64,000 nt of DNA. Source: Anaerococcus octavius. GTDB lineage: Bacteria > Bacillota > Clostridia > Tissierellales > Peptoniphilaceae. The stretch covers positions 372,001-436,000 of the forward strand of contig NZ_UFTA01000002.1 of assembly GCF_900445265.1 (NCBI RefSeq), in the 5' to 3' direction. The notes beneath the pieces were generated by a model, which saw only the letters and a list, made by a program, of their open reading frames with translations, was not told the origin of the DNA and did not search any database. Both the position numbers and the translations under genes were made by a program. Of this stretch, positions 1-64,000 are shown piece after piece. How positions within the stretch are numbered: position 1 is the stretch's first letter; each line of letters begins with the position of its first letter.

Positions 1-2
1 GA

Positions 3-518
3 GGCAAGGAGGAAAAAATTAGGAAAATGCTCCTAGAAAAAGGAATATTTGATGCAGTGATAGGCCTTGCTCCAAACCTATTCTACTCAACAGGTATCCC
101 AGTAAGCCTTTTAATCCTCAAAAAAGATAAGACCGACCGTTCAGTATATTTTATAGATGCTAGCGAAGAATTTGTCAAAAAAGGTAACAAAAACGAATTG
201 ACAGATGCAAATATAGAAAAAATTATAAAGGCTTATAAAGAGAAAGAAGACATAGACAAATTTGCCCATCTAGCAAGCTATAATGAGATCAAAGAAAATA
301 ACTACAACCTAAATATCCCCCGCTATGTAGATACCTTTGAGGAAGAAGAGCCAATAGATTTAGGAGAAGTATCAAAAAATATAGAGCAAATAGAAAAAGA
401 AAATCAAAAGCTAAAAGATGAAATCTATAATGATATGAAAAATCTAGTGGCAAATACAGATGAGGCACAAAGAGAATTAGAAGAATTTTTACAAATCCTA
501 GGTGACGACAATGACTAA
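3..518 (+). CDS. hsdM: Type I restriction-modification DNA methyltransferase subunit HsdM, C-terminal part (cut by window start)
   Basis: This is the C-terminal part of the methylation subunit, which methylates adenine in the target site and forms M2S / R2M2S complexes. The frame is open from the first bases; it reads GKEEKIRKMLLEKG and then IFDAVIGLAPNLFYSTGIP, the typical late N6-methyltransferase region of HsdM. The Met at base 27 is internal, so the true start lies before the window. The C-terminus is a Glu/Lys-rich helical tail, as expected for the part that contacts HsdS. The stop overlaps the hsdS start by 8 bases, so the two are translationally coupled. Function is clear by family; the catalytic NPPF/Y motif lies outside the window and cannot be checked. 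Confidence 0.9.
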   Translation, partial: GKEEKIRKMLLEKGIFDAVIGLAPNLFYSTGIPVSLLILKKDKTDRSVYFIDASEEFVKKGNKNELTDANIEKIIKAYKEKEDIDKFAHLASYNEIKENNYNLNIPRYVDTFEEEEPIDLGEVSKNIEQIEKENQKLKDEIYNDMKNLVANTDEAQRELEEFLQILGDDND

Positions 519-1725
519 AATGCCAGAGCTGAGATTTGCTGGTTTTGATGGAGAGTGGGAAGAGAATACTTTAGGAAAATTAAATGAATTTTCAAAAGGT
601 AAAGGATACTCTAAAAATGATTTGTCTGATGAGGGAAATCCAATATTTCTTTATGGACAAATGTATACTGATTATAAAATGCAAATAAATGAGTTAAAAA
701 CTTATGTAAAATCTATTAAGAGTAGCTCTGTCTTAAGTATTGGGAATGAAGTATTAATACCAACATCTGGAGAAACTGCTTTGGATTTAGCGAGAGCTTC
801 ACACATGAATATGGCGGGTGTTATTTTAGGAGGTGACTTGAATATATTAACCCCATGTGAAAAAATATCACCTCATTTTGAAGCTTTAACTTTATCTACA
901 GAAAAAAATAGAAAAAATTTATCAAAATTAGCTCAAGGTAAATCTGTGGTGCATTTATATGGAAGCGATATTAAAAAAGACGTTATTAGCTATCCTGATA
1001 TTAAAGAACAAGAAGATATAGGGGACCTATTTAGTAAAATTGACCAGCTGATCGAAAGTCAACAAGAGCTTGTAGACCAAACTATAGCCTTTAAAAAATC
1101 TATGCTACAAAAAATGTTTCCCAAAAAAGATTCCATTGTTCCTGAATTTAGATTTGATGAGTTTAAAGACAATTGGATGCCAGTTCAACTATCTAAAATA
1201 GGTAAAACAGTAACCGGTAATACTCCCTCAACCAAAAATAATTTGTATTGGAATGATAAACCAGATAATATATGGGTAACTCCTACTGATATTGATGGAC
1301 CTACAATTTATAATTCTGAAAGATATTTGACTGAATTGGGATTGGGAAAATCAAGATATTTACCAGAAAACTCTGTATTAATTACATCAATTGCTTCAAT
1401 TGGTAAAAATACTATAAATATAGTACCTGTTTCAATTAATCAACAAATAAATGCAATAATACCAAGTAATCACAGTAGTTACTTCATATTACAAGCTATG
1501 AATAATTCAAAAAATAGATTTGAAAGTTTAGCAGGAAACTCTGCTACAAAAATAATTAATAAATCTACATTTGATAGATTTGAAATAATAGTCCCATGTC
1601 TAGAAGAACAAGAAAAAATAGGAAATTTCTTTAAAAAGCTAGATGAAAAAATTGCAAGGGAAGAAAAATTACTAGATGCATATAGAGATATGAAAAAATC
1701 TCTACTCCAAAAAATGTTTGTATAG
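511..1725 (+). CDS. hsdS: Type I restriction-modification specificity subunit HsdS
   Basis: The target-recognition subunit, giving sequence specificity to both methylation and cleavage. It shows the two-fold internal repeat of the family: PELRFAGFDGEW opens half one and PEFRFDEFKDNW opens half two. Each half ends in a coiled coil with a near-identical tail, KKSMLQKMF and KKSLLQKMF, preceded by EQEDIGDLFSKID and EQEKIGNFFKKLD. The two target-recognition domains are thus roughly residues 15-165 and 225-360. I start it at the ATG at 511 because AGGTGAC sits just upstream; a GTG at 502 is an in-frame alternative. No silent hsdS copies or inverted repeats for shuffling are visible in the window. 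Confidence 0.93.
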   Translation: MTKMPELRFAGFDGEWEENTLGKLNEFSKGKGYSKNDLSDEGNPIFLYGQMYTDYKMQINELKTYVKSIKSSSVLSIGNEVLIPTSGETALDLARASHMNMAGVILGGDLNILTPCEKISPHFEALTLSTEKNRKNLSKLAQGKSVVHLYGSDIKKDVISYPDIKEQEDIGDLFSKIDQLIESQQELVDQTIAFKKSMLQKMFPKKDSIVPEFRFDEFKDNWMPVQLSKIGKTVTGNTPSTKNNLYWNDKPDNIWVTPTDIDGPTIYNSERYLTELGLGKSRYLPENSVLITSIASIGKNTINIVPVSINQQINAIIPSNHSSYFILQAMNNSKNRFESLAGNSATKIINKSTFDRFEIIVPCLEEQEKIGNFFKKLDEKIAREEKLLDAYRDMKKSLLQKMFV

Positions 1726-1733
1726 GAGAGCCT

Positions 1734-4700
1734 ATGGTTGAGATAAAGTTTGATGATGAACAAATATTAGAAGACACTTTGATAAAAAGATTGTGTGAGG
1801 GCAAAAGCCAGTGGACATATGAGCCAAGTATCAAAAGTCATGCTGACTTATGGGCCAACTTTAGAAAAATACTTGAGATAAATAATAAGGATGTCCTAGA
1901 TGATCACCCTCTAACTGATGCTGAGTTTCGCCAAATTCAAGGGCAAATGGAATTTACTTCCTTTTATGATGCAGGCAAGTTTTTGGTTGGAGAAAATGGC
2001 ATAGCAAAAGTGCCTTTGCAAAGGGAAGATGCGTCCCTTGGCATGATTATGCTAACAGTTTTTAAACGCCAAGACGTAGCCGGTGGATCTAGTGTTTACC
2101 AAGTTATAAATCAATTTGAAGCTCCAAAGACAAATCGCTTGGACAAAAACGCCCGTTTTGATGTGACACTTTTATTTAACGGCCTGCCTTTGATACAAAT
2201 TGAGCTTAAAAAAAGAAATGTAAACCATATGGAGGCCTTTAATCAGATAGCAGGATACGTGGCCAGTGATAAGTACCGAGGACTTTTTTCGTGCCTGCAA
2301 ACTTTTGTTATATCAAATGGCCATACTACAAGATATATTGCTGCTAGCAATGATATAGAGCGCAAAAAACAATTTTTAACCCGTTGGAATAATAGCGAAA
2401 ATGAAGCTGTGGATGATTTGTTTGATTTTGCTAGAGAAGTCTTATCTATTCCCCAAGCCCATCAGCTGATTTCTTTTTATAGTGTGCTGGATGATGATAG
2501 CAAAAATATTATTATCCTAAGACCCTATCAAATTCACGCTATAAAAGCCTTGCAAGCTGCAGCTAGTAAGCATGAGTCAGGATATATTTGGCATACTACT
2601 GGATCTGGTAAGACTTTGACTTCTTACAAGGCCAGCCGCAACCTATACCAGATACCTCGTATCCAAAAAACTATATTTTTGGTAGATAGGGTGGACCTAG
2701 ACCAGCAGACTACAAATTCATTTTTATCCTATGCCCAAAATGATACGGTAGATATAGAATCAACTGACAATGTTGGCAAGCTTAAAAAACATTTACTATC
2801 AAATGATAGGTCAGTGGTGGTTACTACTGTACAAAAATTAAATTATCTAATTGGCAAGGGCGAAAATAGACTGACTGATAGCCAGCTAGCAAAATTAAAA
2901 CAATTAGAAGTAGCCTTTGTAGTAGATGAATGCCACAGGGCAATCTCCCCAGAGCAACAAAATATTTTAAAAAGATTTTTTATAAATTCATTATGGTATG
3001 GCTTTACTGGTACACCTATATTTGCAGAAAACAAAAAGCAGGCCCTAGGCGATTTGCCACAAACAACAGAGGAACAATTTGGCAAAAGACTTCATGAATA
3101 TACTATTAAAGAAGCCATTGGTGATGGGGCAGTGCTTGGTTTTCAGGTGGAAAATAAGCAAATGATAACAAATGATCAGGCCTATGAAATAGTAGAAGAA
3201 CATTTCCCAGAAAAAAATGCCTTTGAAATGGATCCTTATGACTTGGAAAAATATATTCCTGACGGATATTTTGAAACGGATGCTTATAAATTAAGGGTTA
3301 TAGATGATATTATAAATAATATGACGTGGAAATTTGCCCTTGATAGGGAGCCTGGCAAATCTTATGGAGCCATACTTACAACCTCATCTATCAAAGATGC
3401 TCAAAAATACTATGAATTATTTAAAAGGGTTATATCATTAGAAAGTGATATTAAAATCTCTGATAGGATAAGAAAAAAACAAGCTGATTTTCCAAAAATT
3501 GCCATTACTTATTCCATCTCAGAAAACCAAGAAATGACCCAGGAAAATAAAGAAAAAATGATGGAGGCGCTAGCTGATTATAACGAGGAGTTTGCCACAA
3601 ATTTCTCTCTAGAAACAATCGGGGCCTATAACCGCAATTTAAATGATAGATTGGCTCGTAAGAAAAATAAATACAAAATTAGAAGCGAGCAGGTAGACAT
3701 AGTTATTGTTGTGGATAGGCTTTTGACAGGTTTTGATGCGCCAAGTTTGGGGTTATTATTTATAGATAGGCCACCTATGACACCACAAGGACTTATTCAA
3801 GCCTTTTCTAGAACAAATAGACTTTATGATGAGAGAAAATCTTATGGACAGATAGTTACTTTTAGAAGACCATTTGCCTTTCAAGATGCCATAAAAAATG
3901 CTTTTAGCCTTTATTCAAATGGCGGTGGCAACTTTGTAACTGCACCTGATTATAATGAAGCAAAACGCAGATTTGAGGATGCCGCTGAGGACTTATTGCA
4001 ATTTAGAATAGTGGATAATCCAGAAACTGAAATAGGTTTCGATGCTATGGTAGAATTTGTAAAAGCCTTTCAAAAATTTGATAGGGCAAATGCAGCCGTT
4101 ATGGTTTATAGTGACTATACAGAGGATGAAGATTTTTATAAAAATATTATAAATGAAGACCAGCTAGCTGAGTATCTAGATTACTATAACTATGTAAAAG
4201 CTTTAGTAAAACCTGGTGATATAGATGATGATATTGACCTATTGGATATAAATTACCACCCTATTTCAGTAAGATCTGATACGATTGATTATTCCTACCT
4301 AACTAGCCTCATCCAAGAAAAAGCCAATAGTAGGGGAGAAACTAATCACAAAAACGCTGATGAGATAGAAAAAACTCTAGCAGAGCTTATCAAACAAAAT
4401 CCAGCCAAGGGAGAGGTTTACAGGCAAATTATAGAAGAAATAGACCAAAACCCAGATAAATATCAAAATGCTATCATAGATGAAGTAGCAAAAGATAAAT
4501 TTAACACCATCATCCAAAAAAATATAAATGACTTTGTAGATAATTATAAGGTAAACAAAGAAGACTTGGAATTTTTAATAGCCAACTACCCGATAGATAA
4601 AAAAGAAGTAAAAAAACCACTGGGTGAGGATAAGCTAATAAAAAACGCCAACAAAGACCTCTATAATGAGGAAAGTGGTGAAAATTTAAGTTTACTAAAA

Positions 4701-4769
4701 TTTAAATCTATGCTTAGAAAAGATACGCATAAATTTATAGACCAGAAGATTAGGCCTTATTTTGAGTAG
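1734..4769 (+). CDS. hsdR: Type I restriction endonuclease subunit HsdR
   Basis: The translocating, DNA-cutting subunit of the type I system; 1011 residues is normal length. Visible domains: an N-terminal PD-(D/E)xK nuclease with D143 in FDVTLLF and E157-x-K159 in IQIELKKR; a superfamily 2 helicase motor with Walker A TGSGKT near residue 289-294, motif II DECHR from D398, motif III TGTP, and motifs V/VI in VDRLLTGFDAP and QAFSRTNR; and a helical C-terminal region that docks on the methyltransferase. All key residues look intact, so the enzyme should be active. It begins 8 bases after hsdS, with GGAGAG as ribosome site. No terminator separates it from the CBASS genes 50 bases downstream. Confidence 0.95.
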   Translation: MVEIKFDDEQILEDTLIKRLCEGKSQWTYEPSIKSHADLWANFRKILEINNKDVLDDHPLTDAEFRQIQGQMEFTSFYDAGKFLVGENGIAKVPLQREDASLGMIMLTVFKRQDVAGGSSVYQVINQFEAPKTNRLDKNARFDVTLLFNGLPLIQIELKKRNVNHMEAFNQIAGYVASDKYRGLFSCLQTFVISNGHTTRYIAASNDIERKKQFLTRWNNSENEAVDDLFDFAREVLSIPQAHQLISFYSVLDDDSKNIIILRPYQIHAIKALQAAASKHESGYIWHTTGSGKTLTSYKASRNLYQIPRIQKTIFLVDRVDLDQQTTNSFLSYAQNDTVDIESTDNVGKLKKHLLSNDRSVVVTTVQKLNYLIGKGENRLTDSQLAKLKQLEVAFVVDECHRAISPEQQNILKRFFINSLWYGFTGTPIFAENKKQALGDLPQTTEEQFGKRLHEYTIKEAIGDGAVLGFQVENKQMITNDQAYEIVEEHFPEKNAFEMDPYDLEKYIPDGYFETDAYKLRVIDDIINNMTWKFALDREPGKSYGAILTTSSIKDAQKYYELFKRVISLESDIKISDRIRKKQADFPKIAITYSISENQEMTQENKEKMMEALADYNEEFATNFSLETIGAYNRNLNDRLARKKNKYKIRSEQVDIVIVVDRLLTGFDAPSLGLLFIDRPPMTPQGLIQAFSRTNRLYDERKSYGQIVTFRRPFAFQDAIKNAFSLYSNGGGNFVTAPDYNEAKRRFEDAAEDLLQFRIVDNPETEIGFDAMVEFVKAFQKFDRANAAVMVYSDYTEDEDFYKNIINEDQLAEYLDYYNYVKALVKPGDIDDDIDLLDINYHPISVRSDTIDYSYLTSLIQEKANSRGETNHKNADEIEKTLAELIKQNPAKGEVYRQIIEEIDQNPDKYQNAIIDEVAKDKFNTIIQKNINDFVDNYKVNKEDLEFLIANYPIDKKEVKKPLGEDKLIKNANKDLYNEESGENLSLLKFKSMLRKDTHKFIDQKIRPYFE

Positions 4770-4806
4770 GGGATATAGAAGTTACTGAATTTAATTGATT
4801 TTATAA

Positions 4807-4812
4807 AGGAGG
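4807..4812 (+). promoter_or_regulatory. Strong Shine-Dalgarno that sets the CD-NTase start at an ATA codon
   Basis: A perfect AGGAGG lies here. The in-frame codons that follow are ATT, ATT, ATA, GAA, TTT; an in-frame TAA lies directly upstream at 4804. No ATG, GTG or TTG is in frame until 4903, which is 91 bases from this site and inside conserved protein sequence. Spacing of 6 bases points to the ATA at 4819 as the initiation codon. Confidence 0.7.
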
Positions 4813-4818
4813 ATTATT

Positions 4819-5784
4819 ATAGAATTTTCAGAAGAAAAATTAAGAGAATACTCAAAGCCACTTAGTAAAACAGAAGAAGATGAATGTGAGAATGCCGTTA
4901 GAATGGTATCTGAAGCATTAGAAGAATTAGGTCTAAAAAAATCTCATGAAGTTACTAATTTTAGTGAAGATACTCCATACTATAGAGTAAAAATGAAGAA
5001 TAACTATGGATATGAAGTTAAAATATTTTTGCAAGGATCATACGCTAATAATACAAATGTTAGAAAAAGTAGCGATATAGATATTGCTATTGTCCAAGAA
5101 GACACTTTTAGAACTCTATACAGAGAAGGTTTATCAAGAATTGACTATGGATTCGTAGCTGCTCCTAAAAAAGAGTTTTCATTTAAAGATGAAGTGGAAA
5201 TAGCATTAAGAAGAAAGTTTGAAAAAGATGTTATTAGAAAAAATAAAGCAATTCAAATTAATGGTAACTTTTACAGAAAAGATGCTGATGTTGTACCTTC
5301 TTTAAGATATAGAGATTATAGCAATGATTATTTACTTGATAAAGATAATTATACCGGCGGAATTTTAATTTATGCTGATGACGGGAGTGAGATTATAAAT
5401 TATCCAGAACAGAATATTAGAAATGGAATTGAAAAGAATAAAATGACAAATTACTTTTTTAAAAAGATGGTTAGAATAGCTAAAGAAATACGTTATCAAA
5501 TGGTAGAAAATAAGTTTGAATTTGCTAGTAAAGCTAGTTCTTTTGGAGTTGAATGCCTACTGTATAATGTTCCTGATGAATTATTCACTCGATACAGTGA
5601 ATTTTACATTTTTACTTTTGAAGGTATAGTAAAATATTTATATAGTAATAGATTCAATATAAATCAATTTAAAGAAGTGAATGGAATAAAAAACTTAGTA
5701 GATGATGATCCTGGAAGATCTAATGTTTATATAAAGTTTATAGAAGAACTCAGTGATTTTTATCAATATGACATCAAACAATGA
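4819..5784 (+). CDS. CBASS CD-NTase (cGAS/DncV-like nucleotidyltransferase), probable ATA start
   Basis: Predicted phage-sensing synthase that makes a cyclic di- or trinucleotide signal. Counting from the ATA, the polymerase-beta core has G73-S74 in LQGSYANNT, the metal-binding pair D86 and D88 in SSDIDIAIV, and a third Asp at D157 in DADVVPSL. The N-terminal segment upstream of the first ATG (4903) reads EFSEEKLREYSKPLS then KTEEDECENAV, which matches the usual CD-NTase opening helix. Starting at 4903 would delete that helix, so I extend the gene. ATG may have mutated to ATA, which could lower expression. The next gene overlaps its end and encodes a Cap15-type effector, which supports CBASS rather than a different nucleotidyltransferase. 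No Cap2/Cap3 genes are present, so this is the minimal type I arrangement. The product nucleotide cannot be told from sequence alone. Confidence 0.88.
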   Translation: MEFSEEKLREYSKPLSKTEEDECENAVRMVSEALEELGLKKSHEVTNFSEDTPYYRVKMKNNYGYEVKIFLQGSYANNTNVRKSSDIDIAIVQEDTFRTLYREGLSRIDYGFVAAPKKEFSFKDEVEIALRRKFEKDVIRKNKAIQINGNFYRKDADVVPSLRYRDYSNDYLLDKDNYTGGILIYADDGSEIINYPEQNIRNGIEKNKMTNYFFKKMVRIAKEIRYQMVENKFEFASKASSFGVECLLYNVPDELFTRYSEFYIFTFEGIVKYLYSNRFNINQFKEVNGIKNLVDDDPGRSNVYIKFIEELSDFYQYDIKQ

Positions 5785-6310
5785 AAAACTTAGGAAAATA
5801 AGTATTAGGATTGCTTCTATAATATTAATAATATTAATATTTATTAAGAATCCTAATAATATAGAAGATTGGGTTGGGGTGATTTCTTCCGTAGTTAGTA
5901 TAACCGCTGTACCAATATTAATTTATGAAAGATGGATATGGAAAATAAACCCTTTTTCTAAAACTCCTCATTTAAAAGAATCTTATTTAGGTAAAATAAA
6001 ATATTTTCACAATAATCAAACTTATGAAAAGTATGTAGATATTGAAATAAAGCAAACTTTTACGTCAGTTAGCGTATCTTTAAAGTCAAATGAAATTACT
6101 AGTAAGAGTGTAGTAAGTGATATAATTGAGGAGCATGGAGACTATGTACTATACTATACCTATACAACAAATCCTAAAAGTGAGTTTATTAAAGACAATC
6201 CAATACAGCTAGGAACAGCAAGGCTATTAATTAAAAAAAATCACTTGGAAGGTTCTTATTGGACAAATCAAAGAACTATAGGGGATATAGAATTTACCAG
6301 TAAAGAATAA
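5768..6310 (+). CDS. cap15: Cap15-type CBASS membrane effector (two TM helices plus beta-barrel ligand domain)
   Basis: Predicted abortive-infection effector that oligomerises in the membrane and disrupts it after binding the CD-NTase product. Seen: two N-terminal hydrophobic helices (about residues 10-24, IASIILIILIFI, and 32-52, VGVISSVVSITAVPILI), a short basic/aromatic linker, then about 110 residues rich in alternating beta-strand pattern. The ending LEGSYWTNQRTIGDIEF resembles the conserved end of the Cap15 cyclic-nucleotide recognition barrel (Pfam Cap15_CD_rec). Known: Cap15 pairs a 2TM anchor with such a barrel. The start is uncertain: ATG 5768 or GTG 5753, both inside the end of the CD-NTase gene and with weak ribosome sites, implying coupling. 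A strong terminator follows 3' of it. Confidence 0.82.
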   Translation: MTSNNEKLRKISIRIASIILIILIFIKNPNNIEDWVGVISSVVSITAVPILIYERWIWKINPFSKTPHLKESYLGKIKYFHNNQTYEKYVDIEIKQTFTSVSVSLKSNEITSKSVVSDIIEEHGDYVLYYTYTTNPKSEFIKDNPIQLGTARLLIKKNHLEGSYWTNQRTIGDIEFTSKE

Positions 6311-6312
6311 CT

Positions 6313-6340
6313 AAAAAGCTGCCAACGGCAGCTCTTTTTT
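6313..6340 (+). terminator. Rho-independent terminator of the RM/CBASS block
   Basis: AGCTGCC-AAC-GGCAGCT, a perfect 7-bp stem with a 3-base loop, then C and six T. It closes the defence island directly after the Cap15 gene. Confidence 0.92.
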
Positions 6341-6480
6341 AATTACTATAAGACTTTGTAAGACTATAGAGAATTTACATATGGGCATGAGTTGCATCTG
6401 TTGCGTATCAATCTTCTACATTGATAGTAAGTCTGCTTATTAGGGTAAGAGTGTATTATATCCTAAAATTTACTTAGGTT

Positions 6481-6556
6481 ATAATGAGCAAAGGAGGGGA
6501 TTATCAGTTAATTAAGCGTTTTTTAATTAACTGATAATAATGAGCAAAGGATGGGA
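6481..6556. repeat. 20-bp direct repeats flanking a 15-bp-arm palindrome
   Basis: In the 330-base gap after the defence island. Copy 1 (6481-6500) and copy 2 (6537-6556) of ATAATGAGCAAAGGAGGGGA differ at one base (G to T at position 16). Between them lies a perfect inverted repeat, TTATCAGTTAATTAA at 6501-6515 and its complement at 6523-6537, with a 7-base spacer. The rest of the gap (6341-6480 and 6557-6642) shows no gene beyond trivial reading frames. Possible origin: small mobile element with duplicated target, or a regulator-binding hairpin. Confidence 0.85.
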
Positions 6557-6642
6557 ATAAAAATATTTACTTGCTATTGTTTAAGATATTTTTAGACTTG
6601 AATTTGTAAGGATACTTTATATTTTAAAAGAGGAGGAAGAGT

Positions 6643-7281
6643 ATGAAAAATAATAAAAAGAAATTAGGAGCTGTTTTACTATCATCTGCATTATTGCTAG
6701 GTGCTTGTGGTACAAATGATGATGGGCAAACAGAAGTAGAAGAACCAACAACTACAGTAGAAGAAACTACTGAGGACGATACAGCTAAAGATACTGAAGA
6801 AATTACAGAGGATGAATCTTCAAATGAAAGTGAGCACGAAGAAATGGTGCATGATGAATCTGGTGAAGTTCCAGAAGGAATGAAAGAAGCAGAAAATCCT
6901 CTTTATCCAGTAGGTAGCGAAGTGGTTATTGAAAATGATCATATGCCAGGCATGAAAGGTGCTACTGGTACAGTGGTAGGCGTATATGACACTACTGCTT
7001 ATGAAGTAACTTATGATGATACTGAGACAGGTGAAACTGTAGCTAACCACAAATGGGTAGTACATGAAGAATTAGAAAATGCCCAAGATGAACCATATCA
7101 AGCAGGCGATGAGGTGGTTTTAGAAGCTTCTCATATGCCAGGTATGAAAGGTGCAACTGCAACTGTTGATTCTGCTGAAAAGACCAATGTTTATATGGTC
7201 ACTTACACAGATACAGAAACTGGGAAAGAGATAAAAAATCACAAATGGATGTCAGAAGACGAGTTATCTAAAGCTGAATAA
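6643..7281 (+). CDS. YdhK-like lipoprotein with two DUF1541 repeats
   Basis: Surface lipoprotein of unknown function. Seen: basic N-terminus, hydrophobic segment and lipobox LLGAC with Cys at residue 22, then a long acidic Thr/Glu-rich spacer (about 25-80), then two copies of the same module (about 85-145 and 147-205). Each has HMPGMKGAT and a later TYxDTETGxxxxNHKWV/M block. This is the DUF1541 family, typified by Bacillus YdhK. The repeated HMPGM pattern with His and Met could suggest metal binding, but that is only inference. Start chosen from GAGGAGG immediately upstream. It stands alone between two terminators, so it is a single-gene unit. Confidence 0.85.
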   Translation: MKNNKKKLGAVLLSSALLLGACGTNDDGQTEVEEPTTTVEETTEDDTAKDTEEITEDESSNESEHEEMVHDESGEVPEGMKEAENPLYPVGSEVVIENDHMPGMKGATGTVVGVYDTTAYEVTYDDTETGETVANHKWVVHEELENAQDEPYQAGDEVVLEASHMPGMKGATATVDSAEKTNVYMVTYTDTETGKEIKNHKWMSEDELSKAE

Positions 7282-7320
7282 TTACAGTCTTAGTAATATA
7301 AAATATAAGTATATTTAGCA

Positions 7321-7350
7321 AAAAAAGCTACCAATAAATGGTAGCTTTTT
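7321..7350. terminator. Bidirectional terminator between the lipoprotein gene and pepA
   Basis: AAAAAGCTACCA-ATAAA-TGGTAGCTTTTT: a 12-bp stem with A-run on one side and T-run on the other, located between the convergent stops of the lipoprotein gene (+) and the aminopeptidase gene (-). Confidence 0.92.
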
Positions 7351-7362
7351 CTATGTTTGTAT

Positions 7363-8745
7363 TTACTTGCTAAATTTTTTTGCTAAATTATAAAGAGTTT
7401 TGACATGGACACCAGTTGCACCTTTTTCAAATAAACCCTGTGGTTTTGATAGGTAGGCTGTGCCCGCTATATCTAGGTGAACCCATGGTTTTTCTTCTAT
7501 GAAGTTTTCTATAAATTGGCCGGCTGTGATTGTACCACCTAGTCTACCGCCTGAGTTTTTGACATCCGCTACTTCAGATTCGTTATACTTTCTTATTGTA
7601 TCATCATTTGGTAGTTGCCAGATTTTTTCGTCTGCTTCTTTGGCTGCTTCTAGAACTTTTTCAAATATTTTTTGGTTGTTTGTAACAGCTCCTGTGTAGC
7701 TTTCTGCTAGTGCTACAAGGCAAGCTCCTGTTAGTGTTGCAAGATCAATTATCATTTCTGGGTTGTATTCTGTAGATGCGTAGTTTACTGCATCTGCTAG
7801 AGTTATCCTGCCTTCTGCATCTGTATTATCTATTTCGATTGTCATATTGTTTCTTGCTCTTATAATATCGCCTGGTTTGTAAGCTTTGCCTGAAATAGAA
7901 TTTTCACAAGCTGCTACAACTCCTACAACATTTACAGAAAGTTCATTTGAAGCAATTGCATCCATAGCCCCGATTACAGTTCCTGCTCCTGCCATATCGG
8001 CATTCATAGTTTTCATACCAGCATTTGATTTTATAGAATAACCACCAGAATCGTAAGTTAGTCCCTTGCCGACAAATACTAGTGGTTTTTGACTTTTTTC
8101 TCCATTTAGATATTCCATAACTATAAATCTAGGTGGATTATCAGAACCTTTTGCTACTTCTAAGTAGGCTGTTAGGTTCATTTCTTTTATTTGATTTTCA
8201 TTGTATATTCTGACATTTACATCTTTTTTAGCAAATCTTTCTTTAACTTTTTGTGCTAAGGTTTCTGGATAAATATCGTTTGAACGTAGGTTTACCAAAT
8301 CACGCACAAAATTTTGGCTATCTAGGACTACTAGTTGCTCTACATCTGTATTTGAATTTTTATTATCTAATTTTTCTGGAAAATTTATATAGCTAATTTT
8401 ACCAGATTTTTCCTTTTTATAATGGTCAAAGTTATATGATCCAAGACTTACAGCTTCTATAATTTGGTATAAAAATTCATTATTTTCTATATCGATATTT
8501 TCTTTTTGAAAGGAAAGCTCGTTTAAGTCTAGCTTAATTGCAGCTTTTGTTAATTTGTATATAGCTTTTTGAAAACTGTCTCTATCTAGTTTTTCTTTTT
8601 CTCCTAGTCCTAAAAGAAAAGAGTTATTATTTGGATTTGGCAAAATTTCACCCAAATCTCCTTTAAAATATGGATTGAAATGTTCATTTTTATAAGCGAA
8701 TTTTACAAGATTTGCTTTTTTATTATCATTAAAATTTACTTGCAT
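7363..8745 (-). CDS. pepA: Leucyl aminopeptidase, M17 family
   Basis: Cytosolic metallopeptidase that removes N-terminal residues from peptides. Seen: an N-terminal regulatory domain of about 150 residues, then the catalytic domain with FVGKGLTYDSGGYSIK (metal-binding Lys and Asp), MNADMAGAGTVIGAM, and the family signature NTDAEGRITLADAV. Length 460 residues is slightly below the usual 480-500, within family range. I use the ATG at 8745, since AGGAG lies 7-8 bases upstream on the minus strand; an upstream in-frame Met (8787) would add 14 residues without a good ribosome site. It is transcribed alone, convergent with the lipoprotein gene. Confidence 0.93.
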   Translation of the reverse strand: MQVNFNDNKKANLVKFAYKNEHFNPYFKGDLGEILPNPNNNSFLLGLGEKEKLDRDSFQKAIYKLTKAAIKLDLNELSFQKENIDIENNEFLYQIIEAVSLGSYNFDHYKKEKSGKISYINFPEKLDNKNSNTDVEQLVVLDSQNFVRDLVNLRSNDIYPETLAQKVKERFAKKDVNVRIYNENQIKEMNLTAYLEVAKGSDNPPRFIVMEYLNGEKSQKPLVFVGKGLTYDSGGYSIKSNAGMKTMNADMAGAGTVIGAMDAIASNELSVNVVGVVAACENSISGKAYKPGDIIRARNNMTIEIDNTDAEGRITLADAVNYASTEYNPEMIIDLATLTGACLVALAESYTGAVTNNQKIFEKVLEAAKEADEKIWQLPNDDTIRKYNESEVADVKNSGGRLGGTITAGQFIENFIEEKPWVHLDIAGTAYLSKPQGLFEKGATGVHVKTLYNLAKKFSK

Positions 8746-9036
8746 ATATTCTCCTAAATTTTTTAATAACTTTAGCTTAATTAACAAAAATGTTTTGATA
8801 ATATTTTGTGTATTATTGTATATAAATAGTATAGGATAAAAAACAAAGTTAGTAAAACCTTATCATTATTTTCTGTTTTATTATTATTAGATAATACATT
8901 AAAGTAACAAGGAATAGCTATATTTAGAGTTTTTTGCAATAAAGAACACTAATTATTTCATTATTTGAAATATATTGATATATATTATATAATAGACAGG
9001 TATTTTTTAATACATATTTAAAATAAGGAGGATTGT

Positions 9037-10413
9037 ATGAAGAGTATAATCAGCGTTGCCAATTGGATGTGGGATAACGTTATAGGGTACATATTATTAG
9101 CAGTTGGTCTTTATTATTCACTAAGACTAGGCTTTCCACAATTCAAATATGCTGGTAATATTAAAAGAGTTTTAAAGAAAAATTTAAAATCTGGTGATAA
9201 CATCAGTGGTTTTGCAGCTTTAGCAACTGCAGTTGGAGGACAAGTAGGTACAGGATCTCTTGTAGGTGTTGCAACAGCTATAGTTTGGGGTGGACCTGGG
9301 GCTATTTTTTGGATGTGGATTACTGCTTTATTAGGAATGGTAATTACCTTTGCTGAAACCGTTTTAGGTCAAGTATATAGGGTAAAACTAGAAGATGGGA
9401 CTTATAGAGGGGGTCCAGCTTACTACGTGCAATATGGTTTAAAAACACGTGGTTTTGCTGTATTTACTGCATTTTTCTATGTTTTAGGTGTTGGATTATG
9501 TATTGCATTTATGCAGTCTAACTCAATTGGACTAGCTTTTTCAGGTGTTGTTAATGCCAACCCTATTTGGCCGGGGATTGTTGTAACAATTGCTGCAGCA
9601 GTTATTACTATAGGTGGAGTAAAAAGACTTACTGAATTCTCATCAAAAGTTGTTCCTATTATGGCAGGACTTTATATTTTAGCGGTTTTATTTATTATTA
9701 TTACACATATTAAAAATGTACCAGCTATGTTTGGATTAATTTTTAGAGGAGCATTCAAACCAGAAGCAATAGTTGGTGGGCTTGCTGGACACACAATTAC
9801 AGAGGCATTTAGACATGGGGTTGCTCGTGGACTATTTTCAAATGATGCTGGTAATGGTATAGCGGGTATCATGCATGCAGCTGCAGATGTTAAACACCCA
9901 GCTGAACAAGGTTTTCTAGGTATGTTTGGGACATTTGTAACAACAATTATTATTTGTACATTATCTGCTTTTGCAATATTATTAACAGGAGTAGCTGGTA
10001 ATGGTCACGATGGTATTTTATTAGTCCAAGATGCCTTCCAATCACAATTTGGTCAAGTAGGTAGATGGCTAGTATTCTTATCTATGGCATTATTTGGATT
10101 TACAACTCTAATTGCAGATTTATTTTATGGTGAAAGTAATATTCTTTTAATGTTTGGTAAAAAATATGAAATTCCATTATGGATTTATAGGATATTTGCC
10201 TTTATAATGTTCTTAGTTGCAACACAAATGGATTTAACCATAGTTTGGGGCTTCATCGATGTATTTGTTGGTATAGTTGTGTTTATAAACGTAATTTGCT
10301 TATTTTTATTATTTAAAGATGTAAGATTCGTTTTAAGAGACTATCAAAAACAATTGGATGATGGAATAGAAGAACCAGTTTGGCATAGAGATCAAGAACA
10401 CAAGTTATATTAA
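9037..10413 (+). CDS. Alanine/glycine:cation symporter, AGCS family
   Basis: Sodium-coupled importer of alanine or glycine in the cytoplasmic membrane. Seen: 458 residues with about 11 hydrophobic segments; the AGCS core motif near residue 67, GGQVGTGSLVGVATAIVWG, followed by GPGAIFWMW; and the later block LFSNDAGNGIAGIMHAAADV typical of the family. Start ATG has AAGGAGG seven bases upstream. A TATATAAT-like -10 region lies just ahead, but I could not assign a convincing -35. Single-gene unit with its own terminator. Which of the two amino acids it prefers cannot be told. Confidence 0.92.
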   Translation: MKSIISVANWMWDNVIGYILLAVGLYYSLRLGFPQFKYAGNIKRVLKKNLKSGDNISGFAALATAVGGQVGTGSLVGVATAIVWGGPGAIFWMWITALLGMVITFAETVLGQVYRVKLEDGTYRGGPAYYVQYGLKTRGFAVFTAFFYVLGVGLCIAFMQSNSIGLAFSGVVNANPIWPGIVVTIAAAVITIGGVKRLTEFSSKVVPIMAGLYILAVLFIIITHIKNVPAMFGLIFRGAFKPEAIVGGLAGHTITEAFRHGVARGLFSNDAGNGIAGIMHAAADVKHPAEQGFLGMFGTFVTTIIICTLSAFAILLTGVAGNGHDGILLVQDAFQSQFGQVGRWLVFLSMALFGFTTLIADLFYGESNILLMFGKKYEIPLWIYRIFAFIMFLVATQMDLTIVWGFIDVFVGIVVFINVICLFLLFKDVRFVLRDYQKQLDDGIEEPVWHRDQEHKLY

Positions 10414-10417
10414 TTTA

Positions 10418-10450
10418 TAAAAAGCATGAGGATGTATCTTATGCTTTTTT
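10418..10450 (+). terminator. Terminator of the AGCS symporter gene
   Basis: AAAAAGCATGAG, 7-base loop, CTTATGCTTTTTT: stem with one G-T pair followed by a T-run, five bases after the stop codon. Confidence 0.85.
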
Positions 10451-10618
10451 ATTTGCATTTATTTAAAAATATATAAAATAATGATATAATATAAAATAAT
10501 ATAATAATATATATTTAATATGTAACCACACAAATGTGTATTTAAATTTTTTTAATAAGTGTTAATATAATAATTGACAAGACAATAATTCAATTTTAAA
10601 TTTTAAGGGGGACATATT

Positions 10619-11644
10619 ATGAAAAATTCAAAAGCAAAAATTTTAAGCCTAGGCCTTTCAGCATCATTTGTACTATCAGCAATGGCACCAGCAGTAGCAT
10701 CTGCTAATGCAGAACCAGTTAATACTAGTTATTACACACAAATAAATCCAAATGCTGTAAATCCTGAAAAAATTAAGGACATTATAGATAGAGCAGAAGA
10801 TTTAATAAAAGTTGTAAATAAACTTCCAATTCCAGGTAAAGGTCCATATGTAAAAGCTCTAGAAAAAATAATAGGTGCATTAAAAAATGTTGATCCATCT
10901 AAAGCAGGTCCAAGAGTTCAGTTAGCATCTGAATCAATAGAAGCAATTAGATTCTCAATCAATGACATTCAAGGAAAAACAAAAAAAGCTCACGTAGAAA
11001 TAGGACTACAAATAACAAAAGCAGCATTAACTTTAGCTGATCCATACGCTAGCAATGAAAAACTTGAAAAAGCAAATGAACAATTAAAAGAAGCAATGAA
11101 TACTGCTAAAGAATCTGCAGACATTACTGATGAAGACGTAGCTACAATCTATGTTAAAAAAGATTTAAATAAACTAATCGACTACGCTAGAAAATTAAAA
11201 TTAAACAATAAAGAACTTACTAAAGAAGAAAAAGCTCAATTAAGTGATGCTATTAAAAAAGCAGTTCACACAAAAAATAAAGCAAGAGTAACTGTTGCAG
11301 AAATCAACCAAGCAACTGAAGAATTACAAAGCTTCCTAGAAAACTTATTAACAGCAGATGATACTGATCCAGATCAAGGTGAAGTAATAGATCCAGAATT
11401 TAATGAAGAAGATCCAGAAGAAGTAGAAGAACCAGTTGACGAAGAAACTGAAGAAGAATCAGAACAACCAGCTGACGAAGAAACTGAAGAAACAGAAGAA
11501 GAATCAGAACAACCAGCTGACGAAGAAGCTGAAGAAACAGAGGAAGAATCAGAACAACCAGCTGACGAAGAAGCTGAGGAAACAGAGGAAGAATCAGAAC
11601 AACCAGTTAACGAAGAAATTCCTGAAGCAGAAATAGAAGAATAA
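10619..11644 (+). CDS. CAMP-factor family secreted protein with acidic repeat tail
   Basis: Likely secreted pore-forming co-haemolysin. Seen: Sec signal peptide of about 31 residues ending in VASANA; a helical domain of about residues 40-240 that lines up with streptococcal CAMP factor, including IEAIRFSINDIQ (IEAITFSTQHL in Cfb), VEIGLQITKAALTLADPYAS (DMGFGITKLVIRILDPFAS) and VATIYVKKDLNK (RATIYTKSKLDK); then an Asp/Glu-rich tail (about 242-341) with 15-residue repeats. Known: CAMP factors enlarge sphingomyelinase-primed haemolysis. Unlike Cfb, which ends after the helical domain, this protein carries about 100 extra acidic residues and no LPxTG anchor. The comparison is from memory of the Cfb sequence. 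A ribosome site AAGGGGG precedes the start; a terminator follows. Confidence 0.8.
   Translation: MKNSKAKILSLGLSASFVLSAMAPAVASANAEPVNTSYYTQINPNAVNPEKIKDIIDRAEDLIKVVNKLPIPGKGPYVKALEKIIGALKNVDPSKAGPRVQLASESIEAIRFSINDIQGKTKKAHVEIGLQITKAALTLADPYASNEKLEKANEQLKEAMNTAKESADITDEDVATIYVKKDLNKLIDYARKLKLNNKELTKEEKAQLSDAIKKAVHTKNKARVTVAEINQATEELQSFLENLLTADDTDPDQGEVIDPEFNEEDPEEVEEPVDEETEEESEQPADEETEETEEESEQPADEEAEETEEESEQPADEEAEETEEESEQPVNEEIPEAEIEE
11438..11620 (+). repeat. Tandem 45-bp repeat encoding acidic 15-residue units
   Basis: Units start at 11438 (36 bp, shortened), 11474, 11519 and 11564 (45 bp each), then a partial fifth. Each encodes DEE(A/T)EETEEESEQP(A/V); the first unit lacks three residues. 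Differences are mainly GAA/GAG and ACT/GCT swaps, so the array looks recently expanded and prone to copy-number change. It lies wholly inside the CAMP-factor-like gene. Confidence 0.93.
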
Positions 11645-11676
11645 TATAACAAGAAACTTTGTATAAACTCCAAGTT

Positions 11677-11704
11677 AAGAGAACCCACTGGGTTCTCTTT
11701 TTTT
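11677..11704 (+). terminator. Terminator of the CAMP-factor-like gene
   Basis: AAGAGAACCC-ACT-GGGTTCTCTT followed by T-run: a perfect 10-bp stem with 3-base loop. Confidence 0.94.
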
Positions 11705-11764
11705 CGTACTACTTATTATTTATATAGTATAATATAGATAATAAGTAATTAGTGTAGGAGTATT

Positions 11765-12835
11765 ATGAAAACTATAGTTTTGGCTGGTGGCGGCCATGGA
11801 CATATAAACATCTTAAAAAAATTAATTAAAAATCCTATAAAAGACCACAAAGTAATTTTAATATCTGATTATGACAGGCAATATTATTCAGGAATGCTAG
11901 CTGGTTTTATAGAAGATATATATACAGAAGAAGAGATATCTTTTGACATAGCCAAGCTTTGTAAAATGTCAGGAGCTACTTATATAAAAGAAGAAATAAC
12001 TACTATTGATAAGAAAAAGCAAAAGGTAATTACAAAAAATAACGCCTATAGCTTTGATTATTTGTCAATAAATTTAGGATCGCTTTCTAAAATAAATTTC
12101 CCTATAGATTCTAAAGATGTATGTCTTGTAAAACCTATTTTAAATGTAGTTAGTGCTAAAAAAGAGATAGACTTACTTTGTAAAGATAAAAATAATCCTC
12201 AAATAACATTTATTGGCGCTGGAGCATCTGGCATAGAACTAGCCCTATCATTTAAGGCAAGCTTTGCTAATGCAGATATTAGTATAATTACAGCCCATGA
12301 TATACTCTCTAATTTTAATAAAAAAACCAAAAAAAGATTTGAAAATATTTTATCTAGTAAAGATATAAGAGTAATAAAAGATGAGAGGGTCACAGAGCTT
12401 AAAAATAAAAAGATATTTACAAATAAAAATACTTATGACTTTGACTATGCTTTTATAACATCTGGTTTTCGTGGACCAAATGTCAATTTTGATGGATATA
12501 AGACTTTGGATAAAAATTATATAGCTGTAAATGATAGTTTATTTGTAGATAATAATGTGCTAGCTATGGGAGATGTAGCAAGTATAAAAAAATATCCAGA
12601 TATGGTAAAAACAGGAGTTTATGCTATACGCGAGGCACCTTTTTTATATAAAAACTTGTTGAAACTTATATGGGAAGATGGAGATTATGAAGTTTATGAA
12701 CCCCAAGAAAAATACTTACAAATCATAAATTGTGGTAATAAAAAAGCTTTGGCAAATTACGGGGGATTTTCTACTTATGGAAAAATAAGCTGGTTAATAA
12801 AAGATAAAATTGATAGAGATTATATGAAGATTTAA
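11765..12835 (+). CDS. FAD-dependent pyridine nucleotide-disulfide oxidoreductase (NDH-2-like, SelD-associated family)
   Basis: Flavoprotein related to type II NADH dehydrogenases. Seen: N-terminal dinucleotide fold IVLAGGGHGHINIL at residues 4-17; YYSGMLAGFI near residue 40, the hallmark of the TIGR03169-type group often fused to or next to SelD; second nucleotide fold TFIGAGASGIELALSF near 150; and a C-terminal FAD block NNVLAMGDVASI near 260. The last 60 residues are the usual cap region. No SelD domain is attached, and selD is not in the window. It could pass electrons from NADH to quinone or to a selenium or sulfur acceptor; the substrate is not known. ATG has GTAGGAG just upstream. Followed by about 180 bases without a gene. 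Confidence 0.78.
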   Translation: MKTIVLAGGGHGHINILKKLIKNPIKDHKVILISDYDRQYYSGMLAGFIEDIYTEEEISFDIAKLCKMSGATYIKEEITTIDKKKQKVITKNNAYSFDYLSINLGSLSKINFPIDSKDVCLVKPILNVVSAKKEIDLLCKDKNNPQITFIGAGASGIELALSFKASFANADISIITAHDILSNFNKKTKKRFENILSSKDIRVIKDERVTELKNKKIFTNKNTYDFDYAFITSGFRGPNVNFDGYKTLDKNYIAVNDSLFVDNNVLAMGDVASIKKYPDMVKTGVYAIREAPFLYKNLLKLIWEDGDYEVYEPQEKYLQIINCGNKKALANYGGFSTYGKISWLIKDKIDRDYMKI

Positions 12836-13015
12836 TAATCAAATAAATAAGCTATGGGCATGCTATTGTTAAATTTACTAATATTGCTTATAATATTAAC
12901 TAGTCGCATGACCTATTCCTTTACCAATATTTGATATAATATATATTTTAAAAAAACAATTCTTAATAATTACTCGAGTTTTATAGGTCAAAAATATAAA
13001 GAAAGTTAGGTATAA

Positions 13016-13300
13016 ATTATTTACATATATTTATTGGAAATAAAGATAAAAATAAATAATAGCTTCAGCCTAAAAGATAAGAGAAAGGTGACAAAATCGA
13101 TTATTGATTATGCAAGAAATAATCTAAAAATTTCTGCTGCAGAGCTTTCTAATAATGAAATTAGAAATATTGCTCATATGGGTTTTGTAACCATATCAAA
13201 TGATAATGATACGGCAAAGTCAGTTTTAGAAGATCTAGAAAGAAGAATAGAAAATAATTATCCAGTAGAAACAATAGACTACTATATAGAAAGGATATAA
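13016..13300 (+). CDS. DUF503 (YlxP-like) protein, start codon probably ATT
   Basis: Small protein of the YlxP/DUF503 family, of unknown function, often found near ribosome-maturation genes. Seen: SFSLKDKRKVTKSIIDYARN, the family signature, then AAELSNNEIRNIAHMGFVTIS and ERRIENNYPVETIDY. The first usual start codon is TTG at 13034, but it is 23 bases from the only purine-rich site (GTTAGG, 13005-13010) and would cut the first beta strand. In-frame ATT codons at 13016 and 13019 sit 5-8 bases from that site, directly after an in-frame TAA. I place the start there, giving 93-94 residues, the usual size. The start is tentative. Confidence 0.72.
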   Translation: MIYIYLLEIKIKINNSFSLKDKRKVTKSIIDYARNNLKISAAELSNNEIRNIAHMGFVTISNDNDTAKSVLEDLERRIENNYPVETIDYYIERI

Positions 13301-13301
13301 G

Positions 13302-14069
13302 ATGCTCATATATTTTTCGGCAACAGGTAATACCAAGCATGTCGTAAATGAAATTGCCTATGCAGGCGAAAAAATAATTGAAGTTGGTAAGCAAAAAGAC
13401 ATAAAAGAAGTTTTTATAAAAAACAATGATAGGCTAGGTATCCTAGCTCCGTCCCATGCAGGAGGATTACCAGCAAATATAAAATCTTTTTTAGAAGACT
13501 TAAAAATAAATTTTGACAAACATCCATATACTTTTTACCTAGGTACTTGTGGAGGATCTACAGGATATAGTAGCAGGCAAGTAAGAGATATTTTTATTAA
13601 AAAAGGTCTTGAGCTAGATGCTAGTTTTGATATAAGAATGCCTGATGCTTTTGTTTTGCTAACTGATGTAAACAATAAAGAAAAAATAGCTCAAATAAAT
13701 GAAGCTTCCGATTATGAAATATCTTTAATAAAAAAGAGGATAGACAATGGAGTTTATGGCAATTTTTTAGATTCCAAAGTAGCAAAATTTGTAGGAAATG
13801 TAGTCCAATCCGCCTATGGTAAATTTAAAACAACCAAAAAATTTGAAGTAAGTGATGCTTGCATATCTTGTAGGATATGTGCAAATGATTGTCCAGTAGA
13901 TGCTATAAAAATTATAGATGGCAAACCGGTTTGGGTAGAGGATACTTGTTTGCTTTGCTTAAGATGCTACCACGCTTGTCCAACAAATGCTATTAACTAT
14001 GGCAGAAAAACTAAAGGCAAGGGGCAATATTTACACCCAGATTATAATAAAAATTTAAATAATGTATAA
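13302..14069 (+). CDS. EFR1 family ferrodoxin (flavodoxin-like domain plus two 4Fe-4S clusters)
   Basis: Cytosolic electron-transfer protein. Seen: an N-terminal flavodoxin fold with the FMN phosphate loop IYFSATGNTKHV at residues 3-14 and a second FMN-contact region LGTCGGSTGYS near 84; then two ferredoxin motifs, CISCRICANDCP and CLLCLRCYHACP, near residues 187-198 and 217-228. This arrangement defines the EFR1 group common in gut and vaginal Firmicutes. The ATG begins one base after the DUF503 stop, and its ribosome site (AAAGGA) lies inside that gene, so the pair is an operon. The physiological partners are unknown; pyruvate:ferredoxin oxidoreductase elsewhere in the window is one possible electron source. 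Confidence 0.88.
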   Translation: MLIYFSATGNTKHVVNEIAYAGEKIIEVGKQKDIKEVFIKNNDRLGILAPSHAGGLPANIKSFLEDLKINFDKHPYTFYLGTCGGSTGYSSRQVRDIFIKKGLELDASFDIRMPDAFVLLTDVNNKEKIAQINEASDYEISLIKKRIDNGVYGNFLDSKVAKFVGNVVQSAYGKFKTTKKFEVSDACISCRICANDCPVDAIKIIDGKPVWVEDTCLLCLRCYHACPTNAINYGRKTKGKGQYLHPDYNKNLNNV

Positions 14070-14077
14070 TAGAAGAA

Positions 14078-14105
14078 AGTGGGTAAATATAAACCCACTA
14101 TTTTA
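14078..14105 (+). terminator. Weak terminator after the EFR1 gene
   Basis: AGTGGGT, 8-base loop, ACCCACT, followed by ATTTTAATATTT. The stem is good but the T-run is interrupted, so read-through into the next genes is likely. Confidence 0.65.
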
Positions 14106-14123
14106 ATATTTAAGGAGGATAAG

Positions 14124-14474
14124 ATGAAATTAATTTGCTATAAAAAATGTACTACCTGCAAGGGTGTAGAAAAAATGTTAGAAGAAAAAAACATTTCCTA
14201 TGAATATAGAGATATAAAAGAAGACAATCCATCTGCTGATGAAATACAAGATTGGCATGAAAAAACAGAATTGCCAATCAAAAGGTTTTTTAATACATCA
14301 GGCAAAATTTATAGGGAAAATAATATAAAAGATAAATTAACAGAGATGACCAATGAAGAAGCTTACGATTTATTAGCTACAGATGGTATGCTAGTAAAAA
14401 GACCAATACTTTTTACTGATGATGGAGAAATTTTTGTAGGTCCTGATGTAAAAAAATATATAGAAAGTCTATGA
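14124..14474 (+). CDS. ArsC/Spx family protein
   Basis: Thioredoxin-fold protein of the arsenate reductase/Spx superfamily. Seen: CYKKCTTCKGVEKMLEE at the N-terminus with a CxxC (Cys 9 and Cys 12) where Spx and ArsC keep their active Cys; YEYRDIKED; and the family block VKRPILFTDDGEIFVG near the C-terminus. About 116 residues, the usual size. The ATG at 14124 has TAAGGAGG upstream; an in-frame GTG further up lies in the terminator hairpin and is rejected. It overlaps the next gene by ATGA. Whether it reduces arsenate or acts as a regulator cannot be told: the nearby arsenosugar-type genes are 10 kb away. Confidence 0.85.
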   Translation: MKLICYKKCTTCKGVEKMLEEKNISYEYRDIKEDNPSADEIQDWHEKTELPIKRFFNTSGKIYRENNIKDKLTEMTNEEAYDLLATDGMLVKRPILFTDDGEIFVGPDVKKYIESL

Positions 14475-15076
14475 GTTACCAAGTGGAAAAAAAGACTAAA
14501 AAATATATTGTCTACCTAATAATTTTGCTAGTGGCTTATTATCTTGTAGAAATATTTCCTTTAAGATCTAAGGAAAAAAATCAAAATGAGATAGTTTCTG
14601 AAAATATAAAATCTTTGGAAAACACTACAAATGAGCTTTCCGGTTTAATAAAGTCAGATAAGGATGATCTAAATGACTTTTTCTTTAATGAAAAAACTAG
14701 TGAAAAAATCATAGGTCTTATTAATACCTATTCAGCTGATAGAGAACTAAAAATAAATGATAATCTCAAAATATACTTGCAACAAGATGGCAATCCAATA
14801 AGAATAAGATATAAGCGAGCTGAATATGAAATTATAAATACAAAAATCAGAGATACTGGAGAAAGTTCGGACAATATGGCTATAAGTTATGATGTAAAAG
14901 TAGTTGATAATCCAAATGGAATAAATAATTATGAACTTATTCATGACTTGAAGACATATTTAGTAGATGCTTATGGCCAAGATGCCTTTAATAATTATTT
15001 AGATGATTTAATTGGTGAAACAATAAAAGAAAATAAAGAGATAATCAAAATTTTAAATAAAGGAAAGAGGGAATAA
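14471..15076 (+). CDS. Uncharacterised membrane-anchored protein
   Basis: No family recognised. Seen: 201 residues with a lysine-rich N-terminus, one transmembrane segment (about residues 12-28, YIVYLIILLVAYYLVEIF) and then an extracytoplasmic mostly polar domain with mixed helix and strand and no cysteine. Topology suggests a single-pass protein with its C-terminus outside. The start codon overlaps the stop of the ArsC-like gene (ATGA), and the next gene begins directly after its stop, so it is part of a three-gene operon with an ArsC/Spx protein and methionine sulfoxide reductase. The context hints at oxidative or envelope stress, but that is only association. Confidence 0.7.
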   Translation: MSYQVEKKTKKYIVYLIILLVAYYLVEIFPLRSKEKNQNEIVSENIKSLENTTNELSGLIKSDKDDLNDFFFNEKTSEKIIGLINTYSADRELKINDNLKIYLQQDGNPIRIRYKRAEYEIINTKIRDTGESSDNMAISYDVKVVDNPNGINNYELIHDLKTYLVDAYGQDAFNNYLDDLIGETIKENKEIIKILNKGKRE

Positions 15077-15571
15077 ATGTCCTTTGAACTTAGGGGAATA
15101 GATAAACTAAATGACCAAGAACGTATGGATGAGCTTATCAATTATATAAAAATTCAGCTAGGTGATGAAGATGATAGCCTTGCCTTGATGAGTAATATTT
15201 CTAGTTTTATTATGGCAACTATTGCTAATTTAAATTGGGCAGGCTTTTATTTTCTAAAAGAAAACGAATTAGTCCTAGGTCCTTTTCAAGGATTGCCAGC
15301 TTGTACTAGGCTAAGCTTAGATAAGGGCGTTTGTGCGAAAGCTTTTAGAGAAGCAAAAATTACAAAAGTAGATGATGTTCATGAATTTGCGGACCATATA
15401 GCTTGTGATAATGCCTCAGAAAGCGAATTAGTTATTCCGCTTTTTTATGAAGATAAAGTTTATGGAGTACTTGACTTGGATAGTCCTAGCAAGAATAACT
15501 TTACAGATATAGAAGTAAATGGTTTTAGAAAAATAGGCAAGTTAATAGAAGAAAAAATATATTTAGGGTAA
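15077..15571 (+). CDS. GAF-domain free methionine-(R)-sulfoxide reductase
   Basis: Reduces free methionine-R-sulfoxide in the cytosol. Seen: a 164-residue GAF domain with NWAGFYFL, then three cysteines, C76 (LPACTRL), C86 (KGVCAKAF) and C110 (HIACDN). Their spacing of 10 and 24 residues is the same as in the characterised E. coli enzyme (C84, C94, C118), which supports catalysis. EDKVYGVLDLDSP is the usual C-terminal GAF motif. It follows the preceding membrane protein gene without a gap, with GGAAAGAGGG as ribosome site. Confidence 0.9.
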   Translation: MSFELRGIDKLNDQERMDELINYIKIQLGDEDDSLALMSNISSFIMATIANLNWAGFYFLKENELVLGPFQGLPACTRLSLDKGVCAKAFREAKITKVDDVHEFADHIACDNASESELVIPLFYEDKVYGVLDLDSPSKNNFTDIEVNGFRKIGKLIEEKIYLG

Positions 15572-15649
15572 ATAAAATATAATCAGAAAAACTTTTTGTA
15601 AAAATTTACTTTTTTTGATATAATTATTCAAATAAAGGAAGGATAAGTT

Positions 15650-17017
15650 ATGAGAAAAAAGTTAAATTTTAAGGAAGTTTTACTAGTGGGGTCACTTTTA
15701 TTTGGCCTGTTTTTTGGAGCAGGCAATCTAATATTCCCCTTAGAACTAGGACAAAGAGCTGGTGTAAATCTCACACCTGTTACAATAGGATTTTTGATTT
15801 CTGCTATAGGATTACCGATACTAGGTATTGTTGCAACAGGATTAAGTGATAGTGATTCGCTTTTTGATTCTGCAAAACCAGCTGGAGATTCTTTTGCATA
15901 TTTTTTCACTATATTATTATATTTGACTATAGGACCTGGTTTTGCTATACCTCGTACTGCTACTGTTTCTTATGAAGTTGGCTTAAAGGAATTTGTAAAA
16001 GCAAATGATACTTTATTTTTACTAGTATTTTCCCTAGTATTTTTCTTATTGGCCTTTTATTTTGCTATAAAAGAAGGCAATTTGATAGATACTATAGGAA
16101 AATATATGACACCTATATTTTTAATATTGCTAGCATTTATTGGTATTATGGGGCTTGTAAAGCCAATGGGAAAAGCCGCTAGTGTTAGTCCAATCGAAAA
16201 ATATCAGTCTAGCCCTTTTACTGTAGGTATTATAGATGGTTATAATACCTTGGATGCACCAGCTTCATTAGCATTTGCAGTATTGATAATATCATCTATT
16301 AAGAATTTAGGAGTAAAAGATCCTGCGGATATAGGAAAAGAAACACTAAAAGCAGGTTTAGTGTGTCTGTTATGTATGGGAATAGTCTACTCATCTCTTG
16401 CATTTTTAGGCTCAACTTCTGCCCATATTATGGATGGGGGAGAAAATGGAGCTATAATTCTAGCAAAAATTGCCAGTCATTATTTAGGTTCTGTTGGTCA
16501 CATTTTATTAAGCTTAATAGTGTTTATTGCTTGTTTAAAAACTGCTATAGGACTTATATCTGCTTGTTCTGAAATGTTTAGCACTATGCTTTCACTTAAT
16601 ATAAGTTATAAAAAATATTGCATAATATTTTCTATAGTGTCCTTTTTAATTGCAAATCTAGGACTTAGCAGGATTATATCTTTATCAATTCCGGTATTGA
16701 TGTTTTTATATCCACTTTCTATTGCTCTTATATTTTTATCAATGTTTTCAATAAAAACTGGAAAGAGAGAAAAAATATATAAGTGGACTCTAGCTTTTAC
16801 AGCAGCAGCAGCATTTTTTGATTTATTGGTAAACTTACCAGAAAGTATATCAAAAAGTCATATAGTTGAAAATATTTTGCTAGTCCCAAATAAATTTTTG
16901 CCAGGATTTAGCCTGGGTTTTGGTTGGGTATTGCCGGCTATTCTTGGATTTATAATAGGTTATATAATTGATAAAAATACAAAGAAAAGTAAAATAACTT
17001 ACACTACAGGCAAGTAG
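15650..17017 (+). CDS. brnQ: Branched-chain amino acid transport system II carrier protein
   Basis: Cation-coupled importer of leucine, isoleucine and valine in the cytoplasmic membrane. Seen: 455 residues with about 12 hydrophobic segments; the LIVCS opening LLFGLFFGAGNLIFPLELGQ near residue 16; and GPGFAIPRTATVSYEVG near residue 94, both hallmarks of BrnQ. Ribosome site AAGGAAGG precedes the ATG. The gene has its own upstream AT-rich region and a terminator that overlaps its stop, so it is likely a single unit. Confidence 0.94.
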   Translation: MRKKLNFKEVLLVGSLLFGLFFGAGNLIFPLELGQRAGVNLTPVTIGFLISAIGLPILGIVATGLSDSDSLFDSAKPAGDSFAYFFTILLYLTIGPGFAIPRTATVSYEVGLKEFVKANDTLFLLVFSLVFFLLAFYFAIKEGNLIDTIGKYMTPIFLILLAFIGIMGLVKPMGKAASVSPIEKYQSSPFTVGIIDGYNTLDAPASLAFAVLIISSIKNLGVKDPADIGKETLKAGLVCLLCMGIVYSSLAFLGSTSAHIMDGGENGAIILAKIASHYLGSVGHILLSLIVFIACLKTAIGLISACSEMFSTMLSLNISYKKYCIIFSIVSFLIANLGLSRIISLSIPVLMFLYPLSIALIFLSMFSIKTGKREKIYKWTLAFTAAAAFFDLLVNLPESISKSHIVENILLVPNKFLPGFSLGFGWVLPAILGFIIGYIIDKNTKKSKITYTTGK

Positions 17018-17044
17018 CTTAAAAGAGCTAGGCTTGCCTTTTTT
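17008..17044 (+). terminator. Terminator overlapping the brnQ stop
   Basis: AGGCAAG-TAGCT, loop TTAAAAG, AGCTA-GG-CTTGCCT then T-run. The left arm includes the brnQ TAG stop codon. TrmB begins 12 bases after the T-run. Confidence 0.9.
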
Positions 17045-17055
17045 GTGAGGAGCTT

Positions 17056-17679
17056 ATGAGATTAAGATATAAACCAAATGCTATACCGGAGATGAAAGAA
17101 AACGATAGGATATTTTTTTATCCTAGAGATATGAAGGGAAAATGGCAAGAAGTTTTTGATAATGATAACCCAATCCACTTAGAAATAGGAGCAGGCAAGG
17201 GTGATTTTATTATTGAAAAAGCTAAGTCCCATCCAGATATAAATTTTATAGCTTTAGAAATGAACACAAATGCTTTTGTAATAGCTAGTAGAAAGATAAA
17301 AGAAGAAGAATTGAAAAATGTAATAGGTTTAATAGATTATGGTGAAGAGCTTACAGAAGCCTTTGGTGAAGATGAAATAGACCATATTTATATAAATTTT
17401 TCAACACCATGGCCAAAAACTAAACACCATAAAAGACGATTAAGCCATCCAAGATTTCTAGAAAGATACCAAAAAATAATCAAAAATGAAGGAATAATAG
17501 AGCAAAAAACAGATGATTTAGATTTTTTTAAAGATTCTTTAAAATATTATGAAGATTTTGGTTTGGAGATTTTAGAGTCAAATTATAATTTGCCAGAAGA
17601 GAAATCCATAGTTACCGAATATGAAAGAAAATGGAGAGAGCGTAAGAAACCTATATACTATGCCAAGGCTAAGTTTTAA
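17056..17679 (+). CDS. trmB: tRNA (guanine-N7-)-methyltransferase
   Basis: Makes m7G46 in the variable loop of tRNAs using S-adenosylmethionine. Seen: SAM-binding LEIGAGKGDFIIEKA near residue 40, FIALEMNTNAFVIASRK, and the family signature INFSTPWPKTKHHKRRLSHP near residue 115, with the catalytic-site Asp replaced by Ser in FSTPWPK (usually FxDPWPK). The C-terminal TEYERKW motif (TxYExK) is also present. Length 207 residues is normal. GTGAGGAGC precedes the ATG. Confidence 0.94.
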   Translation: MRLRYKPNAIPEMKENDRIFFYPRDMKGKWQEVFDNDNPIHLEIGAGKGDFIIEKAKSHPDINFIALEMNTNAFVIASRKIKEEELKNVIGLIDYGEELTEAFGEDEIDHIYINFSTPWPKTKHHKRRLSHPRFLERYQKIIKNEGIIEQKTDDLDFFKDSLKYYEDFGLEILESNYNLPEEKSIVTEYERKWRERKKPIYYAKAKF

Positions 17680-17700
17680 TAAACTTAGTTTTTTTATTTT
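17669..17700 (+). terminator. Terminator overlapping the trmB stop
   Basis: CTAAGTTT-TAAT-AAACTTAG followed by TTTTTTTATTTT: an 8-bp stem whose left arm is the end of the trmB coding sequence. Confidence 0.85.
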
Positions 17701-17877
17701 ATTGTAATTTCATTTATTTATAAGATTTAAAAATCAGATTATTCCATTTTAAAAAAAGTATATAGTTTTAATAAGTGATGGTATTAATATTATCTAATAT
17801 TAATTTTATTAAATTTAAACTTTATTTTATTTAAATAATTAGTATAATAAAAATAGAAAATGAAAAAAGGAATTAAT

Positions 17878-18489
17878 ATGAGTAAAAATAAAAATAGATT
17901 TTGGCAAGGCTTGATCAGTGCAATTATTGTTGCTGGACTGATTACAGCTGCCTTCTTTTATGCAAAAAGTATATTTGATGTCAAGGAAGAAACTACAATT
18001 ACATCAGAAACAGTAGAGTCAGCTTTAAAAGAAGCCAAGGAACTCACTACTTTAAAATATCATTATAAAAATATAGCTTCATTTGAAAATAGCCAACAAT
18101 TTCAGGGATTGACTATACCATTTACTAAAAAAAGCTTTTTATATACTTATGAGGGAGAAATCCACGCAGGTGTTGATTTAGACGAGGCTAAAGTAAAAGT
18201 AAATGAAAATGCAAAGACAATAAATATTACATTACCAGAAACAAAAATTTTAAGTCATGAAATAGACGAAGATAGCGTAATGGTATATGATGAAAAAAAT
18301 TCTATATTTAATCCATTGGAAATGAAAGACTATTCAAATTTTAGGAAAGAAGAAGAAGCTAAAGTAGAAAAAGAAGTGATTGATAAGGGCTTATTAGATG
18401 AAGCTGAAGAACAAACTGTAAAGGTTGTAAAAGAAATTTTAAATATAAATCCAGTTATTAATGAAGAATATACTATAAATGTAAAATAA
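17878..18489 (+). CDS. DUF4230 domain membrane protein
   Basis: Function unknown; DUF4230 family. Seen: a basic N-terminus, one transmembrane helix (about residues 11-30, LISAIIVAGLITAAFFYAKS) and an extracytoplasmic domain with TLKYHYKNIASFENSQ and the strand pair ITLPETKILSHEID, typical of this family. The end is charged and helical. I use ATG 17878 because AAAAAAGGA lies directly upstream; ATG 17860 would add six residues without a ribosome site. It has its own AT-rich upstream region (about 190 bases, no gene) and is followed at once by a MITE-like hairpin rather than a standard terminator. Confidence 0.8.
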   Translation: MSKNKNRFWQGLISAIIVAGLITAAFFYAKSIFDVKEETTITSETVESALKEAKELTTLKYHYKNIASFENSQQFQGLTIPFTKKSFLYTYEGEIHAGVDLDEAKVKVNENAKTINITLPETKILSHEIDEDSVMVYDEKNSIFNPLEMKDYSNFRKEEEAKVEKEVIDKGLLDEAEEQTVKVVKEILNINPVINEEYTINVK

Positions 18490-18490
18490 A

Positions 18491-18646
18491 AGGGGCTGTT
18501 GCAAAACTATGAATAATTATCGTCCTAACCATTAGAAGGTTATCTTAGGAAATTTTTTACATATCCTTCCGACTCGTGGAGGCAAAATTTCCGTGGAGGT
18601 TCATCTAATGATTTTGGGACGGCTTATTTATTCTGCAACAGTCTCT
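18491..18646. mobile_element. MITE-like imperfect palindrome, about 155 bp
   Basis: Fills the whole gap between two convergent genes. The left end AGGGGCTGTTGCAAAA and the right end, read on the other strand, AGAGACTGTTGCAGAA, are nearly the same; the match goes on with gaps through AATAA, CGTCC and CATTAGA for about 45 bases per side. Inside is a direct repeat CGTGGAGG (near 18574 and 18592). No open frame. The folded RNA would be a long hairpin, so it may also stop transcription from both sides. Possibly a non-autonomous transposon; no parent transposase is in the window. Confidence 0.68.
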
Positions 18647-19359
18647 TATTTTGCTAAATTGTAGATAAGAGTAACTAAAGGATATAAAATTATTTGGTGG
18701 GCAAGGTAAATTGGCATAGCATATTTGCCTATTTTTGATAGAATATTTTCTCTACCATATTTTCCGTAAAAATTCTTATTTTTTAAATCTTTTCCCCAGA
18801 TAAATCCAAATAGATAGATAAAAATCCATGGTATTATTGGAAAATAATCACTAGAGTGAAAATCAGCAGATGGAAATCCTAGGTAAAAAAAGTTTAATTC
18901 ATACATACTTTTAAAAAAACTATTTGTGTAAAGGACTCCTCTTGGAATCTTGTAGGTTATTACAAATAATATTAAAAAGATGAGTGAGCATTTTGGTAAA
19001 ATATTTGTAAATTTTTGTATAAGTCCAGTAATAATCATAGAAGCACCAAGGCCATTTAATACTCCCCAGAGGATAAATTGATCTGGTGCAGCTATATAGG
19101 TAGCAAGAGTAATTGCAAAAGCAATTAAAGATGTTTTTATTCCACGTTTTATATTTTTATCAGCACTAAGAAAATTTGATGTAATACCTGAAATAATAAA
19201 AAATGAGCAAGCAATTGATAATTGCCAAATTTTATTTAAAAGGGTGTCATCATACCAAGCTATATGCCAATAATAGTTTATATTATACATTAAATGAAAA
19301 AGTACCATGGATATGATTGTTAGTCCACGCCACTTATCTAAATTATAATTTCTTTTCAT
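18646..19359 (-). CDS. DUF1624 / heparan-alpha-glucosaminide N-acetyltransferase-like membrane protein
   Basis: Polytopic membrane acyltransferase-like protein, substrate unknown. Seen: 237 residues, about seven hydrophobic segments, the family opening LDKWRGLTIISMVLFHLMYN (residues 7-26, with the conserved Arg and His), then FFIISGITSNFL, and a C-terminal PIYLAHQIILYP. This matches the DUF1624/HGSNAT-cat family, which transfers acetyl groups across membranes in animals; bacterial members are uncharacterised. The stop codon abuts the MITE-like element. A short spacer with no clear terminator lies upstream of its start. Confidence 0.82.
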   Translation of the reverse strand: MKRNYNLDKWRGLTIISMVLFHLMYNINYYWHIAWYDDTLLNKIWQLSIACSFFIISGITSNFLSADKNIKRGIKTSLIAFAITLATYIAAPDQFILWGVLNGLGASMIITGLIQKFTNILPKCSLIFLILFVITYKIPRGVLYTNSFFKSMYELNFFYLGFPSADFHSSDYFPIIPWIFIYLFGFIWGKDLKNKNFYGKYGRENILSKIGKYAMPIYLAHQIILYPLVTLIYNLAK

Positions 19360-19387
19360 AATATTATTATATCATGAAAATCTAGAT

Positions 19388-19420
19388 AAAAAAAAGCTGA
19401 TGATTTCTCATCAGCTAAAA
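19388..19420 (-). terminator. Terminator of the PfpI-family gene
   Basis: AGCTGATGA-TTTC-TCATCAGCT, perfect 9-bp stem flanked by a long A-run on the plus strand, which is a T-run for the minus-strand transcript. Confidence 0.92.
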
Positions 19421-19428
19421 ACATCTAC

Positions 19429-19938
19429 TTATTTTCCAAGCTCTTCAACAAATTTTTTAATATGAGCCGGCAAATCGTCTGGTGTTCTTGCAGTAATGAT
19501 GTTTCCATCTACTACAGTTTCTTCATCAACCCAATTTGCACCAGCATTTTTAATGTCTGTACTAATTGTGCTTACTGATGTTGCTTTTACTCCATCTAGG
19601 ATATCAGCTTCTGCTAAAACCCATGGTGCGTGGCAGATAGCTCCAATTATTTTGCCAGCTTCATGCATTTCTTTTACAAAGTTAACTGTTGCTTCTGATT
19701 GTCTCATAGCATCTGGTGAATATCCACCTGGGATATATACTGCATCAAAGTCACTTGCTTTTGCATCTGAACTTGAAATATCAGATTTCATTTTGTATCC
19801 ACCAGCTTTTCCTACATATTCTGTATCAGCTTGTGTACCTACAAGTACTACTTCATAATCTTCTTTAAGTCTCCAATATGGATAAATTAGTTCTGGTTCT
19901 TCAAATTTATTTTCAACTAAAACTGCTACTTTTTTCAT
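19429..19938 (-). CDS. DJ-1/PfpI family protein
   Basis: Member of the DJ-1/PfpI superfamily, often annotated as protease or deglycase. Seen: 169 residues; catalytic Cys-His as C102-H103 in GAICHAPW; an N-terminal Glu region KFEEPEL that usually forms the third catalytic element; VYIPGGYSPDAMR; and the end RTPDDLPAHIKKF. These match the PfpI/YhbO subgroup. It probably protects against reactive aldehydes or oxidised proteins, but the substrate is not shown. AAGGAG lies upstream of the start on the minus strand. Single-gene unit. Confidence 0.88.
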   Translation of the reverse strand: MKKVAVLVENKFEEPELIYPYWRLKEDYEVVLVGTQADTEYVGKAGGYKMKSDISSSDAKASDFDAVYIPGGYSPDAMRQSEATVNFVKEMHEAGKIIGAICHAPWVLAEADILDGVKATSVSTISTDIKNAGANWVDEETVVDGNIITARTPDDLPAHIKKFVEELGK

Positions 19939-20003
19939 ATAATTAATTCTCCTTTAAAACTCTAAGTTTCGCCGTTATTTTGTATATACCCAAAATGTTA
20001 GTT

Positions 20004-21794
20004 TTAAACATAAGTGTAGAAATCAGATGGTTCAACCTTATGACTATTACGATATTTTAAAGTAATTAAATGAAGATTATCACGTGCCCTAGTCATTGCT
20101 ACATAAAACATCCTGCGTTCTTCTTCAAGGCGATTTTCTCTATTTTTATAGTCATATATAAGTGGGAATTCACCTTTTACTAAATCTATTATAAAAACAT
20201 TGTCGTATTCAAGTCCCTTTGATTTATGAATTGTAGATAGTATTATATTTGATTCGTTATTTTTATTTAATATTCTTTCAAATTCTTCGATTTTTTTATA
20301 AAATTCATTTAAATCTTTTAGGTCTTTAGTAAAATTTATCATACTTTCTACATACAAATCTTTATTTATGACAACTTCGTAGTATTTGTTAGAAAACATT
20401 TTTATGTAGTCTCTGTAACCCATTTTATTGTAAATGTAGGATATTTGCTTATCTAAATTCATAGTTCTAAGATTTTTAAATTCTTTTTCTTTTCTTAATA
20501 GACCGTAGGCTTTTTCGTCACTTATATATTCGTGAAGATAATCAAAAACTGTATAATTTATCGCCTTTAAATCAAGTTTTTCTATTTCTTCTTTAGATAA
20601 ATAGGTGTTTACCATATAATATATTTCACTAAAAAGTTCTACATTATAAAAATCTTTAGAAAAATTAATGATATTTACCATATCGCTTAATATTTTAGAA
20701 TCAAAAAAATCTATGCTTGGATTATTTATAGTAAAAGCAATGTCTTTTTCCATTAGAAAGCTAATTAGATTCAAAGCTGAAATATTATTTCTAAAAACAA
20801 TGGCATTGGTTTTATTTGGATCTATATTTTTTAAGATATAGGAAAAACTATCTTTGCTATCTTTGGCATATTTTTTATAAACTTTACTAGTAGCATTTTT
20901 GCTGGTAAACAAATTTTTAGTATATCTTTTTTGGTTTTGAATAATAAAATTATTTGCAGCTTTTACTATATTTGCTTGGGATCTATGATTTTCATCCATA
21001 GTTATTAATTTTGCATTTGGATATATGCTTTTAAAATTTAAAAGATAGTCTGGTTCTGCTGCTCTAAAAGAATATATAGATTGATCATCATCTGCAACTA
21101 CCATCAGATTATTTTCGGGATGAACTATTTTCTCTATAATTTTAAACTGCAAGAGTGAAGTATCTTGGCCTTCATCTAGCTGGATATATTTGTATTTGTT
21201 TTTAACTAGTCTTAGTAACTTATAATTTTGGTTTAAAATTATGAGAGCTATTATTTGCATATCATCAAAATCTATATAAGATTTTTGCTTTTTAAAATCT
21301 TCGTAAGCTTTATATATTTTTTCTATATTTTTGACTTGAGATTTTTTTAAATATGATATATCAGCCATAGAGTTTTTCATGTAGCCGATTTCTATAAAAA
21401 AGTTCTTAAGGTCTTCTGATGACATTACTTTGCCGTTTATATCATAATATATTTGTTGGATTAAATTATATTTGTTATATTCATTATCACTTTCTAAAAT
21501 CTTTAATTTTCTATGCGTTTTTTTATAATAGTTTCTAATAATTAAATAGCAAAAGGCGTGGATAGTCATAAAATTGGATTTTATATCACCTTCACTCTCA
21601 AATCTATTTTTCATATCTAAAGCCTGAGTTTTACTAAAAGTAAGTGATAATATATGTGATGGATCTATTTGATTTTCTAACATCTTTATACGTTCTAAAA
21701 GCATAGTTGTTTTGCCAGCACCTGGAACAGCTAGTACTAGGCAAGGACCGTTTTTGTGGTTAGCAGCTTGTTTTTGTTTTTCTGTTAATTGCAT
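20004..21794 (-). CDS. UvrD/PcrA-type superfamily 1 DNA helicase
   Basis: ATP-dependent 3'-5' helicase. Seen: Walker A in AVPGAGKTTM with Lys 28; motif II QLDEGQDTS; motif III VADDDQSIYSFRAAEP; motif V LSTIHKSKGLEYDNVFI; motif VI EERRMFYVAMTRARDNLHL. At 596 residues it is shorter than PcrA/UvrD (about 720-750); the 2A/2B region is reduced and the C-terminal extension that contacts RNA polymerase in PcrA is missing. It is therefore more likely an accessory helicase than the essential PcrA. No AddAB/RecB nuclease domain is present. The start is the ATG at 21794, with no neighbours in the same direction. Confidence 0.9.
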   Translation of the reverse strand: MQLTEKQKQAANHKNGPCLVLAVPGAGKTTMLLERIKMLENQIDPSHILSLTFSKTQALDMKNRFESEGDIKSNFMTIHAFCYLIIRNYYKKTHRKLKILESDNEYNKYNLIQQIYYDINGKVMSSEDLKNFFIEIGYMKNSMADISYLKKSQVKNIEKIYKAYEDFKKQKSYIDFDDMQIIALIILNQNYKLLRLVKNKYKYIQLDEGQDTSLLQFKIIEKIVHPENNLMVVADDDQSIYSFRAAEPDYLLNFKSIYPNAKLITMDENHRSQANIVKAANNFIIQNQKRYTKNLFTSKNATSKVYKKYAKDSKDSFSYILKNIDPNKTNAIVFRNNISALNLISFLMEKDIAFTINNPSIDFFDSKILSDMVNIINFSKDFYNVELFSEIYYMVNTYLSKEEIEKLDLKAINYTVFDYLHEYISDEKAYGLLRKEKEFKNLRTMNLDKQISYIYNKMGYRDYIKMFSNKYYEVVINKDLYVESMINFTKDLKDLNEFYKKIEEFERILNKNNESNIILSTIHKSKGLEYDNVFIIDLVKGEFPLIYDYKNRENRLEEERRMFYVAMTRARDNLHLITLKYRNSHKVEPSDFYTYV

Positions 21795-21867
21795 ATAAGT
21801 ATCATACCATATAAAAATTTATAAAAATATGGTAAAATTGTATTAGAATACATAAATGGGGGTAACA

Positions 21868-22665
21868 ATGCTTACAACAAATTTTTTAAAATCTAGAACA
21901 TCAACTAGAGACTACAAAGAAAAACAATTGGATGATGATACTCAAAGAAAAATTTATGAAATAGTGGATGCTGAGGCAGAAAAATTAGGTAAAGAAGATT
22001 TATCCTTTTTAGTAAATACTGATGGAGATTCTGTATACAATGCCTTAGAAGGTGTAGCTGGCTATCGTGGAATTATGATAAAAGCTCCAGCATATATAGC
22101 TTTAAATTCATTAAATAACAATCCGAGCTCTCTTGTAAAAGGTGCTTATGGTATGGAAGAAATAATTACAAAATTAAACGATCTAGGATTAGGTTCATGC
22201 TGGATTACAGTTGCTGATGTAGAAACAACTGTAAAACAATCAGCATTTAACTTTACAGATGGAGATGTAAATTTACTTCTAGCTTTCGGTTATCCACTAG
22301 ATGAAGAAGTTCACCAACAAAGATTTGATAATAGACTTGCAACAGAGGACTTAGTTTTCCTAGGTGATTTTGATACACAAGCAACAGATGAAGATCTAGA
22401 ACAAAGAGGTCTAAATGATATATTTGACTATGCCAAATTTGCTCCATCAACACACAATGAACAACCTTGGAGATTTGTAATTGTAGATGATAAGATCAAT
22501 TTATATATAGAAGACTTTAAAGGTGATGTAAACTTAATAGATGCAGGTATAATAATGTATTATATAGATGAATTAGGAAAATCCCTTGCCATGACAAGTG
22601 GATGGGATGTCAATCCAGAAATTTCATCTGACAAATACACTTATATAGCAACAAAGAAAATGTAA
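21868..22665 (+). CDS. Nitroreductase family protein
   Basis: FMN-dependent oxidoreductase fold. Seen: FLKSRTSTRDYKEKQLDDD at the N-terminus, the Arg-Ser-x-Arg contact site of the family; GLGSCWITVADVE; LLLAFGYPLDEE; and APSTHNEQPWRFVIVDDK, which is the substrate-binding APSxxNxQPW element. It carries the duplicated half typical of the larger nitroreductase-like (PF14512) group. Substrate unknown. I prefer ATG 21868; an ATG at 21856 would add four residues, but the GGGGGT between the two fits the second. A weak hairpin (GCGGC/GTCGC) with T-rich tail lies between this gene and map. Confidence 0.83.
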   Translation: MLTTNFLKSRTSTRDYKEKQLDDDTQRKIYEIVDAEAEKLGKEDLSFLVNTDGDSVYNALEGVAGYRGIMIKAPAYIALNSLNNNPSSLVKGAYGMEEIITKLNDLGLGSCWITVADVETTVKQSAFNFTDGDVNLLLAFGYPLDEEVHQQRFDNRLATEDLVFLGDFDTQATDEDLEQRGLNDIFDYAKFAPSTHNEQPWRFVIVDDKINLYIEDFKGDVNLIDAGIIMYYIDELGKSLAMTSGWDVNPEISSDKYTYIATKKM

Positions 22666-22709
22666 GATAGGGCGGCTTTTAGTCGCTTTATTTTAATTGA
22701 AAGGACAAT

Positions 22710-23516
22710 ATGATCAGATTATACACAGAAAATGATTTTGAAAAGATGAGAGATGCAGCAGAAATACTTTGTCAAACTCATCTTGCTATCCAAAAAGTTA
22801 TCAAAGAAGGGATTACTACAAAACAACTTGATGACTTTGCAAATAAATTTATAGTAGACCACAAAAACGCAGTGCCAGCACAATTAGGATATGGTGGATT
22901 TCCCTATACACTTTGTATATCAGTAAATGATGAAATCTGCCATGGATTCCCATCAGACTATGTCTTAAAAGAAGGCGATATAGTTTCTATTGATAATGTA
23001 ATTGATTATAATGGGGGACTAGCTGATTCTTGCTGGTCATATGCTATAGGCGGATTATCAGATCGTGATCAAAAGCTAATGGATGTCACACTAGAATCCT
23101 TAACTCGTTCTATTAAAGAAGCTAAAGTCGGTAATAGAATAGGTGATATAGGTCATGCTATCCAAGAATACGCAGAAGTAGAAAATGATTTTTCAGTTAT
23201 CCGTGATTTTATAGGTCATGGTATAGGCAAAGAAATGCACGAAGATCCACAAGTTCCACATTATGGAAAAGCTCATCACGGTCCACGTATCCAAGCAGGC
23301 ATGGTATTTACTATTGAACCTATGATAGCAAGTGGAAACTGGCCAATGCAATTAGATGATAATGGTTGGGTTGCACGAACCAAAGATGGATCAAATGTTT
23401 GCCAATATGAACACCAACTTATAATTCACGAAGATGGTCCAGAAGTAATTACAGACCAAAGTAAGTATTCATTGACAGATGATGATTTAGAATTTATAGA
23501 TTCTTATAAATTTTAG
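22710..23516 (+). CDS. map: Methionine aminopeptidase, type I
   Basis: Removes the initiator methionine from new proteins. Seen: the metal-binding Asp pair in SIDNVIDYNGGLADSCW with the normal spacing of 11; the His in GHGIGKEMHEDPQVPHYG; and Glu in TIEPMIASG plus a last Glu in CQYEHQLIIHEDG. Length 268 residues with an N-terminal extension-free core, close to usual size. ATG follows GAAAGGA. The metal ligands all seem present, so the enzyme should be functional. It may be co-transcribed with the GNAT gene 12 bases downstream. Confidence 0.94.
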   Translation: MIRLYTENDFEKMRDAAEILCQTHLAIQKVIKEGITTKQLDDFANKFIVDHKNAVPAQLGYGGFPYTLCISVNDEICHGFPSDYVLKEGDIVSIDNVIDYNGGLADSCWSYAIGGLSDRDQKLMDVTLESLTRSIKEAKVGNRIGDIGHAIQEYAEVENDFSVIRDFIGHGIGKEMHEDPQVPHYGKAHHGPRIQAGMVFTIEPMIASGNWPMQLDDNGWVARTKDGSNVCQYEHQLIIHEDGPEVITDQSKYSLTDDDLEFIDSYKF

Positions 23517-23528
23517 GTTAGGTAAAAA

Positions 23529-24065
23529 GTGAAATTAAAAGAAGTAAAAAGTCAAGAAGATAAAAAATATTTTAAAAATCTATACCAACTATCATTTCCT
23601 GAATATGAGAGGATAGATGCAGAAATTTTATATGGATTTTATGACCAAAATTTAATAGATATTTTATTACTAAATAAAGATAGTAAAAATATAGGTATGG
23701 CTGTTATTTATTTAAATGACAATATTCATCTACTTTCATATCTTGCAATAGATCCAGCATGCAGGGGAGAAGGTTTTGGAAGCAAAGCTTTAAGATTATT
23801 AAAAGAAAAATATGATGATTTAATAATAGAAATAGAAAGTACAAAATTTAAGGATGCTGATGATTTTGCTATAAGAAATAGAAGAAAAGCTTTTTATATA
23901 AAAAATGATTTTAAAGTACTAGAAGAAAGCGTAAATTATTTTGGTATAGAAATGGAACTGATGGCAACTACCAAAGATGCAGGCATAGATGAGTACTTTG
24001 GTACTTATATCAATATATTTGATGAAGATTTTATAAATGAAAATATTAGTTTAGTTGATTTATAA
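23529..24065 (+). CDS. GNAT family N-acetyltransferase
   Basis: Acetyl-CoA-dependent N-acetyltransferase of unknown substrate. Seen: 178 residues, strand-rich core with MAVIYLNDNIHLLSYLAI, then the acetyl-CoA loop DPACRGEGFGSKALRLLKEK near residue 77 (the RGxGxGSxAL pattern), followed by NRRKAFYIKNDFKV, which is motif B. Start is a GTG at 23529 with GGTTAGG upstream; the map stop is 12 bases before. No stand-alone promoter seen. Specificity cannot be inferred. Confidence 0.85.
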   Translation: MKLKEVKSQEDKKYFKNLYQLSFPEYERIDAEILYGFYDQNLIDILLLNKDSKNIGMAVIYLNDNIHLLSYLAIDPACRGEGFGSKALRLLKEKYDDLIIEIESTKFKDADDFAIRNRRKAFYIKNDFKVLEESVNYFGIEMELMATTKDAGIDEYFGTYINIFDEDFINENISLVDL

Positions 24066-24093
24066 AATATTTTTGTCTCGGATTTACGATCTT

Positions 24094-24199
24094 AATTTAA
24101 TAAAACATAAGCTTCTCTTATTATGGTAAAGGCTTTACCAAAAATAAAAGGAGTTCACTCTAATGAATAAGAGACAAGAGCAAGTTGTTTTATTAAATT
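24094..24199. repeat. Nested inverted repeats in the leader of a degraded gene
   Basis: Outer arms: AATTTAATAAAAC at 24094-24106 pairs with its complement at 24187-24199, and TCTCTTATT at 24114-24122 pairs with 24166-24174. Inside is a separate perfect hairpin, GGTAAAG-G-CTTTACC at 24125-24139. A ribosome site (AAAGGAG, 24146-24152) and the ATG at 24163 fall between or within the arms, so folding would hide the translation start. This may be a regulatory leader or the core of a small inserted element. Confidence 0.6.
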
Positions 24200-24386
24200 G
24201 TTGACATACGATGATTAAGATGCAATTGATAATTCTGGAGAACAGTGATGTATATTGGCAAAGAAAGCTTATAGTTTTTTAAAAGAGTACAAAGATAATG
24301 ATTATATTATAGTAGGAATTATTGGAATAAATAAAAGTCCTACTTATTCTGCAACAGGTAAAAAAGTTATAACAAGTTTGTCTTAA
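24163..24386 (+). pseudogene. Decayed TudS/CD3072-like desulfidase fragment
   Basis: Remnant of a small protein gene. A good ribosome site and ATG at 24163 begin MNKRQEQVVLLNC but a TGA follows after 13 codons. In the next frame, 24249-24386 reads CILAKKAYSFLKEYKD and then VGIIGINKSPTYSATGKK. The GIIGINxSPxxS block resembles the conserved region of the TudS-related CD3072/DUF523 group (thiouracil desulfidase relatives). The protein would normally be about 140 residues, so much is lost. Neither frame is convincing alone; the identification is tentative. Confidence 0.45.
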
Positions 24387-24438
24387 TAGAAGTTTATAAT
24401 TTTTTTATCACTATGTACCGTTTAAGCTTATTAAATTT

Positions 24439-24469
24439 ACCTTAAGGATAAATCCTTAAGGTTTTTTTC
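24439..24469 (+). terminator. Strong terminator before the arsenosugar-type cluster
   Basis: ACCTTAAGGAT-AA-ATCCTTAAGGT, perfect 11-bp stem, then seven T. It insulates the following cluster from upstream transcription. Confidence 0.94.
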
Positions 24470-24504
24470 TATTGATTTTCAAATTGTAAATATATTAATA
24501 TTTC

Positions 24505-24534
24505 AATTTCTATATAACTTAATTTCTATATAAC
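24505..24534. promoter_or_regulatory. Two copies of a 14-bp box upstream of the AhpD-ArsS-ArsM cluster
   Basis: AATTTCTATATAAC occurs at 24505-24518 and, without change, at 24521-24534. A TATAAT at 24557-24562 is a likely -10; its -35 position overlaps the second box and has no good consensus. This is a layout expected for a regulator site, possibly activating. The remaining gap (24387-24651) shows no other gene. Confidence 0.5.
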
Positions 24535-24651
24535 ACTAGTATTTTGTATAGATAAATATAATAAAGAATAGTAGAGAAATTTGTCTTGAATTTTGCAAAA
24601 TTTATTTATATATTATTAAATCTAATTAATACAAATTTAAGGAAGGGAATC

Positions 24652-24990
24652 ATGACAGAATATTTTAAAAGTAGCGATTTAGATAAATTTAATGAAGGTA
24701 AACTTGGAGATTTGGATAAAGAAAATTGGGATAATTTTTTAAATTACTATGCAAATATAATGGGAGAAGGCAAACTAGCTGTAAGAACTAAAGCTCTAAT
24801 TGCATTAGCTGTTGCACATGCAGAAAAATGCCCATATTGTATAGATGCATATACAACAAAATGCTTGGACTTAGGAATTAGCAAAGAAGAAATGATGGAA
24901 GCGGTTCATGTAGCTAGTGCAATGCAAGCAGGCATCACACTAGCTACAAGTGTTCAGATGAAAAATATAATTGATGAAATGGAATTTTAG
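24652..24990 (+). CDS. AhpD-like / arsenosugar biosynthesis-associated peroxidase-like protein
   Basis: Carboxymuconolactone decarboxylase-fold protein of the group found next to ArsS (TIGR04169-type). Seen: 112 residues; redox motif CPYCIDAY with Cys 62 and Cys 65, followed by Cys 73 and the HVASAMQAG helix, typical of AhpD-like proteins. Probably a small disulfide redox protein acting with the radical SAM enzyme whose gene starts at the base after its stop. The ATG at 24652 has AAGGAAGGG upstream; the TTG at 24586 is rejected because it has no ribosome site. The role in the pathway is not shown experimentally in the family, as far as I recall. Confidence 0.87.
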   Translation: MTEYFKSSDLDKFNEGKLGDLDKENWDNFLNYYANIMGEGKLAVRTKALIALAVAHAEKCPYCIDAYTTKCLDLGISKEEMMEAVHVASAMQAGITLATSVQMKNIIDEMEF

Positions 24991-25962
24991 GTGGATTATT
25001 TCAAAAAAATAAACAAAGCAGTTCCTAGATTTGATGATAAAGTCGGATATAAGATAAAAACAAAAAACGAAATTGATACTTTACAAGTAAATCTTACTAG
25101 AAGGTGTAATTTATCTTGTAAGCACTGTCATCTTTCATGCAATCCAAATAGAAGTGAAGATATGTCTATGGATGTTGCAGATAAAGTTATTGATTTATTA
25201 AAAAATTATGATTTTAAGACACTTGATATCACAGGTGGTGCTCCAGAAATGAGTCAGGTTTGTAAATATTTAATTTCTAATGCATCAATGTTTGGTAAAA
25301 AAGTGATGATTCGTTCTAATCTGACTATTTACAATGATCCGAAATACCAAAATATTCCTAATTTTTTAAAAGAAAATAAGGTATATATCATAGCTAGCCT
25401 TCCATTTTATGAAAAGGAAAAAACTGACAAAATGAGAGGAGTTGGAGTTTTTGAGGATTCTATTAAAGTACTAAAAACGCTTAATAGTTTAGGCTATGGC
25501 AAGAATCCAGACCTTAATTTAAACTTAGTCTATAATCCTTCTGGAGCTATGATTCCTCAATCTCAAGAAGAACTAGAAGATGTATACAGGACTAAACTAT
25601 TAGATGAATATAAAATAGTATTTAATAATTTATTTGTTATTACTAATTCTCCCATAGGCAATTTTGGTAAATGGCTAGATAAGTCTAATAACTTAAATAG
25701 GTATATGAAAAGACTTTATAATTCCTATAATCCAGTTGTAATCAATGATGTAATGTGTAAAAATACTCTATCAGTTGACTATGATGGTAAAATTTATGAT
25801 TGTGATTTTAATTTGTCATTAAAAATGGGAGTGAAATCTAGTAATAAAACTATATTTGATATTAGTAAATATGATTTAGAGGATAGAGAGATTGTAACTG
25901 TAAACCATTGTTATAGTTGTACAGCAGGATCTGGATCCTCATGAGGTGGTTCATTGGAGTAG
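24991..25962 (+). CDS. arsS: ArsS-type radical SAM enzyme with selenocysteine (TGA 25942-25944)
   Basis: Radical SAM enzyme of the rSAM/SeCys family (TIGR04167, PF12345), proposed to transfer the 5'-deoxyadenosyl group to methylated arsenic. Seen: cluster motif CNLSCKHC near residues 36-43, followed by CHLSCNP; DITGGAPEMS; and a Cys-rich end VNHCYSCTAGSGSS. A conventional reading stops at 25944, but family members continue as GSS(C/U)GG. Here TGA is followed by GGT GGT TCA TTG GAG TAG, so translation gives GSSUGGSLE and ends at 25962, with Sec at residue 318. A hairpin in the right place (next entry) supports this. GTG start follows directly after the previous stop. Sec insertion genes are not in the window. 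Confidence 0.88.
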
Positions 25963-25972
25963 TTTACTCTAA
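25942..25972 (+). promoter_or_regulatory. Putative bacterial SECIS element for arsS
   Basis: The UGA at 25942-25944 is followed by an 8-bp stem, TTGGAGTA (25954-25961) and TACTCTAA (25965-25972) with one G-U pair, and a GUU loop at 25962-25964. The loop lies 18 bases after the UGA. Bacterial SECIS hairpins have an apical loop with G or GU roughly 16-37 bases after UGA, so it fits. It partly overlaps the final stop codon TAG. Confidence 0.7.
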
Positions 25973-25993
25973 AAAATTATGAAAGGTAAAAAA

Positions 25994-27061
25994 ATGACAG
26001 ATATCAGAAAAAAAGTTAGTGAATATTATAGCAAGATTACTACTGAGAATGAAGGAAATATGTAAACAAATATATGTTCATGTGAACGTGATTCTATGCT
26101 AAATTATATAAAAGAGATTACAAAAGAAATACCAGATGAAATAATAAGTCGTTTTTATGGCTGTGGTTCACCTATTCCAAGAACAATTGAAGGTATGACT
26201 ATTCTTGATCTAGGATGCGGAACTGGTCTTGATTGCTATATTTTATCAAAACTAGTAGGAGAAAATGGAAAAATAATTGGCGTATATATGACAGGTAGTC
26301 AGCTAGAAATTGCCAATAAGTATAAAGAAGATATGGCTAAAATATTTGGATATAAAAAATCAAATGTAGAGTTTAAAAAAGGATATATAGAAGATTTAGA
26401 ATCCTTAGGTATTGAAGATGAAACAATTGACGTAGTTATATCTAACTGTGTAATAAATTTATCACCATTTAAAGAAGAAGTTTTTAAAGAAATTTTTAGA
26501 GTTTTAAAACGTGGTGGCGAATTATATTTTTCAGATATTTTCGCAGATAGAAGAGTTCCAGAAAGTATTTCAAATGATGAAATTCTTAGGGGAGAATGTC
26601 TTGCAGGAGCAATGTATAGAGAAGACTTTAGAAGGCTGATGGCTAAGATAGGTTGGCTAGATTTTAGATATATGTCTAGTAAAGAATCTTCTATTGACAA
26701 TGAAGAATTGGAAAATTTTCTAGGAAACATTAATTTTTATTCTGAAACTATTAGTGCTTTTAAAATTCCAGATTTAATAGAAGATATTTGTGAAGATTAT
26801 GGTCAATTTGTAAAATATAATGGTGGTATTACAAATAATGAATTTTATTTTGATTTAGATGATCATCATAGATTTTTCCTAAATAAAGCAGAAGCAGTTT
26901 GTGGAAATACTGCAGCAATGCTAGAAGAAACAAGGTATAAAAAATATTTTGATATAATAGGAGATAGAAATAATCATTTTGGACCTTTTGCTGGTTGTTC
27001 TAATTTTCATAATTCATCTAGTGATGATGGTCAAGCATCTGCAAATAGTTGTTGTTGCTAA
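25994..27061 (+). pseudogene. arsM: ArsM-like arsenite methyltransferase, interrupted by in-frame TAA
   Basis: SAM-dependent methyltransferase of the ArsM family. The reading frame starts at ATG 25994 (AAAGG upstream) but has TAA at 26063-26065, residue 24; it is otherwise open to 27061. Downstream ATG 26096 could give 321 residues. Seen: TNICSC just after the stop (like TNACC of ArsM), FYGCG with Cys 57, SAM loop LDLGCGTGLD, C152 (SNCVINL) and C202 (RGECLAGA), and a SANSCCC end. C152-C202 spacing of 50 equals that of C174-C224 in algal ArsM. The usual acidic ribose-binding residue in GVDMT is Tyr here (Y98). A protein from 26096 would lose the first Cys. Either damaged or expressed as a shorter enzyme. 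Confidence 0.8.
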
Positions 27062-27191
27062 TTTTTATAGAATAAACTTTATTATTCCATATAATGCTGT
27101 ATACTTAAAATATTTATTTAGTAAAAACTATACTTTCCTTGCTGAATACTTTTAAATATTAATTTAATTAAATTATATAAAGCTGAAAAAA

Positions 27192-27236
27192 TAAACTTAC
27201 CTTCCTAAGTTTGATGTACTTAAGAAGGTAAGTTTT
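27192..27236. terminator. Bidirectional terminator between arsM and the ABC exporter
   Basis: AACTTACCTTC at 27194-27204 pairs with GAAGGTAAGTT at 27224-27234, with an inner extension CTAAGT/ACTTAA. T-run on the plus strand and A-rich flank on the other; it serves convergent transcripts. Confidence 0.9.
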
Positions 27237-27259
27237 TAACTAATAATATTTAAAATATT

Positions 27260-30200
27260 TTATTCTACTGATTTTAATGCTTCTAGCATATCTACATTTT
27301 TAAGTCTCTTATAAACATAAATACCAAGTACAACTGTAATTATTCCTACAATTATTAGAGGAATTGTAAATGATATGTGAGTCAGAGATGGGTTAAACAT
27401 AACCTCTGCTGGTGGTACTGATCTTAGAATATATCTAAATAGTATATCACCAAGTATATAACCTACAAGTATTCCTAAAATTGTTAAAATAACTGTTTCC
27501 TTATAAATATAGGAAGTTACTTCATTATCAAAGAAGCCTAGAACTTTTATTGTAGAAAGTTCTCTAATACGTTCTTGAACATTTATACTTGTTAAGTTGT
27601 ACAAGATAACTATGGTTAACATTGTGGCAACTATTATTAGTATAAGCATTATTTTATTAAGTGAATCTACAATTGTATTTAGCTGGTTTTTAAGCATTGT
27701 ATTTGAAATTACAGCATTTACACAATCTATATTCATAAACTCTGATGAAATAATTTTGATATTATCTACATTTCCATCTTTTAGTATTATCAAATCAGCG
27801 TTAGGTTTAAATTTATCTCCAAAAGTTTTTTCTAAGTATGATTTATCCATTATCATAAAGTGGCCAGAGTACATTTCTGTAATTGCTACTACTTTTACAG
27901 TTTTTTCATTATCATATGAATCTTTTACAGTGATTTGATCACCAGGAGTGACATTCAATAGTTTTGATAATTTTTCAGTAACAATTGCACCATCTTTTGG
28001 GATTTCTATTTTTTCTTGACTTTCTCGATTACGAAGATTTATAAAGTCTTTGAATTTCTCATTATCTTTTGGAACTATTAATCTTATATCTTGTTTGTCA
28101 TTGTATTCTCCAGCAACTTTATTTAGGTCTTCAAAGTATATGCCAGAATATTCATTTATTTTATCGGATTTTAATAATTTATCTATATCTATTTGATTTT
28201 TATCACTTGTATTTGGATTGTATGAAACGATCATATCGTAGTTGATTAGTTCATCAAATTGCGTCGATTCTAGATCTGCAATTGATTTTTGTGAACTAAA
28301 TCCTGCAAATAAAAGTGTTACACCACCAGCTACACCAAAGATTGTCATTAACATTCTTTTTTTGTATCTAAATAAGTTTCTTGCAGTTACTTTCTGTGTA
28401 AAGCTCATGTGATCCCAAATAAATGGAATTTTTTCTAGTAATATTTCTGATCCTTTTGCAGGTGGTTTTGCTAGCAAGAGGGCGGTTGGCTTTTCTTGTA
28501 GTTGTCTTTTTGCAACTATATATGCTGGAAGTACTGAACTTAATATAGATAAAGCAAGTGCAACTATTGAAATTACCGGATAAAATTCTAGGTAAATTCT
28601 TGGATAAATAAAGGCATGACCATAGGCATTATAAATCATAAGTGGGAATAGGGTATGTCCTAAAATTATGCCAAATATTGAACCAAGTCCACCAGCTAAA
28701 AGTCCATATCTAGTGAATTTTTTTGTAATATCTTTATCGTCATATCCTAAAGCTACAAGAGTTCCTGTATTTATTCTTTCCTCATCTACAAATCTGGTCA
28801 TTGTAGTAAGGGTTACTAGGGCAGCTACTAGATATAAAAATACTGGAAAAATTTTTGATAATTTATCAACTACCTCTGAAACTACTTGGTAAACTGTATA
28901 TCCCAAAGATCCGGGTGATTTTCTTCTAGTAGCTACTGTATAAGTAGGCTCTTCAAGTGAATCCATTAATTCTTTAGCATCGGCAATTTTTTCTTCACCG
29001 TCTTTTATTTCTTTGTCAGCATCTTTTTTCTTATCCTTAAATTCTGCTAATTTATCTTCGTATTCTGCTTTTTTATTCTTTAATTCTTGGCTTGATTGAT
29101 TATATTTTGCAAGGTTAGCTTGGTATTCTTTTTCTTTTTTGTTAAGAGTGTTAAAACCTGCATTCCATTCATCTAGACCTCGGTAGTAAAGATTTAAATT
29201 TTGATTATAGCTAACTAAGCCATTTTCATAATCTCTTTTACCTGCTGCATAGGTATTTTTAGCTGTATTTAATTCATTTTCTTTTGAGGATATATATGCT
29301 TTTACACTATTTATTTGTGTTTGACCATCATTTATCTCTGCTTGTTTTTGATCTAAAGTAGCTTTAGCTGCCTCTAGTTTTTGATAAGCTGCATCAAATT
29401 CTACTCTTTTTGCTGATAATTCTTTTTGAGCAGATTCCATTTGCTCTTTAGTATCAGCTGGAATTTGTGTTTTTTTGATAGCGTTTAGTTCTGATAATTT
29501 TTGCTTTAAAGCTTCTAATTGAGCTTTACTTTCTGCTAAGTTTTCTATTAGTTCTGGGTCAGCATCTTCGCCACTTTCGCCAATATTTGATTTCATTATA
29601 GGAATGGCTTCATTAAGTTGAGCTATTTTTTCTTCTAGGTTAGCAATTGCATTTAAGAGTTCACTTGCTTCTTTATTTTTATTAGCAAATTCTTTTTCAC
29701 TAGTTTTTAATTTTTCATTACCAGCATCTAATTCTGCTTTTTTTGCCTCATATTCTTCAAGGGCATCTTGGTATTTTGCTTTGCCATATGCTAATTCTTT
29801 TTCTTTTGCCGCTAATTGATTTTTGCTTGCATTTAATTCATTTTCTCCTTGAACAATCTGATTATATGCATTGTCTAATTTATTTTCAGCAGCTATTAGA
29901 GAACTTTTTGCATTAGCTAGTTGAGCTTTTCCTGATTGAAGTTCATTCCATTTTTCATCTAGTGTTTTTTTGCCGCTTGTTAGTCTTTGATTGGCATCCT
30001 TTAATCTTTTATTTGCATTAGCTAGTTCATCTTTGCCATCTTTAATTTGCTTGTTGGCATTATCAAGTTTTGCTTGATTGTCATTTACCTGTTTATTAGC
30101 ATCATCTATTTTTGCTTGTCCGTCGTCTATTTCTTTTTGAATATCATTTTTTATAGTTTTTAGCCTCTGTTCACCAGCTCCATCTAAGGCATCATTTAAT

Positions 30201-30913
30201 TCTTTTTCGTGCTTGCTAATATTATTTCTATATTCGTTTGAATAAGGATTTAAATTAATAGAATCTTCATATCTTAAACGTGCAATCATATAATAATCTG
30301 TATCAAAATTATCTTCATTTACAAAAGCAAGTGCATAAAGATTACCATCTCCAGATGTTGATGCTCCCATATTTAAATATGAGGAATATTCTGGCGAATC
30401 CGCAAAACCAACTATTTGGTAAGTATGATTTATTAGGGAATATTTTCCATCTAAATCTTCTTTTTCATCTAGTTTTATTGTATCTCCAATTTTGTATTGA
30501 TTCTTTAAATTGTCAGAAACAACTATATCAGTGTCATTTTTTAGATCTGTTCCTTTTGTTATTTTATACTGGGAAATTTCTTTAGGTTTTGAAAAAACTC
30601 TCAAAGAATCAGTAGTACCTTCAAGGGTAACATCTTTTAAATAACCGTATTCCTTTTGGTTAACGCCCGATGTTTTATCAATCTCATCTACGTTTTTATC
30701 ATCTATGCCCATACTGCCTATTACTGTAATATCAGCAAGATTTGCCTTATCATAATAGTCACGAGAAGTTGATCTCATATTTCGACCAGTTATTTTTAAT
30801 CCAACTAGGGCAAAAGAACCAAGTGCCATTAGCAAAAATATGGACAGAAATCTTCCGATTGAATTTCTATAACTTTTTTTAATACTTTGCATTAGTGCAT
30901 CCAAGCTTATCAC
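27260..30913 (-). CDS. FtsX-family ABC transporter permease with giant coiled coil
   Basis: Permease of a MacB/LolCDE-like mechanotransducing exporter. Seen: first transmembrane helix near residues 20-40 (FLSIFLLMALGSFALVGL); a soluble domain; a very long heptad-rich region of about residues 245-650, full of KAELD, NKQLxDA and similar repeats and strongly predicted coiled coil; a first FtsX domain with three helices near 690-800 (VFLYLVAALVTLTTMTRFVDE); a linker; then the second FtsX domain ending near 1200. 1217 residues is far above a usual 400-800. GTG at 30913 abuts the ATPase stop; TTG at 30904 with AGGTGA ahead is also possible. Substrate unknown; the coiled coil likely reaches the cell wall or bridges to another protein. 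Confidence 0.87.
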   Translation of the reverse strand: MISLDALMQSIKKSYRNSIGRFLSIFLLMALGSFALVGLKITGRNMRSTSRDYYDKANLADITVIGSMGIDDKNVDEIDKTSGVNQKEYGYLKDVTLEGTTDSLRVFSKPKEISQYKITKGTDLKNDTDIVVSDNLKNQYKIGDTIKLDEKEDLDGKYSLINHTYQIVGFADSPEYSSYLNMGASTSGDGNLYALAFVNEDNFDTDYYMIARLRYEDSINLNPYSNEYRNNISKHEKELNDALDGAGEQRLKTIKNDIQKEIDDGQAKIDDANKQVNDNQAKLDNANKQIKDGKDELANANKRLKDANQRLTSGKKTLDEKWNELQSGKAQLANAKSSLIAAENKLDNAYNQIVQGENELNASKNQLAAKEKELAYGKAKYQDALEEYEAKKAELDAGNEKLKTSEKEFANKNKEASELLNAIANLEEKIAQLNEAIPIMKSNIGESGEDADPELIENLAESKAQLEALKQKLSELNAIKKTQIPADTKEQMESAQKELSAKRVEFDAAYQKLEAAKATLDQKQAEINDGQTQINSVKAYISSKENELNTAKNTYAAGKRDYENGLVSYNQNLNLYYRGLDEWNAGFNTLNKKEKEYQANLAKYNQSSQELKNKKAEYEDKLAEFKDKKKDADKEIKDGEEKIADAKELMDSLEEPTYTVATRRKSPGSLGYTVYQVVSEVVDKLSKIFPVFLYLVAALVTLTTMTRFVDEERINTGTLVALGYDDKDITKKFTRYGLLAGGLGSIFGIILGHTLFPLMIYNAYGHAFIYPRIYLEFYPVISIVALALSILSSVLPAYIVAKRQLQEKPTALLLAKPPAKGSEILLEKIPFIWDHMSFTQKVTARNLFRYKKRMLMTIFGVAGGVTLLFAGFSSQKSIADLESTQFDELINYDMIVSYNPNTSDKNQIDIDKLLKSDKINEYSGIYFEDLNKVAGEYNDKQDIRLIVPKDNEKFKDFINLRNRESQEKIEIPKDGAIVTEKLSKLLNVTPGDQITVKDSYDNEKTVKVVAITEMYSGHFMIMDKSYLEKTFGDKFKPNADLIILKDGNVDNIKIISSEFMNIDCVNAVISNTMLKNQLNTIVDSLNKIMLILIIVATMLTIVILYNLTSINVQERIRELSTIKVLGFFDNEVTSYIYKETVILTILGILVGYILGDILFRYILRSVPPAEVMFNPSLTHISFTIPLIIVGIITVVLGIYVYKRLKNVDMLEALKSVE

Positions 30914-31618
30914 CTACCATTCTAGATCAATAATGTCTTTTGGATTTGGATTTGTTTTTATATTTGAGACTTGAGCATTTCTAATATGAATAACCCTATC
31001 TGCAATAGGAGCAATAGCAGAGTTGTGAGTGACTATTACTACAGTTGCGTTGCTTTCACGGCTCATATTTTGTAAAATTTTTAAAACTTGCTTACCAGTT
31101 TGATAATCAAGAGCACCTGTCGGCTCATCGCATAACAAAATCTTTGGATTTTTGGCAATAGCACGGGCAATAGCTACTCTTTGTTGCTCGCCGCCTGAAA
31201 GCTCTGCAGGAAAGTTGTTCATTCTTTTTTCAAGACCTACATCTTCTAATACTTTTTCAGGATTTAGGGCATCTTCTACAATTTCGGAAGCAAGTTCTAC
31301 ATTTTCCTTGCTAGTTAGATTTTGCACGAGATTATAAAACTGAAAGATAAAGCCAACATCGTTTCTTCTATACTCAGTTAGTTGTCTTTTATTATAATTG
31401 GAAATATCCTCTCCATCTATAATTACTTGCCCCTTGGTATTGGTATCCATACCACCTAAGATATTTAATATGGTCGACTTACCAGCACCAGAGTTGCCTA
31501 AAATAATGGCAAGCTCTCCTTTTTCTATAGCAAAACTAATATCATTATTGGCAATTATTTCGTTTTTCTTGCCTTCATTATAAATTTTATAAGAATTTTT
31601 CATTTCTATGTATGACAT
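30914..31618 (-). CDS. ABC transporter ATP-binding protein (MacB/LolD type)
   Basis: ATPase partner of the FtsX-type permease. Seen: Walker [17 protein letters not shown], signature [14 protein letters not shown], Walker [13 protein letters not shown], and switch His in VTHNSAIA; length 234 residues. The NEIIA and GALD elements match the MacB/LolD/FtsE group. It is read first in a two-gene operon; the stop codon is directly followed by the permease start. AAGGAG lies just upstream of the ATG on the minus strand. Confidence 0.94.
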
Positions 31619-32002
31619 AAAATCTCCTTTTAATTGGAATAATTAATAATTATATATTTTAATTTACTAAGAATAATACCCACAACAAGCACTAATTTAA
31701 TACTTGTGTTTATTTATTAGACAATATATTTTCTGACTTAATTTATTTAAAGTTTAGGTGATTATCTTATAAATACTGTATAAAGAATTTATATAGAACT
31801 TATAAATAGTTCTTTCAAATTATCTAATGAAGAAATAATGAAATATTTTGAGTATATTATAAAAAAATCGATGATATCTCCTTTAAAAAATTCAAAAAAT
31901 AAAATATAAATTAATTATCAAGATATTGAAACGATTGAAAGTATTGCTATATTGTGATAATATATCTTATAAATATACATATCATACTTTAAGGAGAGTA
32001 AT
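31619..32002. other. Divergent AT-rich intergenic region
   Basis: 384 bases without a gene between divergent transcription units: the ABC operon to the left and the lipoprotein pair to the right. One fair candidate promoter for the right-hand genes is TTGAAA at 31935-31940, 17 bases, then TAATAT at 31958-31963. No hairpin with T-run and no recognisable riboswitch was seen; A/T-rich direct words recur but are not clear repeats. Confidence 0.5.
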
Positions 32003-32766
32003 ATGAAAAATTATAAAAATTTGTGCTAGCTTTTGCATTAACAGGAGCAGTTTTGACAGGATGTAACAACAAAGATTCTGCAAATGATGATAAGGCAGAA
32101 ATAAACGAAACTACTATAACAGAACAAGCAGAAAACACAAATGAAACTGATACAAATGAACAAGAAGAAAAAACATCTGATAATGACACAACATCTGAAG
32201 AGATAAAAGGCGTTAGCAAAGATAATAATATTGTAGTTGATAAAGAAAATCAAACTGTTACTATATACACAACTTTCAATGGTAAATTTTTAACTGAATC
32301 AACAAGACATTTAGTTGTATCCGAAACAGGAAAATTTGGTGATAAACCAGTATTTGTAGCTAATACACCACCAGCAGATTTCCACCAAGCACTATTAGAT
32401 ATTGGTGCAAAACCAGGAGATAATATGACACCTGAAAATGCTGAAGAAACAACATCTGAAGGTACTCCACTAGAAATCACTGCTTATTGGGATGGAAACG
32501 AAGAGGGGACAAATGTAAATGATATAGTGAAAGATTCTAATGGTAAAGATCTAGATATTAGATTTACAGGTAACCTTGATCGTTCTAATGAAATGAAAAC
32601 AGGATGCCTATCTTGTCTTGATTCATGTACTGTAGGTATTTCTTCTAATGCTAACTATCCACTAGGTTCAGTAGAAAAAACAAAAACTGTTGAATTTAGT
32701 GTAGATGAAGATAAGGCTCCAGAAGATGGCACACCAGTTGCACTAGTTTATACAATTAGAGGATAA
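32003..32766 (+). CDS. YdjY-domain-like lipoprotein with one-base frameshift in the signal peptide
   Basis: Predicted surface lipoprotein. AAGGAGAG and ATG at 32003 start MKNYKNL but hit TAG after eight codons. Adding one A to the run at 32015-32019 gives MKNYKKFVLAFALTG and the lipobox LTGC, then reads open to 32766. A GTG at 32023 begins the same frame but is 25 bases from the ribosome site and lacks basic residues. The mature part has an acidic spacer, then a domain with RHLVVSETGKFGDKPVF and, near the end, TGCLSCLDSCTVGISSN, whose cysteines may form a disulfide or bind a metal or cluster. This matches the YdjY-type domain. It overlaps the next gene by one base. Confidence 0.75.
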
Positions 32767-33152
32767 TGGAAAAATTAGCAAAAGTATCCAGATATGTATT
32801 GGCATCTATAATTTTATATAGCTTAATCACTTCACTTATTAGCTTAAGCGTATGGCTAGATATGAGAATTCATTCTCGTTATGTGGTTTATATTTGCTTT
32901 TTAATAATGCTTATTTTTATAATAAAAAAGGATTTTAAAGGTATAAAAGCTATAATAATAGGTGAGGGACTTATGATTTTAGTATTTACTCTTGGAAAAT
33001 TTCCAAGAGTGGCCTATGAGCTTAGGGAGGCTTTTCATTTGCCAATAAAAATAAATAATTTTAATATATTAATAATTTGCTTAATAATTTTTACAAGTCT
33101 AATAGTATATTTTGATAGTTATAATTATAAAAATAAAAAAGCGGGTCTTTAA
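32766..33152 (+). CDS. Uncharacterised membrane protein, four TM helices
   Basis: No family recognised. Seen: 128 residues with hydrophobic segments near 8-30, 40-55, 62-82 and 100-118, and few charged residues outside loops. The ATG overlaps the stop of the YdjY-like lipoprotein gene (TAATG), so the two form an operon; the small protein may be a membrane partner of that lipoprotein, perhaps in electron transfer, but there is no direct evidence. It ends within a bidirectional terminator. Confidence 0.7.
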   Translation: MEKLAKVSRYVLASIILYSLITSLISLSVWLDMRIHSRYVVYICFLIMLIFIIKKDFKGIKAIIIGEGLMILVFTLGKFPRVAYELREAFHLPIKINNFNILIICLIIFTSLIVYFDSYNYKNKKAGL

Positions 33153-33167
33153 AAACCTGCTTTTTTA
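33135..33167. terminator. Bidirectional terminator between the membrane protein and ddl-like genes
   Basis: AAAAAAGCGGGT, about 7-base loop, AACCTGCTTTTTT: stem with a G-T pair and T-runs both ways; overlaps the last codons of the plus-strand gene. Confidence 0.85.
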
Positions 33168-33169
33168 TA

Positions 33170-34183
33170 TTAAAATTTTCCAATTCCTAACTTTTTCTTT
33201 TCAGTTCCTTTATAGTAGGCAGATCTTACTAGTTTATCCATCAATTCTTCATAAGATATTCCTGATGCTTCTGCTTCTAACACAAAAGGGGAAGTTTTTT
33301 TGCTTAGACCTGGCATAGTATTTATTTCCATAATATAAGGCTCACTATAAGCATTTAATCTAATATCCACTCTAGCATAGGTATCACACTTTATGGCTTT
33401 AAATGATTTTATAGCCAAGTATTTCATTTCTAATTCTAATTCTTCATTAATATCTGCTGGAGTTGTTTTTTTATGCCATTTATTTTCCATAACTTCTTTT
33501 GTTCTAAAATTAACGCCACTTTCCTTGGCGAAAGTAATCTCTGTTACTTCTAAGGCTTTTAATTCTCCCATATCTTCTAAGACACCTACTGTAAATTCTC
33601 TGCCGGGTAGGAATTCCTCTATTATGACTGGTGGATTTACTTCATCAAAAATACGATCTAAGGTCTTTGCAAGCTCTTCTTCATTTTCTACATAAGAATC
33701 ATTACGTATACCAACTGAGACTGCTTCTGATTCTGGTTTTATAAAAAGGGGAAAGGACTCCTTAAGATCTTCTTTTAGATCATCTTTTTTATCAAATATT
33801 ATTTGTGATTTAGTAACCGGAAGTCCCCAAGATGATAAAATCAGACTTGTAGTTTCTTTTGAAAGTGCTGTAGCTTGGGCTAGCATTCCGCTGCCTACAA
33901 TTGGTATGCCCAATAACTCTAAGGCTGCAAATACATTTCCTTGAAGTTTCAGATTTTCTAATGGATCATAGCGGACAAAGATTACATCAAGGTCATCTAT
34001 ATCCATAATATTTCTCATCATATCTATGTTAGCAGGTATTTCATAAACTTCATGATTATTATATTCCAAAGCTTCTTTTATAGTTGATAGCATATCTTGC
34101 ATAATATTATCTGCATTTGGATTTACCTGTCTTATTTCATCTGTCATGTTTTCGTATTCTGCGTATACTAAAGCTACTTTCAT
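33170..34183 (-). CDS. D-alanine--D-alanine ligase family ATP-grasp protein
   Basis: Likely joins two D-alanines for peptidoglycan. Seen: N-terminal KVALVYAEYENM fold; central ATP-grasp region with FPLFIKPESEAVSVGI (ATP Lys/Glu and flexible loop) and IIEEFLPGREFTVGVL; and the C-terminal metal-binding block YARVDIRLNAYSEPYIMEINTMPGLS, in which the Asp, Glu and Asn coordinate magnesium. 337 residues is usual length. The N-terminal GxSxE motif of standard Ddl (often HGxxGEDG) is not evident; the corresponding region reads RYDPLENLKLQGN, so substrate could differ from D-Ala-D-Ala. ATG has AAGGATAG upstream on the minus strand. Confidence 0.75.
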   Translation of the reverse strand: MKVALVYAEYENMTDEIRQVNPNADNIMQDMLSTIKEALEYNNHEVYEIPANIDMMRNIMDIDDLDVIFVRYDPLENLKLQGNVFAALELLGIPIVGSGMLAQATALSKETTSLILSSWGLPVTKSQIIFDKKDDLKEDLKESFPLFIKPESEAVSVGIRNDSYVENEEELAKTLDRIFDEVNPPVIIEEFLPGREFTVGVLEDMGELKALEVTEITFAKESGVNFRTKEVMENKWHKKTTPADINEELELEMKYLAIKSFKAIKCDTYARVDIRLNAYSEPYIMEINTMPGLSKKTSPFVLEAEASGISYEELMDKLVRSAYYKGTEKKKLGIGKF

Positions 34184-34242
34184 ATATACTATCCTTAATT
34201 ACTTCGCTAAAATATTTTGATAAAAGTTAAGAAGAATTAGAT

Positions 34243-34854
34243 CTATTCTCCTAATTCTTCTAGTGAAATTTGATTTTTTGTTTTTTCTCTCTCACTCATC
34301 TTTTGATTGTAGCATTCTCTGCATAGGGGTTCGTATTTATCCTTTGACCCGATTTGAATTCTGGATTCATCGGCAGACTTTCTATAGGAAGCCCATGCAT
34401 CTTCACCACAATTTGCACAAATAGCATGGTGTTTGGTAAGCTCATCAGCTATTGGCATTATTTCTTTTATGATTTCAAATGGTCTTGTTTTATAATCCAT
34501 GTCAAGACCAGAAACTACTATGGTTATACTTTTATCCATAAGTTTATTAAATATGTCAATAACTTCTGTTGGATCGTTTGGAAAAAATTGTACTTCGTCT
34601 ATACCTATAGCATCTAGTTCATGATTTGTAGCATAGGTTAAAACATCATTTAAATCTTCTACTTTTATAGCATCTAATTCTAGATTGTCGTGAGAAACTA
34701 TTTTTTTATCATCATCACGATTATCTACTGTTGGCTTGAAGGCCGCTATCTTATAGTTTGCTATTTTCATTCTGTAAAGTTCTCGCCATAGGGAAGTAGT
34801 TTTTCCTGAAAACATTGAGCCTGTGTGTACTATTAGTTTTCCTTGTTTTTTCAT
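34243..34854 (-). CDS. tdk: Thymidine kinase, type II
   Basis: Phosphorylates thymidine to dTMP in the salvage pathway. Seen: Walker A HTGSMFSGKTTS at residues 10-21; catalytic Glu in GIDEVQFF; TTP-contact region VVSGLDMDYKTRPF; and a zinc finger with CANC and CREC pairs near the C-terminus. 203 residues. Ends just after an imperfect hairpin (34230-34261) that may slow transcription. It starts ten bases downstream of the ychF stop, so the two are probably co-transcribed. Confidence 0.94.
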   Translation of the reverse strand: MKKQGKLIVHTGSMFSGKTTSLWRELYRMKIANYKIAAFKPTVDNRDDDKKIVSHDNLELDAIKVEDLNDVLTYATNHELDAIGIDEVQFFPNDPTEVIDIFNKLMDKSITIVVSGLDMDYKTRPFEIIKEIMPIADELTKHHAICANCGEDAWASYRKSADESRIQIGSKDKYEPLCRECYNQKMSEREKTKNQISLEELGE

Positions 34855-34863
34855 TATTTGACC

Positions 34864-35961
34864 TTATACATTAAATTTAAAGTTAACTACATCGCCATCT
34901 TTCATTATGTAGTCCTTGCCTTCCATTCTTAAAAGGCCTTTTTCGCGAGCTGCATTTATAGATCCACTATTTACTAAATCTTCATATGAAACTATCTCTG
35001 CTTTTATAAAGCCGCGTGATATATCGGTATGGATTTTGCCAGCAGCATCTACTGCTTTTGTTCCATTTGTTATAGTCCAAGCACGAGTTTCCATTTCTCC
35101 TGTTGTTAAAAAAGATATCAGATTTAATGTTTTGTAGCTATCTTTAATTACTTTATCTGTACCTGATTCGCTTAAACCAAGCATTTCTAAGAAATCTTCT
35201 CTTTCTTTGTCTGTATCTAATTCTGATATTTCTTGTTCGATTTTTGCAGAAACTATAGAAACTTCTGCATTTTCTTTTGTAGCAAAGTCTCTAACTTTTG
35301 CCACATATGGATTATCGGCACCATCATTTGCAGTATCTTCTTCATTTACATTGCATACATAAATAATTGGTTTTGTTGAAAGTAGTTGGTAAGAACGTAG
35401 TAATTTTTTTTCTTCATCATTTAACTTTAATATTCTAGCTGATTTGCCTTCTTCAAGTACTTCTTTTACCTTATCTAAAACGGCTACTTCTTTTGCTGCA
35501 TCCTTATCATTTCTAGCTACTTTTCTGCGTTTTTCTAAAACTTTTTCTATCATTTCTAGGTCTGCAAAAATAAGTTCTAGATTTATAGTTTCTATGTCTC
35601 GGATAGGATCTACAGATCCGTCAACGTGGGTTACGTTTGGATCGTCAAAGCATCTTAAAACTTCAACTATTGCATCAGTCTCTCTAATATTTGATAAAAA
35701 TTGGTTACCAAGACCTTCCCCTTTTGAGGCACCTTTTACGAGTCCTGCTATATCATAAAATTCTATGGCAGCTGGTACTATTTTTTTGGATTCACTCATT
35801 TCGGCTAAAACATCAAGTCTTTGATCAGGTACATTTACTAGCCCTACATTTGGATCGATTGTTGCAAATGGATAGTTAGCTATAAGTGCACCAGCTTTTG
35901 TGATTGCATTAAATAATGTTGATTTTCCAACGTTTGGCAATCCTACAATTCCAAGTTTCAT
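34864..35961 (-). CDS. ychF: Redox-regulated ATPase YchF (Obg family)
   Basis: OBG-family P-loop NTPase that prefers ATP and binds ribosomes. Seen: GLPNVGKSTLFNAITKA at residues 6-22; NYPFATIDPNVGLV; DIAGLVKGASKGEGLGNQFL (G3 region); a coiled coil of about 130-200; and the C-terminal TGS domain with FIKAEIVSYEDLV and MKDGDVVNFKFNV. 365 residues is the standard size. GAGGTGAG lies ahead of the ATG on the minus strand. First gene of a short operon with tdk. Confidence 0.95.
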   Translation of the reverse strand: MKLGIVGLPNVGKSTLFNAITKAGALIANYPFATIDPNVGLVNVPDQRLDVLAEMSESKKIVPAAIEFYDIAGLVKGASKGEGLGNQFLSNIRETDAIVEVLRCFDDPNVTHVDGSVDPIRDIETINLELIFADLEMIEKVLEKRRKVARNDKDAAKEVAVLDKVKEVLEEGKSARILKLNDEEKKLLRSYQLLSTKPIIYVCNVNEEDTANDGADNPYVAKVRDFATKENAEVSIVSAKIEQEISELDTDKEREDFLEMLGLSESGTDKVIKDSYKTLNLISFLTTGEMETRAWTITNGTKAVDAAGKIHTDISRGFIKAEIVSYEDLVNSGSINAAREKGLLRMEGKDYIMKDGDVVNFKFNV

Positions 35962-36138
35962 TTTTTAATCTCACCTCTTATATAATTTTAAACATTGCTT
36001 TCATTATAATTGATTTGTTAAAAAATTCAATTGTCAATATGCTACCAAACACAGGTCAAAATGGTATAATTACTTTATAAAATAATGATATTTTAACATT
36101 TTGGTAAAAATATTTTTAAAAAATTTAAGGGAGTTAAC

Positions 36139-37914
36139 ATGAATATTGATCAAAGATTAGAACAATTAAGAAGCTTAATGGCAGAAAGAAAGATTGATGC
36201 ATACATAATACCTACTTCTGATCCACATCAGTCAGAGTATTTATCAGATCATTATAAAGAAAGAGAATTTATCTCTGGTTTTACAGGATCTGCAGGAACT
36301 GCTGTTATAACTCCAAATGAAGCTAAAGTTTGGACGGATTCAAGATATTTCTTACAAGCAGAAAAAGAACTCTCATCATCAGAGTTTGAATTAATGAAGA
36401 TGGCGGATGAAAACTATCCAACAGTTGAAGAATACTTAGATCAAAATGTAAGTGAATTTGGTAAAATTGCCTTTAATGGTAATTTATTTTCTGTAAGAGA
36501 GTATAAATCACTTAGCGAATCCATGGGATCACGTACTTTAGTTTCAGATATAGACTATATTTCAGATTTATGGAAGGATCGTCCAGATCTTCGCAATGAC
36601 AAAGCTTGGTTATTACCAGAAGAATATGTTGGAGAAAGTACAAGCTCAAAATTATCCCGTATTCGTAAAGAAATGGAGAAAAACAGCTATGACTACTATT
36701 TTATAGGAGCTGTTGAAGATATTTGCTGGCTATTAAATATTAGAGGCAATGATATTGACTTTAATCCAGTTGTTCTTTGCTATATGCTTATTTCTAAAGA
36801 TAGGGCATATTTATGTATTGACCAAAATAAACTAGATGGAGAAGTAAAAGATTATTTACAACAAAATAAAGTTAAAATTTACTCCTATGATTATATTTTC
36901 ACTCTATTAAAGGATATACCAGGCAAAAACCGCATTTTCCTAGATCCTACTCGTACAAATGTAGCGATATATGATGCTATAAACTCTAATGTAAAAATTT
37001 CAACTGGCATAAATATTACAACAAATATGAAAGCCATCAAAAATGAAACTGAAATAGAAAATACAAAAAAAGCTTATATTATAGATGGAGTAACTTTATT
37101 AAAATTCTTTAATTGGTTAGAAGTAGGTGCTTCAACTGGCACATTAAATGAATATGTTGCTAGCAAAAAGCTTCACGAATTACGTGCGGAAAATGAGAGC
37201 TTTGTGGAAGAATCTTTTGAATCAATAATTGGTTATAAGGATAATGCAGCGATTGTTCACTATGCACCAAAAAATGTAGGATCAAAAACAATTGGAACTG
37301 AAGGCTTAATTTTAATGGATACAGGGGCTCACTACAAAGAAGGAACAACTGATATTACAAGAACTGTTGCCCTAGGAAACTTAACACAAGCTGAAAAAGA
37401 TGATTATACCTTGGTTTTAAAATCACATATTGCATTATTTTTAGCTAAATTTAAAGAAAAAACTACTGGAGAAAGACTAGATGTAATAGCAAAATATCCA
37501 TTATGGAAGGCAGGAAAAGACTTCTTCCATGGAACAGGACACGGAGTAGGATATTTATTAACTGTTCACGAAGGTCCACAAAGATTAGGTGTAGGCAAGG
37601 GATCAGAAATAGAATTTAAAGAACATATGTTTACATCAGTAGAACCAGGCTTATATATTGCAAATAGCCACGGAATCAGAATAGAAAATCAAGCGGTAGT
37701 AGAAAAAGCTTTAGAAAACGAATTTGGAAGCTTTTTACAATTAGAAACATTAACATACTTGCCAATTGACACTAGACCAGTAAATATAGATATGTTAACA
37801 AAAGAAGAAATTGATTGGATAAATAATTATAATCAAAAATGCGAAAACGTACTAGCTCCACACTTAGAAGGATCAGATTTAGAGTACTTGAAAGAGAGTT
37901 GTAAACAAATTTGA
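36139..37914 (+). CDS. pepP: Xaa-Pro aminopeptidase, M24B family
   Basis: Metallopeptidase removing an N-terminal residue before proline. Seen: 591 residues with two creatinase-like N-terminal domains (starting RLEQLRSLMAERKIDAYIIPT), then the pita-bread domain with metal ligands: Asp in LMDTGAHYKEGTTDITR (both Asp), His in FFHGTGHGVGYLLTVHEGP, Glu in SVEPGLY and Glu in GIRIENQ. The long three-domain form is typical of eukaryote-like and Firmicute enzymes. AAGGGAG precedes the start. Its stop overlaps the uvrC start, so the two are coupled. Confidence 0.93.
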   Translation: MNIDQRLEQLRSLMAERKIDAYIIPTSDPHQSEYLSDHYKEREFISGFTGSAGTAVITPNEAKVWTDSRYFLQAEKELSSSEFELMKMADENYPTVEEYLDQNVSEFGKIAFNGNLFSVREYKSLSESMGSRTLVSDIDYISDLWKDRPDLRNDKAWLLPEEYVGESTSSKLSRIRKEMEKNSYDYYFIGAVEDICWLLNIRGNDIDFNPVVLCYMLISKDRAYLCIDQNKLDGEVKDYLQQNKVKIYSYDYIFTLLKDIPGKNRIFLDPTRTNVAIYDAINSNVKISTGINITTNMKAIKNETEIENTKKAYIIDGVTLLKFFNWLEVGASTGTLNEYVASKKLHELRAENESFVEESFESIIGYKDNAAIVHYAPKNVGSKTIGTEGLILMDTGAHYKEGTTDITRTVALGNLTQAEKDDYTLVLKSHIALFLAKFKEKTTGERLDVIAKYPLWKAGKDFFHGTGHGVGYLLTVHEGPQRLGVGKGSEIEFKEHMFTSVEPGLYIANSHGIRIENQAVVEKALENEFGSFLQLETLTYLPIDTRPVNIDMLTKEEIDWINNYNQKCENVLAPHLEGSDLEYLKESCKQI

Positions 37915-39761
37915 GTAAAGAAGAACTAAAGGCGAAACTAAAAGAACTACCTGACTTACCAGGAGTTTATATAATGAGAAATGCCGATGATAAGATAATT
38001 TATGTCGGCAAGGCAATTAATCTAAAAAAAAGAGTTCGCCAGTATTTTGACAATAATAAAAATAAAGGTGCCAAAGTCTTAGCTATGGTCTCTCATATTG
38101 ACCACTTTGAATATATCATTGTGGAAAATGAAGTAGAGGCCTTAGTTTTAGAATCAAACCTTATAAAGAAAAATAGACCCAAATATAACATAGTCCTACG
38201 CGATGATAAGCAATACCCTTATATCAAAATAACTAATGAAAAATATCCACGCATCCAAAAAGTAAGGCAAATTTATAATGACAAGGCAGATTACTATGGA
38301 CCCTATCCTGATGCTTATGCAGTAAATGATGCTATAGATCTATTTCATTTGTACTATCCATTTAGAACTTGTAACTTAGATTTTGATAAAGGACAGACTT
38401 TAGATAGACCATGCTTAAATTATTTTATAAAAAAATGTAAGGGACCATGTATTTATAACGAGGATGAGTCTCGTTATATGGAGCATATAGAAGATATTAA
38501 AGAATTTTTGGAAAACAAATCGGAAAAAATCCCTAATTGGGTTTTAGAAAAAATGAATGAGGAAAGTTCTAAATTAAACTTTGAAATGGCAACAAAATAT
38601 AGAGATTATTACAGAGCTTTATCCACTATATCTGAAAGGCAAAAAATCACTGAAACTGCTGGAGAAGATATGGATATAGTTGCAATGAGCAAGGGAATAA
38701 CAGCCATTGTTATGCAAGTATTTTTAATGCGCCAGGGAAAAATTGTAGAAAGAGAACACTTTATAATTAAAAATGATTATTCGGAAAGCAATGAAGAGAT
38801 AATGTCATCTTTTATAAAGCAATTTTACCTGGATATAATGTATGTTCCAAAAGAAATACTTATAGAAATAGAGCCATATGATTTAAAGACTATCAATGAA
38901 TTTTTAAACCAAAAACGTGGATCCAAGGTTTTAATTCATGAACCAAAACTAGGCAGGAAAAAAGATTTATTAAATATGGCACTTACAAATGCTAATGATA
39001 TGCGTATAAAATACGAAAAGCAAGTAGAAAAAAAAGATCGCAAGAAATCTGCCGGTATCAATCAGTTAAAAGAAATATTAAATATGTCTGAGATAAAAAG
39101 AATCGAATGTTATGATATTTCAAATACATCTGGAGTCCAATCTGTAGGTTCTATGGTGGTTTTTGAAGATGGTCATTCGAATCCTAAAGAATATAGAAAA
39201 TTCAAAATAAAAACTATAGAAGGACCCAACGACTATGGCTCATTAAAAGAAGTTTTAACCCGCAGATTTAAAAATGGTATTAAAGAAATGCAAAAAGGAA
39301 ATACCACAACAGGATTTGGATATATGCCAGATTTGATATTAATGGATGGAGGCAAAGGACAAGTAACATCTGCCTTGGAAATATTAGATGAATTTAAACT
39401 TGATATAGAAATTGCAGGACTAGTTAAAGATGATAAGCATACCACACGTGCAATTATATACCAAGGTGAAGAAATATCTATAAATAGAAGAGATCCAGTT
39501 TATAAATTAATTTATGAAATCCAAGAAGAAGCCCATAGATTTGCAATAAATTATCATAGAAAACTGATGCAAAATACTATGAAAAGTTCAGAACTAGATA
39601 ATATTAAGGGTGTAGGTGAAAAAACTAGAATTAATTTATATAAGCATTTTAAAAGTATATCAAATATAAAAAAAGCAAGTGTAGAAGAGCTTATGCAAGT
39701 GCCCTTAGTTGGCAAATCCCAAGCCCTAGAAATATATAAATACTTTAGGCTAAAGGGATAG
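37911..39761 (+). CDS. uvrC: UvrABC system protein C
   Basis: Nucleotide excision repair endonuclease that cuts both sides of a lesion. Seen: GIY-YIG nuclease domain with GVYIMRNADDKIIYVGKAIN (residues 19-38); a cysteine-rich region with CNLDF and CKGPCIY; UVR domain near 200-235 (LNFEMATKYRDYYRAL); C-terminal RNase H-like nuclease with ECYDISNTSGVQSVGSMV and LILMDGGKGQVTSAL; and the helix-hairpin-helix end. 616 residues, complete. The start is TTG at 37911, four bases overlapping the pepP stop; no better start is in frame nearby. Confidence 0.95.
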   Translation: MSKEELKAKLKELPDLPGVYIMRNADDKIIYVGKAINLKKRVRQYFDNNKNKGAKVLAMVSHIDHFEYIIVENEVEALVLESNLIKKNRPKYNIVLRDDKQYPYIKITNEKYPRIQKVRQIYNDKADYYGPYPDAYAVNDAIDLFHLYYPFRTCNLDFDKGQTLDRPCLNYFIKKCKGPCIYNEDESRYMEHIEDIKEFLENKSEKIPNWVLEKMNEESSKLNFEMATKYRDYYRALSTISERQKITETAGEDMDIVAMSKGITAIVMQVFLMRQGKIVEREHFIIKNDYSESNEEIMSSFIKQFYLDIMYVPKEILIEIEPYDLKTINEFLNQKRGSKVLIHEPKLGRKKDLLNMALTNANDMRIKYEKQVEKKDRKKSAGINQLKEILNMSEIKRIECYDISNTSGVQSVGSMVVFEDGHSNPKEYRKFKIKTIEGPNDYGSLKEVLTRRFKNGIKEMQKGNTTTGFGYMPDLILMDGGKGQVTSALEILDEFKLDIEIAGLVKDDKHTTRAIIYQGEEISINRRDPVYKLIYEIQEEAHRFAINYHRKLMQNTMKSSELDNIKGVGEKTRINLYKHFKSISNIKKASVEELMQVPLVGKSQALEIYKYFRLKG

Positions 39762-39776
39762 GTTAAGGAGAAAATA

Positions 39777-40808
39777 ATGGAGTCAGATGAAAATAAAAAA
39801 GATGATGATCTAATAGAAACTTTAGTTCATCGTGAAATAATTTCTAAGCAAGTTGAACAAGGTGAGAAAATAAAAGAAATAAAATTACACAAAGTAGTTG
39901 AAAGACTAGGTTTAGAAGTTGTTCATCAATCAACAGATTATTTTGAAATCACTCTTACAAGTGCAGACGTAAACCGTCCAGGCTTGCAGTTAGCAGGGTA
40001 TTTAGAAAAATTTCCATACCAAAGACTTCAAGTAATAGGTGCTGTAGAATATAATTATTTAATGGGGCTAGATAGTAAGCTCCAATATGAAAGATTTAGG
40101 GGCATACTTGCTTATAGCATTCCTGCTGTTATTTTTTCCTATAATGCAGATATTAATCAGGATATATTAGACTTAGCAGATTATTACAATAAGACTCTGC
40201 TAAGGTCAGCTAAAAAAACCACTAAGCTTATTTCTGCAATTTCTGATGAACTAGAATATCAGCTAGCACCAAGGAGCAATATTCACGGAGAACTTCTAGA
40301 AGTATTTGGTATAGGCGTTTTAATTATGGGTAAATCATCTGTTGGTAAAAGTGAAACCGCCCTTGACCTGGTAAATCGAGGACACAGGTTGGTAGCAGAT
40401 GATATGGTAGACATAATGGCATTTGATAATAAACTTACAGGATCATCACCAGATAATATTCGCCATTATATGGAAATAAGAGGGCTGGGAATAGTGAATG
40501 TGAGAAGGCTCTATGGAACAGGTTCTGTAAAAAATAGTACACAAATAGAGCTGGTAATAGAGCTAGAGCAATGGAAAGAAGATTACGAATACGATAGATT
40601 GGGATTAGACAATCATTATGTAAAACTATTAAATGTAAAAGTACCCCATTTAGTAGTGCCTGTTAGAGCGGGACGAAATCTTGCCTTAATAGTAGAAGTA
40701 GCTGCCATGAATCAAAGAGAGAAAAATTTTGGATACAATGCAGCTAAAGTTATGACAGATAATATTTTTCATAAAAACTTAGATAAGGAAAACGATGACT
40801 TCGAATAG
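39777..40808 (+). CDS. hprK: HPr kinase/phosphorylase
   Basis: Phosphorylates and dephosphorylates HPr at Ser46 to control carbon catabolite repression. Seen: N-terminal domain of about 140 residues; Walker A IMGKSSVGKSETALDL near residues 183-198; RGHRLVADDMVDI with the catalytic Asp pair; and the family signature EIRGLGIVNVRRLYG. The C-terminal helix is normal. 343 residues, slightly longer than usual at both ends. ATG follows TAAGGAG. It is the third gene of the pepP-uvrC-hprK run, closed by a terminator. Confidence 0.95.
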   Translation: MESDENKKDDDLIETLVHREIISKQVEQGEKIKEIKLHKVVERLGLEVVHQSTDYFEITLTSADVNRPGLQLAGYLEKFPYQRLQVIGAVEYNYLMGLDSKLQYERFRGILAYSIPAVIFSYNADINQDILDLADYYNKTLLRSAKKTTKLISAISDELEYQLAPRSNIHGELLEVFGIGVLIMGKSSVGKSETALDLVNRGHRLVADDMVDIMAFDNKLTGSSPDNIRHYMEIRGLGIVNVRRLYGTGSVKNSTQIELVIELEQWKEDYEYDRLGLDNHYVKLLNVKVPHLVVPVRAGRNLALIVEVAAMNQREKNFGYNAAKVMTDNIFHKNLDKENDDFE

Positions 40809-40830
40809 GTTATCGTTTTTTTATTTTTTA
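40791..40830 (+). terminator. Terminator of the pepP-uvrC-hprK operon
   Basis: AACGATGAC at 40791-40799 pairs with GTTATCGTT at 40809-40817 (one G-U pair), followed by a T-run. The left arm is inside hprK. Confidence 0.88.
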
Positions 40831-40903
40831 GAAAAATTTCCTAAAAAAAAATCAATTACTTTTTAATAAATTATCGAAATTTTGTTTTATTTAATAAATG
40901 CTC

Positions 40904-40932
40904 TTGACATTCCCAAGAATGTTATTTATACT
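40904..40932 (+). promoter_or_regulatory. Sigma-A promoter of nifJ with palindrome between the -35 and -10 boxes
   Basis: TTGACA at 40904-40909, exactly 17 bases, then TATACT at 40927-40932: close to consensus, as expected for a highly expressed enzyme. A palindrome ACATTC-CCAA-GAATGT (40907-40922) starts inside the -35 box and fills most of the spacer, a position where a bound repressor would block RNA polymerase. The regulator is not identified. Confidence 0.8.
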
Positions 40933-40981
40933 TAAATTAGTGTTAACGATAATTGCTTATTAATTATTTTAGGAGGTCTAA

Positions 40982-43900
40982 ATGACAATTACTAGAGCAA
41001 TGAAGACTATGGACGGTAATACCGCTGCAGCTCACGTATCATACGCATTTACAGACGTTGCAACCATTTACCCAATCACACCATCTTCACCAATGCCAGA
41101 ATCTATTGATGTTTGGTCATCAAATGGACGTAAAAATGTTTTCGATAGAGAAGTTATGGTTAAAGAAATGCAATCTGAAGCAGGTGCAGCAGGAGCATTT
41201 CACGGATCATTAGCAGCTGGAGCACTTACTACTACATACACAGCAAGCCAAGGTTTATTATTAATGATACCTAATATGTATAAAGTTGCTGGAGAAAGAT
41301 TACCAGGTGTATTCCACGTTGCAGCTAGAACCGTAGCTACACACGCTCTTTCAATATATGGAGATCACTCAGATATTTACGCAGCTAGACAAACAGGTTG
41401 TGCTATGCTTTGTTCAAACTCTGTTCAAGAAGTAATGGACTTATCACCAGTAGCTCACTTATCAGCTATTAAAGGTAGATTACCATTCGTAAACTTCTTT
41501 GATGGATTTAGAACAAGCCATGAAATTCAAAAAATTAATGTTTGGGATTACGAAACATTAAGCGATTTAGTAGACTTTGATGCAGTTGATGCATTCAAAA
41601 ATAACTCACTTAACCCAGAAAGACCAAAACACATGGGTACAGCTGAGAAAAATATCTTCTTCCAAAGAACTGTTGCAGCAAATAATGCTTACACAGAAAT
41701 CGTTGGTATTGTAGAAGATTACATGAACCAAATTAATGAGCTAATTGGAACAGACTACAGCTTATTTAACTACTACGGAGCAGAAGATGCTGAAGAAGTT
41801 ATCGTAGCTATGGGTTCTGTTTGTCAAACAATCCGTGAAACTATTGATGAATTATCTAAAGATGGATACAAAATTGGTTTAGTTGAAGTTCACTTATTCA
41901 GACCATTCTCAAAAGAACACTTATTAAAAGTTGTTCCAAAATCAGTTAAGAAAATTGCTGTTCTTGATAGAACTAAAGAACAAGGGGCTGAAGGACAACC
42001 TCTATACTTAGATGTTAAATCAGCATTCTATGGTGTTGAAGATGCACCAGTTATCTTTGGTGGTATATATGGTCTTTCAAGTAAAGATACTGTTCCAGGA
42101 GACATCAAAGCAGTATATGACAACTTAAGAAAAGAAGATACAAAAGATCACTTCACACTTTCAATCACAGATGATGTTACAAATACATCATTAGAAAGAG
42201 AAGACTTCAAAATTCGCCATGAAGGAACTACAAGATGTAAATTCTGGGGATTCGGATCTGATGGTACTGTTGGTGCTAACAAACAAGCTATCAAAATCAT
42301 CGGTGATAACACAGATATGTACGCCCAAGGATATTTCGACTACGACTCTAAAAAATCTGGTGGTCTAACAATGTCTCACTTAAGATTTGGTAAAGAACCA
42401 ATCAAATCAACATATCTATTAGATGAAGCTGACTTTATGTCACTTTCAAAACAAGCTTATGTAAACCAATATGACATCTTACGTGGATTAAAAGATAATG
42501 GTACATTCCTACTTAACTGTACATGGGAAGAAGACCAATTAGAAGAACATCTTCCAGCTAAGATGAAAAGATATCTTGCAAATCATAACATTGATTTCTA
42601 CATCATTGATGCAAGCCACATTGCTGAAAAAATCGGTTTAGGTTCTAGAACAAATATGATCATGCAAGCTGCATTCTTCAACTTATCACAAGTACTTCCA
42701 GTTGATGAAGCAGTAGGATACTTAAAAGATTCTATCGTTAAAGCATATGGTCACAAAGGTGATGACATCGTAAACATGAACTATGCAGCTGTAGATGCAG
42801 GTTTAGAAGCTGCTCATAAAGTTGAAGTTCCAGCTGAATGGGCTAATGCTGAAGACGAAGCTAAAGAAGAAAACAAAGACCTACCTGAATTTGTTAAAAA
42901 TATCTTAAAACCAATGATCGAACAAAAAGAAGATGACATCCCAGTTTCTGCTTTTGTTGATCTAGATCTTGAAAATGGTGAATTCCCATCAGGTACAACT
43001 GCATACGAAAAACGTGGTATTGCATTAAACGTACCAGAATGGCAAATGGAAAATTGTATCCAATGTAACCAATGTTCATTCGTATGCCCACACGCTGTAA
43101 TTAGACCATTCCTAGTAACAGAAGAAGAAAAAGCAAATGCACCAGAAAACTTTGAAACAAAACAAGCTATTGGTAAAGGATTTGAAGAATATCAATTCAG
43201 AATTCAAGTTTCTCCATTAGATTGTACAGGTTGTGGAAACTGTGCTGATATTTGTCCAGCTCCAGAAAAAGCTCTACTTATGAAACCATTCGAAGAACAA
43301 GTAGAAAACCAAAAAGACAACTGGACATATGCTCACGAAGAAGTTGGCTACAAAGAAGATGTTATGGATGATAAAACACTTAAAGGAAGCCAATTCAAAC
43401 AACCATTACTACAATTCTCAGGAGCTTGTGCAGGTTGTGGTGAAACTCCATACGCTAAACTTGTAACACAATTATTTGGTGACAGAATGTATGTTGCAAA
43501 TGCTACAGGTTGTTCATCAATCTGGGGAGCAAGTGCACCAGCTATGTCATACACAATCAACCAAGAATCAGGTAAAGGTCCAGCTTGGGGTAACTCATTA
43601 TTTGAAGATGCTGCTGAATACGGATATGGTATTAAATTAGCTGCAGAATCAAACAAATTATTACTAGAAACAAGAATGAACTCATTCTTAGATCTAAACC
43701 TTGATACACCATTAAACGATGCATTCAAAATGTGGTTAGAAGGAAAAGAAGATGTAAACGCATCTAAAGAAGCAACAGCTAAAATCCTTAACCTTCAAGA
43801 CGAAACAGTAGATAGCGAAGAAGGAAAAGCAATTCTTAAAGACATTTACAATCTAAAAGACTACATGATCAAAAAATCATTATGGATCTTCGGTGGTGAC

Positions 43901-44521
43901 GGATGGAGCTATGACATCGGATTTGGTGGTGTTGACCACGTATTAGCAAGTGGTGAAAATGTAAACATCCTTGTATTCGATACAGAAGTTTACTCAAATA
44001 CAGGTGGACAATCATCTAAATCTACACCATTATCTGCAGTAGCACAATTCGCTGCATCAGGTAAAAAAGTACGTAAAAAAGACCTTGGTTTAATGATGAC
44101 TTCTTATGGATATGTTTACGTAGCACAAGTTGCTATGGGAGCTAACCAAAACCAAGTAGTAAAAGCTATCAAAGAAGCTGAAAGCTACGATGGACCATCA
44201 TTAATTATTGCATACGCACCATGTATAAATCACGGAATTAGAATTGGTATGGGCAAATCTCAATTTAGAGAAAAACAAGCTGTTCAAGCTGGTTACTGGC
44301 ACTTATGGAGATTTGACCCAAGACTTGCTGACGAGGGTAAAAATCCGTTCCAATTAGACTCTAAAGAACCTACTGAGTCATTCCAAGAATTCTTACAAGG
44401 CGAAGTTAGATACTCTTCACTTAAGAGATCATTCCCAGAAACAGCAGATCAATTATATGCAGAAGCTGAAAAAGCTGCAAATGAAAGATATGAAACATAT
44501 AAAAGACTTGCTGGTAAATAA
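40982..44521 (+). CDS. nifJ: Pyruvate:ferredoxin (flavodoxin) oxidoreductase
   Basis: Oxidatively decarboxylates pyruvate to acetyl-CoA and reduces ferredoxin; central in anaerobic fermentation. Seen: 1179 residues in the single-chain order: pyrimidine-binding domain with YPITPSSPMPESID; transketolase-like domain II; gamma domain; two 4Fe-4S motifs, CIQCNQCSFVCP from residue 692 and CTGCGNCADICP from 748; then the thiamine-diphosphate domain with SGACAGCGETPYAKL and GDGWSYDIGFGG, and a third cluster involving the CAGC region and a C-terminal Cys in YAPCINHG. Codon use (many AAC, GAC, TTC, ATC) differs from neighbours in the way of highly expressed genes. AGGAGGTC precedes ATG. Confidence 0.97.
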   Translation: MTITRAMKTMDGNTAAAHVSYAFTDVATIYPITPSSPMPESIDVWSSNGRKNVFDREVMVKEMQSEAGAAGAFHGSLAAGALTTTYTASQGLLLMIPNMYKVAGERLPGVFHVAARTVATHALSIYGDHSDIYAARQTGCAMLCSNSVQEVMDLSPVAHLSAIKGRLPFVNFFDGFRTSHEIQKINVWDYETLSDLVDFDAVDAFKNNSLNPERPKHMGTAEKNIFFQRTVAANNAYTEIVGIVEDYMNQINELIGTDYSLFNYYGAEDAEEVIVAMGSVCQTIRETIDELSKDGYKIGLVEVHLFRPFSKEHLLKVVPKSVKKIAVLDRTKEQGAEGQPLYLDVKSAFYGVEDAPVIFGGIYGLSSKDTVPGDIKAVYDNLRKEDTKDHFTLSITDDVTNTSLEREDFKIRHEGTTRCKFWGFGSDGTVGANKQAIKIIGDNTDMYAQGYFDYDSKKSGGLTMSHLRFGKEPIKSTYLLDEADFMSLSKQAYVNQYDILRGLKDNGTFLLNCTWEEDQLEEHLPAKMKRYLANHNIDFYIIDASHIAEKIGLGSRTNMIMQAAFFNLSQVLPVDEAVGYLKDSIVKAYGHKGDDIVNMNYAAVDAGLEAAHKVEVPAEWANAEDEAKEENKDLPEFVKNILKPMIEQKEDDIPVSAFVDLDLENGEFPSGTTAYEKRGIALNVPEWQMENCIQCNQCSFVCPHAVIRPFLVTEEEKANAPENFETKQAIGKGFEEYQFRIQVSPLDCTGCGNCADICPAPEKALLMKPFEEQVENQKDNWTYAHEEVGYKEDVMDDKTLKGSQFKQPLLQFSGACAGCGETPYAKLVTQLFGDRMYVANATGCSSIWGASAPAMSYTINQESGKGPAWGNSLFEDAAEYGYGIKLAAESNKLLLETRMNSFLDLNLDTPLNDAFKMWLEGKEDVNASKEATAKILNLQDETVDSEEGKAILKDIYNLKDYMIKKSLWIFGGDGWSYDIGFGGVDHVLASGENVNILVFDTEVYSNTGGQSSKSTPLSAVAQFAASGKKVRKKDLGLMMTSYGYVYVAQVAMGANQNQVVKAIKEAESYDGPSLIIAYAPCINHGIRIGMGKSQFREKQAVQAGYWHLWRFDPRLADEGKNPFQLDSKEPTESFQEFLQGEVRYSSLKRSFPETADQLYAEAEKAANERYETYKRLAGK

Positions 44522-44540
44522 GAATTAAAAATTAGTTATT

Positions 44541-44573
44541 AAAAATGCCATATGAAAATATGGCATTTTTTTT
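44541..44573 (+). terminator. Terminator of nifJ
   Basis: AAAAATGCCATAT-GAAA-ATATGGCATTTTT plus further T: 13-bp perfect stem with GNRA-type GAAA loop. Confidence 0.96.
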
Positions 44574-44618
44574 AAAATAATAAATAAAAATTTTAACAAT
44601 ATTTATTTAGGAGCTAAA

Positions 44619-46067
44619 ATGAATAGAATAATTTTCTTTAGTAAAGCGCCAAATCTTATAAATAGCAAAACTAGACTAGAAAAATTTTTAAATGAAAATG
44701 AACGCCTAGAATTAATGAGAAAGCTTATCAAACAAAATTATAAGTTAGTAGAAGATAAAAACTTTAGCTCGATAATTTATTATTATGGAGACCTTTCAAA
44801 TATTGCTTTCTTAGAAGGTCAAAAAACTCCTCAATCAGGTAATGATCTGGGAGAAAAAATGAAAAATGCAATATACAATGAACTAGATATTTATAGTAAG
44901 GTAGCACTTTTTGGATCAGATTTAGAAAATTTGAGTAAAAATCACATAGAAGAAGCATTTAAAAAACTTGATAACTTTGACATAGTAATAGCACCAAGTA
45001 AAGATGGTGGCTATGGTTTAGTAGCGATGAAAGAAAAAATAGATATTTTTACAAATATAAAGTATTCTACACCATTCGTTTTAGAAGATACTATAAAGCA
45101 AATAAATAAATTGAAAAAAACATACTATTTATTAGATCCGATAAGAGATATAGATACAATCTCTGATTTGATAATTGCTGAGTTTGATAATGATAATGTC
45201 ACAGAGCTCGGGCATGGTGAATATAATTTAAATTATAGATTAAATAATGAAGTAATTAGGATAAATTTAGCGTCTCAAATAGGCCTTGGTGAAAAACAAT
45301 TAAAATATGAATATGATGCCTTAAAAGTCTTAGAAAAATCAGGAGTAACTCCTAAACCCTATAAATTTTATGAGAAAGGTAAATTTTTACCAAAAAGTTT
45401 TATGACTATGGAGTATGTAGAGGGTAGACCTCTTAATTATAAAAGTGATATGGACATTGCTGCGAAGCTTTTAAGTTCTGTTCATAATTTAAGAGGAGAG
45501 TATGATAATTTCATATGCGCAAAAAAACCATTTCAATCTATGTTTGATGAATTTGTTTCTATGTTTAGCTATTATCAAGCTTATGAAAATAAGGACTTAG
45601 AAGTAGAAGCAAAAATTAATAAATTCCTAAATATTGCTAAATCCTCCGGCTTAGATGCTGAAATTAAAAAACCTTGTATCATAAATACGGAATTAAATAA
45701 TAGAAACTTTATTATAGGTAAACATCCGGTAATAATAGATTGGGAAAAACCCATTATAGGAGAGTGTGAGCAAGATTTAGCTCATTTTCTAGTACCTACA
45801 ACTACAAATTGGAAAACAGATACAATTTTAACTGAAGAAGAAATGTTATTATTTTTAAAAGTTTATGAACAGTATAGAAAAGTAGACTATGATAAGCTTT
45901 ATAAATATCTAATGTTTAACTCTCTTAGGGGGATAACTTGGTGTTCTATGGCCAAGGTTGAGTATGAAAAAGGCAGATTTTTAAGTAACGATGACACACT
46001 GGCTAAAATTAATAAGTTTTTAAGTTTAGAATTTTTAAATATGTTGGAAAAATTTTATAGGATATGA
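44619..46067 (+). CDS. Fusion: rSAM/selenodomain-associated transferase 1 (DUF2064) plus APH/choline kinase-like domain
   Basis: Two enzymes in one chain. Residues 1-185 match the DUF2064/TIGR04282 nucleotide-sugar transferase group: IIFFSKAPNLINSKTRL at the start, VALFGSDLENLSKNHIEEA, and IAPSKDGGYGLVAM. Residues about 195-460 match aminoglycoside phosphotransferase/choline kinase folds: ELGHGEYNLNYRLNNEVIR, a catalytic-loop-like NTELNNRNFI and metal site VIIDWEKPIIGECEQDLAHF. In this kinase loop the usual HxDxxxxN reads NTELNNRN, so the catalytic His/Asp are altered and activity is uncertain. Known: TIGR04282 proteins were proposed to work with the Sec radical SAM enzyme. First gene of a seven-gene operon; TTTAGGAGC ahead of ATG. 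Confidence 0.82.
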   Translation: MNRIIFFSKAPNLINSKTRLEKFLNENERLELMRKLIKQNYKLVEDKNFSSIIYYYGDLSNIAFLEGQKTPQSGNDLGEKMKNAIYNELDIYSKVALFGSDLENLSKNHIEEAFKKLDNFDIVIAPSKDGGYGLVAMKEKIDIFTNIKYSTPFVLEDTIKQINKLKKTYYLLDPIRDIDTISDLIIAEFDNDNVTELGHGEYNLNYRLNNEVIRINLASQIGLGEKQLKYEYDALKVLEKSGVTPKPYKFYEKGKFLPKSFMTMEYVEGRPLNYKSDMDIAAKLLSSVHNLRGEYDNFICAKKPFQSMFDEFVSMFSYYQAYENKDLEVEAKINKFLNIAKSSGLDAEIKKPCIINTELNNRNFIIGKHPVIIDWEKPIIGECEQDLAHFLVPTTTNWKTDTILTEEEMLLFLKVYEQYRKVDYDKLYKYLMFNSLRGITWCSMAKVEYEKGRFLSNDDTLAKINKFLSLEFLNMLEKFYRI

Positions 46068-46068
46068 T

Positions 46069-46512
46069 ATGGATAAAGAAAAATTAGAAGAACTTTCAAA
46101 AAAAGAATATAACTGCTCTCAAACTGTTTTTGCATATTTTGCTGATGATTTGGGCATGGACGAAGAACTGGCAATGAAAACAGCTACAGCTTTTGAAAGG
46201 GGCATGTTTAAGTCAGAAACTTGTGGATCTCTAACAGGAGCTTATATGGCACTAGGTTTAAAATATGGATCAACAGATTTTGAAAAAAAATTAAACTTAC
46301 AAGAAATGGTTCACAAACTAGATGCTGAGTTTGAGCAAAGAAACAAAAGTAAAAAATGTATAAAACTTTTAGGTGTGAATGTAAACACTGAAGAAGGAAT
46401 GAATGAGTCGCTAGAAAAAGATTTACTAGCAAGTGTTTGCGGTGTGTGCATAAGTTCAGCTATAGAAATCACAGAAAAAATTATGGAGGAATATGATGCA
46501 GATGAAAAATAA
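46069..46512 (+). CDS. C_GCxxG_C_C family redox protein
   Basis: Cys-rich helical protein of the PF09719-type family. Seen: 147 residues with CSQTVFAYF near residue 17, GMFKSETCGSLTGAYMALG near 45-63 (the GxCG part), Cys 99 in KKCIKLLG, and VCGVCISSAIEI near the end. The ordered cysteines suggest a bound cluster or redox-active pairs. Family members often sit next to selenium- or metal-related transporters and redox enzymes; the function is not established. It begins two bases after the fused transferase and overlaps the lipoprotein gene downstream by 20 bases. Confidence 0.85.
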   Translation: MDKEKLEELSKKEYNCSQTVFAYFADDLGMDEELAMKTATAFERGMFKSETCGSLTGAYMALGLKYGSTDFEKKLNLQEMVHKLDAEFEQRNKSKKCIKLLGVNVNTEEGMNESLEKDLLASVCGVCISSAIEITEKIMEEYDADEK

Positions 46513-47803
46513 ACTTTTAGCTAGTTTACTATGCTTAGGGCTTTTAACAGGATGTGGCAATAATACCAATGAGCAAGAGGCTAGTCAAAAAGCACCATTT
46601 GAAACCAGCCAAGAAGAAGTAAAGGAAGAAAGAGAAGAAAATAAAGAAGTAGCAGAAACAAGCGATGTTATAAGTGAAGTAAACTTTGATGAAATAGCTA
46701 AAAAAGCAGAAGGAACATCTGTAAACTTATATGGATGGGGTGGGGATGATAAGCGTAACCAATGGTTAGATGATTATATAATTCCTAAAATGAAAGAAGA
46801 TTATGATATTGATGTAAATCGTGTAGGCATGGATATCGAGGAAATCTTAAACCTTATGGTAGCTGAAAAAGATTCTGAAGATGGTGATGTAGATGTAGTT
46901 TGGATAAATGGAGAAAACTTTGAAAATGCCAAAAATAATGGCTTACTTTATGGTCCAATAACTCAAGTACTACCAAACTTTAACGACTATGTAGACGGGG
47001 AAGATGAAGGAATTAAATATGACTTTGGTGAACCAGTAGAAAATATCGAAGCACCATACGGGGGAGCTCAATTTGTATTTATGTATGATAGTTCAAAAAT
47101 TGATAATCCACCTAAAAATGCCGAAGAACTATTAGAATTAGCAAAAGCAAATCCCGGTAAAATAACTTATGCATCTCTACCAGACTTTACAGGCTCAGCT
47201 TTTATTAGAAATATTATTTCTGATATTCAAGGCTACGAAGACTTCATGAATAAAGATTTAACAAAAGAAGAACTAAAAGAAATGTTAAAACCAACTATTG
47301 ACTACCTAAATGAATTAAAACCATACCTATGGAATGAAGGACAATCTTACCCAGCAGATAACCCAACTTTAACAAACATGTTTGCAGATGGGGAAGTAAT
47401 CATGGCTATGAGCTATAACCCAAATGCAGCATCAACAGGTGTGGTTGATGGACAATTTAATGAAAATGTAAGAACAGCAGTATTTGATAAGGGAACAATT
47501 GCAAATACACACTTTTTAGCTATAAGTAAAGGTTCTTCAAATAAAGATGCGGCTACTGTCCTTATCAATTTAATCTTATCACCAGAGGCGCAAATATCAA
47601 AAGCAGATCCAGAAGTCTTAGGGGATCTCCCAATCATTGACTATGATAAATTAACTGATGAGCAAAAGAAAATGTATGATGAGATTCCATCTGGAGAATA
47701 CACTCTTTCTACAAAAGAATTAGAAGAACATAGAATCCCAGAGATGCCAGCAAATATTGTACCACTCATAGAAGAAATATGGGAAGAAGAAGTACTAAAC
47801 TAG
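46493..47803 (+). CDS. YnjB-like ABC transporter substrate-binding lipoprotein
   Basis: Extracytoplasmic binding protein of a YnjBCD-type importer. Seen: lipobox LLTGCG (Cys 21 from ATG 46493), an acidic linker to about residue 60, then the type II solute-binding fold with NLYGWGGDDKRNQWLDDYI, VDVVWINGENFENAKNNGLL, YGGAQFVFMYDSSKI, ITYASLPDFTGSAFIRNII and GEVIMAMSYNPNAA. These blocks follow the E. coli YnjB pattern (WGG...W.....WINGENF...GLLYGPF...FVFIYDS...PDFTGSAFIR). The ligand is unknown in the family. GGAGGA in the C_GCxxG gene serves as ribosome site. The start lies inside the preceding gene. Confidence 0.87.
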   Translation: MMQMKNKLLASLLCLGLLTGCGNNTNEQEASQKAPFETSQEEVKEEREENKEVAETSDVISEVNFDEIAKKAEGTSVNLYGWGGDDKRNQWLDDYIIPKMKEDYDIDVNRVGMDIEEILNLMVAEKDSEDGDVDVVWINGENFENAKNNGLLYGPITQVLPNFNDYVDGEDEGIKYDFGEPVENIEAPYGGAQFVFMYDSSKIDNPPKNAEELLELAKANPGKITYASLPDFTGSAFIRNIISDIQGYEDFMNKDLTKEELKEMLKPTIDYLNELKPYLWNEGQSYPADNPTLTNMFADGEVIMAMSYNPNAASTGVVDGQFNENVRTAVFDKGTIANTHFLAISKGSSNKDAATVLINLILSPEAQISKADPEVLGDLPIIDYDKLTDEQKKMYDEIPSGEYTLSTKELEEHRIPEMPANIVPLIEEIWEEEVLN

Positions 47804-48636
47804 AAAATTTACTAAGCTGTACAGGATTAATGCTTATTTTACTATTAATCCTAATTGGCTTTAGTAAATCATTATTAATTAGTTTTGGACTTTTTAAAGA
47901 AGTAGGGCTTGATAGTTTTACCTTTGACTTTTACAAGGAAGTTCTAAATGATAAGACTTTTATATCAAGCCTTATTTTTTCTTTGAAAATTTCAGTTATT
48001 TCTAGTATTTTAGCAGTTATAATTGGCATTTTTTTATCTTATGGAATATTTAATAGCAAAATTTACGATATTTATTTAAAGATTCCAGTAATACTACCTC
48101 ATATTATTATGGCGATTTTACTAGTAAATATCTTTTCTCAAACAGGAGTTATTGCTAGAGTTTTTTATAAATTAAACCTTGTAGATGATTCACACTCATT
48201 TGTTCAGTTTTTTTATAATAAAAGTGCAGTGGGAGTTATTTTGACCTATGCTATAAAGGGTGGTGCTTATGCTGGTATGGTTTTTTTAGGAATTTATAGG
48301 AATATAGGCTCAAATCAATTAGCTGCTGCAAAAAATTTAGGAGCAAGCGATTGGCAAGAATTTTATTATATAATATTTCCATTTATAAAAAAAGAAACTA
48401 TTGCAACATTTATCATTTTATTTAATTTTTCGATTAGTTCCTATGAAGTTCCACTACTAATTGGTCCTACAAGTCCAAGGACTCTTGCTGCAAAATCCTA
48501 TATAGAATTTACAAAAAATAGCTTTTCTTATAAGCCAAAAGCTCTGGTAATAAATATATTTTTAAGTTTAATTGGCATAGTTTCCCTAATAATTTTGTAC
48601 TTAGCAGAGGATAAAAATTATGAAAAAGATTTCTAA
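47779..48636 (+). CDS. ABC transporter permease, YnjC-like first subunit
   Basis: Membrane subunit of the YnjBCD-like importer. Seen: 285 residues, six hydrophobic segments, and the EAA-type loop near residue 185, AAAKNLGASDWQEFYYIIFP, which docks onto the ATPase. YnjC of E. coli is one fused permease; here it is split into two proteins (see next gene). Start lies 25 bases inside the lipoprotein gene. Confidence 0.86.
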   Translation: MGRRSTKLENLLSCTGLMLILLLILIGFSKSLLISFGLFKEVGLDSFTFDFYKEVLNDKTFISSLIFSLKISVISSILAVIIGIFLSYGIFNSKIYDIYLKIPVILPHIIMAILLVNIFSQTGVIARVFYKLNLVDDSHSFVQFFYNKSAVGVILTYAIKGGAYAGMVFLGIYRNIGSNQLAAAKNLGASDWQEFYYIIFPFIKKETIATFIILFNFSISSYEVPLLIGPTSPRTLAAKSYIEFTKNSFSYKPKALVINIFLSLIGIVSLIILYLAEDKNYEKDF

Positions 48637-49408
48637 ATTTATTTTATATATTTATATAGTTCTTTTAATTTTTGCAGGAATAGACCTAATATTTACAAGC
48701 TTTAGGCAAAATTATCCATGGCCAAACTTAATTTTAGCAAACTATTCATTGCGTTCTTATAATTATTTATTAAAAGACAAGAAATTTATGGTAGGTCTAT
48801 TTAATTCACTATCAATAGGCTTATGTTCAAGTTTGCTTTCTCTTATAATGTCGATACCTCTTGCGAAAAAATTATATTATAAGCAGAAAGCTTTTAAAAT
48901 GATTAGTTTTGTGATATTTTTACCATTTTTAATTGGTGCAACCAGTATTGGCCTAGGCTTGCAATTATTTTTTAAACAAATGGGATTTGCGGGGTCAAAG
49001 ATTTTGATTATCATATGCCAATGCCTACTTATAATCCCCTATGAAGTAAGAATTATAAGACCTGCATATAGTTTTTTAGGAGATAATATAATTTATGCTG
49101 GAAAAATGCTTGGTGCCAGTGATAGTAATATTAGAAAAGAAATAATATTTCCAATACTTGCACCCTTTATAAAAACTGCGTTGATTATGGGTTTTATCCT
49201 ATCGATTAGCGATTACTATTTAACACTAGTCTTAGGGTCAGGTCTTGTAGAGACATTTATGACTGTAGCGTTTCCTTTTTTTGTATCAAGAGATAGAGCA
49301 ATTTCCTCAACTATTAGTATATTATTTCTACTAATCAATATTATCTTTATAATAATAGTAGAAATTATATTTAGATTGATTTTTAGGAGCAAAAAATGGA
49401 CCTTATAA
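48620..49408 (+). CDS. ABC transporter permease, second subunit
   Basis: Second membrane subunit of the same importer. Seen: 262 residues, six hydrophobic segments, and an EAA-type loop, YAGKMLGASDSNIRKEIIFP, near residue 155. Overlaps its neighbours by 17 and 13 bases, so the proteins are made together. The two permeases are related to each other in the EAA loop and in overall layout, consistent with a heterodimer. Confidence 0.87.
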   Translation: MKKISKFILYIYIVLLIFAGIDLIFTSFRQNYPWPNLILANYSLRSYNYLLKDKKFMVGLFNSLSIGLCSSLLSLIMSIPLAKKLYYKQKAFKMISFVIFLPFLIGATSIGLGLQLFFKQMGFAGSKILIIICQCLLIIPYEVRIIRPAYSFLGDNIIYAGKMLGASDSNIRKEIIFPILAPFIKTALIMGFILSISDYYLTLVLGSGLVETFMTVAFPFFVSRDRAISSTISILFLLINIIFIIIVEIIFRLIFRSKKWTL

Positions 49409-50316
49409 GTGCAAAAAACATAAGCAAATCATATAAAACAAAAAAAATTTTAGATAATATAAGTTTTGATATAGGATCTGGGCAAGTTTTATCAATAGTT
49501 GGTAATAGCGGTTCAGGAAAAAGTACTTTATTAAAAATATTATCAGGAATAATAGATGACTTTGACGGAAATATTTATCTAAATGACAAAAATATAACAA
49601 AGGTTGATATGAAAGAGCGAAAGTTTATACTTATGTTTCAAGATGATGAATTATTTCCTCATATGACTATTTTTGATAATATAGCTTTTGGCCTAAAAAT
49701 TAATAGATTGGATAAAGGTTATATAAGTAAAGAAGTAGAAAAATATTTAGAATTAGTAGGCTTATATGATCATAAAAATAAATACCCATCCCAGTTATCT
49801 GGTGGGGAAAAGCAAAGGGTATCTTTAGCTAGAAGTCTGATTGTAAAACCTAAAATGCTTTTACTAGATGAACCATTTACAGCTCTAGATCAAACTTTAA
49901 GAGAAAATCTTAGAAATGAAACTTTTAAAATCATAAAAGAGCAAAATATCCCAACTTTATTTGTAAGCCACGATATAAATGAAGCAGTGGAAGTAGCTGA
50001 TAAGCTTGCAATCTTATCAAATGGTAAATTTTTAGCCTATGATAATCCAAGAAAAATTTTTGAAAATCCAAAAAATATTGAAGCAGCAAAATTTATTTTC
50101 AAGGATAATATTATAGAAAATAAGCTTATTAAAAAGTCTGATGTGGAGATACTTGAAGGAGAAGGTTATATTATAGTTGATAAAGTTTACAAGGGAGATT
50201 ATTTTACCTATACTTTAAGCGGCAATTACAAACTGTTAGTAGACAGTCCAAAAGAGTTTTTTGTAAATGATAATGTTGGAGTACAGATAAATAGTATTAT
50301 TGAATTGGAGGAGTAA
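49396..50316 (+). CDS. ABC transporter ATP-binding protein (YnjD-like)
   Basis: ATPase of the importer. Seen: Walker A IVGNSGSGKSTLLKILSG near residues 35-52, signature LSGGEKQRVSLARSL, Walker B MLLLDEPFTALDQ, switch His in FVSHDINEA; 306 residues, with about 70 residues beyond the core that resemble a small regulatory C-terminal domain. The pattern (LDQTLRENLRNE) is that of polyamine/sulfate/iron importers, the same class as YnjD. Overlaps the second permease by 13 bases and the next gene by one base. Confidence 0.92.
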   Translation: MDLISAKNISKSYKTKKILDNISFDIGSGQVLSIVGNSGSGKSTLLKILSGIIDDFDGNIYLNDKNITKVDMKERKFILMFQDDELFPHMTIFDNIAFGLKINRLDKGYISKEVEKYLELVGLYDHKNKYPSQLSGGEKQRVSLARSLIVKPKMLLLDEPFTALDQTLRENLRNETFKIIKEQNIPTLFVSHDINEAVEVADKLAILSNGKFLAYDNPRKIFENPKNIEAAKFIFKDNIIENKLIKKSDVEILEGEGYIIVDKVYKGDYFTYTLSGNYKLLVDSPKEFFVNDNVGVQINSIIELEE

Positions 50317-51137
50317 TGAAAAAAGTAATAATAGATACTGATTGTACTATAGATGTTAAAGGGTGTGACCTAGATGATGCTTTTGCAATTCTTTTTTTGA
50401 TTGCCCATCCAGATATAGAAATAAAACTAATTACAACTACATTTGGTAATAATAACGAAGATGTAACCTATAAGGCTACAAGACGTATGCTAGATGATTT
50501 AAATATAAATATTCCACTAATAAAAGGCGGCTTATATACAAATGATGCAGGTGAGGCTATAAGAAATGAAGTAGAAAAAAACAACGATATAATTATTCTT
50601 TCTTTAGGCTCAACTACAAACACTCAAAAAGCATTAGCTCTTGGCATGGATGCTAAAAAAGTAAAATCATTTGTAGCTATGGGTGGTATCACAGATAAGC
50701 TACGCTTTAACAAAAAAATAATGAGTGAACTAAATTTAAGTATTGATTATTTATCAACTATTTATTGCCTATCTAGACTAGATAACATCCATATAATAAC
50801 TGGAAATAATTGTATGAAGCATAAATATCAATTGCCAGCTAATCCTTACTATAAAAGTAATTTTATGAATTATTTAAAGCCATCTTTAAAAAGAGTTACA
50901 GAAGAATTTATGGATGAATTTGGAGAAAATGAACTAGTGGTATGGGATGCTTTGGCAGCTTTATATATTACAAATCCAGAATTTTTTTCACATAGGTATA
51001 AAAATATAAGCTTAGACGAACATTTATTAAATGGATACTTGATAGATGGAGATGATAAAAAAGTAAATCTGCCTGAAATCAAAGAAAATATAAACGCTAT
51101 GGAGTATATAGTAAATGTAATCGAAAAAAATAATTAA
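50316..51137 (+). CDS. Nucleoside hydrolase family protein
   Basis: Ribonucleoside N-glycosidase fold; splits base from ribose. Seen: N-terminal IIDTDCTIDVKGCDLDDAFA, where the DTD of the usual DTDxGxDD motif is present but followed by a longer stretch before LDD; TTTFGNNNEDVTYKATRRML; IILSLGSTTNTQKAL; and C-terminal VVWDALAALYITNPEFF, with the metal-binding Asp. The family needs four Asp around calcium; all four candidate Asp are present, but the opening loop is altered. It overlaps the ATPase by one base, so it belongs to the importer operon. A role in stripping adenine from an adenosyl product is a reasonable guess. Confidence 0.83.
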   Translation: MKKVIIDTDCTIDVKGCDLDDAFAILFLIAHPDIEIKLITTTFGNNNEDVTYKATRRMLDDLNINIPLIKGGLYTNDAGEAIRNEVEKNNDIIILSLGSTTNTQKALALGMDAKKVKSFVAMGGITDKLRFNKKIMSELNLSIDYLSTIYCLSRLDNIHIITGNNCMKHKYQLPANPYYKSNFMNYLKPSLKRVTEEFMDEFGENELVVWDALAALYITNPEFFSHRYKNISLDEHLLNGYLIDGDDKKVNLPEIKENINAMEYIVNVIEKNN

Positions 51138-51140
51138 AAA

Positions 51141-51168
51141 AAGACGAGCAAAGTTCTGCTCGTCTTCT
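51141..51168. terminator. Bidirectional terminator between the two convergent selenodomain operons
   Basis: AAGACGAGC at 51141-51149, loop AAAGTTCT, GCTCGTCTT at 51158-51166, with A-run and T-rich flank. Placed between the end of the plus-strand importer operon and the end of the minus-strand operon. Confidence 0.9.
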
Positions 51169-51820
51169 ATATATTCTTGTAAATCTCAGCAATTTTTTCT
51201 ACATTATAACCATTCCTATACATTTTTTGTAAAAATTTCATCATAATACCAGTCTTAAATTCTTTGTTTGTAAATTTTCTTGATGAAGAATATATAGGAT
51301 AATCTAGTTGTTTTATTTTATATCCAGCTTCTTTTAAATCTAAGGATAATTGATAATCTTCCATAAGGGCTATATTTTTGTAGCCACCTATTTTTTCAAA
51401 AATATCCTTTTTTATAAATATGCCTTGATCTCCAAAGGCTATGTGTTTAGTCTTAACTCTTAAATTTGAAAAAAATTCAATAAAATCTAGCTTTTGATTA
51501 GTTGGTGTAAAATTTATAGTAAAGCAACCGACATCAAGATTTGAATTTTCTATTAAATTTATACAGTCACTTCCTATAATGCTATCACAATGAAGGAAAA
51601 ATAAATAATCACCTCTAGCATACTTAGCAGCAGCATTCATTTGTCTAGACCTATATTTTGTTTCTTGAATTTTGGGATAAGAGATCATATCATAGGTCCC
51701 ATCTGTGCTAAAACCGTCAGTAAATATTATATCAAAATCTCCTTTTATTTTTGATAAAACATCTTCGATTTTTTTTATATTTTCTTTTTCATTATAAGTT
51801 GGAATTATTATTGTTACCAT
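51167..51820 (-). CDS. rSAM/selenodomain-associated transferase 2 (GT2 family)
   Basis: Family 2 glycosyltransferase-fold protein of the TIGR04283 group. Seen: VTIIIPTYNEKENIKKIEDVL at the start; IIFTDGFSTDGTYDMIS (the DGxSxDGT of GT2); SRQMNAAAKYARGDYLFFLHCDS with the QMN and HxDS signature of this group; and GGYKNIALMEDYQLSLDLKE. The start overlaps the VTT protein gene by 29 bases; last gene of a seven-gene minus operon. Known: TIGR04283 was proposed to act with TIGR04282 and the Sec radical SAM protein TIGR04167. Confidence 0.87.
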   Translation of the reverse strand: MVTIIIPTYNEKENIKKIEDVLSKIKGDFDIIFTDGFSTDGTYDMISYPKIQETKYRSRQMNAAAKYARGDYLFFLHCDSIIGSDCINLIENSNLDVGCFTINFTPTNQKLDFIEFFSNLRVKTKHIAFGDQGIFIKKDIFEKIGGYKNIALMEDYQLSLDLKEAGYKIKQLDYPIYSSSRKFTNKEFKTGIMMKFLQKMYRNGYNVEKIAEIYKNI

Positions 51821-52463
51821 TTATTTTCTCAATTAAAATTTTCAATAATAACGTTACAACTGTAAAAGCAAGTAATAAGATTAAAGATTTTTTAAATTCT
51901 GGACTAGTTACATCACCTATATTTGTGCCTACATTTAGATAAATAAGCATGCCAGGAATTACTCCAAAAAAAGTTGCCATTAGATATGGGAAAAATTGTA
52001 TTTCTGTAAGCCCTGCTAGGTAATTTTCTAAGATATAGGGAATAGCCGGTATAAGTCTAGTTATAAAAAATGTTGATATTAGTTTTTTCTGATCTTTAGT
52101 ATAGATTATATTAAAGTATTTTGGACCTATTTTTTCTTTTAATTGTTTATATACCTTATCTTTTGCAAATCTATTGGAAATTAAATACATAAGGGAAGTA
52201 TTTGTTAAAACAGCTATCATAGTTAAAAAAAATCCCTTGCAAAAACCAAAAAGTGTTCCAGCTATAACAACTATGCTTAAGGCTGGTACAAATAGGGCAG
52301 GAAGTATAGTAAATGCTAGTATATAGCCGATAGGAGCTAGATAACCCATAGCTTCTATTTTAGCTTGAAGAGTATTAATATTTATGGATTTATTTAACCA
52401 TACTATAAAAGCTATCGCAATGATAGCTTTTATAATATTATAAACTTGTTTTGTGTTTTTCAT
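51792..52463 (-). CDS. TVP38/TMEM64 family (VTT domain) membrane protein, copy 2
   Basis: Polytopic membrane protein of the DedA-like VTT family. Seen: about six hydrophobic segments; PALFVPALSIVVIAGTLFGF near residue 55; RFAKDKVYKQLKEKIG; and TRLIPAIPYILENYLAGLT (the conserved RxxPxxPxxxxNYxxGLT element). Function in bacteria unknown; family members act as lipid scramblases or transport selenite or metals in some cases. ATG 52463 with AGGA upstream; an in-frame upstream Met lies inside the neighbouring gene. Overlaps both neighbours. Confidence 0.87.
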   Translation of the reverse strand: MKNTKQVYNIIKAIIAIAFIVWLNKSININTLQAKIEAMGYLAPIGYILAFTILPALFVPALSIVVIAGTLFGFCKGFFLTMIAVLTNTSLMYLISNRFAKDKVYKQLKEKIGPKYFNIIYTKDQKKLISTFFITRLIPAIPYILENYLAGLTEIQFFPYLMATFFGVIPGMLIYLNVGTNIGDVTSPEFKKSLILLLAFTVVTLLLKILIEKINGNNNNSNL

Positions 52464-53169
52464 TGTATCTTTTCCTAAAGAAGGCAATAGCAACTGCAAG
52501 AATAGATATAATTATGACAAACATAAACACTCCACGCACTCCACCGTCGAGTTCTCCGCCTGTGTAGGAATATACGATAGTTGCTGGTAATTGTCCTAGT
52601 CCTGTAGCTAGGAAAAATCCCCAAAAGTCCATTGAGGTTAGACCAGCAGCATAGCTAACAACATCAAAAGAAATGAATGGTAAGAGTCTTGCTATTAGAA
52701 TAGTGTGATTACCATATCTTGCAAAAAAGTCTTCTATATTTTCAAGAGCACCTTTACTAGAAAGCTTAATTACGGCATCACGGCCTAAAGATCTTGCTAT
52801 AAAAAAGCATAGGGCTGCACCAACCATAGCAGAAGACCAGGAAAGGATAGCTCCTTTGACCCATCCAAATATAGCTGCATTGGCAAGAGTAATTAAAACT
52901 GCAGGGATTGGTGCGACAATAGATTGTAATATCATTAGTAAAAATGAAATAACTGCTGCTTTTTTACCAAAACCTCTAATATACTCGATTACACCATTTA
53001 ATCCACCAGTACTTATAGCTCTTACCGCATTACTAATACCATTTCTAAATGACGGTATCAGGAAATATGCTAGTATAAGTATAGCAAGCGGAATTAGAAC
53101 TGCTAGCTTAGAAGATTTTTCTAGTCTTTCTTCTTTAGGATCTGTGTTTTCTAAATGATTTGTCGGCAT
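52438..53169 (-). CDS. TVP38/TMEM64 family (VTT domain) membrane protein, copy 1
   Basis: Second VTT protein in tandem. Seen: 243 residues; PIPAVLITLANAAIFGWVKG near residue 85; FFIARSLGRDAVIKLSSKG; and LIARLLPFISFDVVSYAAGLT, the family's key motif. It diverges from copy 2 (about one third alike by eye), so it is not a recent duplication. A hydrophilic N-terminus of 24 residues precedes the first helix. It starts 10 bases after the stop of the rhodanese lipoprotein gene. Confidence 0.87.
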   Translation of the reverse strand: MPTNHLENTDPKEERLEKSSKLAVLIPLAILILAYFLIPSFRNGISNAVRAISTGGLNGVIEYIRGFGKKAAVISFLLMILQSIVAPIPAVLITLANAAIFGWVKGAILSWSSAMVGAALCFFIARSLGRDAVIKLSSKGALENIEDFFARYGNHTILIARLLPFISFDVVSYAAGLTSMDFWGFFLATGLGQLPATIVYSYTGGELDGGVRGVFMFVIIISILAVAIAFFRKRYNEKHKTSL

Positions 53170-53178
53170 AATTTATCC

Positions 53179-54021
53179 TTATTTTTCAGATAAATCATAT
53201 CCATCATATTCTTTTGTTCCATCAAAAGCGTTGATTACTTCGTGACCATCTTCAGCTAATTTATTAGCTATATCAAAAGATTTATTTCCTGAATAGCAAT
53301 GTGTTAAGAATGGTTTATCTGTTGGTAAAGTTGGAAGTAATTCATCAACTTGATCAGATGGTACATTTATTGCTCCTGGCATATGACCTTCGTCGTAGTC
53401 TTTAGCATCACGTCCATCTACGATTGTATAGTCTCCACTTTCAGCTAGTTCTTTAAATTCATCTCCAAGTACTGTTTTTGCTTTAGTAATTGTTGTATAT
53501 TCAAAGTCTTCCATTCCTTCTGCATTATAGACATCAGTAAAATCATTATCAACTAGTGTTTTATAAGCATCTTTTGAATCTTCAGCTTTATCAGCAACAA
53601 CTACTACTGATTTATCCTTCCAATCTTCAATTTCTGATAACTTATCTTCTAGATCAGTAGCTGGTATGGAAATAGCATGTTTGATATGTCCATCTTTATA
53701 AGAATCTTCATCACGAACATCGATTACAAGATAATTTTCTTTCTTTTTGTTATCTTCTTCGATTTTATCTAGTTCTTCACCTGTCATTTCTTTGATTTCT
53801 TCATCAGCAGTATCATCTGTAGATTCATCAGTATTTTCTTCTGTATCAGCTTCTTCAGATGTTTGTTCATCTGTTGCAGTATCATCTTTAGTTTCTGCTG
53901 TATCAGTAGTTTCTGTTGTTTCGGTATTTTCTGGTTCAGTTTTGTTTGCATCATTTCCACAAGCTGAAAGTGCGAAAGTACCGATTAGCATAAGTGTAAG
54001 TAATTTGTTTGATCTTTTCAT
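53179..54021 (-). CDS. Double-rhodanese lipoprotein
   Basis: Surface-anchored sulfurtransferase-like protein. Seen: lipobox LSACG with Cys 21; an acidic Thr/Glu/Asp spacer to about residue 80; first rhodanese fold about 85-180, where the catalytic Cys is missing (the active loop reads VVVVADKAEDSK); second fold about 185-280 with active Cys in FLTHCYSGNKSFD. An inactive first and active second domain is the common layout of two-domain sulfurtransferases. AGGAGAA precedes its ATG on the minus strand. Its start overlaps the stop of the small membrane protein gene. Confidence 0.9.
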   Translation of the reverse strand: MKRSNKLLTLMLIGTFALSACGNDANKTEPENTETTETTDTAETKDDTATDEQTSEEADTEENTDESTDDTADEEIKEMTGEELDKIEEDNKKKENYLVIDVRDEDSYKDGHIKHAISIPATDLEDKLSEIEDWKDKSVVVVADKAEDSKDAYKTLVDNDFTDVYNAEGMEDFEYTTITKAKTVLGDEFKELAESGDYTIVDGRDAKDYDEGHMPGAINVPSDQVDELLPTLPTDKPFLTHCYSGNKSFDIANKLAEDGHEVINAFDGTKEYDGYDLSEK

Positions 54022-54398
54022 ATTATTTCTCCTCTTTTAAAAAGTTCTAAAATATTTACCAATATCAATAGCGATGATATGGCATATTTCGTTAGTTTAA
54101 AAATATTGATGTCCACTAAAACTAATATTAAGATTGCAAATATAGATATAATACTTATTGGACTAATATATTTATATTTAAACCATTTATAAATTATATA
54201 TGTTAAAAATAAAATTGCAAACAAAATATATATCAATTTAATGTGGTAATTGTTTTCTAAATTATAATTATAGTAAATTAAAGTTCTTTGCACTCCCATT
54301 TTCTTTTTTGTAAAGTATTGGAGTAAAAGTCCAATTATTATGAAAAGAATTTGGAAAATGCTTATTATTTTATTTTTATTCTTTGCTTGCTTTGTCAT
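54018..54398 (-). CDS. Small uncharacterised membrane protein
   Basis: No family recognised. Seen: about 126 residues from ATG 54398, hydrophobic segments near 12-28, 55-70, 78-98 and 100-118, basic loops. The ATG lies 23 bases inside the end of the rhodanese pseudogene and its stop overlaps the start of the second rhodanese gene, so translation is coupled. Located between two surface rhodaneses, it could be a membrane partner for them, but nothing shows it directly. Confidence 0.65.
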   Translation of the reverse strand: MTKQAKNKNKIISIFQILFIIIGLLLQYFTKKKMGVQRTLIYYNYNLENNYHIKLIYILFAILFLTYIIYKWFKYKYISPISIISIFAILILVLVDINIFKLTKYAISSLLILVNILELFKRGEII

Positions 54399-55563
54399 TA
54401 GATAAGTTGCCAACTGTTGTCATTTCAGCATTATCTTTAGGATCACCAACTTGTACTGGCAATTCATCATGCATTTGCCACTCATTCCAGCCGCCATCAA
54501 ATAACTTAGCATCTATTCCTTTTTCATAGAATTTTAAAACTGGTAGGGCAGCTCTCCAACCTGTACCACAATAAAATACCATTTCTTTACTAGGATCAAC
54601 ACCTTCTTTTTTTAGCATATCTAGCATATCAGTGTAGGAGATGTATGTGCCGTTTTCATTTTTATAGTCAGCTTCATCATGGCCATAGATTGCACCTGGA
54701 AGTTCTCCAGCTTTTGGAATATAGGTATAATCGCTAGTTTCTCCGATATATTCTTCATAAGCTCTCGTAGATATATATTGAACGTCACTATTTTCATCTT
54801 CTATGTCTTTTTTAGCTTCATCTAAGCTTACTATCATTTCTGGATGTGCTGGATATTCTGCTTTAAAGTCGTCTTTGGCTTCTGCTTTATTTTCTTCTTT
54901 TTCAGTTTCGTAACCTTTATCCATCCAAGCTTTGATACCACCATCGATTAATTTTACGTTGTCTGCACCTTCTATTAAGTAGGCTAAGGCAACTCTTGGT
55001 GCACCAGAATCGGGACCATATAAAAATACTGTAGTATCTTTGTCTATACCATTATCTAGCATTGATTTTACAATGTCATCATCGCTTTTAAAATTCCAAA
55101 CTGGTCCTTCTTCTATAGAATCAGTATTAATATGGATAGCGCCTGGGATATGATTTTTCAAATAATCTTGGCTAGCATCAGACTCTCCCCAAGTTACTTC
55201 AGCTATTATATAGTTATCAAGTTCTTCTTTGCCATCGATAACTTCTTTTACATCGTCAGCTGTAACGAAGATTTCTCTTTTTTCATTTCCACAGCAATCA
55301 AGATTTTCTTTGTGATCTGTTTTATCTGATGTTTGTTTGTCAGAATTTTTTGTATTTTCACTATCTTTGTTAGTACTTTATTCTGTTTTTTCGCTATCTT
55401 CTTTTTGATCTTTATTATTATCTGCTTCTTCTGCTTGTGTGTTATTATCTTTGTTAGTATTAGCGTTTTGATTAGAACAAGCTGCAAAAGTTATAGTTAA
55501 GAAAAGAGAGAAAAAAGAAAGACCAATTTTTCTGATAAGTTGATTGATATTTAATTTTTCCAT
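54376..55563 (-). pseudogene. Rhodanese lipoprotein interrupted by in-frame TAA
   Basis: Two-domain thiosulfate sulfurtransferase-like lipoprotein. Seen: signal peptide and lipobox TFAACS, acidic linker ending SEKTE, then TAA at 55378-55380; the same frame goes on with STNKDSENTKN and a rhodanese start EIFVTADDVKEVI. First rhodanese fold lacks Cys (TVFLYGPDSGAPRV); second has active Cys in VFYCGTGWRAAL. A Met at 55161 lies inside the first fold, too late to give a whole domain and without signal peptide. A one-base change (for example AAA or GAA to TAA) would explain the break. The stop is in a low-complexity linker. A real loss or a sequence error cannot be told apart here. Confidence 0.83.
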
Positions 55564-55581
55564 AGTTTCCTTTTAACTCTC

Positions 55582-56508
55582 CTATTTATAAAATTTTGCT
55601 TTTAATGCATTTTTAAAATAGTCCGTTTTTACTTCTTCATCTATGCCCAAAAATACTGATGCAAAATGATGGACCTTGTTGTATTTTGAAAAACGCATAG
55701 AACAAGTTGCACAATATGTGTAGATTTCCTCATTTTTTATAGAAGCAGTCATATTTTCTGCAATTTCTTTTTCTTTTTTGCTTGCAAGGCCTCCGGCTCC
55801 ACAACAATTTGTATCTACAAATTTATCATTGCATTTTGGAGCATGTTTTTTGATAATAGTAAAAATTTCTTTATTATATCTATCAGAACATGGGAAAAAT
55901 ACATTGCAAGGATTTTTTATATCCTTTATATATTCGTATTCATCTAGCCATTTAAATATTGAAATTATTTTTACCTTGTATTTATTTTGCATGTGATGAT
56001 AGCAATTTGGACATGCAGTGACAATCCTATCTATTTTTAAATCTTCAATTTGCTTTTCTAAAGACTTGCTAGGCTCTTCCTTAAAACCAGTGCTAGCGAC
56101 AGGATTTTTACAGCAATCAATAGAAAAGTCAAAACCATTTTTTTTAAATAATTCTATTAAAGCTTTGGAATTTTCTGGATAAAAAGCAGGAAAATTACAA
56201 CCTAGATACAAAAGATCTTCAGATCTGCCTTTATTTTTAGCTAGATTTTTAAAAGGATAAGATTCTTTGTTAAGTTTGACATGCTTGTATTTTGGATTAT
56301 TTTTTCTAAAAGTAAGTGAGATATACTTACCATTTAGATCCTTTGGACAAACATAGCTGCACTTATTGCACAAAAAGCATGAATAAGCTAGATCTTTTCT
56401 ATTAGTAAAGCCTAATAAATTAATATTATATTTACTTAAAAATGGACAATTATCAGTGCACAAACCACACTTAATACAATTGTCCTCAACGTATTTTAGG
56501 TAATCCAT
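55582..56508 (-). CDS. Fe-S oxidoreductase, HdrD/GlpC-like (two 4Fe-4S clusters plus CCG domains)
   Basis: Electron-transfer subunit. Seen: ferredoxin motifs CIKCGLCTDNCP (near residue 12) and CFLCNKCSYVCP (near residue 45); then two CCG-type domains with CCKNPVASTG, TACPNCYHHMQ, and DTNCCGAGGLASKK, followed by YCATCSMRF. CCG domains bind an unusual cluster in heterodisulfide reductase. No flavin or membrane domain is attached. Start ATG 56508 has AGGA ahead; five more residues would come from ATG 56523. First gene of the minus operon (rhodaneses, VTT, GT2), suggesting it supplies electrons to that pathway. Confidence 0.86.
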   Translation of the reverse strand: MDYLKYVEDNCIKCGLCTDNCPFLSKYNINLLGFTNRKDLAYSCFLCNKCSYVCPKDLNGKYISLTFRKNNPKYKHVKLNKESYPFKNLAKNKGRSEDLLYLGCNFPAFYPENSKALIELFKKNGFDFSIDCCKNPVASTGFKEEPSKSLEKQIEDLKIDRIVTACPNCYHHMQNKYKVKIISIFKWLDEYEYIKDIKNPCNVFFPCSDRYNKEIFTIIKKHAPKCNDKFVDTNCCGAGGLASKKEKEIAENMTASIKNEEIYTYCATCSMRFSKYNKVHHFASVFLGIDEEVKTDYFKNALKAKFYK

Positions 56509-56765
56509 ATTATTTCCTATCATTAATTTATTAATTTTAAGTGTGTACTAAAGCCAAAGGCTTATCTTAAAATTCCCTTTATAGCTTATAAATATAATCA
56601 AACTTCATAGTGTACTTATTGCAATTATGAAAATGTTATCATATACTCGTCTTTATATTAACATAAAAATATATATTGTCAATACAGCGATGAGAAGGGA
56701 TAATAATTTAGAGTATAATATAAAAAATATGTATGATATAATTAGTCCAAATGATGGAGGATAAA

Positions 56766-57119
56766 ATGTCTATAAAATATGTAAATAATTTAGGCAAGAT
56801 TACTATTGATGATTCTGTGATAAGCAATATAGTTGCAGCAACAGTTATGGAGTCATACGGAGTAGTAGGGCTTGCATCTCAAACTACAAAAGATGATATT
56901 TATCAACTTTTAAAATTAGAAAATATGAGTAAAGGTGTTGAGATACATAGGAAAGATGATGGAACAATTGCCATAAATATTTCTATATTTATTCTTTATG
57001 GAGTTAGAATTGCAGTTGTTGCTCAAAATATTATTGATAATGTAAAATACACTGTAGAAAAATCTCTAAATGTTAGGGTTTCAGAAGTAAATGTGTTAGT
57101 ACAAGGAATTGGTGAGTAG
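56766..57119 (+). CDS. Asp23/Gls24 family envelope stress protein (YloU-like)
   Basis: Small protein of the Asp23 family, linked to the cell envelope and stress. Seen: 117 residues with GKITIDDSVISNIVAATVME, VVGLAS and the ending VNVLVQGIGE. GGAGG lies ahead of ATG 56766; the upstream in-frame ATG (56751) overlaps the ribosome site and is rejected. First gene of the conserved yloU-fakA-recG operon. Confidence 0.9.
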   Translation: MSIKYVNNLGKITIDDSVISNIVAATVMESYGVVGLASQTTKDDIYQLLKLENMSKGVEIHRKDDGTIAINISIFILYGVRIAVVAQNIIDNVKYTVEKSLNVRVSEVNVLVQGIGE

Positions 57120-57126
57120 GTATTAT

Positions 57127-58701
57127 ATGAGAGAAATTGATGCTAATAAACTCCAACAAATGATTATTGGAGCTTATGATTTGTTAAATGAAAATAGGGA
57201 GATGGTAAATTCTTTAAATGTCTTCCCAGTGCCAGATGGTGATACAGGTACAAATATGACCATGACTATGAAATCTGGGGTGGATAAGGTTAATCAATTA
57301 AACAGCGATTCTTGCTATGATATTGCCAAAGCATTATCCCAAGGAACATTGATGGGAGCTCGTGGAAATTCAGGAGTTATCTTATCCCAACTTGTTAGAG
57401 GTTTTTCCAAGGCTATAAAAGGTAAATCTATAATAGAAACTTCTGATATTAAAGAAATTTTTCAAATAGCTAATCAAACTGCCTACAAAGCAGTAATGAA
57501 ACCTACAGAAGGAACTATCCTTACAGTTAGCCAAAAAATGACTGACAAAGCTAACCAATTTTACACTGATGATATAAGCCTTGATAGATATTTATTTGAA
57601 ATAATTAGTGAAGGCCAAATTGCCCTTGATAATACACCAAACCAACTACCAGTTTTAAAAGAAGCAGGAGTTGTAGATTCAGGTGGACAAGGTCTTATAA
57701 CATTATTAAAAGGAGCTTTTTCTGCATTAAATAGTGATATTAATATAAAAGATATTGAAAGTAAAAATGTAAAAGCTTATAAAGATTTGCCATTTGAATT
57801 AGAATTTGAACTAGCAACTACAGAACAATCTTACCAAACCATATTAAAAAATTTAGAAAATATGGCTGATGACATTGAACAAACTTTTGAACAAGAAATC
57901 TTAAAAGCTAGTTTAAAAACAGATAACCCTTATAGTTTGCTACAAATGCTAACTGTAGATGGAGAAATTTTAAAGGCAGAACTTACAAACTTAAATCCAA
58001 ATATGGAAAAAGTTAAAGCGAGAAAGAAAAGCCAAGCTAAAAAATACGGTTTTATAGCAGTTAGTCGTGGAGAAGGTTATGATTCTATTTTAGAATCCAT
58101 GAATATAGATGAAATTATCTCAGGTGGACAAACAATGAACCCTTCCACAGAAGATATTTTCAATTCACTAGATCGTGTTAATGCTGAAAATATTATTATA
58201 TTCCCAAATAATAAAAACATAATAATGAGTGCAAAACAAGCAGCAGAAATAACAGAAAAAAATGCAGTGGTTGTTGAAACAAGGTCGATACCAGAAACTT
58301 TTACAGCTATGCTTGAATTTGATCCAGACAGCAGTATTGAAGAAAACGTAGAAAATATGAATGAAGTTATAAAATATCTCCATGTTGCTGAAATTTCCAT
58401 TTCTATAAGAGATACATCTATAAAGGGTGTAGAAATTTCAAGAGATGATTATTTAGGAATCTTAGATGGTGATATAGTAACTTCAAATAAAAAAATTGTA
58501 GATACAGCTTTAAAAACAGTTGATCATGCCCTAGCAAAAGATAGCGACTTATCCCTAGTTACTTTATACTATGGAGAAGATATAGATAAAAAAGACGCTA
58601 AAGATTTAGTCAAAAAAATCAGCAAAAAACATAAAGACGTGGATGTTGAACTAGTTTATGGTGGTCAACCAGTTTATTATTACACAATAACTTTAGAATA
58701 A
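57127..58701 (+). CDS. fakA: DAK2-domain fatty acid kinase FakA (YloV)
   Basis: Phosphorylates exogenous fatty acids bound to FakB. Seen: N-terminal DhaL domain with NVFPVPDGDTGTNMTMTMKS (Asp metal/ATP site) and LSQGTLMGARGNSGVILSQL near residues 75-100; a middle domain; and a C-terminal region with GGQTMNPSTEDIFNSL and IFPNNKNIIMSAKQAAE, characteristic of FakA. 524 residues from ATG 57127 (AGGTATT ahead); the GTG inside the previous gene is rejected. Stop overlaps recG start by one base. Confidence 0.93.
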   Translation: MREIDANKLQQMIIGAYDLLNENREMVNSLNVFPVPDGDTGTNMTMTMKSGVDKVNQLNSDSCYDIAKALSQGTLMGARGNSGVILSQLVRGFSKAIKGKSIIETSDIKEIFQIANQTAYKAVMKPTEGTILTVSQKMTDKANQFYTDDISLDRYLFEIISEGQIALDNTPNQLPVLKEAGVVDSGGQGLITLLKGAFSALNSDINIKDIESKNVKAYKDLPFELEFELATTEQSYQTILKNLENMADDIEQTFEQEILKASLKTDNPYSLLQMLTVDGEILKAELTNLNPNMEKVKARKKSQAKKYGFIAVSRGEGYDSILESMNIDEIISGGQTMNPSTEDIFNSLDRVNAENIIIFPNNKNIIMSAKQAAEITEKNAVVVETRSIPETFTAMLEFDPDSSIEENVENMNEVIKYLHVAEISISIRDTSIKGVEISRDDYLGILDGDIVTSNKKIVDTALKTVDHALAKDSDLSLVTLYYGEDIDKKDAKDLVKKISKKHKDVDVELVYGGQPVYYYTITLE

Positions 58702-60689
58702 TGGACCTACTTGACCTTAAAGGTATAGGACCTAAGAAAAAAGATACTTTAAGAAAACTAAACATATATACCGTAGCTGATTTGTACAATTATTATCCGA
58801 CAAGCTTTGAAGACAGGACAAATAAGCTTAGTGTCGTAGATGCAAATCCACATATGAAATATTATTTCATATGGAAAATCACTTCAACTTCAAATCAAAT
58901 CAGAACAAAACGTGGAATTATTAGTTATTTATTTGCTTTAGAAGAGAAAAGTGGACAAAAAATCAAAATTATTTGGTTTAATGATAGATTTTCCCAGCAA
59001 AAATTAAAGATATATGAAAGTTATAAATTTTTTACCAAAGTATCCTATGAAAATGGCATATACCAAGCAGTTAATCCTATATTTTGTGATCTAGATGATC
59101 AAGAAATAGGAAATATAATTGCCATTTATCCATTAACTAGTGGTATTAATCAAAAACAATTATCAAAATTTATTTTTGAAGCCCTAAAAAACTTTGATAG
59201 CGATGAAGAAATATTTGATAAAAGAATTTTAGAAAAAATTTCTTTTAAATCAAAATATGAAAATCTAAATGAAATTCATTTTCCAAGTGATAAAGCTCTA
59301 TTGATGCAAGCAAAATCTCAAACAAAGATTAGTGATTTTGTAAAGGAGTTGATTTATATTGACTATATAAACAAAGAATTGCAAGCGACACAAGAGTTAA
59401 AACTTATTTATGATTTGGATAAAATATTAGATCACTTAGATTTTAAATTAACAAGGTCACAGTTGATTTCATTAAAAGAAATACTAGCAGATGCTAATAA
59501 AAAAGTACTGATGAATAGGCTTCTAATTGGAGATGTAGGTTCTGGAAAAACTATTGTAGCCATAATTGCTATGATAGTTTTTGCCAAAAATGGCTACCAA
59601 GCAGCCATGATGGTTCCAACAGAAGTATTGGCTATTCAGCAATACGAAAAAAATCTATCATTGATAGAAGGGTTTGATTTAAAATTTGCTTTACTAACAG
59701 GATCTAGTAAAAATAAAGATGCAATAAAAGCAAAACTTAATAACGGTGAAATCGATATTGTAATAGGAACTCATGCTCTTATTCAAGAAGATGTTTCTTT
59801 TAAAGATTTGCGCTTTGTAGTAAATGATGAGCAGCATAGGTTCGGAGTTGGACAAAGGCAAGCTTTAGGACAAAAAGGGACAAAAGTAAATTATCTTACA
59901 ATGACAGCGACGCCTATTCCAAGAACAATAAGTATTAGAATTTCAAAAATTTTAGATTTATCTATGATAAATGAACTACCCAAAGGAAGAAAACCAATCA
60001 CCACAAAAATTGTAAGTGAAGTTATGGAAAAATCTTTATTTGATCAGATTAATCACAATCTACAAGCAGGTAGGCAAGTTTATGTAGTTTCAAATAACAT
60101 AGATGCTGATGATAAAAATAGCGTAGAAAATTTATATAAAAGATATAAAAAAATATTTAAGAGTAAAAATGTTAAAAAACTTCACGGCAATATGAAAGCT
60201 AAGGAAAAGGACAAGACATTAAAAGATTTTGCTGATGGTAAAATAGATATTTTGATATCTACAACAGTTATAGAAGTTGGTATAGATGTTGCTAATGCAA
60301 ATACTATGGTAATTTATAATGCAAATCATTTTGGCCTATCATCTCTCCACCAATTGCGTGGAAGAGTAGGGCGAGGAGTTTATGATTCTTTTTGCTATTT
60401 AGTAAGCAAAAATGTAGATAATAATTCAAAACTTAATATACTGGTAAATAATGAAAACGGTTTTGATATAGCAAAAAAAGACTTTGACCTAAGAGGTGGT
60501 GGCAAGATACTATCAGCCATCCAACATGGTAGAAATATAAGTAAAATAGAATTTTTAAATATGAGCAAAGAAGAAATAGAAAAAAGTTTTGAAATATTTG
60601 ATTACCTAAAAGCAAATGATTTTGATGGAGTCAATTTTACTTATATAGAGAAGTTTTTTGAGATAGATAGAAGGATTATTTTAAATTGA
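58701..60689 (+). CDS. recG: ATP-dependent DNA helicase RecG
   Basis: Remodels stalled replication forks and Holliday junctions. Seen: wedge/OB domain in the first 200 residues, preceded by LLDLKGIGPKKKDTLRKLNI (helix-hairpin-like start); Walker A IGDVGSGKTIVAIIAM; motif II NDEQHRFGVGQRQAL; motif III MTATPIPRTI; motif VI LHQLRGRVGRG; and the C-terminal LRGGGKILSAIQHG (RecG-specific). 662 residues, complete. Starts by overlap with fakA. Confidence 0.95.
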   Translation: MDLLDLKGIGPKKKDTLRKLNIYTVADLYNYYPTSFEDRTNKLSVVDANPHMKYYFIWKITSTSNQIRTKRGIISYLFALEEKSGQKIKIIWFNDRFSQQKLKIYESYKFFTKVSYENGIYQAVNPIFCDLDDQEIGNIIAIYPLTSGINQKQLSKFIFEALKNFDSDEEIFDKRILEKISFKSKYENLNEIHFPSDKALLMQAKSQTKISDFVKELIYIDYINKELQATQELKLIYDLDKILDHLDFKLTRSQLISLKEILADANKKVLMNRLLIGDVGSGKTIVAIIAMIVFAKNGYQAAMMVPTEVLAIQQYEKNLSLIEGFDLKFALLTGSSKNKDAIKAKLNNGEIDIVIGTHALIQEDVSFKDLRFVVNDEQHRFGVGQRQALGQKGTKVNYLTMTATPIPRTISIRISKILDLSMINELPKGRKPITTKIVSEVMEKSLFDQINHNLQAGRQVYVVSNNIDADDKNSVENLYKRYKKIFKSKNVKKLHGNMKAKEKDKTLKDFADGKIDILISTTVIEVGIDVANANTMVIYNANHFGLSSLHQLRGRVGRGVYDSFCYLVSKNVDNNSKLNILVNNENGFDIAKKDFDLRGGGKILSAIQHGRNISKIEFLNMSKEEIEKSFEIFDYLKANDFDGVNFTYIEKFFEIDRRIILN

Positions 60690-61230
60690 TGAGAGTTGTA
60701 GCGGGGAAATATAAGGGATTTAACCTTATGGCACCCAAAGGTAAAAATACTAGACCGACTGATAATAAAATAAAAGAAGCAATATTTGACATGCTTTATC
60801 CGATAAAAACTAACGGCAATGCCTTAGATTTATTTGCAGGTAGTGGTCAAATGGGCATTGAATTTTTATCAAGAGGATTAGAAAAAGTTTATTTCAATGA
60901 ATCAGATAGAAATAGTTTTAGAGTTTTAAAGGAAAATATAGAAAAAATCAAAGATGATAATTATGAATTATCCAAATTAGATTTTAAAATGGCATTGGAA
61001 AATTATAAAAATCAAGGAATAAAATTTGACTATATTTTTTAGATCCTCCTTATGCAGAGGATTTTATTAAGACCTCCTTGGATTTGATTTTAAATTATGA
61101 ATTGTTAAATGAGGATGGTATAGTAATAACAGAATCAGATAGGTACATTGAAATTTCTGATACATATGATTTATATCTCGTTAAAGAGAAAAACTATGGA
61201 AGGAAAATAGTTAAAATTTATATAAAATGA
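60689..61230 (+). pseudogene. rsmD: 16S rRNA (guanine966-N2)-methyltransferase RsmD, frameshifted
   Basis: Methylates G966 of 16S rRNA. Frame one begins MRVVAGKYKGFNLMAPKG with RPTDNKIKEAIFDML and SAM loop LDLFAGSGQMGIEFLSRG and stops at TAG 61040-61042, just after FDYIF. The catalytic motif (DPPY) that should follow is found in the next frame: DPPYAEDFIKTSLDL continues to a stop at 61228-61230. Six T at 61035-61040; a seventh T restores FDYIFLDPPYAED. Reading through the TAG in the original frame fails within 16 codons. Start ATG 60689 overlaps the recG stop; the end overlaps coaD (ATGA). Confidence 0.88.
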
Positions 61231-61709
61231 AAGTAATTTATCCTGGAAGCTTCGATCCACCAACATATGGTCATCTTGATATTATCCAAAGATTAAGCTC
61301 TATGTTTGATGAAGTTATAGTTGCACTTTTAGTAAATGGAAGTAAAGAACCTCTTTTTACCCTTGAAGAGAGAATAGAAATGATTAGATCAGATGTAGAA
61401 GGGCACGATTTGAAAAATGTTACAATAAAAACATTTGATGGTCTAATGGTAAATTTTGCTAAGGAAGAAGATACAACTATAATTGCAAGAGGTCTTAGGG
61501 GCATGGCGGACTATGAATATGAAAAAAACATTGCCAGAGTAAATAGGTCATTATATGAAGGACTTGAAACAGTTTTTCTTTTAAGTAGTCCTAAATATTC
61601 ATTTATAAGCTCAAGCGTGGTTAAAGAAGTAGCAAGTTTTGGGGGAGATATTTCCTCATTTGTAAGTGACGATGTAGAAATAAAAATGAAAGAGAAATAT
61701 AAATACTAG
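61227..61709 (+). CDS. coaD: Phosphopantetheine adenylyltransferase
   Basis: Fourth step of coenzyme A biosynthesis. Seen: 160 residues; YPGSFDPPTYGHLDIIQRL at residues 5-23 with TxGH motif as TYGH; IARGLRGMADYEYEKNIARVN; and the end FLLSSPKYSFISSSVVKEVA, with the ISSSxVKEVA motif. ATG overlaps the stop of rsmD. Complete and typical. Confidence 0.96.
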   Translation: MKVIYPGSFDPPTYGHLDIIQRLSSMFDEVIVALLVNGSKEPLFTLEERIEMIRSDVEGHDLKNVTIKTFDGLMVNFAKEEDTTIIARGLRGMADYEYEKNIARVNRSLYEGLETVFLLSSPKYSFISSSVVKEVASFGGDISSFVSDDVEIKMKEKYKY

Positions 61710-61720
61710 GAGGGGATTTT

Positions 61721-62206
61721 ATGGCAAGCACAATTACAGAATTAATAAACGAAATGGAAGATGTCATGGATGAGGCAAGTGCTGTTCCTTTTTCACGAAA
61801 AGTATCAGTAGATCCAGACGAAATTTATGAAATACTAAATGAAATGAAAGATTCATTGCCACAAGAAATTAAACAAGCAGAATGGACTTACCAAGAAAAA
61901 GATAGAATAATTGGTGAAGCCAATGCAGAAGCTGAAGAAAGACTAGCACAAGCTGACAAAGAAATTCAAAGCTTTAAAGAACAAGCAAAAGTACAATACC
62001 AAAAAATGATTTCTGACCATGAAATTACACTTCAAGCTAGAACAGAAGCTGATAGAATTTTACAAGAAGCAGCAACAGAGGCTAATAAAATCAGGCAACA
62101 ATCATATGAATATATAGACAAACTATTCTCATCATCATCTGAAAACTTTAGCACCCTAGCTCAACAATTAGAAAAAAATAGAAGATCTATACTAGAATCA
62201 AGATAA
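61721..62206 (+). CDS. Uncharacterised coiled-coil protein next to coaD
   Basis: Not assigned to a function. Seen: 161 residues; N-terminus MASTITELINEMEDVMDEAS and PVDPDEIYEILNEM-type helices, then a long coiled coil (about 55-150) rich in Glu, Gln, Ala and Lys, such as ANAEAEERLAQADKEIQSF. No membrane segment or cysteine. Similar proteins occur beside coaD in related Clostridia and are sometimes annotated as ATPase, without a visible P-loop; here there is none. May be a DivIVA/ATP synthase-stalk-like scaffold. AGGAGGGG precedes the start. Confidence 0.75.
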   Translation: MASTITELINEMEDVMDEASAVPFSRKVSVDPDEIYEILNEMKDSLPQEIKQAEWTYQEKDRIIGEANAEAEERLAQADKEIQSFKEQAKVQYQKMISDHEITLQARTEADRILQEAATEANKIRQQSYEYIDKLFSSSSENFSTLAQQLEKNRRSILESR

Positions 62207-62255
62207 GTATTTAGATATAATTTTTTGGAACTGAGGTATTTAATTAATAAAAAAT

Positions 62256-62296
62256 AGACGCATTAGTATAAATCTAATAGCGTCTTATTTTTTTTG
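62256..62296. terminator. Bidirectional terminator between the coiled-coil gene and tmcAL
   Basis: AGACGCATTAG (62256-62266), loop, CTAATAGCGTCT (62274-62285) with one bulged A, then T-run on plus strand and A-run opposite. It overlaps the last codons of tmcAL on the minus strand. Confidence 0.88.
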
Positions 62297-63431
62297 TGAA
62301 ATCTTGGTTAAGCTCTCGTCCTTGACCCAAATTATACATATTTGATGCATCCAGCATTTTAGATAAAATAATTTTATCAGGCACAGAAAGCTTATCGGTA
62401 TCTTTTTTGGTAAGGACAGGCTTAGATTTTGAGTTACTAAAAATGTATTGAGATTTTTGGTTAAAGGCTAGGACTTTATAAAAATCTAGGTCATAGTCAT
62501 TAAACTTAGTTTTATTATTTAAAATATAATTAAGTATCAATCTTTTAATTCTAGAGCTTGTATATCTTTTTGTAGTTGCTTCTGCTATAAATTTTGAAAA
62601 ATTATCATTTTTTAAAACTATTTTTTTTAAGTAATTATCCATTCCTATTTCATAAGCTAGGATATCATCCATTGATTTATTATTGATCAATAATAAATAT
62701 TTAAATAAACCAAACTCATAATCCATATTAGGAATACCAAAATTTTCTTTGCTGTATTCAATTGCTTTATATGAAAAAGATGGAACATGATCTTTATAAT
62801 TATCAAAAATATTATTCCTTATAGCAGTAGATGAGGATATATTTGTATTTTTTAAATCAAAATCTTTATTTGCTGAAGATATTCTATTTATAGGAACAGG
62901 GGTTATTTTTGAATTTATTTTTTTTATAGCTCTGATATATTCTAAAGCTAAGATATTATTAGAAGTGATAAAATTATTTTTACCGATAATTTCTACTGTG
63001 GCATCGTAGCGGGCTTTGGTAAATGAAGAAGATTCTAGTTTTTTTTTAGTCAAGGTCTCCAATTGACTAGACTTTGATATAAGCAAATTGACTTTTTCTA
63101 AAAAACTATTAGGATCTTCATTTTCTATACCAAAACAAAGGTAATCAACGCCCATTTTGTCTAAAATCTTAACAGACCCTAAGGCAAAGTATTCTGCAGA
63201 TTGCAGGCTTATATAGACTGGCATTTCAATAACCATATCAAAACCAGCCTTCATAGCACAATCTGATCTAGAAAATTTATCTATTATTGCTGGATCGCCT
63301 CTTTGAACAAAGTCACCACTCATTAAAGTAATAGCAAGATCTGCCTTAGTTTTTTCTTTTGCTTGATCAAGTAAATATTTATGACCATTATGAAAGGGAT
63401 TAAATTCTGAAATAATTGCTAAAGTTTTCAT
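62274..63431 (-). CDS. tmcAL: tRNA(Met) cytidine acetate ligase
   Basis: Makes ac4C34 in elongator tRNA-Met using acetate and ATP (characterised in B. subtilis as TmcAL, formerly YlbM). Seen: nucleotidyltransferase start LAIISEFNPFHNGHKYLLDQ with HxGH at His 14-His 17; LMSGDFVQRGDPAIIDKFSR near 40-60; MPVYISLQSAEYFALGSVKIL. 385 residues, near the usual size. The gene is alone on its strand. Confidence 0.92.
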   Translation of the reverse strand: MKTLAIISEFNPFHNGHKYLLDQAKEKTKADLAITLMSGDFVQRGDPAIIDKFSRSDCAMKAGFDMVIEMPVYISLQSAEYFALGSVKILDKMGVDYLCFGIENEDPNSFLEKVNLLISKSSQLETLTKKKLESSSFTKARYDATVEIIGKNNFITSNNILALEYIRAIKKINSKITPVPINRISSANKDFDLKNTNISSSTAIRNNIFDNYKDHVPSFSYKAIEYSKENFGIPNMDYEFGLFKYLLLINNKSMDDILAYEIGMDNYLKKIVLKNDNFSKFIAEATTKRYTSSRIKRLILNYILNNKTKFNDYDLDFYKVLAFNQKSQYIFSNSKSKPVLTKKDTDKLSVPDKIILSKMLDASNMYNLGQGRELNQDFTKKIRRY

Positions 63432-63570
63432 AAAATCTTTATACCCTAAGAAAAAATTATTTCATTATTCAGAAGATTTTATATATATTGTAAATATAAC
63501 TATATAATTGTTTCCAATAAAATGCATATTATGGTATAATAATTTAAAGAAAATTTACATAGGAGGAATT

Positions 63571-64000
63571 ATGATTTCTGCAAATGACTTAAGAAAAGGT
63601 GTTACTTTTGTATATGACAATGATGTGTACCAAGTGGTTGATTTTCAGCACGTTAAACCAGGTAAAGGCGCAGCATTTGTTCGTGCAAAAATTAGATCAG
63701 TAATGGGTGGAGGAACAAAAGATGTAACTTTTAACCCAAATGAAAAATTTGAAAATGCTGTTATTTCTACAAAAGAAATGCAATATTTATACAATGATGG
63801 TACACTTTACTACTTTATGGATCCTGAAACATTTGAACAAATAGGTATTGAATATGAAGCTGTAGAAGAAGCTATCCAATATGTAAAAGAAAATGATAAT
63901 GTTCAAATTAAATTTTATGAAGGCAAACCATTTAGCGTTGATGCACCAAATTTTGTAGAACTTGTAGTAACAGATACTGAACCAGCTATTAAAGGTGATA
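63571..64000 (+). CDS. efp: Elongation factor P, cut by window end
   Basis: Translation factor that relieves stalling at polyproline. Seen: [20 protein letters not shown], then the N-terminal domain with [14 protein letters not shown] (modifiable Lys in the PGKG loop), the [13 protein letters not shown]-type linker, then OB domain II; about 143 residues are present of the usual 185. AGGAGG precedes ATG at 63571; a TATAAT at 63535-63540 is a plausible -10. Confidence 0.95.

Follow-up and report, generated by a model that had tools for sequence, protein, structure and literature searches.

A candidate pathway with a conserved T1/T2 core and exchangeable ArsS and Ynj-type importer feeds in Anaerococcus octavius

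Gene content of the locus

The locus was analysed within a stretch of 64,000 nucleotides of Anaerococcus octavius DNA (contig NZ_UFTA01000002.1; "the window"), in which a plus-strand operon of seven genes (44619-51137; neighbouring genes overlap or are separated by 1 bp gaps) faces a minus-strand operon of seven genes (51167-56523) across 29 bp. The 14 genes described in the initial annotation were recovered with the same coordinates and in the same order, and all 14 are present; one of the two surface rhodaneses (rhodanese A) was found to have a broken frame. These genes and four others in the window are as follows.

44619..46067, plus strand: T1, a CofC-like nucleotidyltransferase fused to an APH/choline-kinase-fold domain (KIN); TIGR04282, 139.1 bits (cut-off 134)
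46069..46512, plus strand: C_GCAxxG_C_C redox protein (CGC); family match
46493..47803, plus strand: YnjB-type lipoprotein that serves the importer as substrate-binding protein; NF008633 (PRK11622, YnjB family), 444 bits
47779..48636, plus strand: importer permease 1 (YnjC, N half); family match and E. coli BLAST
48620..49408, plus strand: importer permease 2 (YnjC, C half); family match and E. coli BLAST
49396..50316, plus strand: importer ATPase (YnjD); family match and E. coli BLAST
50316..51137, plus strand: nucleoside hydrolase (NH) of a distinct clade; PF01156 and alignment
51167..51820, minus strand: T2, a GT2-type transferase; TIGR04283, 189.9 bits (cut-off 182)
51792..52463, minus strand: VTT protein b; VTT_dom, nearer to E. 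coli YdjX (27% identity)
52438..53169, minus strand: VTT protein a; VTT_dom, E. coli YdjZ (50% identity over 220 aa)
53179..54021, minus strand: rhodanese lipoprotein B with two rhodanese domains; family match
54018..54413, minus strand: small membrane protein whose place next to rhodanese A is conserved; recurrence in T1/T2 loci
54376..55545, minus strand: rhodanese A, resembling YnjE (37% identity); reading frame broken by a TAA at 55378-55380
55582..56523, minus strand: 4Fe-4S/CCG-domain protein; resembles the C-terminal part of NF045663
24649..24990, plus strand: AhpD-like protein TIGR04169 (CMD), partner of ArsS; 146.5 bits (cut-off 120)
24991..25962, plus strand: ArsS, a radical SAM selenoprotein with one in-frame TGA; TIGR04167, 406.3 bits (cut-off 300)
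25994..27061, plus strand: ArsM-like methyltransferase; in-frame TAA 26063-26065 cuts off the N-terminal part, open frame from 26096
32023..32766, plus strand: YdjY-domain lipoprotein; NF040466, 142 bits; E. coli YdjY (42% identity)

T1, T2 and ArsS all exceeded curated cut-offs, and T1 also matched PDB 3cgx, an entry named nucleotide-diphospho-sugar transferase. CMD precedes ArsS and the ArsM-like protein comes after it; the end of ArsS lies 18.7 kb from T1, in agreement with the distance of about 19 kb first given. The small membrane protein was assigned to no family by NCBIfam/Pfam profile search. For rhodanese A, an uninterrupted 390-aa copy was found in a congener (L085); a selenocysteine codon in the gap was considered and rejected because the stop is TAA. 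The nearest solved relatives of YnjB were weakly matching polyamine and maltose binders, by which its solute is not decided.

Distribution of the T1/T2 core and its feeds

Genes were followed in a family panel (110 genomes) and a phylum panel (398 genomes), both of which were even draws and not full groups. In the family panel, T1 and T2 occupied an identical set of 39 genomes, to which ArsS (28 genomes), the YnjB importer (12 genomes) and the KIN domain were all restricted; every ArsS-positive genome carried both T1 and T2 (28/28). Confinement to the same 39/110 genomes shows a genuine link with the ArsS gene set, and bears out the earlier assignment of both operons to the TIGR04282/04283/04167 set. 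The TIGRFAM comments on TIGR04282 and TIGR04283 propose joint action with the Sec radical SAM protein TIGR04167.

Neighbourhoods of ≤8 kb around T1 or T2 in the 38 other T1/T2-positive family genomes, counted with custom HMMs and cut-offs under which TGA-containing ArsS genes are under-counted, held the Fe-S protein (37 genomes), a VTT protein (35), a rhodanese (32), C_GCAxxG (23) and the small membrane protein (8). Such recurrence puts the grouping beyond chance. The VTT proteins and rhodaneses accompanied the core in both ArsS and importer genomes. In the open PMC literature, no paper was found linking YnjBCD, VTT or rhodanese proteins to TIGR04282, TIGR04283 or TIGR04167; TIGR04283 and "selenodomain" gave no matches there, and TIGR04282 and TIGR04167 appeared in lists only.

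The feed of a T1/T2 cluster is usually either CMD-ArsS or the YnjB importer with NH and KIN, and seldom both; the window's genome has both. Among the 39 T1-positive family genomes, 2 carried both ArsS and importer (the window's genome and G107, of the same genus), 26 ArsS alone, 10 the importer alone and 1 neither (p = 1e-6); among the 31 T1-positive phylum-panel genomes besides the window's (ArsS was searched for in T1-positive and importer-positive genomes), the counts were 0 both, 11 ArsS, 7 importer and 13 neither (p = 0.03); and in a third panel of 50 further KIN genomes, ArsS was present in 2/23 with the importer near KIN and in 20/27 without it (p = 3e-6), all three Fisher tests treating related genomes as independent. 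The third panel comprised 50 of the best 80 of 399 KIN relatives, searched for ArsS; of the 30 loci set aside, 12 repeated family-panel genomes or were near duplicates and the others fell beyond a limit of 50 loci. Neighbourhood matches in the phylum and third panels likewise come from custom HMMs and cut-offs, with the same under-counting of TGA-containing ArsS genes. Its double carriers were Facklamia lactis (L293) and L341, the latter on two ArsS fragments below cut-off.

The importer and NH had been put forward as partners of ArsS, and the counts speak against this: the importer accompanied ArsS in 2/28 ArsS-positive family genomes and 0/11 in the phylum panel, which comes close to the absence of co-occurrence with TIGR04167 named at the outset as refuting such a partnership. 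Within the family panel, the cluster NH was present in 11/12 importer genomes (absent from G029) versus 2/26 ArsS-only and 0/71 T1-negative genomes. We therefore regard as distinctly unlikely a single arsenosugar pathway started by ArsS, with importer, NH, T1/T2, rhodaneses and VTT proteins all as steps; it is in keeping with the placement of all genes inside 32 kb in the window, with both feeds in two Anaerococcus genomes and F. lactis, and with NH retained beside T1 or ArsS in two ArsS-only genomes (G073 and G080), and is opposed by the 2/22 figure for the third panel's ArsS-positive genomes as well as by those above. Importer and NH instead look like a second entrance into the same T1/T2 pathway.

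Gene order points the same way. In Ezakiella coagulans (L074) the order is core-CGC-YnjBCCD-NH and in its congeners L066 and L080 core-CGC-CMD-ArsS, such that importer and NH occupy the CMD-ArsS position (L078: core-CGC-NH-CMD-ArsS). In Anaerococcus, the four importer genes lie between CGC and NH in L275 and L285 and are missing exactly there in L276 and L277. Both types occur inside each of three genera (g17, g22 and g27), and at least eight ArsS/importer switches were placed on the T2 tree. This same-slot exchange, the clean four-gene difference within Anaerococcus, the number of switches and the repetition of the exclusion in three panels make it very unlikely that the exclusion merely follows from common ancestry and whole-cluster transfer with no functional replacement. 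On the side of that explanation stand the independence taken for granted by the Fisher tests, the composition of the third panel (6 Gemella and 2 Clostridioides mangenotii records among 20 ArsS-positive genomes) and a T2 tree on which certain importer clusters of different genera fall together; those of Ezakiella join Anaerococcus vaginalis there, apart from the Ezakiella ArsS clusters, and whole-cluster transfer may explain that case.

Against a simple exchange of feeds stand the window's genome and G107, with both, and 14/70 T1-positive genomes (1 family, 13 phylum panel) with neither. Another radical SAM gene lay in the cluster in 7 of those 13 phylum-panel genomes, so that the feed is more than two-way; G241 has NH, KIN, T1 and T2 with neither feed.

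Candidate pathway and the place of arsenic

The cluster NH is set off from other nucleoside hydrolases by a score gap (288 vs 103 bits), and W210-D211, a Trp directly followed by the last Ca-binding Asp, was invariant in 15/15 aligned rows. KIN was present in 12/12 importer, 11/26 ArsS-only and 0/71 T1-negative family genomes; its predicted structure (pLDDT 91.9) matched APH, choline and homoserine kinases, and its catalytic position reads Asn-Thr-Glu in 19/19 rows, the Glu being aligned to the Asp of 7s3l. With Glu in place of the catalytic Asp, KIN may be something other than a sugar kinase.

Our tentative reading is that the 14 genes belong together as a single unit, in which a conserved core (T1, T2, the VTT proteins, the surface rhodaneses and the Fe-S/CCG protein) is combined with an exchangeable feed and in which importer and hydrolase would supply by salvage what ArsS makes. 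ArsS would form a 5'-deoxyadenosyl-arsenical within the cell, and the importer would take up from outside a purine nucleoside, or a riboside, with a similar 5' modification, from which NH could strip the base. KIN might phosphorylate or otherwise prime the freed sugar, T1 would convert it to an NDP-activated sugar, and T2 would move this onto a membrane acceptor, for example a glycerolipid; transport and sulfur/redox processing of the product at the cell surface would fall to the VTT proteins, rhodaneses and Fe-S protein. In the passages of the literature found, arsenosugar steps past ArsS carry no assigned enzymes, and the strict T1/T2/ArsS profile together with the importer/NH exchange offers a testable order of steps.

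It is quite possible, as another explanation, that arsenic is foreign to the original function: core and importer would salvage an ordinary nucleoside or riboside and build from it a lipid or surface sugar, and ArsS would be a later recruit in some lineages, its product passing through the same enzymes, or would act on another substrate in these anaerobes. Importer-VTT-rhodanese loci without T1/T2 or ArsS in 23 phylum-panel genomes and in E. coli are consistent with this, as are two other radical SAM types inside T1/T2 clusters. ArsM cuts both ways. Counted at E <= 1e-20, a threshold at which 6/35 panel matches exceed the 263-bit cut-off, ArsM was found in 25/28 ArsS-positive versus 5/71 T1-negative family genomes and was still enriched in importer-only genomes (5/10, p = 0.002), which argues against an arsenic-free salvage; it was missing from the other five. 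With ArsM in 5/10 of these genomes, arsenic as the chemistry of the importer branch is doubtful. The ArsM-like gene of the window, its N-terminal part lost to the in-frame TAA, scored 188 bits, below the cut-off.

Comparison with known systems

All members of the NCBIfam rSAM/selenodomain (arsenosugar) set (TIGR04282, TIGR04283, TIGR04167 and TIGR04169) are present in the window over their cut-offs. The set as named differs in being without importer, NH or KIN, which in clusters of the window's kind are the alternative to ArsS.

According to PMC8910321, a Trp directly ahead of the last Ca-binding Asp marks out the purine-specific nucleoside hydrolases of group II. The window NH has this mark without the second Trp of group II (beta3-alpha3 loop), as it contains a single Trp and no other invariant Trp column was found in 15 rows. 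KIN has the fold of active APH/choline-type kinases, with the catalytic Asp of HxD replaced by Glu.

In methylthioadenosine/5-deoxyadenosine salvage, a nucleosidase strips the base from a 5'-modified adenosine and an APH-fold methylthioribose kinase then acts. The scheme proposed here is alike in base removal followed by an APH-fold kinase; it differs in that the window NH is not of the MtnN family and in the Glu of KIN. Methylthioribose kinase was absent among the KIN matches listed, an absence that excludes nothing. LicA/LicC or CofC-type kinase-nucleotidyltransferase pairs differ from the window's genes in nucleotidyltransferase family and gene context.

The closest counterpart of the importer, VTT and rhodanese genes, missed by the initial annotation, is the E. 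coli operon ydjXYZ-ynjABCDEF (NC_000913 1833401-1841403), in which two VTT proteins, YdjY, YnjB, YnjC, YnjD and YnjE all match window proteins by BLAST (VTT protein a-YdjZ 50%, YdjY 42%, rhodanese A-YnjE 37% and YnjB 33% identity; E 2.6e-10 to 4e-73, second YnjC gene 1.6e-8). The window YdjY gene lies 12 kb from the two operons. A BLAST comparison of CMD with YnjA gave no match at E 1e-3, both being AhpD-type by name only. The operon is described as FNR-activated in PMC3688515, and the natural substrate of YnjE is called unclear in PMC10215317.

Unlike the E. coli operon, the window has T1, T2, NH and KIN, and YnjC is divided into two genes. E. coli, a control genome in the profile searches, gave no match to T1, T2 or ArsS; its operon has instead YnjF, a CDP-alcohol transferase, of which none was found by family search among the 14 window proteins. 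A YnjF-like CDP-alcohol transferase was present instead of T1/T2 in 18/23 importer loci of T1-negative genomes, and YnjF and NH/KIN were mutually exclusive in 41/42 importer loci (with the window's own neighbours supplied manually). In many other bacteria, including E. coli, the importer-VTT-rhodanese set ends in YnjF.

More broadly, and as a rather unlikely extension, the arsenosugar-type genes and the E. coli operon may be versions of a single, widely distributed anaerobic pathway in which a modified riboside is carried to a membrane lipid and processed by surface rhodaneses, its entrances (ArsS; Ynj importer and NH; perhaps other radical SAM enzymes) and exits (T1/T2 or YnjF) being exchangeable and importer species scavenging the organo-arsenical of ArsS species or an analogue. 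The analysis names candidate genes for uptake or synthesis of organo-arsenicals or related ribosides in human-associated anaerobes. The common parts connect a conserved E. coli operon with T1/T2/ArsS chemistry and so make a model organism usable.

Distribution of the pathway families in Peptoniphilaceae

Family matches were obtained for the genes of the two convergent operons, whose layout was as the initial annotation had stated, and the grouping of their genes is real. ArsS (TIGR04167 radical SAM selenoprotein; one in-frame TGA), which transfers a deoxyadenosyl group to arsenic, lies 18.7 kb upstream of the operons together with its TIGR04169 partner (CMD) and a methyltransferase-like gene (ArsM-like). 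The window also holds two interrupted genes and a YdjY-type lipoprotein:

55378-55380, minus strand: in-frame TAA in the linker of surface rhodanese A (RhoA)
26063-26065, plus strand: in-frame TAA in the ArsM-like gene beside ArsS, with its N-terminal part cut off
32023-32766, plus strand: lipoprotein with a YdjY domain and a CxxCxxxC stretch, sharing 42% identity with YdjY of E. coli

In the congener G107, RhoA (locus L085) and the ArsM match are both uninterrupted. The window's TAA interruptions may represent decay or else an assembly fault; the ArsS branch is possibly decaying in this genome, which also carries the importer. A YdjY protein recurs near the transferase genes or ArsM in eight of the collected loci (cluster c19).

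Profiles were matched against 110 genomes of the family, drawn evenly. The nucleotidyltransferase T1 (TIGR04282; 36 above cut-off) and the GT2-type transferase T2 (TIGR04283; 38 above cut-off) were found in the identical 39 genomes, and every genome with ArsS (28/110) or the YnjB protein of the four-gene YnjB/C/C/D importer (12/110) fell inside this set. ArsS alone was present in 26 of the 39, the importer alone in 10, both in two (the window's G000 and G107) and neither in one (G101; Fisher p = 1e-6). The single pathway proposed in the initial annotation is supported in part: T1, T2 and ArsS are confined to one 39-genome set, but the importer as a partner of ArsS is not supported (2/28 ArsS genomes). 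The kinase-fold domain (KIN) fused to T1 in the window was detected in 24/110 genomes (importer 12/12, ArsS-only 11/26, neither 1/1, T1-negative 0/71), and the cluster-type nucleoside hydrolase (NH), defined as >280 bits (next match, 103 bits), in 13/110 (11/12, 2/26, 0/1 and 0/71, respectively). ArsM-like matches, counted at E <= 1e-20 with only 6/35 above cut-off, were distributed as 25/28 ArsS-positive, 5/10 importer-only, 0/1 neither and 5/71 T1-negative. Most of the stronger ArsM-like matches (L118-L144) carry a single in-frame TGA, the arrangement known from selenoprotein ArsM. T1 and T2 are fused in a single frame at L091 and L095, with two such genes in tandem at L095.

Exchange of ArsS and the importer at one slot

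The core gene order of the neighbourhoods is RhoB-T1(-KIN)-VTTa-VTTb-T2-FeS-CGC, comprising a surface rhodanese (RhoB), two VTT membrane proteins, a 4Fe-4S/CCG protein (FeS) and a C_GCAxxG_C_C protein (CGC). This core is followed by YnjBCCD-NH in Ezakiella coagulans (L074), by CMD-ArsS at L066 and L080 of the same genus, and by NH-CMD-ArsS at L078. In Anaerococcus, the importer block separates CGC from NH at L275 and L285, and at L276 and L277 this position lacks it; ArsS is absent from the genome of L285 and present in that of L277. A T2 tree with 64 rows calls for no fewer than 8 switches between the ArsS-only and importer-only states. Importer clusters of Ezakiella fall together with Anaerococcus vaginalis (G101) on this tree, and whole-cluster exchange may therefore have occurred in Ezakiella.

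In a phylum panel of 398 genomes, 32 carried T1 (27 above cut-off) and 31 carried the importer (30 above), with 8 in common, the window's genome included (p = 0.0015). Among the 31 other T1-positive genomes, ArsS was present in 11 and the importer in 7, the two never occurring together, and 13 had neither; ArsS was found in 0/23 importer-positive T1-negative genomes. The importer lay 4-5 kb from T1 in 5 of the 7 T1-positive importer genomes. When the kinase-fold alignment was scanned against named genomes, 399 relatives were recovered, and neighbourhoods within 10 kb were collected for the best 80, which include Anaerococcus, Peptoniphilus, Ezakiella, Finegoldia, Gemella and Facklamia and extend to Aerococcus, Campylobacter, Coriobacteriales and Anaerolineae. 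These contained T1 in 70, T2 in 65, the importer in 38, NH in 35, ArsS in 14, and importer and ArsS jointly in 1. For 50 of these 80, ArsS was present in 2/23 genomes with a nearby importer versus 20/27 without (p = 3e-6); p values overstate independence because the rows take in related species (six Gemella). The Gemella loci (L286-L291) read RhoB-RhoB-T1KIN-VTT, with no T2 within 10 kb, and ArsS lies elsewhere in these six genomes with an in-frame TGA. G454 (L225, L207) has three ArsS-type genes. Outside the phylum, Synechococcus elongatus gave matches to T1, T2 and ArsS, and Synechocystis has an ArsS according to PMC8552651.

Alternative partners of the transferases and the importer

Thirteen phylum genomes have T1 but neither ArsS nor the importer, and seven of them encode another radical SAM protein in the T1/T2 cluster: BioB-like in G220, G240, G242 and G451 (L226, L233, L235, L237), and Rv1681/ArsS-like, at 75-78 bits to TIGR04167, in G255, G269 and G319 (L216, L227, L228). 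No radical SAM gene was found in the stretch examined around T1 in the remaining 6 (the G392 contig is 4.7 kb). An MprF-type flippase-like protein (PF03706, cluster c15), fitting a lipid product, occurs near VTT genes at L216, L226-L229, L235, L237, L238, L240, L251, L254 and L256.

A second exchange emerged when 42 importer loci were divided into those with T1 (19) and those without (23). NH, KIN and a YnjF-like protein were present in 14, 15 and 1 of the former versus 3, 1 and 18 of the latter; YnjF-like and NH/KIN coincided at G470 only. Other neighbours were shared (VTT, 13/19 vs 14/23; rhodanese, 10 vs 11; Fe-S/CCG, 9 vs 10), and named records of Cetobacterium, Ilyobacter and Metabacillus show the same. 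The YnjB tree requires no fewer than 6 changes of the T1 state. The YnjF-like protein belongs to the CDP-alcohol phosphatidyltransferases (PF01066); its best NCBIfam match is archaetidylinositol phosphate synthase (84 bits, below its cut-off). Paired YedE/YeeE-type sulfur transporter halves accompany the importer at L217, L221, L230, L244, L246, L247, L249 and L250, most of them, though not L230 (only a 172-aa piece), together with a long NADPH oxidoreductase/dicluster protein (NF045663), pointing to a sulfur or selenium link.

Putative pathway and the E. coli ydj-ynj operon

From the protein families and the exchange pattern, we infer an order in which import would be followed by base removal, activation, transfer and membrane processing. 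In NH, the Trp preceding the last Ca-binding Asp is invariant (15/15 aligned rows). If ungapped, the profile match places this pair at positions 272-273 of 1hoz, probably equivalent to Trp260-Asp261 in the T. vivax enzyme, allowing for its tag. NH lacks the second Trp of the purine-specific group. In PMC8910321, a Trp at this site is tied to purine nucleosides; NH would fit adenine removal from an ArsS-like product. PMC12159101 describes ArsS as moving a deoxyadenosyl group onto arsenic. KIN has an APH fold with the catalytic Asp replaced by Glu, and a solved structure related to T1 bears the name nucleotide-diphospho-sugar transferase.

In E. coli K-12, ydjX, ydjY, ydjZ, ynjA, ynjB, ynjC, ynjD, ynjE and ynjF are contiguous, with ynjF on the opposite strand; ydjXYZ-ynjABCD is tabulated among FNR-activated operons in PMC3688515. 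By BLAST, the window's CMD gave no match to YnjA. Identities to the E. coli proteins were 50% over 220 aa for VTTa (YdjZ), 37% for RhoA (YnjE), 33% each for YnjB and YnjD, 27% for VTTb (YdjX) and 20-23% for the YnjC proteins. The pattern of replacement between ArsS and the importer, together with this E. coli parallel, is the new point of the analysis.
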